In this document: positions 1 to 64,000 of the stretch, piece after piece
How positions within the stretch are numbered: the stretch's first letter is position 1
Layout of the letters: the number at the start of each line of letters is the position of its first letter
Origin: Carettochelys insculpta
Taxonomy: Eukaryota > Chordata > Testudines > Carettochelyidae
DNA length: 64,000 nt
Direction of reading: 5' to 3'
NCBI RefSeq assembly: GCF_033958435.1
Contig: NC_134137.1
Location: forward strand, 177,829,501-177,893,500
Notes under the pieces: generated by a model
The model's input: only the letters and a program-made list of their open reading frames with translations
What the model was told of the DNA's origin: nothing
The model's database searches: none
Program-made: the position numbers and the translations under genes

Positions 1-276
1 TAAGGGAGCGGCTCGCTGTTGCCCTGGAAGCGCTACTTTGCCCTGTGGCCCTGTCTGCAGCTGTTCCTGGCACCCTTATTTCGATGTGTGCTACTTTGGC
101 GTGTAGACGTTCCCTCGCAGCGCCTATTTAGATGTGGTGCTGCCCAACGTCGATGTTGAACGTCGACGTTGCCAGCCCTGGAGGACGTGTAGACGTTATT
201 CATTGAAATAGCCTATTTTGATGTCGCTACATCGAAATAAGCTATTTCGATGTAGCGTGCACGTGTAGACATAGCC
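1..276 (-). mobile_element. Harbinger-type MITE, right part only (cut by window edge)
   Basis: This is the terminal part of the same ~0.7-kb MITE family seen intact at 25,921 and 19,332. It holds the family's GC-rich segment, the short palindromic words built on ATCGAAATAG, and a terminal end reading GTGTAGACATAGCC. Orientation is opposite to the 25,921 copy. The other half lies outside the window. Confidence 0.8.
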
Positions 277-284
277 AGAAGGTC

Positions 285-1520
285 TTAAAAAAAGTTGACA
301 CTTTCTCTGAGGCCTACAAGCAGCTCAACCTCACACTCAACACAAAGAAAGCTAAGGTATTCCTAAAGTATTCCACTAAAAGTCTCCAAATCACCAGCGT
401 CCTGCTTCCAAAATCTGATCAATAAAAAGACCCTGAAGAACATGGACCACTTCCCTCACTTCAGGTCCACCAAAGCAGGGACGGGACAGTTGCCTTCAGG
501 CCTGGTAATTCTAAGGCGTCTTGGGCTCCCAGCTGCCACTGCTACTACTATGGCAATGGTGGTGGTTGGAGCTCTGGTTGCCTTAGAATTGCCAATAGAG
601 TGCCAGAGCGCGATGCCAGGTGCTCCATGGGGCTCTGAGGGGGGACAGTGCTATAGTGTGGGTGGTGCTGAGGGCTGGCTGCCCTGGGCCTGCCCCTCCC
701 ACCCAAGGTCCCACCCTTTTGGGGGGCATGGAGTGAGGCCTCCTACACCTGTTCCGGGGCCTATAGTGGCTGCGAGCCCCACTGTTTTGCCACAGCAGCT
801 GTCTCAGAAAGCTGGCATTGGCAAGGAAATTCAAGACTGCCTTCAATAAGACAGTGAAGCTTACAGATACTTGAGAAAATATATCTTCAAAGATCATGAC
901 ATCAAGAATCTAACCAAGCTTTTTGTGTACCTGACTGCTTTCTTGTACAGTGCTGAAACCTTCGTCACCTACGGGAGACACCTCATGGTTCTTGAACAAT
1001 ACCAACAAAAGTGCCTCTGCAAGATCTGCTGAATCAAGTGGGGTGACTGAAGAACGAATATCAATGTTTTGTCCCAAGCCAAAACCACCAGCATTGAAGC
1101 CATGATCGTCCACCACCCACCCTACTGGGCTGGTCATGTTCTTTGCCAGAAAATTGACTGCTGAAGCAGGTCATGTTCTCACAACAGAGCTAGGGCAAAT
1201 AGGTAAGAAGTGAGCAAATGCAAAGCCAAAATGAAGAAGTGCAGTATTGACAAACTTTCAAGAAATCCGAGACCTTAACCCATCAGAATGAAAAAAAGGA
1301 CTGGTGGTAAGGATCCAAGTATTGCAAGCCAACTGAGTCAACAGAAAATGCAGCAATGGAAAAGGAAGAAAGAATACATTGTCATTTAACTCAACAATAC
1401 AGATCCATCTCTCCCACTAGGAGATGTCTGCACCAGTTGTGGTAAGATCTGTGCATCCTGGATCAATCTCCTTAGCCACCTTTGGATCCATCAGTGATAC
1501 ATGGCTATCATTTTATCTAA
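285..1520 (+). pseudogene. Decayed LINE: reverse transcriptase C-terminal part plus zinc finger
   Basis: Translated pieces in shifting frames read as the end of a non-LTR retrotransposon polyprotein. About 300-470 gives a stretch containing LNLTLNTKKAKV. About 860-1,140 gives YRYLRKYIFKDHDIK, then a segment with SAETFVTYGRHL and TTSIEAMIVHHP, the C-terminal RT region of this LINE type. About 1,420-1,500 gives CTSCGKICASWINLLSHLWIH, a degenerate C2H2-like finger that ends such proteins. Stops and frameshifts are frequent, and a GC-rich block (about 470-800) interrupts the reading. The element is dead. I cannot name the clade with certainty; no endonuclease domain or 5' part is visible. Confidence 0.6.
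470..800. repeat. GC-rich block interrupting the LINE
   Basis: The LINE reading is broken after a segment ending HFPHFRST and resumes at LSQKAGIGKEIQ. The block between them is much more GC-rich than its flanks and has no LINE similarity that I can see. It is probably an inserted repeat. Boundaries are approximate and no clear target duplication was found. Confidence 0.4.
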
Positions 1521-1678
1521 TGCAATCACTGTTGAACTCTGAGGGATTGCTGATGACCAGTCAATTTTAAATATCATTTTGCTTTTTCCCTTGACAAATA
1601 TACTCCAATGTGTGATAAGAAAAATATTTTCCGTTTTAAATATTTATATGCAAAGTAAATTCAACCCTATGGCTTTAC

Positions 1679-1710
<32 letters not shown>

Positions 1711-1711
1711 A
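1679..1711. repeat. (TA)n microsatellite
   Basis: Alternating TA run with a single TG interruption. Confidence 0.9.
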
Positions 1712-1783
1712 AATCTGCCCACTGAGCTTCCAGATTTACAATACTAACATCTCCACATTCTGTGCTGCTGTATCTATGGATTC
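1711..1783 (+). repeat. Diverged direct repeat, copy 1
   Basis: This stretch and 2,456-2,530 share a recognisable order of words: CCACTG-GCTTCCAGAT, then ACATTCTGTGCTGCT and ATCTATGG. The copies are in the same orientation about 745 bp apart. They may be two copies of an old dispersed repeat or a local duplication. The rest of 1,521-2,806 shows nothing I can identify. Confidence 0.6.
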
Positions 1784-2455
1784 TCTGTACTGTAAATTAA
1801 ATATAAAACATGAAATGAATTTGTAAGTGTAAAGTCTGCAGCAAATTTCTTCAGTGAGTGGGAGAAAACACCCAGCCACCCACCCTCTCTCTGTGTTGCT
1901 CTAATCTTGTACACATCAAAATGCTTTGGCTGAGAAGACATTCTAGCCAATGGGCATCCAAACGACAAAGATAAATACATGTCCTATACCTCTTTGCAGG
2001 GTCTAACTTGTGGTACATTTAAGCACAGTGTTCAAATGTTGGCATTAGGATTTCACTCTGGTTATTTTAGGATGAAAAGAAAACTAATCATGTCTTTCCA
2101 CTGACACACAGGGAACTGACACACAAAAAGAGTGTTCCATATTTTGATGCTTAAAGTTAAGCTCTATTTAGGTATCAGACTTCAATTCTCACCACCTTTG
2201 AAAAGATCAGTCCAACTATTCAGCTGCTTAACTACGGCATTAGGCACCTAACATTAGGTATTCAGGTTTGGAAAATTTTGGCTATAAACTCTCATTGATA
2301 TAAACAAAAAAGTTTTGGACTCAAGTTTTCTCAGTTTTCATGGGAGTACTGATTTCTCAGCAGGCATGTTGTAGGGTACCCTGACGCAAAGAGAAGCTAC
2401 CCTCATTAGTTGCTAATATTTAGTTATATGGGCAATGGGCAGAAGAATTCTTTGA

Positions 2456-2530
2456 AAATTTGTCCACTGGGCTTCCAGATACGACAATGTTGACATGTCT
2501 ACATTCTGTGCTGCTATATCTATGGCTACG
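2456..2530 (+). repeat. Diverged direct repeat, copy 2
   Basis: Partner of 1,711-1,783, with scattered substitutions. Family not recognised. Confidence 0.6.
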
Positions 2531-2806
2531 CTTGATAAATGAGAGGAGGGGGTAATTAAACTCCCATCCAAACCATTGAGCTGCCCCTATACCAACATAC
2601 ACAGATTCTGAGTAAGAGAACTATGTATTCAGATTTAGAATTAAGATGTTAAAGACTTGCCTTCAGACAGTTGGCTACTATTTGATTCTGCATTACTGAA
2701 AGCTACCCATCTAGTTCCAGTTAAAAATCACTTCACATGCCAGCTGTTGCGGAGTTTGAAGAATCTGATGCTAATTTATACTGGCCAGGGGAAGGAATGA
2801 AAACGC

Positions 2807-2818
2807 TATCTGATTCAA
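2807..2818. repeat. Left target-site duplication of PLE dimer 1
   Basis: The 12-mer TATCTGATTCAA occurs here and again at 4,258-4,269, exactly at the outer edges of the inverted PLE pair. Confidence 0.85.
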
Positions 2819-3072
2819 CAGTAACAGAGGGGAAGCCGTGCTAGTCTATACACGATCAAAACAAAAAGCAGTCAAGTAGCACTTTAAAGACTAGCAAAAT
2901 AGGTTTATTAGGTGAGCTTTCGTGGGACAGACCCACTTCTTCAGACCATAGCCAGACCAGAACAGACTCAATATTTAAGGCACAGAGAACCAAAAACAGT
3001 AAGCAAGGAGGACAAATCAGAAAAAGAGAGTCAAGGTGAGCAAATCAGAGAGTGGAGGGGTGGGGGGGAAGG

Positions 3073-3546
3073 TCAAGAATTAGATTGAGCCAAGTATGCA
3101 GACGAGCCCCTATAATGACTCAGAAAGTTCCCATCACGATTTAAACCATGTGTTAATGTGCCTAATTTGAATATAAAAGCCAGCTCGGCTGTTTCCCTTT
3201 CCAGAACGGTGTGATAATTCTTCAATAACACACATACCTTTAGGTCATTGACAGAATGCCCCATTCCATTAAAATGTCGACTAACTGGTTTGTAGATCTG
3301 GAGTGGTTTGATGTCTATTTTGTGCCCATTGACCCTTTGTCTAAGGGAGTTAGAAGCCTGTCCAATGTACAAAGCATCTGGGCATTGTTGGCACATGATG
3401 GCATATGTGATGTTACTAGAGGAGCATGAGAAAGTGCCCGTGATTTTGTGAGTAACCTGGTTAGGTCCAGTGATGGTATTTCCAGAGAAGATATGTGGAC
3501 AAAGCTGGCAGCGGGCTTTGCTGCAGGGAAAGGTTCCAGGACTGGG
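3073..3546 (-). pseudogene. PLE C-terminal GIY-YIG endonuclease fragment (left arm)
   Basis: The minus-strand reading carries the C-terminal endonuclease region of a Penelope-like protein. Visible landmarks are paired cysteines (CQLCPHIF, then CQQCPDA), the core ITYAIMC-LYIGQ, the basic helix RQRVNGHK, a conserved HFNGMGH, and an acidic LERETAEL followed by HGLNRDGNF. In intact PLEs a reverse transcriptase precedes this region and the endonuclease makes the target nick used for priming. No RT is present here, because the copy is truncated where it meets the inverted partner. The frame is open across the centre into the complement of the other arm, but that extension is an artefact of the palindrome. 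Confidence 0.8.
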
Positions 3547-3572
3547 AACCTTTAGACTATACCCCAGGAATA

Positions 3573-4048
3573 CCAGTCCTGGAACCTTTCCCTGCAGCAA
3601 AGCCCGCTGCCAGCTTTGTCCACATATCTTCTCTGGAAATACCATCACTGGACCTAACCAGGTTACTCACAGAATCACGGGCACTTTCTCATGCTCCTCT
3701 AGTAACATCACATATGCCATCATGTGCCAACAATGCCCAGATGCTTTGTACATTGGACAGGCTTCTAACTCCCTTAGACAAAGGGTCAATGGGCACAAAA
3801 TAGACATCAAACCACTCCAGATCCACAAACCAGTTAGTCGACATTTTAATGGAATGGGGCATTCTGTCAATGACCTAAAGGTATGTGTGTTACTGAAGAG
3901 ATATTATCGCACCGTTTTAGAGAGAGAAGTGGACGAGCTGACTTTTATATTCAAATTCGGCACATTAACACATGGTTTAAATCGTGATGGGAACTTTCTG
4001 AGTCATTATAGGGGCTCGTCTGCATACTTGGCTCAATCTAATTCTTGA
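3573..4048 (+). pseudogene. PLE C-terminal GIY-YIG endonuclease fragment (right arm)
   Basis: Mirror copy of the left-arm fragment. It has the same cysteine pairs, LYIGQ core, RQRVNGHK and HGLNRDGNF, and ends with the same YLAQSNS stop. It differs from the left arm by a few substitutions (for example LEREVDELTFIF against LERETAELAFIF) and one or two codons near LKRYYRTV. Both arms keep an open C-terminal frame, which suggests a fairly young insertion. Without the RT portion the fragment should not be autonomous. Confidence 0.8.
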
Positions 4049-4257
4049 CCTTCCCCCCCACCCCTCCACTCTCTGATTTGCTCACCTTGATTCTCTTTTT
4101 CTGATTTGTCCTCCTTGCTTACTGTTTTTGGTTCTCTGTGCCTTAAATATTGAGTCTGTTCTGGTCTGGCTATGGTCTTTAGAAGTGGGTCTGTCCCACG
4201 AAAGCTCACCTAATAAACCTATTTTGCTAGTCTTCAAAGTGCTACTTGACTGCTTTT

Positions 4258-4269
4258 TATCTGATTCAA
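4258..4269. repeat. Right target-site duplication of PLE dimer 1
   Basis: Exact copy of the 12-mer at 2,807-2,818. Confidence 0.85.
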
Positions 4270-6330
4270 GTCAGTCAGTTTACACAGATGTGGGTTGATA
4301 TTAGAATTAGTTTAAGGAGATTTGAGCAAATATGTTCTGTGAAACAGAGTGAATCCGGTGCCTTCACAAAGCTAACCAACCAAATTCACATCCAGGTGTG
4401 CTCTGTCTGGACAATTGTACCATATACATAAACTCAGTACTGCTCACCATGTTGGACATATCACACAGAAGCTACATGTTTTCAGGCTGGTTACTTAAAA
4501 GGCTGTTTTGAGGAGAAAATGCACAGCACAATTTAGCAAGCATTGTTTTGAGTCTCCTCACTGTCTTCACTCTATTTTCAACCTTTATGCATAGTTCTGA
4601 ATGCTAACGAGGAAAAAAAGTGAAGCAATATGTTAGGCAATTGTTAGGTAATAACGAAGAGTAATCAAATAGGAATTTATTTAAAAAAAAGCACCTGCCC
4701 AAACATTGTCCCCTTGACAGCCCAGACAAATGGAATACTTTTATAAAGTTCAGCAATATTTGGATATATGTCTGTCACTTAGTCAACCAAATTACATACT
4801 GCTTGAGTATCATGTACAGCAAACTCTACAATCAGACCATCTTTAGTTTAGTCACTTAGGTAGCAAACTGTCTTTAGGGCTTATGAGTGGAATGAAATAC
4901 TCTCTTCTATTTTTATTTAAAACTTACAGAACAAATTTATATCTGCATGTGGCCTTACCTCCTTTTTGCTACTGAGGATAACCCCACAAAAGTATTCTCT
5001 TTTTTGCTCTAACTGTATTTCGTTTCAACCAGTGCCCTTTTGTGGAGTAGAAATTCAGCTAGCACTCATGTTCCGTCAGGGCACACATATGTAGACCTGC
5101 AGCTACTTACGCCAAGGAGCATTTGTCCTACTCATTGCAAATTCACATTGAATATCTGCTTAGGCTTAATGCTAAAGAAGCAGGACATGCACACGGGAGT
5201 TTTGGACAAAGGCTGCTTTTAACAGACCTATCAATCTATTGTGTATTCTATTTCACTCACACATTATGAAGTAAGGCTGAGGAAAATGTTCATCTATGAA
5301 AGATTCCCCAGAGAGAGGTATGCTAAGACTCCTAGTCTTTCTATATTAGTATGAATGAAATTCAGTGTTTTAAGTGTCAACCCCAAACAGAAACCTCTGG
5401 AGCCTTCCATGGATTTGTGTTTTCAATTTAAGTAACGGCATTAGAAGTGGGTGTTACACAGAAATGTATAATGCACGCATGCACGCGCACACACAGAGGA
5501 AGAACAGTATTCAGCAAGACTTTTCTTTCATAATTCTGGTGTAACAACAAAATAGGCTGCAGTTCAAAGAATACTCCAACTTTTGGAGGCTCTGCTGACA
5601 GCCAGGGCTTAGACCCTTTACGTCAGTGGTGATGGGAATACCGATCTTACAGATATGCAAGAGCTTTAGTAGTTGTTATCAGTATTTCTGAACCACACAC
5701 TTCTTTTCTCTCTTTCTCGCACCCTAACTAGTCTGTTCCCAAAAGGAATACCATATCCATAGAGAAAAAGGCCCGCATTCATGTAGCAAGAGCTATACCT
5801 TACTACAGTGAAGCCTGTTATGTGTTACTGGGCAGTCATATATACAGGTCTCACTCTCACAGGTAATTGGAGTTCCCCACCATTTTCTAACTTCCTGCCA
5901 AAGATGGCTACTGCTGTAATTCATGTTGGGGAAGGAGTCACTATGCAGGAAAACTGAACAAGTTTACAAATCAAATCATTTCCATACACATTATTTAGAG
6001 ATCACCATCACATTATCCTAGGTGGCAGCGTATTACCATGTTACAGGATGAATCTCCTTACACCACACAACATGTTTCTTAAATCTTCCTATAATCACCC
6101 CAGGAGGGATTTTTTTTTTCAAAAAGATGGGCCTGTTTCTGCTTTCAATCACACTACTCCGACTCCAGGGACTTCAAGGGAATTACATTGTTGTAACAGA
6201 GACAAATGTAGCCCTAAATTATCAGACTTCAGACAGTGGGCCAGAGCCTCAACTTGAATAAATTGTTGTAACTCCACTGATGTTAATGGCGCTATGCCAT
6301 TGTACCCTAGCTGAGACTTTAGCCCAGTGT
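4270..6330. other. No gene recognised
   Basis: AT-rich stretch with only short open frames that resemble no known domain. There is a short CA/CG-type dinucleotide tract near 5,475-5,495. Probably intergenic or intronic. Confidence 0.6.
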
Positions 6331-6402
6331 CTTATAGAACACACACTCAGGTATGAAGGGAGCGGAGGAAGGAGCAGCAGTATACTCACCGGTTTTTACA
6401 CC

Positions 6403-6800
6403 AGTGGTGCCAAAACTTTTCCTGTCACCCTCCCGCTTGACCAGTAATGGAATCTATCTGTGCCCCTCCTCTGTTGGCTCACCAGAGCTTGGAAGGAAGG
6501 CAGAGTCAGGGGCTGGAATGGGGATGGGGGAGGACCTGGGCGTAGAAGTAGAGCCTGACCTGGGGCATGGAGGGAATGAGAGCAGAGCTGGGATGAGGGC
6601 GAGGGAGGGGATAGAGCAGAGCAGCTGCTAGGCTGAGGATGGAGCCCGGCTGCAGGCAGAACAGTGCTGAAGCTAGAGGTGGTGCAGGGGGAGGAGTAGA
6701 GAGGTGGCTGGAGACAGAGCTGGTCTGGGGGGCAGAGCAGGCCTAGATGGCAGTCCTTCCCCTCAGGTCTGGACTGGGCACTGCGTCGAATGTTTCTCTG
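6403..6800. repeat. GC-rich repeat with hAT-like left end
   Basis: The left edge reads CAGTGGTGCCAAAACTTTTC, close to the CAGTGGTTCCCAAACTTT end of hAT-type miniature elements such as the one at 61,904. A GC-rich, purine-biased interior follows. I could not find the opposite terminus, so it may be truncated or a composite. The open frames here are low-complexity and not taken as genes. Confidence 0.4.
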
Positions 6801-7642
6801 CATATCCCAAGTTATGAGCTGCAGTTATAAGCGTTTATGTTGATTTTATGTTGTTTGATTGGTTTGTAATGCTCTGCTTGTAAATGTTAGACTCTGAACA
6901 TTAACAATACCTACGGTAGGATATATTTTTATTTTCACTCAATGTTTGCAATGCACTTAGTCAGACAAGGACACTAAACAATGTGCCATATCCATAATAC
7001 ATAGACTAAAGTTCTATGGTCTACATGGCATCTTTAGTTCAACCTAGCGCATATTTTTAATTGCACAGCAATTCCTTCCCCCCGCCAACTCCTTTATAGA
7101 GAATCTACAGTACTTGAAACTGGGAAAAGCAGTAAGCATGTTACATCTTCTGTCAGAGGCCCTGAAGATACAGCTGGGTTTAAATTCTGGAACCTACCCC
7201 ATATCCTGCATTTGTTTTTTTGAGCTTGTGAGATATAAAATTGTGACCTGTGCAGACATGCTCAAAAGTAACTGATCTGTGTTTTTAGTACAGAGGTAAC
7301 TGATCCCTATTTTTAGGCAATAGAATGCATGCACTGTATTCTGATAAAACAAGATCCAGGCTGAACATTTACTCCAAACAACTGAAATCTGAAACCAGGT
7401 TTTAAAAACCATTATCTTTTCTTCCCTTCCACTTGGTGTTGGGTGCACAACTTTACACTTTAAGGTTTAGTAAGATCACAAGTAAATAAACAAAGCATAG
7501 CAAGAGAGGTTGTCAGTGACATTTCTGGTTTTGCCCAAAACCATGAAGTCTCATGAGAAAAGGGATCTCTTGCATTTTTGGCCCATCAAGACCAAAAGAA
7601 TTTGAATAAGTTGAGATAAATTGGGTGAATTAGCTCAGCACA
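6801..7642. other. No gene recognised
   Basis: AT-rich unique-looking DNA. No domain, terminal repeat or tandem array seen. Confidence 0.55.
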
Positions 7643-9033
7643 GCTGTGTCTACACGTGCACGCTACTTCGAAGTAGCGGCACTAACTTCGAAATAGCGCC
7701 CGTCGCGGCTACACGCATCGGGCACTATTTCGAAGTTAACTTCGACATTAGGCGGCGAGACGTCAAAGTCGCTAATCTCATGAGGGGATCGGAATAGCGC
7801 CCTACTTCGATGTTCAACGTCGAAGTAGGGCACGTGTAGATGATCCGCGTCCCGCAACGTCGAAATTGCTGGGTCCTCCATGGTGGCCATCAGCTGGGGG
7901 GTTGAGAGATGCTCTCTCTCCAGCCCCTGCGGGGCTCTATGGTCACCGTGGGCAGCAGCCCTTAGCCCAGGGCTTCTGGCTGCTGCTGCGGCAGCTGGGG
8001 ATCCATGCTGCATGCACAGGGTCTGCAACCAGTTGTCGGCTCTGTGGATCTTGGCTACGTCTACACGTGCACCCAACTTCGAAATAGCTTATTTCGATGT
8101 TGCGACATCGAAATAGGCTATTTCGATGAATAACGTCTACACATCCTCCAGGGCTGGCAACGTCGATGTTCAACTTCGACGTTGCTCAGCCCAACATCGA
8201 AATAGGCACAGCGAGGGAACGTCTACACGCCAAAGTAGCACACATCGAAATAAGGGAGCCAGGCACAGCTGCAGACAGGGTCACGGGGCGGACTCAACAG
8301 CAAGTCACTCCCTTAAAGGGCCCCTCCCAGACACACTTTCATTAAACAGTGCAAGATACACAGAACCAACAACTAGTTGCAGACCCTGTATATGCAGCAC
8401 GGACCCCCAGCTGCAGCAGCAGCAGCCAGAAGCCCTGGGCTAAGGGCTGCTGCCCACGGTGACCACAGAGCCCCGCAAGGGCTGGAGAGAGAGTATCTCT
8501 CAACCCCCCAGCTGATGGCCGCCATGGAGGACCCCGCTATTTCGATGTTGCGGGACGCGGATCGTCTACACGTCCCTACTTCGATGTTGAACGTCGAAGT
8601 AGGGCGCTATTCCCATCCCCTCATGGGGTTAGCGACTTCGACGTCTCGCCGCCTAACGTCGATTTCAACTTCGAAATAGCGCCCAACACGTGTAGACGTG
8701 ACGGGTGCTATTCGAAGTTACTGCCGCTACTTCGAAGTAGCGTGCACGTGTAGACGCAGCTTGTGTGTTGTTTAGTGCAACTGTGTCTGGGAGGGGCCCT
8801 TTAAGGGAGCGGCTTGCTGTTGAGTCCGCCCTGTGACCCTGTCTGCAGCTGTGCCTGGCACCCTTATTTCGATGTGTGCTACTTTGGCGTGTAGACGTAC
8901 CCTCGCAGCGCCTATTTCGATGTGGTGCCGCGCAACGTCGAAGTTGAACATCGACGTTGCCAGCCCTGGAGGACGTGTAGATGTTATTCATCGAAATAGC
9001 CTATTTCGATGTTGGCTTCACGTGTAGACGTAG
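7643..9033 (-). mobile_element. Harbinger-type MITE, split by a second copy
   Basis: The outer element begins GCTGTGTCTACACGTGCACG and ends CACGTGTAGACGTAGCC. Its two halves, 7,643-8,053 and about 8,761-9,033, join to give the structure seen uninterrupted at 19,332-20,040: the left piece stops in the word GGATCTTG and the right piece resumes with TGTTGTTTAG. A 707-bp copy in opposite orientation lies between them. The flanking target duplication is not clean. Confidence 0.85.
8054..8760 (+). mobile_element. Harbinger-type MITE nested in its own family
   Basis: Complete inner copy. It starts GCTACGTCTACACGTGCAC, ends GTGCACGTGTAGACGCAGC, and is flanked by TTG at 8,051-8,053 and 8,761-8,763, a 3-bp duplication of the host MITE sequence. 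The interior matches the copies at 25,921 and 35,507, including the segment near 8,398 equivalent to the first codons of the Harbinger transposase. Confidence 0.88.
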
Positions 9034-9660
9034 CCCACATGAGCTGAGTGAGACTCACTATTTATGAGTGAAAAGTGACCACACTGTCACTAGTTTTGGT
9101 TTCCATGGGTTCCTGAACCCAGTGTTTTGCTTTGAGTTTGGGATTCAAATTAATCCAAAAGTTCAAGCAGAAATTCAACCACAATCTTTTTTTTCACCCC
9201 AAACCACAATCTAGCCTGGGTTTGCTTGAACCTTGACATGAGTTTCTGGAAAATATGCAACAACTGCAGTGAACCTAGCCCAAATTTAGGATCTTTATTT
9301 TTATCAGGGTGGCATGCAAAGTCCCAAGTCAGGCATCTCCATGGTAGGCACTGTACAGCCAAACTGCTGGATATGGTTCCTGCTCAAAGTACTTGAAGTT
9401 ACCATGAAACTTCATTGAATGCTGGTTAGATTTTTTTTCCAGGAAATTTTAAAGGCTCTTTCTTAAGCAGCCCAGAGAAAGTTTCTGAAAAGAATCCATT
9501 ATTCTGTTACAAACACAAAGACTAAGAGCTGGTAGCATCTGTTCTTTCTGGGGGATTTCAAATAAGCTTGCATCATTTTATGTACCCTGTGAAGAGTATA
9601 GAAGGCCAAGAGAGCCACAGTGACGACATTTTTCGCCAACACATACAGATGTTCAGGTTA
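9034..9660. other. No gene recognised
   Basis: Unique-looking sequence with no feature I can support. Confidence 0.5.
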
Positions 9661-11320
9661 GTAATAGCAGGAATATAAAGATGCAGTAAGAACAAATCAT
9701 GCCAAATCAACTTGCTGTCACTCTTTGACTGGGTAACTGATTTGGTGGATGGGGGGGAATGTGATGGGCATAACGTGCATGGATTTCAGCCAGGCTTTTG
9801 ACACAGTCCCACATGACATTGTGATAAGTAAGAGGAAGAAATGCGGGCTTGCCAGAACTACCAGTAAATGGATACATATTTTGTTAAACAGCCACCACCA
9901 AAGGTTAATTATTAATGGAATGATGCTGGATTGGCGGGAGGTCTCAAGCAGAGTTCCAGAGGGACCTGTTCTAGGTCTGGTGTTGTGTAAGATCTTTATT
10001 CATGACCTGACTAAAGGCAGAGACAGCATACTGATCAAGTTTGCAAATGACACAAAGCTAGCGCACGTTGCCAACACTTTGAAAATCCAGCGGGATCTTG
10101 ATAATATAGGAGAACTGGGCTATAGACATCACAATGACATTCAATATAGAGATAAATGTAACGTGCTCCATTTAGGAAGAAGAAACAAAGGCATGATGGG
10201 GGGAAAATGGTTTGGCAGCTGCACTGCCGAGATGATCTGGGAGTTGTGGTGGATCACTACATCAACATGTGTCAAGAATGCAATGCAGTTGCTGTTGCAA
10301 AAAAAAGCAAACGCAATTTTAGATCTCCTTAGCAGATAATGCAAATCGCAAGAGGTGACAAATGACAACACCACTCTACTTTGTGCCGTTTAGGTCTCAG
10401 CTAGAGCAAAGTTCAGTTTTGGTCCCCAATGTATACTAAGGACTAGAGAAACTTTAATGCGGTGATGTCCAAAAGAAATTTAACAACTGTCATACCCGCC
10501 TGGCCACTTTCCTGAGCCAGGCACCCTACCACTCACCCCCCCTCCACAGCCACCCCGCCCCCGCCCGTGCAAACTGCCAGTGGCTCACCAGAACCACCCA
10601 GCCCCAAGCTGCGCGAGCTGCCCAGCTGTGAGCCGCATTGTGCGAGCAGCCCAGCCTCAAGCCACCCAGCCCTGAGCTGCCCTGTGGCCCTGATTGAGCT
10701 GCAGGAGGAGCTGCCTCTGTTGCTGCCACCACAGGCTTGTCCCACCAAGTGGTGGGGTGCGTGCGTGGAGGGGCAGAGGGCTTTCCACATGTGCGGCTGT
10801 AACGAGCTGCTTCACCCATGCCGCACTGTCCAGTTCACCCCACGTGGCGAATGGACAGCATATTGGACACTGCAGCCGTGAAGAACCCAGAAGTGACAAA
10901 GATGATTAAAAGGCGGGAACGCAAGCCGTATGAGCACAGCCTGGAGACAGTGGGCATGTTTAATTTGGAAAATAGATTAACTGGGGTGGGGGATATGGAA
11001 GCGGTCTCTAAATACTTGGAAAGCTGTCATAAAAAAGACGGAGAAAAATTGTTCTTTGTTGTCATGGAAGGCAGGAGAGGAATCAGTGGCTCAAACTGCA
11101 GCACAGCAGATTTAGAGTAAATCTCAGGAAAAACTTCTTCAAAAACTTTAGGACAGTGGAACAGACTGCCTAGGGAGGTTGTGGTACCTGCGTCATTGGA
11201 GGTTTTTGAAAGAAAGTTGGATAGTCATCTGTCCTAGGTTGTTAAGATGCCCTGGGCGGGAGGGGTAGACCAGGTGGCCCTTGTGGTCCCCACTAACCTT
11301 ATCATTCTATGTCATTGTGT
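9661..11320 (+). pseudogene. CR1-type LINE remnant (RT and 3' end)
   Basis: From about 9,749 the translation gives a degraded LINE reverse transcriptase. It contains CMDFSQAFDTVPHDI (finger/palm start), a degraded GVPQGSVLGP motif read as RVPEGPVLGLVL, IFIHDL, and FANDTKLA in place of the catalytic FADDTKL, so one catalytic Asp is changed to Asn. LDNIGELG and CNVLHLGRR follow. After a GC-rich interruption the CR1-like 3' part resumes near 10,896 (CAAAGATGATTAAAAGG) and runs through the typical 'lightly decayed' 3' region to about 11,315. The intact family protein has an apurinic endonuclease upstream, which is not present. Inactive. Confidence 0.75.
10490..10890. repeat. GC-rich block interrupting the CR1 remnant
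   Basis: The CR1 sequence stops near 10,470 and continues near 10,896. The intervening ~400 bp is highly GC-rich with repeated GAGCTGCCCAGC-like words. The block has no recognisable family and its several overlapping open frames are a composition effect. Probably an inserted repeat. Confidence 0.45.
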
Positions 11321-11369
11321 GCATATAAACTGATGCATACAATAGAGACAAGGTAAGTATCTTTCTTTT

Positions 11370-11500
11370 TCCAAGCCTGCTGCTTAAATGACAAGTTCTT
11401 TAGGGCAGGCATTGCCTTTTTGTTCTGTGTTTAGCACAGTGCGCCCTGGCCATAGACAAGAGTTCTTAGGTGCTATTGTAATATAAATACATACATCATA
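11370..11500 (+). repeat. Old amniote interspersed repeat
   Basis: Contains the order TTCTTTAGGGCAGGCATTGC, TTTTTGTTCTGTGTTTAGCA, GGTGCTATTGTAATATAAAT, which I recognise as a widespread amniote repeat tail. A similar piece lies near 60,330-60,420. Exact family uncertain. Confidence 0.45.
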
Positions 11501-11559
11501 GTTGTGCTTGCAGGGATTAACTGGGATAGCAGCCCCAGTGTGCTAGGCACTGGAGATAA

Positions 11560-11765
11560 TCCATATCCCAAAGATCATACAGTGAAAACAAACAAGACAT
11601 AGGGTAGGAAAAAGGGCATCACTGCTATTTTACACCAGGGGAAGCAAGGCACAGAGATTAACTTGTGCAAGGTCACAGTGGGGGTCTTTGAGACAACGGG
11701 GACCTGAACTCATATTTTCTTAGTGCAATCTCCATCCCTTAAATTCAATACTGTTCTCCCCAATG
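11560..11765 (-). repeat. MIR-like SINE, antisense
   Basis: Words such as TTTTACACCAGGGGAAGCAAGGCACAG and TGTGCAAGGTCACAG resemble the antisense core of MIR elements. Diverged, boundaries approximate. Just after it, near 11,768, GGCTTGTCTACACAAGCC looks like a MITE terminus whose partner end I could not locate. Confidence 0.5.
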
Positions 11766-11789
11766 GGCTTGTCTACACAAGCCCCCAAT

Positions 11790-12983
11790 TCAGACCACGG
11801 GGATGTGAATTGCTGGGCTCAGTGCGTAAGTGTCCTGGGTAGACCACAAAGGTACAAATGTAGTTTGCAGCTGTAGGACCTACCCAGGATAGATGCAGTG
11901 CAGGATGCTACCACACACCTCCACAGTCCGACCGGCAGGATGCGTAGGCAGGCCCATAATACCTCATGAACGTTTAGCCTGTGGAATTCTGAAGTGTTAT
12001 TTTCAAGGCAGCCTTTCTGGTGAGGGTTCCATTCCCTCTTTTGATGACTTCCATTTGGAAATGGCACTTTTTCCAAGTCCATGAATGCTTTTGGCATGTG
12101 GTGTGCAGATTGTTTTATTTAGCTGGTTTCTCTTCAGCCATGTATGATACAGGGGAACTTCTTTCATCTGCCTGCAGGCTTTTGTTTTATTTCTGTTAGT
12201 TGATTTCATAGATCCCATGTTTCCTTTCTGATGAGTGGCTAAGGTACATTTCTGTAGCTGGAACTTGGTTGAACTTTTTTGGATCTCTTCTAGATCTTGC
12301 GTACACTTTTCTGTAGCCTGTTCTTTGTACCCAAGTGCTGGGTTTCAATGCACTTGAAGCCATAGTCTTTGTCCTTCTCTCTGGCGGAATGTTCTGAGCC
12401 TGCTGTCACCCAGGCTCTTTTCTGAGCTTCACTGATTCCAACAACATGCATTAGAGCTATGAAAAAAGTCACACGAGTGGGAAATATGTCCTTTTTCACC
12501 CAACTCGGGAATCCAAATATTCTAACAATTGCTTTTTGAAATCTTAAATAAACCATGTTTTCCAGTTCAACTACATTGCCAGTTCAATTTCTTTTCACCA
12601 ACAGCTTGATTGGCCTAGGGCCTCCCAAGGTTACACACAACATCCAAGGTTTATTCCCACTCTCTCCCTCTGCATATGGCTTTCTTCCATGGAAAGTAAT
12701 AAAAAAGGAGGGATATTTGGCATGATGTCATGCTAAAGATTAGGGTTTCTCAGGCAGCAGAAGTGCTACTTATGTTTGGAGCTCAAGTCATGTCTACTCT
12801 GTGATAAAAGACCTGTGACACCGGGCTGGCCTGGAACAGCTGAGTCAGGCTTGCAGGCCAGGGACCGTGGTGTTATATTGCACTGTGGGGCTTGTGCTGG
12901 AAGGATGAGGGGCTCAAACCCAGGCTCCAGCCCAAGCCCAAAATGTGCACACTAACGTTTAGCTCCACATCCCAAGCTGAAAT
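11790..12983. other. No gene recognised
   Basis: Apart from the possible MITE terminus at the left edge, nothing identifiable is seen. Confidence 0.5.
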
Positions 12984-12997
12984 TCTGTAGTGTAGTG
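12984..12997. repeat. Left target-site duplication of PLE dimer 2
   Basis: The 14-mer TCTGTAGTGTAGTG recurs at 14,410-14,423. It matches the A-box region of the tRNA-like SINE that continues on the right of the dimer, so this short piece is the SINE's displaced head. Confidence 0.85.
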
Positions 12998-13266
12998 TAT
13001 CAGAGACATAGCTGTGTTAGTCTATAGCTTTGAGAACAACAATACGTCTTGTGGCACCTTATAGACTAACAGATATTTTGGGGCATAAGCTTTCACGGGC
13101 AAAGACCCGCTTCATCAGGTGCATGAGTCAGGGAGTGGTTTCAGAGGGGTATTTAAAGAATGGGGTCCCAGAGAAAGGGAGGGCCGGAGCTGACAAGGTC
13201 TATTCAGAAAGGTGGAAATGGTCCATTATCAACAGTAGGTATCAAAACAGGAAAAAACAAGTCAGA

Positions 13267-13689
13267 TCAGACAAGGGGATATGAGCCATTGTCAGAGTCT
13301 AATGGGGAGATCTTAACGCACAGGGCAGAGAAGCTGCCTTTGTAAACTGCGAGCCACTCCCAGTCTCTGTTTAATCCTTGGTTAATGGAGTCAAATTTGC
13401 AAATAAATTGCAGCTCAGAGATTTCTCTCTCCATTTGATTTCTGAAATATCTTTGTTTCAGGACTGCCACCCTTAAATCTGCTATTGAGTGTCCAGGGAG
13501 ATTGAAGTGTTCCCCCAAAGGCTTCTGTACATTACCGTTCCTGGTATCTGATTTATGTCCATTTATTCTTTTACGTAGAGACTGTCCAGTTTGGCCAATG
13601 TAAATTGCAGTGGGACATTGCTGGCACGTGATGGCATATATTATATTAGTAGATGTGCAGGTAAAGGAGCCTGGAACCAGCCGCTGCAA
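13267..13689 (-). pseudogene. PLE GIY-YIG endonuclease fragment (left arm, dimer 2)
   Basis: The minus-strand reading gives a well-preserved PLE endonuclease C-terminus: ITCQQCPTAIYIGQ, the basic LRKRINGHKSD, HFNLPGHSIADLRV, MEREISELQFICKFDS and GLNRDWEW, ending soon after PLDSDNGSY. The paired cysteines and the YIG core are intact. It is shorter than a functional PLE protein because the RT is missing. The product would presumably be inactive even if translated. Confidence 0.8.
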
Positions 13690-13690
13690 C

Positions 13691-14170
13691 GGTCCTCGCT
13701 GCCAGCTCTGCTCTCATATCTACACCAGTGACATCATCACAGGACCTAACATCAACTATACCATCAGGGGCTCCTTTACCTGAACATCTACTAAAATAAT
13801 GTATGCCATCATGTGCCAGCAATGCCCCACTGCAATTTACATTGGCCAATCTGGACAGTCTCTACATAAAAGAATAAATGGACATAAATCAGACATCAGG
13901 AACGGCAATGTACAGAAGTCTGTGGGTGAACACTTCCATCTCCCTGGACACTCAGTAGCAGATTTAAGGGTGGCAGTCCTGAAACAAAGAAATTTCAGAA
14001 ATCAAATGGAGAGAGAAATCTCTGAGCTGGAATTTATTTGCAAATTTGACTCCATTAACCGAGGATTAAACAGAGACTGAGAGGGGCTCGCAACTTACAA
14101 AGGCAGCTTCTCTGCCCTGTGTGTTAAGATCTCCCCATTAGACTCTGACAAAGGCTCACATCCCCCTGTC
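13691..14170 (+). pseudogene. PLE GIY-YIG endonuclease fragment (right arm, dimer 2)
   Basis: Plus-strand copy of the same endonuclease region. It begins further upstream (CQLCSHIYTSDIITGP), has a stop after IRGSFT, then runs open with IMCQQCPTAIYIGQ, LHKRINGHKSD, HFHLPGHSVADLRV, MEREISELEFICKFDS and GLNRD before another stop at about 14,080. Downstream codons still match the partner (YKGSFSALCVKISPLDSD). Two premature stops make it a pseudogene. Confidence 0.8.
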
Positions 14171-14409
14171 TGATCTGACTCGTTTTTTCCTCTTTTGATA
14201 CCTACTATTGATACTGGGCCACTTCCCCCTTGCTGAATAGACCGTGTCAGCTCTGGCCCTCCCTCTTTACTGGGACCCCACTCTTTAAATGCCCCTCTGA
14301 AACCACCCCTCCCACTCATGCACCTGATGAAGTGGGTCTTTGCCCACGAAAGCTTATGCTCCAAAATATCTGTTAGTTTATGAGGTGCCACAAGACTTCT
14401 TGTTGTCCT

Positions 14410-14575
14410 CTGTAGTGTAGTGGTTATCACATTTGAATAACACTGGAACAGTCCCTGATTCAAACCAGAAATAATTAACTGCATCTTTGATCTAGATGGT
14501 GCTTGGTCTTGCAGGGAATGGGACTCAATAACCTCTTGAGGTCCTGTGTGGCACTAGTATTTTAAATCCCATGAA
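14410..14575 (+). mobile_element. tRNA-headed SINE (tRNA-Val-like), split by PLE dimer 2
   Basis: The head TGTAGTGTAGTGGTTATCAC resembles the 5' half of a tRNA-Val with its A box. A B-box-like CTGATTCAAACC lies about 45 bp downstream. The tail GATGGTGCTTGGTCTTGCAG then ACTCAATAACCTCTTGAGGTC resembles the CR1-like tail shared with turtle SINEs, as at 17,656. The first bases of the element lie at about 12,984, before the PLE dimer. Not a functional tRNA gene: no proper acceptor pairing, and a SINE tail is attached. Confidence 0.65.
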
Positions 14576-14644
14576 CCCAAGTCAGCTGAGCCAGCCTTTG
14601 GTTTCAGTGCCATGGGGTTCATCACCGCAGGGCAGACACACTCT

Positions 14645-14990
14645 TAGATTCATAGATTACTAAGACCAGGGGATCCCTCTAACTCTCGTGTCCTTCTTGC
14701 CAAGCACAGGCCATAGGCCTTTCCTGGATTAATGCCAGTTTGAACAGGAGCAGGTCTTTTAGTGAAAGCATACAGGCTAGATTTTAAAATGGCCAGTGAT
14801 GGAGAATCTCTCATGTCCCTTGGTATATTATTCCAGCAGTTCCACTGTACACAACAGACCCCTCACTTCCAATCTGAATTTGTCTAGCTTCCATTGCTAG
14901 TGAGCCACTGAAGCTCATCATACCCTTGTCTGCTGGCTTGAAGAGTCCATTATCCACCTTAACCTCCCTGTCTGCTCTTCAAGGCACTGC
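14645..14990. repeat. Amniote repeat, probably LINE-derived
   Basis: Contains ATTCATAGATT, then CAGTGATGGAGAATCTCTCA, CAATCTGAATTTGTCTAGCT and TCTGCTGGCTTGAAGAGTCC in the order of a common turtle/bird dispersed repeat. I believe it is CR1-related, but cannot confirm family or strand. Confidence 0.45.
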
Positions 14991-17491
14991 AGAAATACTG
15001 CTGCCACCAAGTGGCCACAAACAAGCAATTTTTCTAAATACGCTTTAGTGAGCCAATGGGGAGTAAGTTTCCCATGGACTTCTGTGAACCATTAGTGCAC
15101 CTCCACTGCCCTATGAAAGAGGGCTTTCTGTTGCTCAAGAAGTTTACCAATGGCTAACTAATGCAGAACCTGGCACGAGTCATTGCTACTGGCGTGTTGT
15201 TCATTAATCTGAACCTTCCTGAAAACATTCCCGTGTTTTAAATATGGGCATTTTTATTTAGGAAGGAAACATCACTGCAATACAGGATTACAATAGGAAA
15301 ACTAGCTCCTGTTTGAAACCAAGGAAAAGAGTAGGAAGAATGTATATTCGAATTCTTTGAGAGGTGCTTACATTTTAAAATTTTGTCCCTTGAACATGCA
15401 GATAGTGCTTCCCACTTCAGCAAACTCTGAAGACTTTTCCTTCTTTCCTGCCCACTTTCCAGCTTGTCTAGAACTATAATTGCTGATGCTGTTTCTAAAT
15501 GTCTCTCTGTGCAGGATGAGCGTCCTTCCCACCCTGCTGAAGGGCTGGAGTCGCAATTGAGATGCAAGGACAAAGGATGGGAAGGAGAAAAAAAAAAAAG
15601 AGTAGGAGGGCTGCAGTTGTCCGGAGAAGGGAATGAATGACACACCCTCAGCACTCAGAAGAAACAGTTCACATGAATCCAGGATCCTTTCTGCCGCCAC
15701 TTGCACATGCTGAGACCTCAGAACCTTCTATTCCCAGGACGTCCTACTAAATTTTGCATGAAGCTGCTATGGGCCTGTCACAGCCTATTTCTTAGGGTAG
15801 GAAAATTGTCTTTTTTTCTTTGGATTGTGGCTGTGGTCTGAATGCATTCTAGATGATTAGACTGCTTTGTCCAAAATCTGTGCTGGGTGCCCTTTTGTTG
15901 TATGATGTGCCATTAGCTCCTGAAGTGCAAATGGAGAATAAGCTGCATTATCATTGGCAGCGGAAGCAACACGATTATTTTGTCAGAGGTGCTGTGGCCA
16001 CAAAGCTAGGTCAGAATAACTGAAAACGAGCCATGGAAACATCCTAGTGGCCTAGAATTGACACATACTGAAAAGGCAGATGTGCATGGGATCAAAAGGA
16101 CCTAATCAGTATTCTTGTTCATATTCCACAATCATACACGTTCTATCACAAGTATGCATAAACCAACTTTTCTGAGGAAATGCTCTTAAAGGCTTCTTTA
16201 AAATTAAATATTTTTAATTTGCCTTTCAAAACAACCCAGGAATTATTAATGTAGCAATTAGTATGCTGATCATGCACAGGATGTTTAAATCTTTATTGGC
16301 TGTATGCACCACCAAAAGTTTTAGTTTTATTAAACCTGAGCCTCCTGCACTTTGCTGTTTAGTGTGTGTTACAAAACTAAGATCAGCTCTGACTGTAATG
16401 TAACCCACATGTTGGATTGCTTGCTTCACTGACTTACCAAAACAGCTCAGGTAGCAAGTATTTTCTTACTATCCTGTTATAAAAGGGTGTGCTCGGCCCA
16501 TAATGTTTGCATTATTTGTTCCTTTTCTGTCAAACAAAAAAAAAAAAAGAAGTGGGGCCTGTGGATTTTATATACTACAACTATATACTCCATTCTGGTC
16601 ATTATACTAGAACACTTCAAATTGTATTAAAAAAAGAGCATTAAGATACAATGCACCACATATTTCAACAAAGCAGATTTGCAGTACAGCAAGGATATGG
16701 CTAATTTAGCATGCAGTTTTCTTCATCATAGACAGTGAGATAATGTGAGCGATATCATGGGTGGTTTTCACAAATCTGTGAAGTAATGTGGTAGGTGTAT
16801 ACTTTTCCAATGACATTCAGGTTTTCAGGGGTGGGGTGGGGTTGGGCTGTAGGAAGTCTGGAAGCAAGTCTCAGTTCACGTTGCACTTCATAGTTTGGTT
16901 ATTTCCCTTCCCCCTCAAGACAGAAGTTTAGCGTGGTAGAGTATTCCTGTGAGAAGCCCTCATTAAAACCCAATTTTCATTTTCAGGAGACAATGCTGTT
17001 CTGTCTGCTAACTAGTAGTTGGAGACTAGACCAGACTTGACCAATTAGCAGGTTCCCACCCTCCCACACTTGACATTGGGTTGCTGGACTTTTGTGGCCA
17101 TTCTGCAGGCAAGACTAAATCCAGGGCTGTTACGGTCTGTAAACTATTCACAGCAGGTGATTTAAGAAGTAGGGCAGGTGATTCAAAAAGACTGTTCCCC
17201 TCCCTGTCCCCCTGCTTTGCCAAATTCTTCTCAGCTGGAAGGCATTTCTCAGTTCTTACCCACCCCGCAGTTATTGGAGATATTCGAGAAACAAATGTGT
17301 TATTTTTCCTTTTAATTTGAAAAGTGAATGAAGAGCTCAGTGAAGGGATCCGACTGACAGCTCTGAAAACAGATGTGCTTTCTCTGCAGCACAAGAACTG
17401 CAAGGAGAGTCAAGGCCAGGCTACTCTGAAATGACACTACCAATTTAACCATCTAGAATGTCCACCTATAGGCCTCTGAATACAGCTCTGG
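14991..17491. other. No gene recognised
   Basis: Several open frames of 60-140 codons exist (for example 15,238-15,654 and 17,026-17,403, minus strand). None shows a domain, splice context or biased codon use that I can recognise. Short A-runs near 15,585 and 16,535. Confidence 0.5.
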
Positions 17492-17997
17492 GGCTGCGTC
17501 TACACTTATCAGGAAGGTCGAGGGCTGCTATGCACTTTTTGGTATGCCAATTGTGTACCAAAAATTTACTTTGCAGCCATCAACTTCTGTGCCTGTCTTC
17601 ATGGCACAAGGGAGTGCATCTCCTGTCCACCCTCCTTAATGCACTAGGGCTCATGGGGGGGAGGGATAGCTCAGTGGTTTGAGCCTTGACCTTCTAAACC
17701 CAGTGTTATGAGTTCAGCCCTCCAGGGAGCCATTTGGGGATGTGGAGCAAATAGGTTTTTTTTTTTTTAAAAAAAAAGGAGATGGTGCTTGGTCCTGCTA
17801 AGAGGGCAGGGGATAGACTCAATGACCTTCCAAGACCCCTTCCAGCTCTATGAGATGTGTATCTCCATTTATCTATTTAAGAGAAGTTCTGGGGTCAACA
17901 TTCACCCTGGAACATGCCATTTCTCACATGCACAAAATGGCACCCCAACAGATCAAACATAAGAATTCAATCTTCCATGGCAAGTGTAGACCCAGCC
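17492..17997. mobile_element. MITE with GTCTACAC termini, carrying a nested SINE
   Basis: The left end GGCTGCGTCTACACTTAT and right end AAGTGTAGACCCAGCC form inverted terminal repeats. The interior is interrupted by the Cry-type SINE at 17,656-17,856. Without the SINE the element would be about 0.3 kb. Target duplication not clear. Confidence 0.7.
17656..17856 (+). mobile_element. Turtle Cry-type SINE
   Basis: The head GGGAGGGATAGCTCAGTGGT carries a canonical pol III A box. The B-box region is GAGTTCAGCCCTCC. Then come GGGGATGTGGAGCAAATAGG, a T/A-rich spacer, and a CR1-like tail (GATGGTGCTTGGTCCTGC, ACTCAATGACCTTCCAAGAC, CCCTTCCAGCTCTATGA). This combination is characteristic of cryptodiran turtle genomes and is the best single taxonomic clue in the window. 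The tail would let it use a CR1-type RT. Confidence 0.8.
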
Positions 17998-19331
17998 TTT
18001 ATCTATGGCTGATGTACTTGCTCTCTTTCTGCTGATTACCGACAAAGATGACCTGGGGGGGAGGGGGGAAATGTGGCAAAATAGATCACCCTTGTAGCAT
18101 GCAATTAATGTGTGCTCCATCAGAAGGCAACTATGAAAGTCAACAAATCTAAGTCTCTGTTGGAGCAAGTGAGAAGTGAATTCTAGTATCTAGCTTTTAA
18201 TGGAGAAAGATCTGAATACAGACCCCTGAAAAAAATAACTGTTAACTTGAGTGCCCCCTCTCATCTCATATACCATGGGATCATAGAAAAGAGGCACAGC
18301 CTACAGCAGACATAACCTCTCATGACATTGTTAAAAAAAGATATCAATGGCCTCTATATCAGTTTTCAGTGACATTCTCATCAATTGTTTACAAATAAGA
18401 ATACATGTTTTTTTCTAACTGCCAATGCTGAGAACTCTAGCTCTGAGAATAGAATGGGATTTGTTTATATTTTTATTGAACATGACCATAGGTAAAATAA
18501 AGTTCTTCAGGTCAAGTTATGGTTTGCCCTGCTGATGACATATACCTGGAGAGCTGTAACAGAGAGCCCTCTGATAGGCTTTTTAAAGGAAGGTGGAAAC
18601 TCTCAGATTGAGAGGGCAAATAATATGGGTGACATCATGGTTTCAATGAAGATAACAGCAAAACTCCCACTGACTTCAATATGACAATATTTCATCTTTT
18701 GTCTTCTTCTGGATGTTTCTCCCAACTACTAGAGTTATATCAGTGTTACCTGGGCTCAGTCTCAGCCAGTTAGCCTCCCTCTATCTAAGGTACTTGCATG
18801 GCCCCATGCTATCTGAGCACCTCTCCATTTTTAATGCAACATGCCTAGGAAGAGGGTAGTACTGCTTTCACCATTTCAAGTGATGCTCAGATAGATGACT
18901 TGGGCTGATGTCCCACAGACAGTCTGCAGCAGAGCAGGAAATTGAACTCAGGTCTTTTTAAGCCCTAGGCTGGTGCCTTAACCACTTCCTCTCTCTCATT
19001 CAGAACTCATTTCTGGTTATACATAGAATAAATGTCTTAAATATGTTGCCTAGTTCTAATGAAGGGGTGGCTATATGGTACATCTGCATGGTGGAAGCAC
19101 TGTGGCCCAGACCATCTCCCCATGGGATTTCAAATACACGTTCAACAGGAGAGCTCCCAGATCCAAAGTTGTGGAACCCCCTCCATGAATTCACTCTGGG
19201 AACTCCCTATGTAAAAAAACCCTGACACTGCGACGAACTCCCTCAGACAGGAAGATCAAAACACAGGCACTGCCTTAAAGTATGTCACATGATACCACCA
19301 GTCTGCTTTGCTTGCTTTCTTTTACTCCTTA
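17998..19331. other. No gene; possible MIR-like fragment
   Basis: About 18,830-18,990 contains GCAGGAAATTGAACTCAGGTC and a MIR-like antisense arrangement, weakly. The remainder shows nothing identifiable. Confidence 0.45.
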
Positions 19332-20040
19332 GCTGTGTCTACACGTGCACGCTACTTTGAAGTAGCAGCACTAACTTCGAAATAGCGCCCGTCACGGCTA
19401 CACGTGTTGGGCACTATTTCGATGTTAACATCGACGTTAAGCAGCGAGACGTCGAAGCTGCTAACCCCATGAGGGGATAGGAATAGCACCCTACTTCGAC
19501 GTTCAACGTCAAAGTAGGGACTGTGTAGTCGTTGCGCGTCCCGCAACATCGAAATTGCGGGGTCCTCCATGGCAGCCATCAGCTGAGGGGTTGAGAGACG
19601 CTCTCTCTCCAGCCCCAGCAGGGCTCTATGGTCACCGTGTGCAGCAGCCCTTAGCCCAGGGCTTCTGGCTGCTGCTGCTGCAGCTGGGGATCCATGCTGC
19701 ATGCACAGGGTCTGCAACCAGTTGTCGGCTCTGTGGATCTTGTGTTGTTTAGTGCAACTGTGTGTGGGAGGGGCCCTTTAAGGGAGCGGCTTGCTGTTGA
19801 GTCCGCCCTGTGACCCTGTCTGCAGCTGTGCCTGGCACCCTTATTTCGATGTGTGCTACTGTGGTGTGTAGATGTTCCCTCGCAGCGCCTATTTCGATGT
19901 GGTGCTGCGCAACGTCGATGTTGAACATCGACGTTGCCAGCCCTGGAGGACGTGTAGACGTTATTCATCGAAATAGCCTATTTCGATGTCACTACATCGA
20001 AATAAGCTATTTCGATGTAACGTTCACGTGTAGACGTAGC
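19332..20040 (-). mobile_element. Complete Harbinger-type MITE
   Basis: 709-bp copy, reverse orientation. Starts GCTGTGTCTACACGTGCACG and ends TTCACGTGTAGACGTAGC. TTA precedes the left end, but the right flank is not a clean match. Subterminal words on one side are TACTTTGAAGTAG-like, on the other ATCGAAATAGCCTATTTCGAT. This uninterrupted copy defines the expected structure of the split element at 7,643. Confidence 0.9.
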
Positions 20041-20066
20041 CCTTCTGTCCTGCTCCAGTAGAAAAA

Positions 20067-20502
20067 GGCCATGTCTCCACGAGCCCCAAACTTCGAAATG
20101 GCCACGCAAATGGCCATTTCGAAGTTTACTAATGAAGCGCTGAAATGCATATTCAGCGCTTCATTAGCATGTGGGAGGCTGCGGCACTTCGAAATTGACG
20201 CGCCTCGCCGCCGCGCGGCTCGTCCCCACAGGGCTCCTTTTCGAAAGGACCCTGCCTACTTCGAAGTCCCCTTATTCCCACGAGCTGATGGGAATAAGGG
20301 GACTTCGAAATAGGTGGGGTCCTTTCGAAAAGGAGCCCCGTCGGGACGAGATGCGTGGCGGCAAGGCGCGTCAATTTCGAAGTGCCGCGGCCGCCTGCAT
20401 GCTAATGAAGCGCTGAATATGCATTTCAGCGCTTCACTAGTAAACTTCGAAATGGCCATTTGCGTGGCCATTTCGAAGTTTGGGGCTCGTGTAGACATGG
20501 CC
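20067..20502. mobile_element. Near-palindromic fold-back MITE
   Basis: The whole 436-bp element is close to a perfect inverted repeat, centred near 20,281-20,286. It starts GGCCATGTCTCCACGAGCCC and ends GGGCTCGTGTAGACATGGCC. Inner symmetrical words include ACTTCGAAATGGCC, AATGAAGCGCTGAA and CTCCTTTTCGAAAGGACCC on each side. Similar proteins appear on both strands purely because of the symmetry. AAA flanks both ends, so a 3-bp duplication is possible but weak as evidence. A shorter relative lies at 60,877. Confidence 0.85.
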
Positions 20503-21410
20503 AAAAATGTAATGGAGAGAAAGAAGATCCATTACTGAAAGGAAAGATAGAAGGAAATTTGTGATTCATCAACAGCTAAGAGACTAAACTCATTCTTTAG
20601 ATGGCTTCCATATTTAAAGAGATTTGCACCATTAGGTAAGGAAGGATGGTGCTGTAATTATAATTACTGATGGAGACGAAGGAACTCTTCAGAAAACACC
20701 AACACATGCAGCTCAGTTGATCAGGATGATATTAATCATTATCTCTTTTACCATGAAAGTGCCTCGGGAATCACCAAAACTGCAGGCACCCCGTGCAGAG
20801 TTCCCGCCCTGGAGAGTGAATGGTCTAAACAGGGCAAGACAGTAGCAGGATGGGAGCACACAATTTCACATACAAGCACAGTGAACAAACACGATGGAAG
20901 CATGGGTGAAGCTGCTGTTTGGGGACGCAAGCTCCCCAGCCAGTGGCCCTGCCCACACTCTATACCTATGCTCCACCCATGCTCCTCCTCCTCCCCGTCT
21001 CCCACTTCTCTTCTCACCCTCCCCACCCAGCTCCCCCATTCCAGCCAAATTCCTAAATCCAATGTAGCAAATGACATTTAAAAAAAAAAACCAACCAACC
21101 AACCAACCACACTCATCTAAAATCTATTTATAAAGAAAATGGAGCACTTTTCCCACTGAGTGAAGACTAGACAGGCAGAATGTACCTAATTAAAAGCACT
21201 ACATTGGGGAATAAAAAATGTCAGTCCCAGGTTTTAGAGATCAACTAAATGGAAAGGGTAGGGAAGGGAAGGGAGATGGTTATGGGGGACAGAAGAGTTA
21301 GCAAGGAATCCAGGAGAGGCAGCTGAGGAATGAGACCTGCCTGAAGAAACCAAGATGTATATAGTCAGCTCCAAACAGATAATTTCTATTGTTTTGACTG
21401 GTCTCTATGG
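20503..21410. other. No gene; (CCAA)n microsatellite
   Basis: A short tetranucleotide run, (CCAA)n, lies at about 21,089-21,108 after an A-run. The pyrimidine-rich stretch at 20,980-21,050 gives open frames on both strands that look compositional. No gene supported. Confidence 0.55.
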
Positions 21411-21413
21411 CTA

Positions 21414-21866
21414 GTGTGGCCACAGCCCCTCATTTAGGAGGCTCTTTGGTAATGTGGCACTTTGGAATATGCTAATGAGGTGCTTCCAGGAATATGCTAA
21501 TGAGGTGCTTCCAGGAATATGCAGTGCCTCATTAGCATAATGGCAGGTGCGCACGCTTTGAAACTACCAGTTTTGACATGCACACCACCTGTGTAGCTGG
21601 GGGCCTTTCAAAACGACCATCCCTGATTTCGAAAGCCCCTTCTTCCCAAAATTAGCTGGGAAGAAGGGGCTTTCAAAATCAGGGGGCCGTTTTGAAAGGC
21701 CCACAGCTACATGGGCGCCTGCATTTTGAAACTGGCAGTTTCAAAGCTCACGCAGCTACTATTATGCCAATAAGGCACTGCATATTCATGGCATCATCTC
21801 ATTAGCATATTCTGAAGTGCCACATTACCATAGCCGCTCTGAAAGAGGGGCTAGTGTGGCCACAAC
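21414..21866. mobile_element. Second near-palindromic fold-back MITE
   Basis: Both ends carry GTGGCCACA followed inward by AGCCCCTC-like sequence, then GGTAATGTGGCACTTNNGAATATGCTAATGAG in inverted orientation. The centre is a hairpin near AGCCCCTTCTTCCCAAAATTAGCTGGGAAGAAGGGGCT. A ~25-bp unit (GGAATATGCTAATGAGGTGC plus TTCCA) is tandemly duplicated at 21,456-21,510. Termini differ from the GTCTACAC families, so it may belong to another superfamily; TSD not resolved. Confidence 0.7.
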
Positions 21867-22608
21867 CTGTGCGTCTGACTACACAGCAACGTTATTTCAA
21901 AATAACTATGTGAGAGCCTACGCAACTGTAACTGCTATTTCAAAATATCGGTTGTCTTGCTTTGCAATTGGTACGAGGAATATCGCCTATTTGGAAATTG
22001 GAATTTCAAAATAGGGGCGGTGTAGACAGGGAACAGAGCCTATTTCACAACTAGTCATAGTGCGTCCAATGGCTCCGCTTTGAAATAGGCTCCATGATGT
22101 GTAGATGCTGTATTTCAAAATAGCTGAGCAGTATTTCGCAATGTATTGCTTGTGTGTGTAGCTGTGCTAGTCTGAAATAAAGTATTTTGGACTACCTCTT
22201 CCAGAATAGAAACAAAACAGCAGTCATGTAGCACTTTAAAGACTAACTATTAGGTGATGAGCTTTCGTGGGACAGACCCACTTCTTCAGATCATAGCCAT
22301 TTCAGAACAGACTCAATGTATAAAGCACAGAGGTCCAAAAATTGTTGGCATGGTTGACAAATCAGAAAAATGGTTATCAAGGTTCACAACTCAGAAGAGT
22401 AGAGGGATGGTGGGTGGGGATGTTAAGAGTTAGATAAAACATCAAAGTATGTAACAGATTCCTTATAATAGGTCAGGTAATTGCTGTCCCTGTTCAAACC
22501 ACATGTTCATGTGTGAAATTTGAATATGAATGTTAGTTCTGAGCATTCCCTCTGTAGACAGTTCCAGAATAGCTTATTCAGAAATAAAGCTGCTGTGTAG
22601 ACATAGCC
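21867..22608. mobile_element. MITE with TATTTCAAAATA words, hosting a PLE fragment
   Basis: The right end GCTGCTGTGTAGACATAGCC is a GTCTACAC-type terminus, and the left region (about 21,880-21,910) carries ACTACACAGCAACGTTATTT as a degraded counterpart. The interior has repeated TATTTCAAAATA-type words. The element is interrupted at 22,210-22,561 by a PLE fragment with an 11-bp duplication. Left boundary approximate. Confidence 0.6.
22210..22561 (-). mobile_element. Penelope-like element, single truncated copy
   Basis: Contains the same 3' terminal region as dimer 1 (CAGTCATGTAGCACTTTAAA, then GAGCTTTCGTGGGACAGACC). Flanked by TTCCAGAATAG at 22,199-22,209 and 22,562-22,572. Only about 350 bp remain and no inverted partner is present, so it is a monomer, unlike the three dimers. 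The endonuclease coding remnant is just its last codons. Confidence 0.8.
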
Positions 22609-23590
22609 TAGGTCTGCAGGTTCCTGCTTAAGCTGCTTCTGCAGCTGCTCTGCCAGTTTCATTCTTTGGCAGCTCCCTCCCTTCAGTTCTTTCTCAAAGG
22701 TCACATGGCTGTGGGGAGAGATGGCATGAGGTTGCAGTGGTCCAGAAAGGATGTCACCAGCACAATTCTGAGTCAGGCAGGTGCTGGATGTGTGGCCAAG
22801 TGGTCCTGGTTGGGCTATATTTTACTTACTACTTAAGCTGCTCCTGCAGCTGCTTATGTATCAAGATACTAAGGAAATCGGCTAATGGATTTACTGTGCC
22901 ACCAACAGTCTTTTCTAAAAGCCATGAACAAGTGGTAAAGTACTGAAAGATTGGAGAAAAGCAGATGTAGTGGTGATGTGTTAAAAAAAGCATGTTTCTG
23001 GCAGTTACCATAAGTCTAATTTACGTAGTAAAATAACTGAACAGATGTTAAGAGATTAAACAGTGAAGGCCTGATTTGGACGAACACCTTAGAACTAGGC
23101 CCTAAATTTCTTGGTCGAAACGGTCATGATTCAGCATGTTGTTTAAGCACAAACAAGGAGCAAGGGGTGGTGGTGGAGGGGGAAGAGTCCCATTACAACT
23201 GATATATTGAAAGTTCGTCACAGGCACATGCTTAAATACCTTGCTGAACCAGGGCCAAACTATCAGAAAATAAGAAACATGGCTCTATAAAGAAATCATA
23301 GTAAGCTTCTTTTTGCCAGGATTACAGAATTAATGAGCAAAGAAAATGCAGCAGAGTCACGATTCCTGGATTCTTTTCTCAGCTCTTCCAGAGCCATGGT
23401 CTGGGCAAATCACTTAGCTTTATTATTTTCTTCTATTTCCCTACTGGCAAAATGGAGACAGTGGTTCTTGCCCCCCAGCACAGGAAACACTGGGGTGCAC
23501 AAAAAGGGTTTAATAACTGGGGGCTGACTGTATACATGTAGATAAACAGCTCTGGAAAAATGGTGTGGGGTCTTCCTATGGGAGCTAAAT
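22609..23590. other. No gene; possible MIR-like SINE
   Basis: About 23,350-23,480 reads CACGATTCCTGGATTC, then GGTCTGGGCAAATCACTTAG and CAAAATGGAGACAGTGG, in the order of a sense MIR core. Otherwise nothing identified. Confidence 0.45.
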
Positions 23591-23599
23591 ATAGGGGGA

Positions 23600-25679
23600 A
23601 TGGGGGAGAATTATATACAATGAGGCGGGGGGCACGCCCACGTGGCTGGGGCCACAGGCACAGACGGGCCTAGTCTCCCATGGAGTTGGGGGGGGGCAAG
23701 ACCCCCGATGGGTTCGAGGGTCCCTGCCACCCCAGGTTTGGGGGCCCTGCCAGAGCCAGGAGGGGGCTGGCAGGACGGGGAGATAGGATCGGCCAGTGGC
23801 TAATGGACAGTGTGGGCTGGGTGGGGCAAGTGGGACAGGGTTCTGCGGGGGCTGCGAGGGAGATCCTCCCCCTGGCTATCAGCCAGCAGCCCAGGGCAAG
23901 CCGGGCAGATGGGGTTGGGTAGGTGGGATGAGGGCGGTGAGTTTGGGGGCGGTGGGAGCGGGTTCAGAGGGGCAGCGGGAGGAGGCTTGGGGGTGGTGGG
24001 GGCACCGGGAGGGGGTCCAGCCGTCAGAGGACTGTGGCTGCCTCGGCCCAGACCTCCCTCTGCCAGGCCCTGTCCTCCCGCTGCATCTGCAGCCATTCCA
24101 AGAGCATGGCGGTCTGCTCCTGGATGGCTGCAGTGTGGGCCTCTGCTGCCTCCTGAGGGTCATAACGCCATTGCTGTCGGGCCCTCTGGGGCTGGGCAGG
24201 TGGCAGTCTGGGCAATGGGGAGGAGGGTTCTCCAGCTCCGTCGGATGGTGGTGCGGGTATGGTCCAGCCCTCAGAGGATGATGCTATGGAGACACAAGGG
24301 GGAGAGAGGCCACCTGTCAGTGCAGTCGCCCTGGCCCAGGGCCTCCACCCGTGTCATCCCCACCATCCCTGGACCATCCCCTGAGGTGGTGCCTCCCCTG
24401 CCGACCCCTACCTTGGGGCTCCTGTGTGCCCACTGGGACCTCATCTGTGGGGTGACCGCTGGCTGCAGCCTGGCCCCCACATCCCTTCCCTGTCAGGGGA
24501 GCCGGGATGCTGTCCACTGGTGTGGGTGCTAGATGGCGCCGTGCCTGATTCTGGGACAGGGGACCATGGGGTAGGCGCCCCCCCCGTCAGGCTGCCTGAT
24601 ACACCCACTACCTACCTGGGGCTCTGGAGAACAGGTCCAGGGATGCCAGCCTCGAGGGGGGCCTGGCCGAGGGTACCGGAGCTGACTGTGATCACAAGCG
24701 GCATCCCCCCCACCCGCCAAGTTACTCCCTGATTCCGCTGGCGTGGCCTGGCTCGAGGGTCCTGGCTGTTCCTGCAGGTCCATCTCCTGGTCAGTGTCGG
24801 GCCCACCTGTGTTCACCACCACCGATGGCTCAGGGACGTCCTTCAGGCCGAGGAGTTGTTCCAATGCCTGGTAACGCAGGCAGCTCAGACTGGCCCCAAA
24901 CCTTGATCATCTGTGGGTGTCCCTGGTCCGGCTATAAGCCTGCCTCAGTTCCTTCACCTTGGATCAGACCTGAACAGCTGTGCGCTGGGGGTGTCCCTGC
25001 TTCCGCAGTCCCAATGACAGCCACTCAAAAGCAGCTGCATTGCGGGGCTGCCCGGTGCTATGGAGCAGCACCTCCGCCTCTGCCCAGAGGCCGAGGATGT
25101 CTTTTACCTCAGCCTCTGTCCAGAAGGGGCCCCTACTTTTCTGGCCCTGGCTCTCCTCAGGTGACCCCTCAGGCTGGGAGGTGGGAGCCTCCTGGTGGGG
25201 TCCCTGGAGGGTGGGGGGCTTGCCATCCAGCTGATGGGCTGCATGATGCATCTGTCTGGGCTGCTGGAGCATGTGCCAGGCAGAGCTCATGCTCCTCAGG
25301 CCCTGGGCACGCTCTCGGCTTCCTGCACAGGGTTTCCAGGGCTGTGCGGCCTTAAGGGGCTGTCCTGGGGACCACAGAGCCCCGCTAGGGTTTGCTAGTG
25401 TGTCTCCGCATTCCCTGGAGCCGCCGCCATGGCAGACCCATAATTTCAAAATTGCGGGCCTGGAGTGTCTACACATGCCCTATTTCAAAATTTGGTTTCA
25501 AAAGGGGCCACGTGTCTCGATCCTGGACGGGAAGAGCGGTTTTGAAATTTGTGCCCCCTTTTTGCTGAAAACAATTTCAAAAGAGGCTGTTGGGCGTGTA
25601 AACGCTCCGTGGCCTCTTTTGAAATTGGGGCCCCTTTCTATATGAATTTAGAAAGAAGGGGCTAGTGTAGATGCACCCT
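23600..25679 (-). mobile_element. Half of a Harbinger element (Myb-side only)
   Basis: The right terminus GCTAGTGTAGATGCACCC and the subterminal TTTCAAAATTT-type words match the right-end organisation of the element at 45,110. Inside lies a minus-strand Myb/SANT-like gene. The transposase half and left terminus are missing; sequence similarity seems to fade near 23,600. A TAA follows the right end, but its partner cannot be found because the left end is lost. Confidence 0.7.
24024..25290 (-). pseudogene. Harbinger Myb/SANT-like DNA-binding protein, broken
   Basis: The N-terminal part (about 25,290-24,960) contains RGPFWTEAEVKDILGLWAEA, a Myb/SANT-like first helix with its tryptophans. It continues as GLRKQGHPQRTAVQV, and in another frame as KVKELRQAYSRTRD, so there is a frameshift within the domain. 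YQALEQLLGLKDVPEP and a Ser/Pro/Glu-rich linker follow (about 24,860-24,700). The last part (about 24,190-24,024) is RQQWRYDPQEAAEAHTAAIQ, then LLEWLQMQREDRAWQREVWA, a predicted C-terminal coiled coil. In this transposon group the Myb-like protein binds DNA and helps bring the transposase to the termini. An intron probably separates linker and coiled coil. The frameshift makes it a pseudogene. Confidence 0.65.
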
Positions 25680-25917
25680 AAGAGTAAGAACACAGTCCCA
25701 GAATTAAGTTAGCTGTTGGCAAGAAAAATCGCACCTCCATCCATTTTATGTTCATTTGCCACATAGCTTCTCATTCCTTCTTTTTCCTCTTGGTATTTGA
25801 GCAATAAGTTTCCCCAGGCAGCAAAGAAGTGAACACACAAACATTGGAGTTTGACTTCCCCGATATGGGCCCAATCCCACAAGATGTTGCATGTCCCTTA
25901 ACTCCTAATTAAAACAT

Positions 25918-25920
25918 TCA
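25918..25920. repeat. TCA target duplication, left
   Basis: TCA here matches TCA at 26,632-26,634 on the other side of the MITE. Confidence 0.7.
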
Positions 25921-26631
25921 GGCTACGTCTACACGTGCATGCTACATCGAAATAGCTTATTTCGATGTAGCGACATCGAAATAGGCTATTTCGATGAATA
26001 ACGTCTACACGTCCTCCGGGGCTGGCAATGTCAACGTTCAACTTCGACGTTGGGCAGCACCACATCGAAATAGGCGCTGCGAGGGAACGTCTACACGCCA
26101 AAGTAGCACACATTGAAATAAGGGTGCCAGGAACAGCTGCAGACAGGATCACAGGGCAGACTCAACAGCAAGCCACTCCCTTAAAGGGCCGCTCCCAGAC
26201 ACAGTTGCACTAAACAACACAAGATCCACAGAGCCGACAACTGGTTGCAGACCCTGTGCATGCAGCATGGATCGCCAGCTGCGGCAGCAGCAGCCAGAAG
26301 CCCTGGGCTAAGGGCTGCTGCACACGATGACCATAGAGCCCCACAGGGTTTGGAGAGAGAGCGTCTCTCAACCCCTCAGCTGATGGCCGCCATGGCGGAC
26401 CCCGCTATTTTGATGTTGCGGGACGCAGATCGTCTACACGTGCCCTACTTCGATGTTCACCTTCGAAGTAGGGCGCTATTCCCATCCCCTCATGGGGTTA
26501 GCGACTTCGACGTCTCGCCACCTAACGTCGATTTCAACTTCGAAATAGCGCTCAACACGTGTAGCCGTGACGGGCGCTATTTCGAAGTTGGCGCCGCTAC
26601 TTCGAAGTAGCGTGCACGTGTAGACACAGCC
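25921..26631 (+). mobile_element. Complete Harbinger-type MITE
   Basis: 711-bp copy starting GGCTACGTCTACACGTGCAT and ending GCACGTGTAGACACAGCC, flanked by TCA on both sides. Its left ~400 bp correspond to 45,110-45,508, including the start region of the transposase near 26,267 (codons for MDRQLRQQQPEALG). Its right ~310 bp correspond to 48,680-48,990. The summed length of those pieces (about 710 bp) equals the MITE. Confidence 0.92.
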
Positions 26632-26933
26632 TCAGAGCTTGGGAGTGTACAAGTTCTAAGCCGGTTCATAGACATCTGTAGAATTATGTTAGAATGAAAG
26701 AAGCTGGCCTCAGTGGAATTGTGCCATTTAAACCGGTACAGATTTTGGAGCTGAGTGTGCTCAGTAGTTCGCAACACTGCATATGATGTTGATAACTGCC
26801 CCAAGATTTTCACTGTTGTAAACACCAACAGGCAGACTTGAACCTGGGATGCCAGAGCTTAATGCAGACACCTCTGCTTGAGCTAAAAGCCAGCTGATTC
26901 TCAGCTAAGGCTGTAGAGGAGATTCATTCTCTC

Positions 26934-26952
26934 TAAGTGGTTTAAAGTGTCA
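26934..26952. repeat. Left target-site duplication of PLE dimer 3
   Basis: TAAGTGGTTTAAAGTGTCA, matched at 27,162-27,179 with a single-base deletion. Confidence 0.85.
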
Positions 26953-27161
26953 GAGGAGTAACTGTGTTTGCCTGTATCCACAAAAAACAACGAGAAAACC
27001 TATGGCACCTTATAGACTAACAGATTTTTTGGAGCATAAGCTTTCATGGGCAAAGACCCACTTTGTCAGATGCATCTGATGCAGCGGGTCCTTGCCAATG
27101 AAAGCTTATGCCCTAATAAGTATGTTAGTTTATAAGGTGACACAGGACTGCTCGTTGTTTT
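26953..27161. mobile_element. Penelope-like element, minimal head-to-head dimer 3
   Basis: Only 209 bp long. The left arm (to about 27,075) contains CTATGGCACCTTATAGACTA and GCATAAGCTTTCATGGGCAA. The right arm is its diverged complement, ending GTTAGTTTATAAGGTGACAC and GACTGCTCGTTGTTT. Both outer edges are PLE 3' termini; no coding sequence is left. Flanked by an 18-19-bp direct repeat, so it too was inserted as one unit. Confidence 0.85.
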
Positions 27162-27179
27162 TAAGTGGTTTAAGTGTCA

Positions 27180-27444
27180 CTATATGGGACATTGAACCAC
27201 ACCCACTAGGTGTGTGCGTTACACTGTGTGTTAGTAGCTTTGTCTGACCTTCAGATTCTTACAACAGGGGGCCCCCACTGGTTACCAGCTGACACTTACC
27301 ATACAACTGTATCACCAGCCAAGGCTCACGTCTGACCTCTTTTTTCAAGTAGTTATCCGTAGGCTGTCTCCAAGCCAACATGTAGTAGGAATTCAGATTT
27401 AGGTTAATGGAAAACCTCAATTAGATTGTATGTTTGTTCCTTCA
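27180..27444. other. Spacer, nothing recognised
   Basis: Short unique-looking sequence between dimer 3 and the old Harbinger element. Confidence 0.5.
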
Positions 27445-27907
27445 GGCCAGGTATATACTAGGGATAAAATAGAATTTAAGGGACGAGGGTTGATTTTATA
27501 AACCATCAGTCTTCACCACAGTATTCAATAGGTCAGTTTTAAGGGGCTCTTAAAGGCGACATTTGTGCTGCCAAATTCACAGGGAGTAACTCCTAAAAAT
27601 CAAGTTTTCAGTGTTGACCTATGCAAGTGCAGAAAGCAGCATTATTAAAATTGATTTTATTAACCTCTGAAATTATCCCACAATGCCCTTCAATGTGTCC
27701 TTTCTGGTCATTGCTTCACCTCCACCACTCCACAGATGAGCAGGAAGTAGGTGACAGGAAGAAGTGGTCACCAGCCCAGGAATTTTGAATTAATTTCCTT
27801 TCCTCTTTGGCCAGCTTGGTGAGCAGATGCCTGGAGCACACCTCTGCAGCACACCTAGCATTCATGAGTTCCCAGGGTCTTAGCAAGCCCCAGCATGGAG
27901 CCATCAG

Positions 27908-29920
27908 TAGATCCTGGACCTCATCGCAGCGTGGGGGGAAGAAGCTATCTTCATTCAGCTCAAAGCCAGTGAAAGAAATACTGATATCTATGCAAAGACA
28001 TCACAGTGCATGATTCTGAAAGGGTACATCATGGACACTCAGCAGTGCCATGTTAAAATCGCGGCGCTCAGGCAAAATTACCAAAAGAGCAAAGAAGCAA
28101 ATGGTTGGTCTGGGTCATCTCCCCAGAAATCTGTTATTATTATGAACTTTGTGTTATTCTGGGGACAGACACAACCTCTTCCCCCCAAAACCACATGAAC
28201 CCCGAAGTGTGTGTTGTTTGGCGGGATGATGAAGCAGAATCTGAGTTGGTGGATGAGGAAGAGGTGGATGACAGTGGGGGTGCACTCAACTGCAGAAAAC
28301 GATCCTACAAGCCAGGACCTGTTCTTCGACTTGGAGGCCATCCCCTTATCTCAAGAGGGGGCTCTGGTGACAAACTGGGATGGTGGAGAGGGCACTTCTG
28401 GTGAGTATACTTTATTTCTACTGATAATAGTATGGTGCAGTCATGGTGGGGTGGTGGGTGCCCGTTTCCATTAGAACAGCTTGTTAGTATTTCTGGGGAT
28501 GCAGCACTGATCCTGTTTGGAGATCTTGCTGCAGTTCTTAGACAGGCAATTTTAAATTCTCCTCACAAGACTTTTGGGGAGCCCTGACTTGTTTCTGCTT
28601 CCATGGTAAGACACCTTACCATGGCCAAAACACCAGGAAGTGATTTGGGATCACGGCCCCACAGAGCATTCTTGCAAATTTTCCAGCATTGTATGCAGAG
28701 AGGATGAGCAATCTTTCCTTATCCTTTTTTCTTATTCTGAGGATGCTGATGTCTCCTTTGGCAACCTAGAACATGTGGGAAGTTTCGTGTGTCACTGAGG
28801 TGACTTTTAATGATTTTTTTGCTGGTGACCCACCCAGCACGGAGCAAAACTCATGCAGCCTGACAAGCTTTAAATCAAGGAATGGCAATCCCCCCACACC
28901 TCTCTGGGTCAATGAGTAATCGTACCCTGCCCTGTGTCACGTGCATGTCTGCAATAACTTTTAACGATTTTTTAACTCCTGGTTCAGCCTGCTTTAAAAT
29001 TCAGGTTCTGCTTTGTGAAGCCCACATGGAAGCCTCTCCCCTCCCCTCCAAGCCGGCATCCCATTGGACATGCGGCACAACTCCCATCACTCAATGCCAT
29101 TCCCCATCTAAATGGTGGAAGGGGTGCTTCCACATTATTTTTTCCCCCCATGAACCAAAGATAGCTTAGCAGTGTGTTCAAGGTAAACGTCAGCTGCAGA
29201 AGAGCTTGAATTGTTCTGCTTGGAATCATGCATTCTTCAGCCTCCACAGAGTGACCTTGCCGTTGCACTACATTCTTCCATAGAGACAACCAGCCAGCCA
29301 ATCATTCTGTCAGTATGCTCGTTGTGCCAAGTAAAGATGCTGTTGACCATGCTATTAATATTTCAACATGTTTTTCTTAAGCAGGAAATGACTTTGAAAA
29401 CAGGAGTCACAGGACTCGTGGCCCCACTCCCCTTGAATTGAGGTTGACCCACAGGAACTGATAGAGGATTATTTTGAAGCATCAGAAGAAGAAAGAGAGG
29501 AGCTGAGAGATTGGAGGAGAACAACAGAAGACAATCAGACTAAAATGCATTATTCAGTTTTTGTCAGTAATGGACAGGCAAACGAGATCATGGACGTAAT
29601 ACTTCAAAAAAATCACACTCTGCAAACTCTTCACCCCCTGTGCGATACATTCCCCATTACATGCCACCCTTTTCTATCCCCTGGCCACTCCAGGCCCCCT
29701 TATTTCAGACCTCCCTCTACACAATCAGTCCCCTCCCCTGTTGGGGCTTTGCATCCCCCATCCAATCTACACCTCCCTGGCATAGCTCCTCCCTCTCATC
29801 AGGGCCCCGGAACAAGGGAGGGAAGATCACAGAGACCCCTACACTCTACTCCCAGGGAATCACCCACAAGCAGAAGGCTAACATTCCAACAACCATGACT
29901 TCCTAATCCTTTTGTTTTCC
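27908..29920 (+). pseudogene. Harbinger Myb/SANT-like protein, decayed
   Basis: At about 27,910-28,125 a shifted frame reads ILDLIAAWGEEAIFIQLKAS, then ERNTDIYAKTSQCMILKGYI, DTQQCHVKIAALRQNYQKSK. This is the Myb/SANT-like domain of Harbinger partner proteins, with its 'QCRVKIKELRQAYQK' helix recognisable. An acidic linker (AESELVDEEEVDDSGG, about 28,230-28,285) and SQDLFFDLEAIPLSQEG follow, ending at a plausible splice donor in TTCTGGTGAGTATAC near 28,398. A later exon near 29,450-29,620 gives basic/acidic coiled-coil residues (EASEEEREELRDWRR). Several frame changes and stops: not functional. Confidence 0.6.
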
Positions 29921-30111
29921 CTATACCCACTATGTTGCCATTTTGGCCCCCTAAATAAAAACATCATATGTTGGAAAAAGAAAGTTTTGTTTATTAATTA
30001 ACATGCTTTGGGATCCATGCTTTGGGATTGGGTGTTGTGGTGAGGGTTGTCATGTGGTTGGAGGGGGTTTCATAAAGGGTGTGGGGGGGATGCTAGTTAG
30101 TGGCAGGAGAT

Positions 30112-31365
30112 TCAGGACCCTTCACGCTCATTCATAAACTTGGTTTTCAAGGCATCCCTGATTTTCATCACATCTTCCTGTGCTTTTCTGTTTGGCCTTG
30201 TGTCCAGTTGCTGATACTTACTGTCCAGAAGAGGTGCCTCTGCCTCCCACATGGGCAAGAAATTCTCTCCCTTCACCTTCCAAATGTTATGAAGAATACA
30301 ACAGGCCCCAATGAAAAGAGAAATGTTTTATTCACTGAGGTCTAAGTGGGTCAGAAGGCATCCGAACATGGCATTTAAACAACAAAAGGCACATTCTACC
30401 ACCATTCTGCACCTGCTTAACCTGTAGTTGAAGAGCTCCTTACTGGGGTCCAGGGTGCCTGTGTATAGCTTCATGAGCCAAGGGAACAAGGGGTAAGTAG
30501 GATCACCAAGAATACTATAGGCATTTCCTCATCCCCAGTGTTGATATTCTGGTCTGGGAAGAAAGTTCCACTCTGGAGCCTTCTAAACCGACCAGAATTC
30601 CTAAAGATTTGTGGATCATGCACCCTTCTCAACCACCCCATGTTGATGTTTGTGAAACAACTTTTTTGATCCACCAGTGCCTGCAACACGATAGAGAGTA
30701 CCCCTTGTGGTTAAGGTACTCTGAGGCCTGGTGGGCTGGTGCCAGGGTGGGGATGCACATTCCATGTATGGCCCCACTGCAGTTAGGGAACTCCATGGCA
30801 GCAAATCCATCCACTATGTCCTGCATGTTTCCCAGAGTCATTGTCTTTTACAGGAGAAGTTTAGTGATCACCTTGGCTACATGGATGACAACAAACCCCA
30901 CTGTAGATTTTCCCACTTCAAATTCATTTCCCACTGACTGGTAGCTGTCTGCATTGCAAACTTCCACAGAGGAATTGCCACATGCTTCTCAACTGTCAAA
31001 GCAGGTCTCATTCTGGTATCGCTGCACTTCAGGACAGGAGACAGCAATTCAAAAAGTTCCATCCAAGTGGCCTTCTGCATGCAGAAGTTTTGCAGCCACT
31101 GCTGATCATCCCAGGACTGCAAAACAATGTGCACCCACCAGTCTGAGCTGGTGTTGTAGGTCCAGAACCTGTGCTCCACAGTGGACAATGACTCCAGTGC
31201 TGCCAACAACTCCGTGCTCCTACTCTCCAGATGTTGACATCCACTAGTGACTCCCACATCAATCAACTCATTCTCCATGGGCATTAAGTTCACAATATAC
31301 TGTGTCACAGTGTGGGAAGTCATCACAAAACACTGCACCAAACACTGAAGCACCTCAGGATCCAT
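30112..31365 (-). pseudogene. PIF/Harbinger transposase, decayed
   Basis: The reading starts MDPEVLQCLVQCFVM and contains the N-terminal helical region (WDDQQWLQNFCMQKATWMEL, ALTVEKHVAIPLWKFA). After a frame change it continues with FAAMEFPNCSGAIHGMCIP, where the family has DGTHIP, so the first catalytic Asp is His. LQALVDQKSCF and VHDPQIFRNSG follow, then ELFNYRLSRCRMVVECAFCC, which keeps the conserved Glu, and finally CCILHNIWKVKGE and a basic tail. Family proteins are DDE nucleases of about 350-400 aa that act with the Myb-like partner. The missing Asp and several stops and frameshifts make this inactive. Confidence 0.75.
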
Positions 31366-31751
31366 GTTATTCTTTGTAATGGTGGGTGACTGTCAATATA
31401 AAAGAGGTGCGCAAATTCCCTTGTCCACTTGTTTTCAGTGGGAAGCAATAAGTGAGGGAAATACAGTCTGGAATGATGACATTAGAAACCTGAACCACTT
31501 GTGGTGATTTCCCCCTCTCCAAGACACTGGCACAGAATCCCAAAATGCAACCGGTCTGCAGGAACTCTGGGATAGGCACCCATAATGCACTGCTGCTGCA
31601 GTCAGGCTTAGGCAATCTAACAGCGGACATACTAAGTAGAGTTTATGAGCAGTTTTGGACAATCAAATTCAACTTCATAAAATCTATTGTTAAAAAGTTG
31701 ACTTTAATACATCCAACTTTATTCCCAAGTGTAGACATATGCTCAATTTAG

Positions 31752-32050
31752 AACAGGTGTCGGCAAATACTGGCCTGCAGGAAGAATCTGGTCTACCAGG
31801 GTTAGTCCCTGATGGGCCCACTACTCTTTATTTACCTGCCTCTCTACAGGTAGTAGGTGATCACAGCTCTCATTGGCCCCAGCTCGCCATTCACAGCCAA
31901 TGGGAATGGCAGAAAGTGTCCTAGTCCACGCTACTTCCTTCTGCTGTCATTGGCTGCAAATGGCAATCCATAGTTAGCAAGAGCTGGGATTGCCTGACAC
32001 TTGATACTGGGAGGGAGGGGTGAATCCTGCAGGAATTCCTTCATAAGTTT
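31752..32050 (+). repeat. Reptilian dispersed repeat, possibly hAT-like
   Basis: Begins CAGGTGTCGGCAAATACTGG, then GTAGTAGGTGATCACAGCTCTCATTGGCCC and the mirrored segment AGCCAATGGGAATGGC. This matches my memory of a common turtle non-autonomous element with an internal 'cattggcc/ggccaatg' symmetry. The far terminus was not found. Confidence 0.45.
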
Positions 32051-32226
32051 TCCATGGCAAGAGGTAGTCAGGCACTTTTTTGATTCCTCCTCTCATTTCG
32101 TTATCTTTCCACATTTCCACTCTCTTTGCAGGCAGAATAATGATGTTTTCAATATGTGCTAGTATAAGGCTTACGCCAGCTGTCTGGCTATGTTCTCTAT
32201 ATAGACTCCTTTTCTGCTCTCACACC

Positions 32227-32365
32227 CAGTGCTTTTTTTGTGCCAGTATTTACCGGCACCTCAGCAGCCCCAGCTGCAAAATTGGCTGGGGAGGGGGCAG
32301 GGAGCCACCTGACTACCAGTTCCTCTTTTTATTTATTTATTTATTTTCTAAACAAAGCAGCACTG
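32227..32365. mobile_element. Tiny hAT-like MITE
   Basis: 139 bp. Left end CAGTGCTTTTTTTGTGCCAG, right end CTAAACAAAGCAGCACTG, an imperfect inverted repeat. Flanking 8-mers CTCACACC (32,219-32,226) and GTTACACT (32,366-32,373) agree at five of eight positions, compatible with an aged 8-bp duplication. Contains an ATTT-rich microsatellite near 32,330. Confidence 0.6.
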
Positions 32366-32655
32366 GTTACACTTACGTAAATCAGGTGAAGCTCTGTGCA
32401 AGTCTGGTGCAAGAAGAGAATGAGGTTCAATTAAATATATTGTTCAACTTAATGCAATCCTCAATAGACTGGAAATTTCTGTGCCTGAAAAGGCCAACAA
32501 CATTAAAAAAGGAAGAAGACGATGTTTTCTCTGATGGTCAAAGTGAAAGGGTATAATTTAAAAAAAACCTCAGTGTTCGTGTAACATGGCTCAATAGCAA
32601 AATAAGATTCACAGAATGCCATTGCTTCTTTCCACTTAAAGTGACAGGCCCCTTA

Positions 32656-33079
32656 AGTTACATCTACACTACAGAGATCTTTCAAAAGAAGTCGTTCCGG
32701 AAGATCTCTTCCAAAAGAACTTCTTTCAAAAGAGCTCGTCCACACACAAAAAAGTCGACCAAAAGAGTGATCTATTCTTTTGAAAGAGAGCGTCCACACA
32801 GCTCCCACTCTTTCAAAAGAACGGGGCAGGAATTGAAAAAATCAGGTGCCACGAGGATTGCTCTTTCGAAAGAAGGGCCCTGACAGACATCTATATGTTT
32901 TCTTTTGAAAGAAACTTCCTAAAATGGGAGTGAAAGAGTGCTTTCAAAAAGAGCACCACATTCTTTCAATTTACTTTTGAAAGAATGCTTTGTGTATGTA
33001 GACGCTCCATGGGATCTTTCAAAAGAGCCCCCTTCTTTCAAAAAATCTTTTGAAAGAACTTGGTAGTGTAGACACAGCC
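32656..33079. mobile_element. MITE with CTTTCAAAAGA words
   Basis: 424-bp element with ends AGTTACATCTACACTACAG and TGGTAGTGTAGACACAGCC, and a TTA duplication at 32,653-32,655 and 33,080-33,082. The interior is full of TTTCAAAAGA/TCTTTTGAAAGA words in both orientations, so the element can fold back extensively. Confidence 0.85.
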
Positions 33080-33082
33080 TTA

Positions 33083-34529
33083 ATGTTGGATTGAAAGCCC
33101 TATGGATATGGCCAGCAATTTTTATTCTGTTGAAGAGAATATAACAGACTAACAAGAGGCTGAACAAATTTCCCCAGACTCTCATTTCCACAGTAATAAT
33201 GTTTAAAATTGCACAAACGGTAAAAATGAAGAAAATGTACTGATGTATTCACTATTTATAACTGCTCTTTGAATTAGTTAACAGATTGTATCCCACGGAC
33301 TGTGACCTTTTAAAAGAATACTTGCACTTAGCGATTGGTCACTTAAACCATATGGTATATTTTGAGCCCCCAACTGGATGGCATAAACTTTGTAAACAGC
33401 AGAAGTGCCTAAATAAAATAATTGGGGCTTTAATATTTTTAGCCTGAGGATGTACTGGAGAATATAGCACTTTTAGGGTGGTAGAGACTATAAGCAGTAC
33501 TCAGGAATTTTAGGACATTTAAAATCTTTTCCTTCTCTGTTTTATATTATAGATGTCTTCCAACATGGACTTCAGATTTAAAAATTGAGCTAGATTCCTT
33601 CCTGCCTGTGTGTGAGTGAGAGAGAAGCCCAGAAAGACTTTACAAATCAAATTAATCTCGTCATACATACAAAGTGCTTACACATGTGTGGCCTCGTTTG
33701 CAAAAAGAACTACAGAACTCTTTGGGTTCATTTAACTGAGTTAAGCTTGGGATAATGGAAAGCATATTAAATAAAGCTGGATTTTGGGATGTTCTCTCAC
33801 TTTTAACTTATCTACTGAGCTTTAAGATGTAATTGGAATAAACAGTTGGCAGGCCTCAGTCTTATACAGTGAAGAGAAAAGCCCACTACTAATGTTAAGA
33901 GGTTAATGCCATAATTTAATGTATTAGGCCAGGCTCCCTGAAAAGAGATGCCCTTGGCCATATGTGTGCGCACAGGATATGCTCAGGTGGAATTGCATAT
34001 TGTGGGCCTTTGGAGGAAAGGTTGGATTGCATATTTTACACATAATTCAAGATAAAGTGGAAGTGACATAGGCATGCTCTTGTGTTTCTGTTTTTTTGCA
34101 CAATGCCTACTGAAGTGCAAAATGAGGATGGAGAAAAAAGACTCTGGAAGAATTTGCACACAAATCTAAGCAAAACTCCAACATTGCAAGTCCTACTGTC
34201 TTCCTTGTTGCTGATTCCTTGAAAAAGTCACCAAACCAGCATTTTGGAAAATAACTTTTATGTGCCCTCCATTATATGAGCTTGTACCGTATTTTATGTG
34301 GGAATCACATGCTTCAAACAGATTTTTCAAATCCATGATTTTCTTAACAGAAAATGTACATCTCTGTGTCAAAATTAAATAATTCAATAAATCAGGACCT
34401 CTATATGTGCTTTTTTATAGGTAGGATTTGATCACGGTTACACTTAAATATTCATATGCCATATGGGTTGCAGTGTGATAAACAGTGGGCCTACACTAAC
34501 TGCAGTTGCAATGAACATTTAGCCCCTTG
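33083..34529. other. No gene recognised
   Basis: AT-rich unique-looking sequence with no feature I can support. Confidence 0.55.
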
Positions 34530-34895
34530 GGCTATGTCTACACTGGACGGTTCTGTTGACAAAACTCAGGGAGCGTCCAGATTCCCAAAGCATTCTGTCA
34601 ATAGTAAATCGACGGAATGATGCACTTTTGTCAATACAAAGCAGTCTGGACATTCCTGGGGGCCCTCTGTTGACAGACGAGGTTTCTGGGACACCATGCA
34701 GCCCTGTCTGCTGTGCTTCTGGTTGGCCGTTTTGTTGAGAGAGCAGCCAGGCAGTCCAGCCACTCTCCGTTGACAAAGCGGATCGCTTATGATCTACTTG
34801 GCAATTTGGCTGTGATCTGTCAACAGAAGTTTTTGTCAGAAGATATCTTCGGACAAAAACTTCTGTGGGCAAAATACTGTAATCCACACATAGCC
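34530..34895. mobile_element. MITE of the TGTTGACA family, copy 1
   Basis: Ends GGCTATGTCTACACTGGACG and AATCCACACATAGCC. Shares with 37,608-38,034 the segment CCCTCTGTTGACAGAC, CTGTCTGCTNTGCTTCTGGT and TGGCCGTT-TGTTGAGAG. Interior repeats TGTTGACA/TGTCAACA. TSD not clean. Confidence 0.75.
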
Positions 34896-35506
34896 GTTAA
34901 GTGCACTGAGCCCATTAATTCGTCTACACCAGGACAACTACTTCTAGACTTTTTAGAATATTCTGATCAGGTATTTAAACAGCAACAGTCACAAAAAAAA
35001 CAAAAACAAAAAACCAAAAACCAAGGAAAATCAAACAAACCACATTTCACACACAGAATTATCCTTCCTGAGGTGCATTGCCTATTAGCCCAGAACTGGA
35101 AATATTCAGTCTTGCAACAGTGACAGGTTTAGTTGTTGTATATATGGTAGATCAATACAATGTGAGTTGGTAGATATTGATGCCCTCCCTCGGTGGGTGT
35201 TGGGGGGGGTCCTCTTTTTTGAAAGGTCAAGTATGGTAACAGTATGTAAGGATCGATACTGATGACCAGCTGGGCTAAAGAAGGAAGCTTTGTACCAATG
35301 GGAAATTTCCCTTTTCTGGTTGGATAATGGACTTTTACCCATGGGAAAAACCACATTTGTGATACTAACCCTTGCACTGAAAGTCTCTGGATTAATAGGT
35401 TTTCCAACCTTGCAATAGCTGTAGATACTAAAACACCTTCCTTACACAATTCAAAAAGGAGGTAAAACAGAGCAGATTGAGTTCTACTGCTATTCTGTAA
35501 GTCTTA
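34896..35506. repeat. Partial TIR repeat in otherwise plain DNA
   Basis: About 35,130-35,245 matches 51,700-51,860: TATATATGGTAGATCAATAC, GAGTTGGTAGATATTGATGC, then GGGGTCCTCTTTTTTGAAAG and GGTCAAGTATGGTAAC. Probably a copy of the same small element, with one end visible. The rest is unremarkable. Confidence 0.5.
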
Positions 35507-36188
35507 GGCTACGTCTACACATGCAGCCAACATCGAAATAGTCTATTTCGATGAATAACGTCTACACGTCCTCCAGGGCCTGCAACGTCGATGTTCAACT
35601 TCGACGTTGCTCAGCCCAACATCGAAATAGGCGCAGCGAGGGAACGTCTACACGTCAAAGTAGCACACATCGAAATAGGGATGCCAGGCACAGCTGCAGA
35701 CAGGGTCACAGGGCGGACTCAACAGCCAGCCGCTCCCTTAAAGGGCCCCTCCCAGACACAGTTGCACTAAACAACACAAGATACACAGAGCTGACAACTG
35801 GTTGCAGACCCTGTGCCTGCAGCATAGATCCCCAGCTGCCGCAGAAGCAGCCAGAAGCCCTGGGCTAAGGGCTGCTGCCCACGGTGACCATAGAGCCCCG
35901 CAGGGGCTGGAGAGAGAGCATCTCTCAACCCCCCAGCTGATGGCCACCATGGAGGACCCAGCAATTTCGACGTTGCGGGACGCGGATCATCTACACGGTC
36001 CCTACTTCGACGTCGAACGTCGAAGTAGGGCGCTATTCCTATCTCCTCATGAGGTTAGCGACTTCGACGTCTCGCCGCCTAACGTCGAAGTTAACTTCGA
36101 AATAGCGCCCGACGCGTGTAGACGCGACGGGCGCTATTTCGAAGTTGGTGCCGCTACTTCGAAGTAGCGTGCACGTGTAGACGCAGCT
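35507..36188 (+). mobile_element. Complete Harbinger-type MITE
   Basis: 682 bp, starting GGCTACGTCTACACATGCAG and ending GTGCACGTGTAGACGCAGCT, with a clean TTA duplication at 35,504-35,506 and 36,189-36,191. Same family and orientation as 25,921. Its left subterminal region is about 30 bp shorter, with one of the ATCGAAATAG palindromes missing. Confidence 0.92.
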
Positions 36189-36191
36189 TTA

Positions 36192-36946
36192 ATGAGCATG
36201 CTAGTGCCTAACAGTTAATATTAATGCAATTGATCAAATAACAAGGGGGCAGGTCTTTACCCATTGGAATTTTGTGCAAAATCAGTATTTTTCCCTCATG
36301 GAGCTTTATTAAAATGAACATCAAAAGGTGCTTGCCTCTGACAGATTGTGCCTTTCATTTACCTACATAGCAATACACTTAGTGAGGCTCCAGAGCTGCA
36401 ATTGGCTTATTAATGTGCTGCAAAGCAGCACAGGAGACACATGAGATTAAAACACTGTGTGATTTAATTATTAACCAAACAGGATGTTTTCATGGTGTTA
36501 TTAACCAGTCGTAGAGTATTTGGTCAGTCACTTTCCTGCAAGAATTATATAGGAAATAAAAAATTCACACTACTGTGACTCTTTTGTGGAATGTTGATCC
36601 CCATTTTGGCTCCTGAACTATTGAAGTCTGAGTTACCCTGGCTGCAATGTACAGGGCTGCATTTTTTAACGGGGCAATAGCCTGAAAGGTGATGAGCATT
36701 ATAGCCTTGCAGCAGGATCCCAAAGCTCCCACTGTCAGAATAGCACAAATAGGTAAAATGTTCTTTGTTACACGCAGGAGAGAGTGGGCAAAAATCACAC
36801 TAGAGTAGTGTGTGGGAAAACACAATCTTTATTTCTTTTTTTTTTTTTAAAGGGTCTAAAAATTAAGCAAGGGATAGAAATAAATTTGGTGTTTCGATGT
36901 CTAAAGTATTTTATATGGTTTAAAGAAGGTTTGTTTTATTCTTCTA
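36192..36946. other. No gene recognised
   Basis: AT-rich DNA with a T-run near 36,836. Open frames on the minus strand near 36,545-36,825 show no domain. Confidence 0.5.
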
Positions 36947-37256
36947 CAGGTTGAACTTCTCTAATCTGACACACTATGGTCCAGCAACATCTGTCATAAT
37001 TTTAATTAGCCAGATGACCACTTGTCATGGGTGTGGCCAAGTTTCCAGTGATCCCATAAAGTTTGTTTCCAACCACCAGTCCTGGTTCTCAGTGTTCTGT
37101 GCTGGTATTTATCTATAATTTACACCTCAATGTCTTCCAAAAGCAGTGGCAGTGTTGGTAATGTGCTAGAAAATACTGACCTCCCATGGTCCAGCAAATT
37201 CTCTCATCCAGCACTGGTCAGGTCCTGACGGTGCCGGATTAGAGAGGTTCAACCTG
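36947..37256. mobile_element. Tc1/mariner (Tigger-like) miniature element
   Basis: 310 bp with ends CAGGTTGAACTTCTCTAATC and GGATTAGAGAGGTTCAACCTG, flanked by TA on both sides (36,945-36,946 and 37,257-37,258). The CAGGTTGA terminus and TA duplication suggest a pogo/Tigger-type element. No coding content. The internal words TATGGTCCAGCAA and CATGGTCCAGCAAATTC are a direct repeat near the two ends. Confidence 0.75.
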
Positions 37257-37607
37257 TAGTGGCAAAAACAGTGTCCGAATTCCTTTATATATATATATAT
37301 CCAGCTTTTTTTTATTTTTTTAAGTAGCATGGGAGAATCTCTCTCTTTTACCAGCTATGCAGGAGCTCAGGTTTTTGTGGATGTGAGCAGGGTAAAAATG
37401 CAAGAAACAATGTGAAACAGGGTGGGAGTGGGACTAAAAAAAATTAGTGTGAAGCAGGACAGTAGTGAGCATGTCCAGGTCCCATGAAAAATCACTGAGG
37501 AGAGAGACAGCACCTTACAGGATATGACAGTTACTTCACAGATTTGGTGCAATGATGGATACTTAGTAGAGCTGAGAGAAGGATAATAGTAAAGAACATT
37601 CATACTA

Positions 37608-38034
37608 GCTACATCTACACAAGAGAGTTTTGTTGATGAAACCCTGCTTTGGTTGACAAAACTCATGGAGTGTCCACACTAAACATGCTTTCCATCAACA
37701 TACTGTTGACAGAACTTGTCACTTTTGTCGACAACCTTCGGCTCTTCCCCACGAGGCAGAGCGCCGTTCTCAACAGAATCTGTCAACAAAAGAAGCTGTG
37801 AGTGCATGTTCTGGGGAGCCCTCTGTTGACAGACAGGGCTTCCAGGTCACTGGGAAGCCCTGTCTGCTATGCTTCTGGTTGGCCGTTCTGTTGAGAGCAT
37901 GGCCAGGCAGTCCCACTGCTTTCCGTCAACAGAGTGATCCGCTCTCATGTGTGACCACAATCTGTCAACAGAAGTTTTGTCAGGTCTCTCTGACATTAAT
38001 TTCTGTCGACAGATCACTGTAGTGTAGATGTAGC
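37608..38034. mobile_element. MITE of the TGTTGACA family, copy 2
   Basis: Ends GCTACATCTACACAAGAGAG and CACTGTAGTGTAGATGTAGC. Flanked by CTA on the left and TTA on the right. Interior rich in TGTTGACA/TGTCAACA, as in copy 1 at 34,530. Confidence 0.8.
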
Positions 38035-38077
38035 TTATGCAAAGGCAATATACCGGGCAAGGGAATATCTTCTCTTA

Positions 38078-38372
38078 AGCTACTTCTACATTAGACTAAG
38101 AAAGTTGACTGCAGATACACAATTCTAGCTATGCCAATTGTGCAGCTAAAATCAATGTATCTGCACTTAGCTAACTTGACTATCCATACAGTGGAAGGTG
38201 GATGGTAGTAACTCTCCCATCAACTTCCTCCTCGCATCTTGCTAGGAGTACAAGGGTCAACTGCAAACCCTGAGAGGCCAATTTCCTGCATCTCTACTAG
38301 ATGTGCAAAATCAAACCCTGGAAGTTCAACCCTGAGAGGGTTGATCTTCTGGGGTTGTGTAGACCTTCCCTC
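38078..38372. mobile_element. MITE family C, copy 1
   Basis: Starts AGCTACTTCTACATTAGACT with TTA before it. Shares with 54,256 and 60,024 the order GCAGATACACAATTCTAGCT, GTATCTGCACTT, a GGAAGGTGGATGG / ACTCTCCCATCAA block and a GTGTAGACC-type right end. Strongly diverged. Confidence 0.6.
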
Positions 38373-41300
38373 AATAAAGATATGTATTTTGGCATCATTC
38401 CTGACTAAACACACAAAACAAAAAGCAAACCCACTCCTCCTCAGAAGTGCACAGGTGAGATGGGATAGGTTTTGCTCCTACTCCTTCATTCTTCCTTTAA
38501 AAATATAATTTGTCTCCCCACAAATATCCACCTCTCCCATCTCCCCACAATTCCATATTGGTTCTCGGCCCCCAGCTCCATCTCCATCTCCATCTCTGCC
38601 CCCTCATTTTAATCTCTTGACCTTTTCCTTCCTGATCAAGCTCACCCCTTCCACTCCGTTTCCCCCCTCACCTTCTTCTAGTCAGGGCTGTTAAGTCTAT
38701 TTTTCCCTTTCTTGTCTTTATGTCAAGTAGTAGCCTGTTTATCTGTGTAGAGCAGGGCCATTCAGGTATCATCAAAATTCATGTTAAGAAACAGCAAAAA
38801 CACATGTAAGATCAATCTACTCAATACTGACACATGTTGCTCTTACAACTGTGGATTTGTCTATCTTCTATCGGACACAGCCAGTGTCAGTAGCCTATGT
38901 GCCAGTGGGCTCATTCTGATCTCCTTTTACACCAGTTTCACAAGAGGTAGGTCCACTGATTACAATGGAATTAATCCTAAATGAGATCAGAATCTGGCCC
39001 AACATGCCCTCTGGAAGTTAGTAGGATGGGGATGAAAACACAGGGCAAATAATTCAGATAGCTAACACTCACATGTTGCTTATAAAGCTAATGACAAAGC
39101 TTAGCTCATACAGGTTGATTGCTTATTTGACAAATGGGGTATAGTAAGTAGGTATTCTGTGCTGTGCTCCCCATTGGAGTGGGAAAGGAAAGAAAAGAAA
39201 GGAGAAGAGTGCTACAAGAAAATGAAGGCGAGCTGCGCAGTAACTAAGATAGAAAGATTAGGAGGTTAAATTCTCAGCCAGTTCAACTTTGGGCAGCGCA
39301 CTGCCTCTCTCAGACTGAAAACTTGTAAATTTAAACCAGGAAGCTTTTATGCAGAAAGCTAATTTCTTTTGTTTGCAGTGCCCAGGAAGTCTTGCAGCCC
39401 AGCATTTTCACAGGATTCCTTGAAAGTTTCACTTTGGTCTTAAGAAGATTTCACCTACAAGTGCTCTCCTTTTCTGATAGAGCCAAACAAGACTCGCCTT
39501 TTTCTATGAAGATTAATTTAGATTTTCTATTGCAGCGGCATACATTCCCCAGTCACGTGATCCATGTTCTTTTGAAGACTAGGTAAAGCCTGTAAAGAGG
39601 CAGCTGTGTTCCAAGCTCTTTGAACAGTATCTCTTATAGAAGAGGAGAATGGATAATCTGTCCTGCAAACACTGTTAGTGAAGACTAGTAATCAGTATAG
39701 AAGGAGTCTGCCCTGGGAATGAATGTATCAATTTACCTCAGGCTGTGAACTCCAGAGATGGGCTTTGCTCTAGATTGGGTGGTTGTTAAGCTTAATCTGT
39801 AACTGAAATTAAACCACTTTATTACTGGCATTTAAAAAACACAAACTTGCAGATTTTTCATGGTATAAAATTCAGGGCTATTCAGTTTTAATTCTGGCTC
39901 TTCATAAACTTGAACCCTTATCTTTTGATATAACAGAAACAAAGGGCAACTTGCACTTTCCTTCCTCCAGATAACCTGGCTATAAACCTGCAACTAAAAA
40001 AGCATGATTTTGGCATGTGTAGGGTTAAAAAAGAAAGAAAGAAAGAAAGAAAATTGCAAAGGCCATGAAAGGCGGATAGAAAGTGGAAGATATAGAAAAA
40101 TGTCTGTTACCTCACTCAGTGAACTGTAGTAAATCATGATCTGTGTGACATCATTCTGATATTTCAGAAAAACCTGTGTTCACATGATGGATCATATGGC
40201 TTTTATCCAGTGCTTGGTAGAGAAGGGGTTACACATAGTACTAACTCTACCCTTGCAAAAAATTGCAGGTGGGATTTTCAAAAATTACTCACTGTTGAAT
40301 TAACTCTGCTCCCGCTGAAATCAAAGGGTGAAATTCTGGCGCCACTGAGGTTAGTGGCAAAATTCCCGAAAGGTAGGTACACTAGTCTGAGTATAAGATT
40401 TAGCCATCGGTTACTACCGTAGAGCCAGTCAGGCTTTACAGAGATAGTAAAATCACAGCAAGCCACTATAAAAGAGGAAACAAGAATCCAAAGCAGGCTT
40501 GCAGACAGAGCCAAGGGGATTTCTCTCTGCCAAAGACACATACAGCCACCATTCCGTACTACAGAGATTTCTCCAGGCCCATCCTGGGGGGTCATACTTG
40601 AAACACGCAACCCCCTCTTCCCACCCCAAGCATCCCCAGTTGCCAACTAGTTACACTGCTGTGTTGCCCAAATAATCGATTTTGGCTAGTGTTACAAATC
40701 ACCTGGATGCCTGGGTAGTTAAATGTTATCACGTGAGTAAAGAGCAGCAGAACTGTCCTTAGCCTGTCCTGTACTGGGCCTCTCCCCCTTGAACTGAAAC
40801 ACACTGGCTAAGCAGGGGTTTCTGGTGCCAGATCCCAGTGGAGAGAGGACAGGTGTTTTGCTCACCCGTTTCCTAATGGTGGCACTATTGGACCTGCCCC
40901 TCTACCCTGTTTGAAGTCGGAGCTGACTGGGCTCTGTGGAGAGGCTTTTGGTTTTGTTAAGTGACCATGAGAGATGTAATAGCTGAGAATTAGATCTAAA
41001 GTGCTTACACCTGCTGAAGGATGGACCCTCTGTAGAAGAGACAACCCAGCCTGTGCTACCAGTGTGGTTCTCTCTCCAGGAGCTGGGACCTCATGAGACC
41101 CACTTGCAGAGGCCACAGTACCAGGTGGCAGCAGATGATGACGACACGGGGCCATTGGTAACAGAGCAGTGGCGTGAGCACAACCATCAACAAAACCATC
41201 AACAATGGCCACAGTGGCCAGTGGATGGAGAGACAAGCCAGGGGGAGGTGAATACATGTGAAAGCACCTCTGAATGCTGAGGCTCCACTGAGCAAGGATG

Positions 41301-41552
41301 ACAATGTGGGGGGTGTCGGGGAGGGAAAAGCAAGGGGCACATTAGAGGAACATTCCTTTGTTGAACTGTGTTTTAGTGACTCTGCTGTAGAGGGCTAGAC
41401 TTGTGACTGAGAAACGGATGAAGAGATGATTTCTAGTCGGTCAAGATTTTTAAAATGCCTTATTTGTCCTGGCTGTTATCACACATTGGTGCTATTTTGT
41501 GGTGTCATTATCTTGGAGTTTCTATACTAAACATTTTTATAATAATAAGTTT
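38373..41552. other. No gene; GAAA microsatellite
   Basis: A (GAAA)n run lies at about 40,029-40,051. Pyrimidine-rich tracts near 38,570-38,640. The open frames near 40,278-40,646 and 40,862-41,340 have no recognised domain and overlap in several frames. I see no convincing exon. Confidence 0.5.
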
Positions 41553-42500
41553 TTTTACATAAGAACAGCCAGACTGGGTCAGGCTAAAAGTTCATCTAGC
41601 CCAGGATCCTGTCTTCTAATCGTGGTCAATGCCTGGTGCTTCAGAGAGAATGACCAGTCCAGGCAAAGATCAAGTGATCCATCCCCAGGCATTCAGTCCC
41701 AGCTTCTGACAACAGAGGCTAGGGACACTCAGAGCAGGGGATCTGCCTCCCCACTCATTCTGCTTAATAGCTATTGAAAGACTTGTCCTCCAGGAAATCA
41801 TTTAGCTTTTCTTTTAAAAAAAAATTTTGGTTATAGCTTTGACCTTCACAACATCCCCTGGTAACAAGTTTTGTAGGCTGACTACATGTTGTGTAAAGAA
41901 ATACTTCCTTTTTTAATTTTTATATCTGCTGCTTATTAATTTCATTGGATGACCTCTAGTTTTTGTGTTATATGAAGGATTAGCTAACACTTCCTTATTT
42001 ATTTTGTTCACACCAGTCAAGATTTTATAACCCTCTGTTACATCCCCAGTCAGTTGTCTCTTTCCCAAACTGAAAAATCCCAGTCATTTAAATCCTGCCT
42101 CCTGTTTGATGCCCCTAATCATTTAGTAGCCTTTTTCTGTACCTTTTAGAATTCCTCTCTCTCTCTTTCTTTCTCTCTGTGTGTGTGGGGCGGGGGGGAT
42201 GGGGTGACTGGACCACACACAATATTCAAGATGTGAGCATACCATCAATTTATATAGTGACTTCATGATATTTTTGTCTTACTTCTTAACATCCTGCTAG
42301 CTTTTGTGACTGCTGCTGCTCACTGAGTGGATATTTGCAGAGAACTTCAACATACCTTTCTTGAGTGGTAACAGCTAATTTAGACCCCAATGTTTTGTAG
42401 GTACAGCTGAGATAATGTTTTCCAGTGTGCACTAATTTGCATTTATCATACAAACCATCTTCACAGTCTGCCCCTGCATTCTCTCTGGATACAGCCTCCA
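41553..42500 (-). pseudogene. CR1-like LINE 3' region, antisense
   Basis: On the minus strand, about 42,460-42,330 reads KCKLVHTGKHYLSCTYKTLG, then SKLAVTTQERY, which matches the end of a CR1-type reverse transcriptase protein. About 42,300-41,900 carries the usual segment with GAATATTGTGTGTGGTCCAG, then CATCCAATGAAATTAATAAG. The outer (41,553) end begins with the common plus-strand reading ACATAAGAACAGCCAGACTGG. Frame shifts abound. A CT/TTTC/GT microsatellite is embedded at about 42,155-42,190. Confidence 0.65.
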
Positions 42501-42739
42501 CCACCAATTTCAATTCCTGGGGAAAAGTACTGCCACACCTGCTAAGCGTAGCATTAAACCATCTTCTACCAGACACCCTGAGACCAGGATATGGTTTCAT
42601 AAGTCAAGGCAAAAGGAGGGTGCAGGATCATAGGGACAGGTGTTTAATTGATGACAATGCCATTTGGTGGCAGAAATGTCCCAGCCAGTCCATGAACACA
42701 GACTCCTGATTGTCAGAGGACTCTGGCATAAGCATGAGC

Positions 42740-43075
42740 ATTTCCAGTTCAGCTCACCTTAGAGTCCGTAAATCAGCTGTTGTGGTCCACCAGGGCCTGC
42801 ATAACAATGGTGTAGTACTTCTTGTGGTTTATGAACTCGTGTTTTTTAGTGGAGAGCAAACTACGAGCACGAGAGTCTGATCAATGGTCCTGATGCAATC
42901 TGGAAAACTCTACTCTCTCCAAACCAGCAGTTACTTCAGGGACATTGTGTATTCCTCTGAGGTCAGTCACACATGCTTGTCTCCAAAACCTCTGTAACCA
43001 CTTTACCTACAATTGACTTTACAAAGTAAAACTGTTTAGCAAAGGACATATGGCAGTTTGGAGTGGTCAACTTTC
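42740..43075 (-). pseudogene. Fossil Harbinger transposase fragment
   Basis: The minus-strand translation in changing frames gives VKSIVGKVVTEVLETSMCD (the region before the catalytic core), then FQIASGPLI where FPNCIGAIDG is expected, and HKKYYTIVMQALVDHNS, which corresponds to the HKGYHSxVLQALVDxxG segment. Termini and the remaining parts are not found. More decayed than the copies at 30,112 and 45,468. Confidence 0.55.
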
Positions 43076-43973
43076 TAACATGAAGCAAGTGAGGGGGAGA
43101 TTTGGGCCCCAATCCTTCAAATATTTAAGCATGTGCATAATGTCACACACAGTCCCAATGACATAGATGGGACTATTCACATCATAAAAGTTACATACAT
43201 GCCTAAGTGCATGCAGGAATGAGGCCCAACGTCAAAGGAATGTGGCTGAAACAGGAATGGAACCTAAATCTGAAGATTCCTAGGCACTCCTAACCAAAGG
43301 TTCATCTTTCCCCAACTACAAGGAAGTGGAAAGAAATTTTAAATAGAAAGCACTCTGCTTTTTATTAAAGCTTGTGATCTTGGTGATGTGTTTTGGAACC
43401 TACACATGTAATTATAGAAGATCTAAATTGCAAGGAGATGTCTTAGTGGTATGAGATATTCCTGGATTCATAGGTCAGATTCCAGCAGGCTTGAGTTTTC
43501 TCTTTATATTCTGATACAATGTGCAGAGAGAAATATGAACTATTTTCCTGTTTGTTCCACACAGGCATTAGAAATCATGTGATGTCTTCCATGAGAATAA
43601 AGATTTGCCTTGAAGACACCTTTCATTTAGGATAAACATAAAGAAGGAGCTGAAACAAAGCAGTAACACCCAGTAGAAGCCGAATCACGAGGACCTGTGG
43701 CTTTCTTTGACAGAAGAATGACTGAGCGCAAAAGGAGAAAAAGGGACCAGGAGAGACATAGGTGGTCAAAAACCACTAAAGTCACACAGAAGGAGCAAAC
43801 ATGGCATATAGATATACACGGTACCTTTAAAGCAAACGGGCTTAATGGAGTCTTGTTTCCTTTTCCCATTTTCCCCAAGCATTTTACTGATATGGTTATT
43901 TAAAATGCAAAAGAGTGATAGACTATTGTCACTTTTCTCCCATTGGATCTTGGAAAGATTTTATAACATTGTA
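43076..43973. other. No gene recognised
   Basis: No domain, terminal repeat or array found. Confidence 0.5.
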
Positions 43974-44200
43974 TGCGGTGATGTTGTAGCTGTGTTGGTC
44001 CCAGGATATTAGAGAAGATGGGTGAAGTAATATCTTTTATTGGACAGCTTCTGTTAGAGAGAGAGACAAGGTTTTGAGCTTTCACAGAACTCCTTTTTTG
44101 CATCTGGTAAACTTAAGCAGAGCATCACAGCTCAAGACAAGGTGGAACAGACTGTTTAGTATAAGTAGTTACCTTGAGTGATCCCTTGAAATGAGTTAAA
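43974..44200 (-). mobile_element. Penelope-like element fragment, third subfamily
   Basis: GTTGTAGCTGTGTTGGTCCC, AGTAATATCTTTTATTGGAC, AGAGAGACAAGGTTTTGAGC and GGTGGAACAGACTGTTTAG are in the order of a common amniote PLE 3' region, antisense. Coding part absent. No TSD identified. Confidence 0.65.
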
Positions 44201-44699
44201 AGAGAGAGATTAAAAATATTATGTCAACCACATAGTCTCTTTTAGTAAGAAATGGAAATCTGAGGTCAGAAGAGAAGCAGGAAGACTACTTTGGTCCGTT
44301 CTCCTTCTTGAATTCAAATACTGGACTGCTGAGGTCACATGGTACCCAAAAAGGTAATGGGCGCCAAATTTCTCACCACTTTAGTCACCACAAGCCTTTT
44401 CCTATTTAGAGCGTAGAATGGGAGAGAAATAGTGATTATCAGGACATTTTGTCATATGAGTTAGAAGTAACTGCCTGGATACAATACCAACAATAAAAGA
44501 CAGATTCCAAGGGGTTGAGGCGCATGATTACCAAGGATGCAAGCCAGCTGCTTCTTCTAAGCAGGCACTAGAAACAAGTGTCATCAGAGCCTAGCTTCAG
44601 ATCTAAACACTGTAGTAAGATGAAGACCTAAGCCCATGCAGCACAGGCCTGGTCTGAGGTCTAGCTAACACTGGATTAAACGTGGCTAACATAAAGCAA

Positions 44700-45109
44700 A
44701 GCTAGGCTGCAAGCAAGAGGCAGGCCCCTGATAACAGAACTTGGCACAGACAGGGCGGAGAGTACAAAACACTAATGGGTAATCGGCCCGGGTGCAAAAC
44801 AATAATTGATACAGGTCATAATTTGAAATCACAAGGTACCACCGGAGCATTAAAAAAGACCTTGGTACCCATTCCTCACAGATACAGACTTAGGTTCAGG
44901 AAAGGGTCTAAAGTGAAAGCATGATGGATAGAAATAATCTAATCGAACCACAGGGTATAGAGTGATGGGTGGTAACCTGACAACATCATCAGAGGGGGAC
45001 AACCTGATGGGTCAGCAATGAGGTGTGATTTCTTTGTACCTAAAGTGGTGTCTTGGAGGGGGACAGTCTTTGTATGACTGAGGGGGCAGCGGAAATCTAC
45101 CACCGATTA
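44700..45109 (+). repeat. Possible LTR U3-like sequence left of the Harbinger element
   Basis: If the R-U5-like piece at 48,994-49,137 is part of an LTR, this stretch is the natural candidate for its U3, displaced by the Harbinger insertion. There is no independent proof; the left boundary is arbitrary. Confidence 0.25.
45107..45109. repeat. TTA before the 3.9-kb Harbinger element
   Basis: TTA directly precedes the left terminus. The right flank reads TAT, so the duplication is imperfect or the boundary is off by one. Confidence 0.45.
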
Positions 45110-45467
45110 GCTATGTCTACACTGGGACGCTACATCGAAATAGTTTATTTCGACGTAGCGAAATTGAAATAAGCTATTTCAATGCGTAGTGTCCACACAT
45201 CTTCCAGGGCTGGTGCCGTCGACGTTCGACATCGATGTAGGCTAGCACTAAACCAAAATGGGCGCCGCAGGGGAGCGTCTACACACAAAAGCAGGCCCCG
45301 TCGGAATAAGGGGGCTAGGAACAGCTGCAGACAGGATCACAGGGCGGACTAGCACTTCCGGGGCAACAGCTAGCCGCTCCCTTAAAAGGCCCCTCCCAGA
45401 CACACACGGCCTGCACAGCACGAGGTCCACAGAACCGACAACCACTCACAGACCCCGTGCACACAGC

Positions 45468-46757
45468 ATGGACCCCCAGCAGCAGCAGCAGCCAGAAGCC
45501 CACACGGCTGCCCCCAGGGCAGTGGCCGCCCTGCTCAGCGCCATGGAGGAGGCCGCCCAGCACCTCCTAGAAGATGATCTCTCCTAAGGAGCTGCCCCAG
45601 ACCACCATGTAGCCCTCCTGGCCACCCCTTGCTGGGCACGCTGCTGGCTATGGAGGTACCCCACCAGCACAGAGTGGTGGGAGCGGCTGGTGCATGGGGA
45701 ATGGGACGACAACTGCTGGCTCCAGAATTTCCGGATGAGCCAGCAGACGTTCCTTGAGCTCTGCCAGTGGCTCACCCCTGCCCTGCGGCACCAGGACACC
45801 CCCATGCGACGTGCCCTCACCATCGAGAAACAGGTCGGCATCGCTGTCTGGAAGCTGGCCACTCCAGACAGCCACCGATCCACAGGGCAGCAGTTCAGTG
45901 TGGGCAAGGCCACCGTCGGGGCTGTCGTCATGGAGGTAAGGGGACCCTGGGGGAGGGGGAGAGACTGGGGGGAGGGCCAGGCACACCCTGCACACCCCTC
46001 ACAGGTGCTCATGTCCTCCCCCCACAGGTGGTCCGCACGCTGAACGCTCTGCTGCTCCACAGGCTCATGCGGCTCAGGGACCTGGATGCGGCCATCGTGG
46101 GGTTTGCTGGCCTGGGGTTCCCCAGCTGCTTCAGGGCGCTGGACGGGACCCACTTCCCCATCCACACCCCAGAGCACAGCAGAGGATGCTTCCTGAACAG
46201 GGAGGGCTACCACTCGGTGGACTGCCGGGGCCGCTTCCTGGACATATATGTTGGCTGCCCTGGCAGCACCCACGACAACCGGGTTTTTAGGAACTTGGGC
46301 CTGTGCCGCTGGTTGGAGGTGGGGACCTACATCCCACAGAAGGAGATCCCTCTGGGGAACACCACTGTGCCCCTCTGCCTCATGGCAGATGCAGCCTACC
46401 CCCTCCAGCTCTGGCTCATGCGCCCCTACATGGGCCACCTCAGCACCAGCCAGGAGTGGTTCAACACCCACCTGAACCATGTGCGCCAGGTGGTCGAGAG
46501 GACTTTCAGCTGCCTCAAACAACGCTGGAGGTGCCTCCTCACCTACCTGGAAGTAGGGCTCCCCAACATCCCCCAGGTTGTGGGTGGGTGCTGCACACTC
46601 CACAACCTGGTGGAGAGCAAGGGGGAGGCCTTAGTGCAGGGCTGGGCTGTGGAGGCTGGCACGGCCTACCCCCAGCCACCTGCCGCCTCGAGCCGCCGAT
46701 GAGGGGATCCGGGTCAGGGAGGCCCTGCGGGCCCATTTCGACCAGGCTGCAGGGTAA
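45468..46757 (+). pseudogene. PIF/Harbinger transposase, nearly intact
   Basis: Likely start ATG at 45,468 (MDPQQQQQPEA). Exon 1 runs to 45,935. A 92-bp intron (GTAAGG at 45,936, CCCACAG ending 46,027) keeps phase 0, and exon 2 resumes VVRTLNALLLHRL. The DDE nuclease fold shows ALDGTHFP (Asp codon 46,142), GSTHDNRVF (Asp 46,274), MADAAYP (Asp 46,388) and VVERTFSCLK (Glu 46,496), so all conserved acidic positions are kept, followed by CCTLHNLVESKGE. Lesions: a TAA at 45,585 (codon 40); about six residues missing between YHSV and RGRF compared with the 30,112 copy's LQALVD; and a 1-nt shift near 46,690, after which the expected C-terminus (EGIRVREALRAHF) lies in another frame ending at 46,755. 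It cuts at the element ends with the Myb-like partner. Recently inactivated. Confidence 0.85.
45936..46027 (+). other. Predicted transposase intron
   Basis: GT...AG bounded, pyrimidine-rich acceptor (TCCTCCCCCCACAG). Removal joins GAG and GTG in frame to restore the family sequence. Confidence 0.75.
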
Positions 46758-46976
46758 GCGCCAGCAGGGCCAGCCTGGTGAGCCACCCACTGTGCCCCCC
46801 ACCACCCACAACACACTACACTGTCCCCAAGCCCGCACCACTGCGCACAACACAAGTTTTGTTTTAAATAAACCGAACATTCTTGAAACCAAAACCAATT
46901 AACTTTAACATGAATGGGGGAACTATGTACATTGGGGCGGGGGGAAGAGCTACTGAGGGGGGGTGAGACCAGGCAA

Positions 46977-48560
46977 CTATGTACAATAATGGGGGGGGGA
47001 ATATGTACAAAGTGGGGGCCTGAGTGGCTCAGTCCTTGGCCCTCTACCCCGCTCTATTGTCCAGTGCCCGGTGTGGGGGGGGCGCAACCCACGTCTGGGC
47101 CAGAGGCCCCATCGAGGCTGGGAGGGGCCTTGGAGGACCAGCAGGTATGGCCAGGCCGGCTTCTGAGCCCCGTGGTCCCCCTCCTCGGCAGGCTCCAGGG
47201 CAGGTGGAGGGCAGCTGGGAGGGACGGCGGCCGGAGTGGCGGGGAATGCCATCTGCTTGCCAAGATGCTCAAAGGTCCTCATGAAGGACCCCCAAGCCTC
47301 CTGGTGCCAGGCCAAAGCTCTCTCCTGCAAGTGGAGCCAGCGCTCCTCCACTTGCAGGTGGTGCTCTAAAACCTCCACCTGATGCCGGAAGGTGGTGAGG
47401 AGCTGGGGGTCAGTGGCTGGCCACGGCTGGCTCTGGAAGTGGCGGGCTCATCCCAGGGCCGGTCCCTGCTCCGCTGCCTGGCTGCCCCGATGTGACAGCC
47501 CCAGTGGGCTGTCCAGCACGATGGATGCAGCGCCCACGCTGTCGTGGCCCTCAGATGGTGCGCCTGCAGAATAGAAGGGGGAAGCGTGGAGACAGCCATT
47601 AGTCTGGGCCCTGACCCGTGGCCCACGCCCCCCCAAACCTCCGCTGCTGGTTCCCCATCCCCTGTCCCCCAGGGATGATGATGGGTGTGGTGTCTCCCCC
47701 ATGGGTGACCCCCTTTGGGAGGTTCTGCTCCCCCCATCCCCAGGGATAGGGCGTGGTGCCATCCTGGGAGGCAGGTGCTGAGTGGCTCTGAGGGACGTGC
47801 CATTGCTGTCCCGGGGCCGTGGTCTGGCTGGGCATGGTGGGCCAGGTTCAGCTGGGTGTGTGGAGGGCCCTGGTCATGTCCCTTACCCCCGCACCTTAAC
47901 CCGGGAGGTGTGCACCTGGGGTACATACCTGATGGTGTGCTCCCATGGTCAGGAGACACCCGGTGGGAGGATGCCCTGCTGGAGCTGAGGGAGGGGAGGT
48001 CAATCAGGAGCCCCCCATCGCTGGAGCCCTCCTCCTCCTCCTCCGCTTTCCCAGGGGTGGGGTCCTCTGAGGGCCCCTTGGGTGCAGGGCTGGCCTCTGG
48101 GCTGGACTCCAGCTCCGGGGCCTGCTGGAGCTCCTCAGCTGAGGTGTCAAGGGTGGTCGTGGGGGGAGGAGGTGTACTGGAGCCCAGGATGTCCCTGAGC
48201 TCCCTGTAAAAGGGGCAAGTAGCGAGGGTGGCCACAGACCGCCTGGCCATGTCCCGGGCCCAGGCATAACCCTGCTGCAGCTCCTTGACCTTACTCCTGA
48301 CATGGTCAGGAGTGCAGATAGGGTGACCCTAGGCAGCCAGGCCCTCGGCCAGCTGGGTGAATGTGTCTACATTCTGTTGCTTTCTCCCCATTACCTGGAG
48401 CACCTCCTGCTCTCTCCAAAGCCCCAGCAGGTCCCGGATCTCAGCATCTGACCAGGAGGGGCCCCGCTGCCTCTTTCCCCCTGGCTGGATGGCTGGGAGC
48501 CCTGGGTCCCCTTGGGAGGGGTGCCCTGTGGGCGCTTGGGGGGCTGGCTAGCTGCCATGG
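46977..48560 (-). pseudogene. Harbinger Myb/SANT-like DNA-binding protein
   Basis: The probable start is MAASQPPKRPQG near 48,558. After a 1-nt frameshift near 48,475 the Myb/SANT-like domain reads GPSWSDAEIRDLLGLWREQE, then HVRSKVKELQQGYAWARD and CPFYRELRDILGSS. A TAG stop lies inside it at 48,331. An acidic Ser/Pro-rich linker follows (EEEEEGSSDGG). A splice donor (CAG|GTATGT, intron from 47,928) and acceptor (CTGCAG, to 47,564) are plausible. The next exon begins GAPSEGHDSVGAASIVLDS and reaches a stop after QGPALG. The C-terminal coiled coil (MEVLEHHLQVEERWLHLQER) ends at 46,977. In the family this nuclear protein binds the termini and recruits the transposase. The frameshift and stops make it non-functional as it stands. 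Confidence 0.75.
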
Positions 48561-48993
48561 GCACTGGGTGGTGGATTGGAGCATCTGGAAGGCATGCAGG
48601 CTGTGCACGTATCTGTGCTGCTGCCTGCACGGTCTCAGCTTCCTGCCACAGGAAATCAGGGGTGTGGAGCTTTAAGGGGCTGCTGCACACAGCGACCATA
48701 GAGCTCAGGGGCTTGACAGAGCATCTCTCAACCCCTCAGCTGATGGCTGCCATGGAGGACCCCACCATTTTGATGCAGTGGGACGTGGATCGTCTATACA
48801 TGCCCTACTTCGACGTTGGACATCAAAGTAGGGCGCTATTCCCATCTTCTGATGGGTATAGTGATTTTGACATCTCACCTCCTTATGTCGATTTCAACTT
48901 CGAAATAGAGCCCGGCACGTGTAGACATGCTGGGCGCTATTTTAAAGTTGACTTGGCTATTTCAAAATAGCCGGCTAGTGTAGATGCAGCTAT

Positions 48994-49137
48994 TGAGTCA
49001 TTCCATTGTGGCAGGTACATAAGGGCAGTGGTTCAGTAGAGTCTACTGACAACTGTTGTTGTACTTGGCTTTGCAATAAACCTGCCTGAGTGCCTTTCAT
49101 CCTTATCTGGTCTGAGGTCTTTGGGAAACCTCGCGGG
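48994..49137 (+). repeat. LTR-like R-U5 fragment
   Basis: Contains GCAATAAACCTGCCTGAGTG (polyadenylation signal followed by a GT/T-rich stretch), then CCTTATCTGGTCTGAGGTC and a GC-rich end CGCGGGGTCTGCTGCGACCA. This resembles the end of a retroviral LTR. No internal retroviral coding sequence is visible on either side. Assignment is tentative. Confidence 0.35.
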
Positions 49138-51663
49138 GTCTGCTGCGACCATTGGGCCCAAGTCATTGAACACACATGCTAGCTGTCTTCTGGTTATCAT
49201 CATAGACAGAGCCAAAGACCCATGAGGCCACCACAGCAGTAAATCTGCTAAACTAAAATCAGAGTGAACCACCATCTAACAAGGAAACTCAAAGGAATTT
49301 TAGAAGATAGTAATGGCCTTTTCAGAGATTTGTCTGATGTCATTTCTCATATAATACTCTAGAAAACAAAATTACGTAAAACTCCTCATTAACTTAAAGA
49401 TGAACTCACATCCCTGAAAAACCTACTTCTCATATCTGGCCAATGCAGAAGAAAAAAACCAAACCTTGCATTACTGATGATCTTGAAAAGACACTATTCA
49501 TTTTCTTCCAAAGTTGCCCTCTGAGGTACATATATAGTAATCTCAGCTTCCCACATCTGATCTAGAAATGTTCAGAAAAGCAGGCTCTGGCCGGCCCAAA
49601 CCCATCAACATGAAACAAGAAAAATGAACGCAAATACTGATTTATTGTGCCACAACGTTTTCAGTATTTCAGCTGTTATAATTATGTCCATCAACTGAAA
49701 AGTAAGGGTGCCACACACTGGCACTTCCTTTTACTTCAGATCCCTTGGAAACATCTGCAAGACAGCTGAGACTATAATTGACTTCTGGAAGGAAATAGAA
49801 GTCAGTTGAAACCACAACAACAAAGAAACCGCATGGGGAATGCTATTAGGATAGATGACCAATGAAATAGAATAGACTACAGCAAGAAGAGATCAGCAGA
49901 TAAAGGGATGGAGAAAACTGTCAGAGCTGCTATGAGACTGGCAGAATGGTGTGGTTGCAGGTGCTAGTCTCATCTTATCAGAAGCCTGATAGAGTCTTCA
50001 AAGTCTGAAATCAGACCTTTAAAAAAGGTACTAGCATAGTTACTTAGGCTTACAAAGTTAAATAGGCTTACAAGACGATCCCAGAGTGCCTCCTGGGTTC
50101 CTTGTTTGAGAGCAATCTTTTAGACTCTTAAGAGGTGAAGCTGACTCACTCCCTTACCCACTCCTTCCTTCACAACTAAGTTAGTCCTTTCAACAACTAG
50201 TTGGCCAGCTGTATGGTATAATCAGCTACAACATCATTTCACTTAGGAAGAAAACTCCCTTGCTCCAAGAGATGAAGCTCTAGTCAAACAAATGTATTTT
50301 AATATTAGAATCACAGAAACACAATCTCCAATATATTGCTGTTATTCAAGATTGTCAACTGGATTTAGTGTAAACGGTAACACTAATAGAAATTAAAATA
50401 TTAAACATGTGCAACAAATTTGAACACAAAACCTTGAACAACAAGGCAAAAATTGAACAACAGTGGAAGGAAACATAATCTCTCCATATCTAACACGAGG
50501 GAATTTTATTTAAGATTTTAGATTATTGCTTATTTGTAAGGCAAATTGTGATGTACATTCTGAGATGCAATTGAGATTTGATCTCTGGTGTGTGTCTGCA
50601 GTTATAGAGATAGTCAATGGATTCAGGAAATGTAGGGTCGCAGATCCTGCAACTACCAAAATCAATGGAAGTTTTATCAATATTTTAGCGGGACCGGAAC
50701 TGTAACAGTTGTCTCTTTTATTCTTCCCCACTTCCTCCATTTTTATTACTGTAGTCACCACCACCATCCAACCTGTCTTCCTGACCAGGCAAGCTGACCT
50801 ATCACCACCCTATCATTGAGTCCCTCCATTGGCACCATCACCTTCACTTCATCCCATGGATAGTCTTGTCCCTATCTTCAAGGCCTTGTGTAACTCTGAT
50901 CCCTGTAATTCAAGCTCATCTCTTATGGCTGCACACCTCTGTCCTCAGGGTTGCCAGGCAGGCAGTCGAAGAGCTAACTTGGGGTGTTACAGCTGTTCCC
51001 TGTTTTCTTCCGTGGCACTTCTGCACATGGAATGACATTTCCAAGAAACTCTCCTGCCCTCTCTTCTTTCAATCCTTCCTGCACATCCACTTCTAACACA
51101 AAAATGTTAAGAAACAACATTTGCTGATTGTGGCAATCCTGTGGGTTAATTAATTGGAGGTAATCTGCACAGTATGCAACTCAAACAACGCACATTGCTA
51201 AACTTGACATTACCAAGACACTGTCAATCACCCTGGATCAATTTATTTATATATGGCCTCTCTTCCCCAGCCTCCATCTTTCTCTGATTTTTACCTTTTG
51301 AGATTCCTTTCCCTAAGAGCATGTGCTGTCCTCTTGTGTTTGTACTGGCCCTAGGTTTGGTGCTATTAGTAACCAATAAATAGTAAGATGAGTTTAGAGC
51401 TCTTGAAAAGTGTCAGTGTTGGGAAACTGAGGTCCTTGCTTCAGCCTCAGAAAAGTTACAACAATAGCCTCAACAGTTTAAGCTTCTTCACACTACAGTG
51501 CTATTGCTCCTCTGTTCAGGAAGACTCAAACAGGGCAAGTAGCTTAGTTTTTCTAGCCATTCACTCCCCAGCCTCTGTGCTGGGACTGCCCACATGGTTG
51601 TTGTGTATGCAGCCTAAAAGCCACAATCTGAAAACAGTTTCACACTGCTAAATGGACTGAAGC
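49138..51663. other. No gene recognised
   Basis: AT-rich DNA. Open frames of 60-90 codons have no recognised domain. Confidence 0.55.
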
Positions 51664-51861
51664 CTTTGGTAGGGTTACCGTATAAAAAGAAGACACGCCC
51701 GAGAAGGAGTATATTTGTATTGGTATCGACCAACTCACGTTGTATTAATGGGTTATAGTATATATAGCACAGTAATACAAAATGAGATGGTAGATACTAA
51801 TACAGATTCACTCTGTCCTAGGGGTTTCCTCTTTATTTAAAGGTTAAAAATGGTAACTCTA
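51664..51861. mobile_element. Small TIR element (TAGGGTTACCRTA family)
   Basis: Left TAGGGTTACCGTATAAAAAG, right AAAATGGTAACTCTA, roughly inverted. The interior aligns by eye with 35,130-35,245 (GGTAGATACTAATAC / GGTAGATATTGATGC; GGTTTCCTCTTTATTTAAAG / GGTCCTCTTTTTTGAAAG). Superfamily unknown. Confidence 0.5.
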
Positions 51862-54255
51862 CATTTGGTTCATCTTATGAAATCAGAGAGACTATGAAGG
51901 CCATGTCTGTATCTGAAATGAAACTAAAATGTGGTGGGGGGGGTCCAGTTTGGAGGCAGATTCAAATTTACTGTGAGGATTAGAAGACATCAATTGCTCC
52001 TGATAGGTTTGGGCCCCAAAAGGCAAAGCTCTCATAAGATAAGGTGGTCTTGTTAGACTTCAACCAGCTGGGGCCAAAAATCTCACGAGAGCAGCTCTTC
52101 TCACAAAAATTCAAGCACATTTGAACGGGAACAGGACAAGAGGCCTGTTTCAACTTTGATTCCAACCCAAATCTGTAACAGCAGATTGAGTCTCAGCTAA
52201 CAATCGAGTCAGTTGTTAGCTATCAGTCTGTCTTTCCAGTTGTTTATTGATATATTTAACAAGAACTGGACAGCAGTGGTGACATTATTATTTTCTTGGC
52301 TACCACCGCAGTCTGGAATTTCAAATAATTGGTATGTGCTCAGTTATATGTACAGTGTAAGTGGTCCGAGTGATCCTGGCATTATGCTAAAAAATTAAAA
52401 AAAAACTGACTGGAGGAAAGCACATTAATTTTTGCAGAGCATTATATATGCTTTGTTTAAATGTTACATAGCATTACATTCATGTGCAGTGTGTGCATGA
52501 TCATCTAAGTACACATACAAATGTATGCAGTCATTTACCAATTAGTAAAAGCACAACTAAAAAAAGCCTAAAAACTAGATTGAAACTCGGTCATAAGTTT
52601 GTTATGATTTAGAAGTTAACTTTAGTTAAATGATTCAGAATATGTGTATGCACACAAATCACCAAATTTCCATCTTTTAGGGCAGCATTCTTCAGCTTCC
52701 ATTAATCTAGTCCTGGCCACTCTTGAAGATCTACATGGGTCCCAGAAGGGTTTCTGAATCTCCTAATTGAAACTGTATGTCTAGGAGAATTATTACAAAA
52801 GTGATTTAAAAATCCTACTCTGTCTTCAAAACGAGGATTACAATTCAGACTGAATACAAAGGATCTAACTGAAGTGCAACATAGTCTTTAAAACACACAC
52901 ATAGTTTAAGAACAAAATCCCAGCCTGCGTGCTCCAGCACACACTCTTTTTTTTGCAGAGGAGTTAGCTCAAACTGTTCACCATTGTGTTGAAGATGAGG
53001 TATTACGTTTGATGAAATCCAAGACTACAGAACAACACACAATGGGCTCAAGATATGCTCTGGAAAATGTAGCTCTTCCATCTTTAATATTCTCTATTTC
53101 CTTTTATCCTAACCTTCACACTCCCAGGAGCTTAACAGGTCTTAGTCAAGTTGGTGGCTTTAATGCCTCCTCTTCTTCTTGATGGCAGACATGTGCCTTC
53201 CAGCTTGCAGCATTGATGAACGTAAGACTGCCAAATCTATGATACAAAATCTACTGGAAAGGGATACAGAGGCCAGACTATACATGGATTTTCAAATTAA
53301 TTCTGAAGGTGAGATAGTATATGCAGCATTTGAGTAGCGTTATCTACATTTCAGAGATTTGGTTACATGGAAGTGAGAATATAAAAAACACTTTAGCACG
53401 TAGCACAGCACTGTTGTACACATTTGGAAAGGATCAAGTCATGACTACCTAAATCATTCAATAAAACCTAGTACATAAAACATCTAATAAATTGTAATGG
53501 CAAAGACTTGTACAGAGAGGCTGAAATTCCAGCTATGCTCTGAAAAAATAAGAGTTTGGTCACAGTCACTTTCTTTTTTTGCTGACTTTACTAGCCACGG
53601 GCTGTAAGTGCCCTGTTTCACTAGAACACCACAGAAAATGTTTGGCACCAGTCTCAAAGGAGAAATTATGTTGTAGGCTGTGATTTGCTTTATGATCTGG
53701 GGGATACTTCATTAATCCCTGAAGTCTCAATTCACTTAAGACCATGACTACATAAAAACAAAATAAAAAAGGTGCACAGTATAAATGCAACTCGTAATTT
53801 TTGTAAAAAGTTTAAATCACAAGACTCCTAGGATAAGGAGGAGTAATAAAATATTTCATAGTAAATTACGGATTTATGTTGTGATCATATCTCACATGAA
53901 AATAGGACTTGCTAATTCAGTTATGTACATTATAAATAAAACAAGAAGATTTTTATAATATTAGTAAGAATGTTTGCCTCACGTTCCAAACCTTGTTGTT
54001 CACTGTCAATAGCCATCAGTTCCAGCACAAAAAAAAGAAAGGGCGGAGGAGTCTATAGCTGACATACAATAAAGCTGAACAGGAATATAAGACAAATACA
54101 TGCATCCAGATGGTAACAGGAGCAGGCAGTGAGTCAACCTCTCATTGGCCTGGACAGCATCATAAAAACATGACACCTAGATTTCCTGGTTCTTTTCTTA
54201 GACCTCAGCCAATGTCTTAGTGCATAGCTGTAGGGCAAGAACTGGTACAGTTGAA
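51862..54255. other. No gene recognised
   Basis: AT-rich unique-looking sequence. No support for exons. Confidence 0.55.
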
Positions 54256-54541
54256 GGCCAGGTCTACGTTAGACCTGAAAGTTGATCCTAGATACGCAAT
54301 TCCAGGTATGGCGATTGCATTGCTGGAATCAACGTATCTAGGACTGATTTATCTGGCTGTCCTCACAGAGGGTGGTTGATGGGAGAAACTCTCCCATTGA
54401 CCTCCTTTATTCCTCGCAATAAGGAGGAGATCTACTGTTGAGCCCTCGTAGTTAAATTTCACGTCTCCACTTGGTGCATGAAATTGAACCCTGGAAGATC
54501 GACCCTGACTGGTCGGTCTCCTGGTAAGTGTAGACATATCC
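54256..54541. mobile_element. MITE family C, copy 2
   Basis: Starts GGCCAGGTCTACGTTAGACC and ends GGTAAGTGTAGACATATCC. Shares with 60,024 the order GACCTGAAAGT, CCTAGATA-GCA-TTCCAG, GGTTGATGGGAGAAAC-CTCCC, GACTGTTGAGCCCT-like and GAAGATCGACCCTGAC, so these two copies belong together. Confidence 0.8.
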
Positions 54542-54927
54542 TAAGAGCCTAGTTCCATTGCAGCCAGTGAAAGTTTCAAAACTGGTTTAGTGGGAGGATG
54601 ATCAGCTCCAACAGTACTGAAAAGAAAGTTTTGAATTAAAATTAAATCCAATTTTTTTTAAAAAAGAGAATGTAAACTAGAAGCTAAGCATTTTAACAAG
54701 GTCAACTGAACAACTAATGAGTTTGCCATGATAATGCTATGGTCATATAAAAAGAAAACTAGAATAGACTAAAATAGAATAAATAACCACTGATAACCAT
54801 TAACCTGCATTGGGGCTGGGAATACAATACATTAGCCAAAAAGTTATTTCCAGTCCTGGGTCTGAATTGCCCAATTAGTCCTTTGCCTTCCCCCTGAGAA
54901 ATTGCTAACTCACTCTTCCACCTGTTA

Positions 54928-55165
54928 TGATGGTGAGACCAGGGGAGTTCAGTGATATATTTTATTGGGCTAGGCTCTGTTTGTGGAAGGGACAAACTTT
55001 TGAGCAACACAGAGCTCTTATTCAGGTCTGGGGAAGTCAGAGGATCTGAGAACACCAACTCCTGTGACTCTTGCCATTGCATAATTATAAAAACAGTCCT
55101 GTCAGAATTCTGCAATTTTACTACGACTTCAAATGCAACAATAGGAGTAGGGCAATGAGGAATAT
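54928..55165 (-). mobile_element. Penelope-like element fragment
   Basis: Reads GATGGTGAGACCAGGGGAG, GATATATTTTATTGGGCTAG and AACACAGAGCTCTTATTCAG, like the fragment at 43,974 (GGTCCCAGGATATT, TCTTTTATTGGAC, GAGCTTTCACAGAACTCC). Same subfamily, same orientation. Coding part not preserved. Confidence 0.6.
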
Positions 55166-55168
55166 GAA

Positions 55169-55264
55169 GATCAAGTAGGCCTGAACAGTGACCAGCATCT
55201 ATATTTTTTTGTGTGCATGTACACAAAAATATAGATGCTGGTCACTGTTAAGGTTGACTTGATC
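55169..55264. repeat. Near-perfect 96-bp hairpin
   Basis: The left arm AACAGTGACCAGCATCTATA and its exact complement TATAGATGCTGGTCACTGTT enclose a T-run, a GTGTGCATGTACAC loop and an A-run. Imperfect pairing extends outward to GATCAAGT/ACTTGATC. No terminal repeats or target duplication are evident. It may be a template-switch (snap-back) duplication, or less likely a structured RNA precursor. Confidence 0.8.
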
Positions 55265-56389
55265 TTTATACTCCACAGCTTAGACCAATTAAGCTAACAG
55301 GCATACATGCTTTTTTTAAAAAGTCAATCTAATTTAGAAAAATAAGGATAAAATAAACTCATGGCCCTAAGAAACCTTACATAAGCTGGTTTAACAAATA
55401 CATCCAGGATGTCACATGGTCAGAAAGAAATGCAGAGGTTAGTTATTAGAACCCACAAACAAGCATTGAGTTACCTTATTCAAACAAGAACATTTTAGTG
55501 CATCTAACTGCTGACACCTACCAATAAAATAAACTACTTGGGGAAACTTGGAAGGTAGTCATAACTTGGAGATGATGCTCAGAGCTGTGACTGTTACAAC
55601 CCCATTGCAGTGTGTCCATTTAACGAAATGACTGTCTTGCAAAATAACATCCTTTCAGTGATTGTATTGATTGCTGTCTCAAGGGCCAAAGCTTACTGAA
55701 GACAGCGGGATTTTTTTCCAATAACCTTAGGGCTTTTGTCTCAGAAAAGAGGGTTTGAGTTGTTTCTTGCTCTGTGTTCAGGAATCTGATTTTTCGCACA
55801 GTGCTTTTATTTTCCAATCAGTATTGTTGCTCACTGTAAAAAAATCAAATGTGCTGAGAACACTGATCAACATATTGATGGGAAAAGCATTCAACTCTCC
55901 CACTGAACCATGCTAAACATGCACTAATTGATACCTTACGTCATCATTTAAATCAGCACAGAATCTGCAGAAGGTACGGGGAGGACAGAAATCTCTGAAA
56001 GTGTTTATCCTTCTTGGTTGGCTGGTTTAGCCAGGGAATCAGATAAGAGTGAGAACTGATGTGGACATAGAATTTCACACTTGAAGTGCCAAGTCATACA
56101 CTGACCTGTATCCTGTATGATCTCATTAACTAAGCACAGTGAGACTAACCTGAATTTTAATTTTGTTTTCTGATATACTGATATAAAAAGAGAAGCTATC
56201 AATATCATATGGTCAGAGACTTGTTTTGATGGCATGGACCTCTCAATGAGAGGGAGCCACCTAGGAAAACTGGCTCTCTTGCTGTTCTCCTGCACTGAAG
56301 AGGAAAACAATGACAATATTGCACAGCACAGAGCTGGAGAAACCCTTGCATAAGACAGAGTCAGGGCTAGTGTCTGAGGGCGGGGGGGG
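55265..56389. other. No gene recognised
   Basis: The minus-strand open frame at 56,005-56,583 (192 codons) has no domain and crosses into GC-rich repeat; I do not accept it as a gene. Confidence 0.5.
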
Positions 56390-56430
56390 GGACGACAAAA
56401 ACAAGCCGTCCTGTGGCACCTTAAGTTGCC
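56390..56430 (-). repeat. PLE 3' terminal scrap
   Basis: ACAAGCCGTCCTGTGGCACC followed by TTAAGT matches the terminal word of the PLE subfamily of dimers 2 and 3. Only about 40 bp remain. Confidence 0.4.
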
Positions 56431-56539
56431 TTTGCCACCACTGCTAGTGCTAGCAGGGCATGGCAGAGTGAGACGGTCAGCAAGAAATGCTTGTGATACA
56501 CAGCCCCAGAGCTTTACCCATAAGAAAACTTTCATAACT

Positions 56540-57400
56540 GATGCAGCAAGCCCTGAGGTGGGGGGCGGGGCTATGAGGGCCACCCCTAGCAGTTTTGGTG
56601 CCCTAGCGCCTGCACCCCCTCTCTGCTGGAGCAGGAGACGAGGGGCAGGTTCCGGGCAGGGAGGCAGGAGGAGTCGGATGTGCCAGCACTCACTGGTGAT
56701 GGCAGACAGCAGAGTGATCTATCCCCACCCTGCTCTGCTCTCCCAGCTCCCAGGAGGAGGGAGAGGTGGAAAGAACCCCTGCACTCACCAGTGGCATAAC
56801 GTGACCAACTGTCCCATATTAGGCGGGATGGTCCTGTATTTGGGATCCCAAAAAGGCGTCCTGACTTATTTTTTAAAAGGGATGAATTGTCCCGTATTTA
56901 GGCCCTTGGGGGCTGGGGGTAGGAGTGCCCATAGCTGCTGCTTCCCCGAGGGGGGGAGGGGCGCCAGCTTCCCAGGGCTTGGTGCAGCTGGAAAGAGCTG
57001 CCCCTCCTTCCCTTATCTCCCTGCCCTGTATTTGGTTGCCCTACAGTGACAGGAAGTGGTGCAAAGCAGTTGGGAACCAGCTCAGGGGAGCAGGCTGGGG
57101 CTGGGTCATTCTGCTTCCCGCTGCTGCCAGAGAGTGCAGGGGTGGGCCTGGCCCCGGCTGTTGATACCAGGTCCCCCATTAATCCCTCAGGCCTCGTCAC
57201 TTGGGGGAGGGGGTTGCAGGGGAAGGGTCGGGATGAGAGCAGAGAGGGGGCGAAGCAGGTATGGGGCTTGGGGAAGGGGTGGGACAGGGATGGGACATTG
57301 GGGAAACAGTGGAACGCGGCTGAGCAGGAGGGTTGTCCCCACATTCCTCCTAAGGACGGCCCAGCTGGGCACAGCTAGTGTGGTGAGGGCCTGGCCAGAG
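56540..57400. repeat. GC-rich repeat region
   Basis: Composite of GC-rich, low-complexity sequence. It includes CAACTGTCCCATATTAGGCGG and TTGTCCCGTATTTAGGCCC as spaced related words (56,808 and 56,888), and CCCTGTATTTGGTTGCCCTA at 57,022. Overlapping open frames on both strands (up to 207 codons) look compositional. Probably one or more old repeats; family unknown. Confidence 0.4.
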
Positions 57401-57681
57401 GATGGGGATGACCGTTGGAGCTCGTGTTGCCTCTTACACAGCATGCAGCTGCCTAGGACATCACGAAATTTGGGGAAATGTGCTGCCCCAATGTTATGGT
57501 GCCCTACTTTATGTATTGGTAGGGACAGCCCTGGGGGCTATAAATTGCCATGCTAAGAGGGGTGGGGGCTCAGGCCTGGCATTAATTAAGAACAGCAGAG
57601 CCCAGATGGAAAGCTGGCATTCGGGAAAGACGACAAAAAGAACTACCAGCAAAGAGGGGTTGGAAATCATCCATTGTTTGA

Positions 57682-57975
57682 GGCCTGGTCTACACTACCC
57701 ACCCCCACAGTCTTCCCCCTTCCAATCTAAACCATAGAACATGAGCTACACAAATGGCGTAGCTGAAGTCAACGTGCTTACCACAGTGTCTTCCGCATGG
57801 TAAGGTTGGCAGGGGCTGATCTCCCAGTGACTCCATGTACTTTTTGCCTCCTGTTGGAGTACCGGAATCAATGGGAGAGCGCACAGAGATCGGATTTATT
57901 GCGTCTAAGCAGACGTGACAAAATCGACAGCTGATGGCTTCACTGCTACAGCATAGATCCACTGTGTAATGGAGA
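57682..57975. mobile_element. MITE with GTCTACAC left end
   Basis: Begins GGCCTGGTCTACACTACCCA with TGA before it (57,679-57,681). CGTCTAAGCAGACGTGACAA and TGTCGATTTT-type words lie in the interior. A TGA also follows 57,971, but a convincing right terminus was not seen, so the right edge is uncertain. Confidence 0.45.
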
Positions 57976-59859
57976 TAAACCCTGATGTAGCAAGACCACA
58001 AAAACATACCAGACAGGAATCACAAAAGGACAGAAAGGGGAGAAAGGACAGCGGTGAGGGAAGACATCAAAAACCATCATTTGCATTGACATTTACAATC
58101 ACCAACAAACTATTCTCTCTTCTAGGCTCCGCTTTCAGAATCTGGCACCTCTGTCTCATGATAAATATTCCAATGAGAACAGTCAGAGACAACCCAAATG
58201 CATTTTTAAACAGCAGCTGGTAAAATGGACACATTGCAATTTAAAGAGTGTAATCTTGTGGCCTTCTTTGGATAGCTCATTACTAGTTGAAACCAATTTG
58301 TCTTCCACTGTCCATGATATTGTTTTGTTTTTTGTTATGGCAAAGCAAATTTTTGGAACACATTTCAGAAGTCCTAGTTTTCTTCCAATTGGCACAAAAC
58401 AGCAAGTTGCTTACAATGAACCTCATGTCTCTGAGCCAAGTCTTGAAATATATAATCAACTGCAAATGTTTTGGGGTGGACGACTGACGAATGCAGTAAC
58501 TTTATCACTTCTTCCATTTTTTACCATTAGCCAATCTGAAATCTCAAGGCAGGCAGCTGTCTTTTTAGTTTAAGCAAAACTTTTGAAAATAATTAAATCA
58601 GCTGCAAGGCACTTTGAATTTGTGTACTCCTAGTAATAATAAATTCAGTAGTAGTATTAGTACAGTAGCATCTGGCCTAAAGTGCCACAATCCAGATAGT
58701 CTGGTAATTTCTACAGTGATAAAAACTAAACAGAAATATGTAATATTTTTCATCCCTTGTAAAAACACTTCCCTTTTCCTGAAATCGAGAAGCAACTTCT
58801 TCACCCCACCCCATACATTTTATGTTTCAGCAAATATTACAGACTCATTGGAATATAAAACATTCCCCTTTCCAGTCACTATTTTTTCTGTTCTTCTACT
58901 GGGAGAGAAGCCAGTTACTTCATTTAGGTCCTGCCTTCAGGAGTTTCCAAACATGCTTATCATTTACAGCGGCAATTTTTTCCACCTGTGATTTGTATAT
59001 ATAATGAGAACATCCAGGAGTGTATTAGTAAGGATTGGAAGAGTTTGGAAGGGCTACATAGCACTTTATTTCAGGGAAGAAGACAATCTCTAACAGATGG
59101 AAGTAGTTACTCCATAAATTATCTACTTTATGGTGTCTTGCACCCTCTTCCGTAGTGTCTGATGTTGGCCACAATTTGAGCTAGAAGGAATGGGATGGAC
59201 CTCATCTATGATCCAGTACAGAAATTCTACAATCAGTCCTGAACAAACACAGCCAGATTAACTTGTATGTGGAGAGTTTTAGAATGTTTCTTGCTCTTGT
59301 TGTAAATGAAGTGGGAAATGTCGATGATGCTGAAGAATATAAGGCTGGTGTTCATGTCTAGTCTAACTGCCGTGGGTTTTTTTCCATGTGGGGGTGGTGG
59401 GGAAGAAGGGAGAGGAAGATCCAGAACACCTGCATGAGTCGTTTAGTAAAAAAGCTGCCCTCCGTTTGTCCAAAGAAGCTCACTTTACTTTGAGGTTTGG
59501 AGGCCAATCTTTCCTCATCTATTTACACCCAATAAATCTCACTCATTTTGCAGTATTTAAAAAATAGCTAAAAGTGGAAAAAAATGTTTTACAAGTTAAA
59601 GCATGGCTGCATTTAATAGCTTAGCTTTTATTTTAAAAAATGTGTAATAGGCAAGCCTTAGGCATGCAACCTTTGCTTCTATTCTCAGTTTCTGCTTCTC
59701 TGCAAAGGATCTCAGTTTAATAGTTTGAAGGGGTACTTAGTACCCTAAACCAAACAAAAATACAACTTGTCAGCCACAGCAAATATAAGGCACCTTTCCT
59801 CTGAAAAATCAATCACAAATAGGCTTTGTAAACTTGTCAACTGAAGTACAAAGCACTGA
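57976..59859. other. No gene recognised
   Basis: AT-rich DNA with short open frames only. Confidence 0.55.
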
Positions 59860-60010
59860 TCTGCATTGATAAGGTCCTGGACTGGAGTCAGGAGACAAAG
59901 TTCTATTTTGGGCTCTGTCATTAACCTGTTGTGTAATCCCGGGAAAGCCACTTTACCTCTCTGGGCCTGTGCTTCATCTCCCACCCTTGCTCTGCATTCT
60001 CCATTTAGAA
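59860..60010 (+). mobile_element. MIR-like SINE
   Basis: GGTCCTGGACTGGAGTCAGG, GGGCTCTGTCATTAACCTGT, GTGTAATCCCGGGAAAGCCA and CTCTGGGCCTGTGCTTCATC follow the MIR core order closely. Old and inactive. Confidence 0.75.
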
Positions 60011-60023
60011 TTGTAAACGTTGA

Positions 60024-60318
60024 GGGCAGGTCCACACGAGACCTGAAAGTCAGTCCTAGATATGCAGTTCCAGTTATGGCACTTGCATAGCTGGAATTGA
60101 CGAATCTACGATCGACTTACCTGGCCCTCCTCGCAGCGGGAGGTTGATGGGAGAAACACTCCCATCAAATTCCCTTAGTCCTCATGAGAATGAGGCAAAC
60201 AGGGGTTGACTGTTGAGCCCTGATCATTCAATTTCATGTGTCCCTACCAGCTGCACGAAATTGAACCCTAGAAGATCGACCCTGACCAGTCAATCTCCTG
60301 GCTAGTGTAGATGTACCC
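60024..60318. mobile_element. MITE family C, copy 3
   Basis: Starts GGGCAGGTCCACACGAGACC, ends GGCTAGTGTAGATGTACCC, flanked by TGA on both sides (60,021-60,023 and 60,319-60,321). Closest relative at 54,256. Confidence 0.85.
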
Positions 60319-60329
60319 TGAGGTAGGGA

Positions 60330-60430
60330 TTGGTCGCTTGCTATGCATTTAATACAGCACCAACCACAATGGGGTCTTCATTTCAGATGGGACTTCTGGG
60401 TACCACCACATTATAAAATCAGGAAAAAGT
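60330..60430 (+). repeat. Old amniote interspersed repeat
   Basis: TTTAATACAGCACCAACCAC then AATGGGGTCTTCATTTCAGA resembles the tail of the repeat at 11,370. Diverged. Confidence 0.4.
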
Positions 60431-60876
60431 GTCAACTCCAGAGCTGAGTGAATTTCACAATAGATTTTGCTTCCAATATTACTTATATATAACGAGTTAA
60501 ATTCAGTTGGGCTTCTGCCTCTTCTGTGAAGCTTTCATGAATGTTCATCAATGAAGAATGTCTCAAGAGTTGTAAAATTCAGGTCCTCACTGGTGTAAGT
60601 TATCATAATTCCACTGACATCGCTGAAGCCATGGCAATTCACCCAGTTGAGCCTCTGCTCCTTCGTTCTCAAATATTTACTGGGTGCATGCCAGGCCAGT
60701 GGGAAGGGGCACTGTTTTCACAGCAGGCGTAGAGGATTTTCAAAACCCTTCTGACAGTGCCCAGGCATAGAGATTATTAAACAAGACAAGAATATGAGCA
60801 CACTTTTGCACATCATAATTTTGCAGAGTTTAATTTTGTTTTGGAATGCTGACACAATGAGCCAATGAGTCTTATA
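60431..60876. other. No gene recognised
   Basis: Nothing identifiable between the two repeats. Confidence 0.5.
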
Positions 60877-61204
60877 GGCCATGTCTACATTAGCCCCAAA
60901 CTTCAAAATGGCCATGCACTTTGAAATTGATGCGGCTCATCACGACGGGGCTCCTTTTCGAAAGGACCCCGCCTACTTCCAAGTCCCCTTATTCCCATCT
61001 GCTCATAGGAATAAGGGGACTTCAAAGTAGGCAGGGTCCTTTCGAAAAGGAGCCCCGTCAGGGGGAGCTGCGTCAATTTCGAAGTGCCACAGCCACCCGC
61101 ATGCTAATAAGGTGCTGAATATGTATTTCAGCGCTTCATTAGTAAACTTCGAAATGGCCATTTACATGGCCATTTCGAAGTTTGGGGCTAGTGTAGACAT
61201 AGCC
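60877..61204. mobile_element. Fold-back MITE, shorter relative of 20,067
   Basis: Starts GGCCATGTCTACATTAGCCC and ends GGGGCTAGTGTAGACATAGCC, with ATA on both sides (60,874-60,876 and 61,205-61,207). About 100 bp of the left arm (the CATTTCGAAGTTTACTAATG region) are missing compared with 20,067, while the right arm is complete, so the palindrome is asymmetric. Confidence 0.85.
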
Positions 61205-61207
61205 ATA

Positions 61208-61895
61208 GTGACCTTTTTATAAACATAAATTATTCCTCAAACAAGTTTTGTTCCCTAAAAGATTTTTTTAAAACTTGAACACCTTAATTCTGTTTGCTGC
61301 TACTTCTTGAACACTGATGCTTCTGACCAAGAGAGCAAAAACCTCAGAGTTTTCCAGACTTTCTCCCAATTATAGAGGAGAACTGAACTCTCCCATCCAG
61401 GAAGTAGATATAATGGCATGAACATGATAAGTCACAGCCACCCAATAATGCTCAGATTTTGAATAATGAATTATGTGTGGCAGAAGTTTCAAGAAAAATC
61501 CAAGGAGAAAAAAAATAAATCATTTATTGGATAAATTAAAACAACTGTGACATCATTAAAATTTCCTAGAAGGTACTTGGGACATAATGAGGAGTCTATA
61601 TACATTGAATGAATTTTCCTACCATGAATTGTTTGCACAGTTCTAATACAAGCACCACCACTGAACCCAATGGTATGTTCAGTAACGTCTGAATTCTGCC
61701 ATCCCAGTGCAGGGCAATACATAGGAAATGAAAAAGTTACAATAGACATGGCCAAAAAGAGGTGCAAACCATGCATGGAATGGCTTGCTGGGAAATTCCT
61801 AGAGTCCAAAGAAAGACCCCTTTCCTTGTTTACCTTAAAAGGAAGCAGGATTAAAAAAAAAACACCTTAACCTATGTGTTGATTAGAATGTATTA
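61208..61895. other. No gene recognised
   Basis: AT-rich; open frames near 61,489-61,809 (minus) have no recognised domain. Confidence 0.5.
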
Positions 61896-61903
61896 TAGGA
61901 GGC

Positions 61904-62197
61904 CAGTGGTTCCCAATGTTTTCACTAGTACAGACACCCAATCATCCCTTCCAACCCATCAAAGCAAATTCTAGCCACTATCTACACTTAATTAGATGAA
62001 AAAGGAAACCATCACATGGATTTTCAGACAGCAATTAATAACATTAATGGAAGATATTTAATATAAAATAATAAGTGATTGTAACTCTGCAATGTATTTA
62101 AAAATAGCTTATTTTCTACGACAATTTTTATTTATCTTTTATTGTTTTTCACAGACCCCCTGCAATACCCTCACAGACCCCAGTTTGGGAACCACTG
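61904..62197. mobile_element. hAT-type miniature element
   Basis: 294 bp. Left CAGTGGTTCCCAATGTTTTC, right CCCCAGTTTGGGAACCACTG: classic hAT termini. Flanking 8-mers TAGGAGGC (61,896-61,903) and TACTAGGC (62,198-62,205) agree at six of eight positions, fitting an old 8-bp duplication. Confidence 0.85.
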
Positions 62198-62205
62198 TAC
62201 TAGGC

Positions 62206-64000
62206 AATCCCTCCCCTGCTGCCTGGAGGGCACACTTCGAGAGCAGGTACCTTTGATTTGAAACAATTTGTTCTTGGGTGCGGGGTGTTGCCTGTTGCCA
62301 GTTCTGCGGCAGGCAGGCGCATGTGCACACACACACACACTGCTCAGTGGCTTTCCCCAGTGATTCCTTTCTTGTCAAGTTCAGGACCTCCCCAGCAGGA
62401 TCTATACATTGTGTCCACTCTGACACACTTCACGCTTTGAAGCGGAGCTGGATAAAATTATCTCAAGAAACCAAATGCCAAACACACACTTTTACCAAAA
62501 CCAGAACAGTTTTTTATTTTTTTTGACAAAAATCCAGAATAAATATTTCCACAGAAGATTAACAAACAGTGCAAAGTTTCCTGTAAAAAAACCCTGACTT
62601 TTACTAGCTCTGGTTTGTAGCATCTAAGTGACTTTAGCATCTACACAAGGCCTTCGATTCCCTTGGTCTGCAGTCACAGATGACTTTAGGAAATGATCAG
62701 GGGGAGGCTTTTTTCAAAGGCACAAAGGACAGTTAGGTTCACAACTCCCACTTAATTTCAGTGGCAATTGGTTTCCTACTCCGCTTTTGAAAATACTCAC
62801 CATGGAGCTCGGTCAGTCACAGCTGTGTGTTATGCACCCCTACTTCATTTGGAGCATTGATAACAATGCATTAAATAGTTCCAAGATACTGCTCAGGTGC
62901 AAATAATGATTTTCAAACCACATGACTTGGTCAAATCAACACCATTTCCCATCCATTAGAGACCCTTAGCAAAGCTTTCATGAATATGGTCAAGTTTAGA
63001 ATTTGTAAAAACAAAACAAAAAAGCCACCTGGATGCTAGGACAGTTCCAGAGGATGTGGATTTTTAATTTTATTCTAGTCAGGTTTTTTTCATGCCTTGG
63101 AGTAAATATAACTAGAAACTCCTATTATGAAGTTTAGGCTCAAAATCTATTTAGGCTTGGATATTATTTATGCAGGTGTATAACTTTAAGCATGTGAATT
63201 GTCATACTGTGACTTGTCCTACTGGATTCTATTAGGTTAATCCTGTACCTGATATTAAGCACGTGCATAGTGTTACCAGAACTGGGCCTCAGCCTAAGTC
63301 AATCCTAAACTTTATATGAGACTCTGCTATTAAAAAGGAAACTACTTTTTTAAACCTCAAGCCTCTGGGGAAAGAAATATACATGTCCACTACATTATTA
63401 CAAAAACTACTGTATAGGAACATGATAGTCTGAATGTTTTTACATTTAAGAAAACAACTTGTGAAATGAAATATATTCCTATGCACGAGTAATGTGGTTT
63501 GCCTGTCCTCTTCTACCCAAATTTATTTTCTAGTTTGTAGAAAGCATTTCTTTCTAGCCAAAGCAACCCCTTGTAGGAATACACATGAATTTGTATTACA
63601 GAACGGTAAAGTCTTTTCTGCTTGAAGACATGACATCAAAATAACAGCGTGCCACTCCAGTTAGAATCTCATTTAATCAAGCTCTTAATAATTGGGAAAA
63701 GCTTGAGTAGCACCAGGAGGTGCCAGTTAGGGATCAGGGCTGCCTTTTGCAAGGCAGCATGTACACATACAATGAAAGGACAACAGAGGCCCTCAAAAGT
63801 TTACAAACAAACAGGGGAGCTGAAAGGATAGCCAGATATCTAGACAGCGGGAGGCTGTTCCATGCAGCTAGAAGGGGCAGGGCCTCAGGTGGAAGGGGCA
63901 TGACTGGGGCAGTCCCTATTTCTTACCCCCACCCCACCTGCCTTGTGCGTCGGGGTCCTGGCTGTTGCGCACATCAGGTGTCCGAGCTGCCCCCAGCCAT
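62206..64000. other. No gene; short (CA)n
   Basis: A (CA)n run sits at about 62,325-62,340. The last ~130 bp (63,860-64,000) become GC-rich in a way typical of turtle dispersed repeats, but the window ends before it can be named. No gene supported. Confidence 0.5.

Follow-up and report, generated by a model that had tools for sequence, protein, structure and literature searches.

Head-to-head dimers of Penelope-like elements with one tail per dimer in the genome of Carettochelys insculpta

Two 5'-truncated Penelope-like element (PLE) copies, joined head to head within one target duplication (TSD), lie in the 64,000-nucleotide stretch of the Carettochelys insculpta genome analysed here (the window), and are best read, at odds of roughly three to one, as the product of a single insertion event of an endonuclease-bearing PLE with target-primed reverse transcription at both ends. 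PLEs form the third class of eukaryotic retroelements. The evidence consists of one TSD around the pair, the empty site of another dimer of the same genome, one tail per dimer, and partly different templates for the two arms of the first dimer. Paired insertions of this kind occur often in the turtle genome. That the two head-to-head copies have different RNA start points suggests an enzyme copying into both ends of the cut site.

Two dimers in the window

The first dimer was described in an initial annotation as an inverted pair of 5'-truncated PLE copies with both 3' ends outward and a single 12-bp duplication flanking the pair as a whole, and these boundaries proved correct to the base (Table 1). 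The two TSD copies abut the outer ends of the arms; among 200,000 random placements of boundary pairs, abutting exact words of 11–12 nt occurred 0 times and a 10-nt word once. Duplications around each arm separately had been named as evidence against a joint arrival, and the flanks of a single arm, left or right, share no word longer than 4 nt. The arms are ~97% identical, with 18 mismatches and one 3-nt gap in 686 aligned columns; these differences make it unlikely that identical arms were collapsed during assembly. Both terminate in 3' UTR, facing outward, and the left arm extends 44–45 nt further to a tail end that coincides with the tail end of other tail arms. The divergent patch of the right arm is coding, has a density of substitutions reached in 0 of 2000 random placements and is present in 0 of 26 other arms covering that stretch; it possibly derives from a template switch or gene conversion. 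The codons at which the arms differ gave no decisive evidence.

Only the C-terminal GIY-YIG part is encoded by the arms of the first dimer (Pfam GIY-YIG E 0.018 and 0.0094, below the cut-off), whereas the turtle proteins P0017 and P0018, which match the arms at 58–59% over 90–95% of the query, carry RVT_1 and GIY-YIG, both above Pfam cut-offs. RT and GIY-YIG thus occur together in one ORF in these relatives and not in the truncated arms themselves. A direct second pLTR copy is not present at this insertion, so the first dimer is a truncated product rather than a full Penelope unit (pLTR-ORF-pLTR). The surveyed arms have the 5' truncation, defined 3' ends and optional tail of PLEs, with a few tail-less arms beginning further in (L051 at 552 of 728, L033 at 608 of 674), and TSDs accompany both window dimers and the single copy C3 as well as half of the surveyed pairs described below. 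Relatives were not found among the viral contigs, genome contigs and plasmids searched, and a PDB sequence search with P0018 gave no match.

The motif at 2915–2934 was identified by a pattern match to the hammerhead core. The core-like motif is present in the sequence, Rfam returned no hammerhead match, and Rfam microRNA matches at 3474–3642 were rejected, as they track the centre of the palindrome. Other nested or near-perfect palindromes of the window (7632–9045, 20067–20502 and 60877–61204) gave no match to the PLE arms or proteins used in the searches. In the second dimer the hammerhead-like stem varies from one arm to the other (13032–13128 versus 14314–14410) with pairing kept (GCGGG/CCCGT versus GTGGG/CCCAC).

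This second TSD-bounded dimer, at 12998–14409 of the same window, was missed in the initial annotation. It belongs to another PLE family, and its arms differ at 52 of 641 columns. Its right TSD runs on into tRNA-Val-like sequence, where an alignment to a vertebrate tRNA-Val scored 58 against a best of 23 in 500 shuffles. ARAGORN with default settings and Rfam found no tRNA at this target. With a low threshold ARAGORN called tRNA-Val on the joined flanks, a weak call because the same run also gave tRNA-Asp on the opposite strand and a tRNA in the flanks of the first dimer; the alignment is the stronger evidence.

Table 1. Positions of PLE-related features in the window
Feature	Position	Strand	Basis or remark
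First dimer, left TSD copy, 12 bp, TATCTGATTCAA	2807..2818	+	Exact match to 4258-4269; abuts element
First dimer, left PLE arm, 3' end outward, tail-bearing, 5'-truncated within the GIY-YIG coding region	2819..3545	-	Aligns to right arm and further genomic copies
Left-arm 3' tail, 44 nt (45 counting a T common with the TSD)	2819..2862	-	Right arm lacks it
Part of hammerhead-like motif, left arm, CTGAAGA..GAAA	2915..2934	-	Pattern match
9-bp inverted repeat at the joint, AAAGGTTCC/GGAACCTTT	3529..3553		
Filler, GAACCTTT	3546-3553		Not element sequence at that place
First dimer, right PLE arm, 3' end outward, no tail	3554..4257	+	3554-3572 absent from left arm
Divergent patch, right arm	3889..3960	+	12 substitutions in 80 columns
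Hammerhead-like motif, right arm, core CTGA changed to CTTT	4187..4206	+	Alignment and pattern match
First dimer, right TSD copy, 12 bp, TATCTGATTCAA	4258..4269	+	Exact match to 2807-2818
Second dimer, left TSD, 13 nt (14 with the preceding common T)	12985..12997	+	
Second dimer, left arm, tail-bearing, another PLE family	12998..13671	-	
Second dimer, right arm, tail-less	13669..14409	+	
GCC common to both arms at the second-dimer joint	13669-13671		
Second dimer, right-arm stretch absent from left arm, 97 nt	13672-13768		
Second dimer, right TSD	14410..14422	+	At start of tRNA-Val-like sequence
Single 5'-truncated tail-less PLE copy (C3)	22210..22561	-	11-bp TSD at 22199-22209 and 22562-22572

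A genome survey of dimers, duplications and tails

A survey of dimers and TSDs, which the initial annotation had suggested for all PLE copies, covered the window (C1:177829501-177893500) and 48 loci of the Carettochelys insculpta genome. For family 1, the left arm of the first dimer including its tail was used as the query; 39 other places were among the matches listed and 30 were fetched, comprising 29 of the 30 top-ranked and L048, which was chosen as its partner was visible. The place at C32:797554 was omitted as a repeat of the C32 dimer that is included as L025; seemingly one dimer stands there twice, 46 kb apart (G000:C32:797554-798971 and 843125-844542), possibly through segmental duplication. 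A head-to-head partner and a TSD were present in 12 of the 29 top-ranked family-1 loci (11 at a score of at least 9, and L016 with 8 nt). For family 2, the query was without the tail, 39 other places were among the matches listed, and the 18 at the head of the list were retrieved together with 1.9 kb of upstream sequence. Three of these 18 (L033, L038 and L045) had a clear partner and a TSD, L046 had a weak partner (46 nt) and a 12-nt TSD with one mismatch, and the main copy of L035 had a possible partner without a TSD.

When arms were picked by hand under a first rule, 17 of 19 dimers had a TSD of 8–17 nt with at most one mismatch, and 16 scored at least 10, against 0 of 342 flank pairings across different dimers (best control 8). 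Because tail state had guided the selection of arms, this analysis offers no test of one-tail pairing, and the search was repeated without such choice. Under a slightly wider rule, with arms not picked by tail, TSD scores of at least 9 were obtained for 22 of 44 head-to-head match pairs, compared with 2 of 343 cross-locus control pairs. The remaining 22 pairs had no TSD at score 9 (L016 has 8 nt), and L024 is an old one-tail pair with no TSD. The 22 TSD pairs include bystanders, namely two mini-dimers in L022, one in L020, and one pair in L035 that rests on a 26-nt match. The mini-dimers (L022, plus strand, 5570–5775 and 6392–6629; L020, 2669–2861) are built of PLE 3' ends of ~80–130 nt with TSDs and one tail each, and could be mistaken for small palindromic elements.

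An empty site is shown by the dimer at L028, which is inserted in an older PLE-related repeat. The joined flanks of L028 align to C3, an uninterrupted paralogous copy of the host repeat in the window, with no gap at the insertion point, and the 13-mer occurs there once, with one mismatch. Arrival in one event, as the initial annotation had proposed, is supported by the TSD survey with its control and by the L028 empty site.

In all 22 TSD pairs, the arms of which were not chosen by tail, exactly one arm ended no more than 5 nt from the end of the tail, whereas its partner fell at least 20 nt short. The shortfall was 20 nt in L046, where the partner ends inside the tail, and 176 nt in L051; family-1 partners besides L051 and the L022 bystanders fell 35–44 nt short of the tail end. 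For thirteen of the 22 pairs, which were retrieved with the tail-bearing query or are identical with it, only the partner's missing tail is tested; the other nine were not obtained in this way. All 30 fetched main copies of family 1, selected with the tail-bearing query, extend to the tail end. Among family-2 copies without a clear partner (n = 14, including L046), about 8 had a tail and 6 had none (L041 and L043 by eye). Were tails independent at this family-2 rate, taken here for both families, the chance would be about 1e-5 for 14 dimers (L035 included); a tail rate of 0.3 would raise it to 5e-4. The outer ends of most arms lie at the two start regions.

Templates of the arms and sequence at the joints

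In the first dimer the tail is confined to the left arm and 19 inner nt to the right arm, and in the second dimer a 35-nt tail occurs only in the left arm and 97 inner nt only in the right. L038 places a short, internally deleted tail arm opposite a long tail-less arm. Because each arm of these three dimers holds element sequence that its partner lacks, neither can have arisen by plain copying of its partner. A marker consisting of a T and a 3-nt deletion was found at 8 places in the genome, and the reversed pattern at 0. This deletion marker is carried by the left arm of the first dimer and by the tail arm of L025, and is missing from the partners of both. Templates that differ at least in part are indicated for at least two dimers (the first dimer and L025), later gene conversion being an alternative.

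The two arms of a dimer disagree, pooled over dimers, at 23 of 221 informative sites, compared with a fraction of 0.144–0.249 when partners are shuffled (14 dimers, 300 shuffles). The arms of L026 differ at 3 of 686 sites and at 0 of 26 informative sites, and those of L019 at 2 of 304. Given that own arms are closer than shuffled ones, and some near identical, the templates were often the same or sibling RNAs.

The filler at the joint of the first dimer forms the 9-bp inverted repeat with the left arm and is also identical to a right-arm stretch. At the corresponding place 20 of 22 rows of other copies have GCCACAGT before CTATACC, or a near variant, and the first dimer has GAACCTTTAGA. The joint of the second dimer, GCC, is native in both arms. 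The inner end of the shorter arm varies among dimers.

Priming from both ends and its alternatives

Under two-ended target-primed reverse transcription, the GIY-YIG enzyme would cut both target strands ~8–16 nt apart, a spacing suggested by the TSDs, and leave 3' overhangs. Each target 3' end would then prime reverse transcription of a PLE RNA, the downstream start site giving rise to the tail arm and the upstream start site to the tail-less arm. Both cDNAs would halt early, their free 3' ends would join head to head through microhomology (GCC in the second dimer) or templated bases (GAACCTTT in the first), and gap repair would duplicate the overhang to give the TSD. The initial annotation proposed a cut in both strands, priming of two ends and joining of the cDNAs. 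One-event arrival with priming from both ends is the best-supported reading, having withstood the TSD survey, the empty-site comparison, and the examination of reciprocal extensions and of the one-arm marker, any of which could have spoken against it. For the first dimer we infer the cutting, priming and joining steps, as we do the order of steps, an enzyme dimer and joining by host repair in general. LINE-1 twin priming likewise yields inverted element segments inside one TSD, with one 3' end only; the turtle dimers differ in holding a 3' end in both arms. A LINE twin-priming product, already set apart in the initial annotation, was rejected for the first dimer, both arms of which carry the 3' UTR end.

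Near-identical arms in several dimers (L026, L019) weigh against the two-ended model, as they would also be expected from self-copying or from one shared RNA. Snap-back self-priming, in which one cDNA or antisense template would fold back on itself and be copied into an inverted pair, has been suggested for rotifer Penelope from palindromes at inverted junctions (PMC3846280). The few arm differences in L026, L019, L016 and L054 agree with it, the 9-bp hairpin at the joint of the first dimer shows some fold-back or slippage at a cDNA end, and a copy that always halted ~40 nt short would give one-tail dimers with a longer tail arm. However, the tail arm is shorter at its inner end in both window dimers and in L038, which rules out plain copying in either direction, and the deletion marker is in one arm only of the first dimer and L025. 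L026-type dimers are compatible with one arm being contained in, and copied from, the other, but the first dimer is not. Snap-back is accordingly judged quite improbable as the general explanation, and two-ended target-primed reverse transcription is favoured over it in the informative dimers.

A form of the two-ended model in which both arms stem from one RNA molecule, engaged at both start sites simultaneously, would account for one tail per dimer as well as the near-identical arms; the different markers of the arms in the first dimer and L025 speak against it, unless the template was switched midway, and it is considered unlikely. A pre-formed dimer that served as a source element and was copied as a unit would agree with the doubled dimer on C32, for which segmental duplication is assumed. 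It is made highly improbable by the inner end of the shorter arm, which differs from dimer to dimer, by the separate filler at the joint of the first dimer, and by most arms having their outer end at one of the two start regions. Copies of PLEs abound (a first look gave 5,242 and 6,916 candidates for the two families), so that a second copy might have inserted independently beside the inner end of the first, but each window dimer has one TSD surrounding the pair and none around its single arms, and TSDs accompany this layout in 22 of 44 pairs, compared with 2 of 343 control pairs. Two independent insertions are excluded for L028 by its empty site and in general have next to no likelihood.

Much of this architecture is already published. 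In the parts of PMC3846280 that concern Adineta vaga, inverted pLTR pairs are reported inside one 8–10-bp TSD with a tail on one pLTR, and self-priming is proposed. Adineta vaga Penelope, as portrayed there, resembles the turtle dimers in its head-to-head 3' ends, the TSD around the insert, a 31-bp tail on one pLTR and GIY-YIG; in the turtle window, by contrast, both members are truncated 3' ends, and counts, a control and arm-template tests are added. The portion of PMC8969392 on PLE peculiarities lists inverted pLTRs and 3' extensions among them, the available part of PMC12910113 has nothing on dimer architecture, and a literature search of titles and abstracts gave none on counting tails in PLE dimers. 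With the inverted pair, the single TSD and the tail on one side on record, and with two-strand cutting and extension by a PLE protein likewise published (PMC11167929), the dimer and its reading are less novel than the initial annotation implied; what is added is the counting, the strict pairing of one tail per dimer, and evidence for two templates.

According to the sections of PMC11167929 on the in vitro reactions, the PLE protein of Anolis cleaves both strands and extends them, starting RT at two sites that correspond to the tail. Poseidon of Anolis carolinensis, as treated in that text, is alike in having two internal RT start sites with the tail between them, in the cutting and extension of both strands, and in a hammerhead motif. 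It differs in that the start sites in vitro are the same for both strands (PMC11167929), whereas the TSD-bounded turtle pairs have one arm with the tail and one without; that assay therefore leaves the one-tail pairing unexplained. Tentatively, and with slightly less than even confidence, we propose that PLE integration proceeds from two ends with obligate asymmetry, such that synthesis would always start at the downstream RNA site for one target end and at an upstream site for the other, even with different RNAs; the start site would then depend on whether the enzyme complex is serving the first or the second end, rather than on competition within one RNA.

Later integration steps are termed yet to be validated in PMC11167929, and self-priming has been proposed for the completion of PLE integration. 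The turtle dimers keep the start sites, the joint and the TSD, which makes these steps testable by counting, and the one-tail pairing is a constraint on any mechanism.
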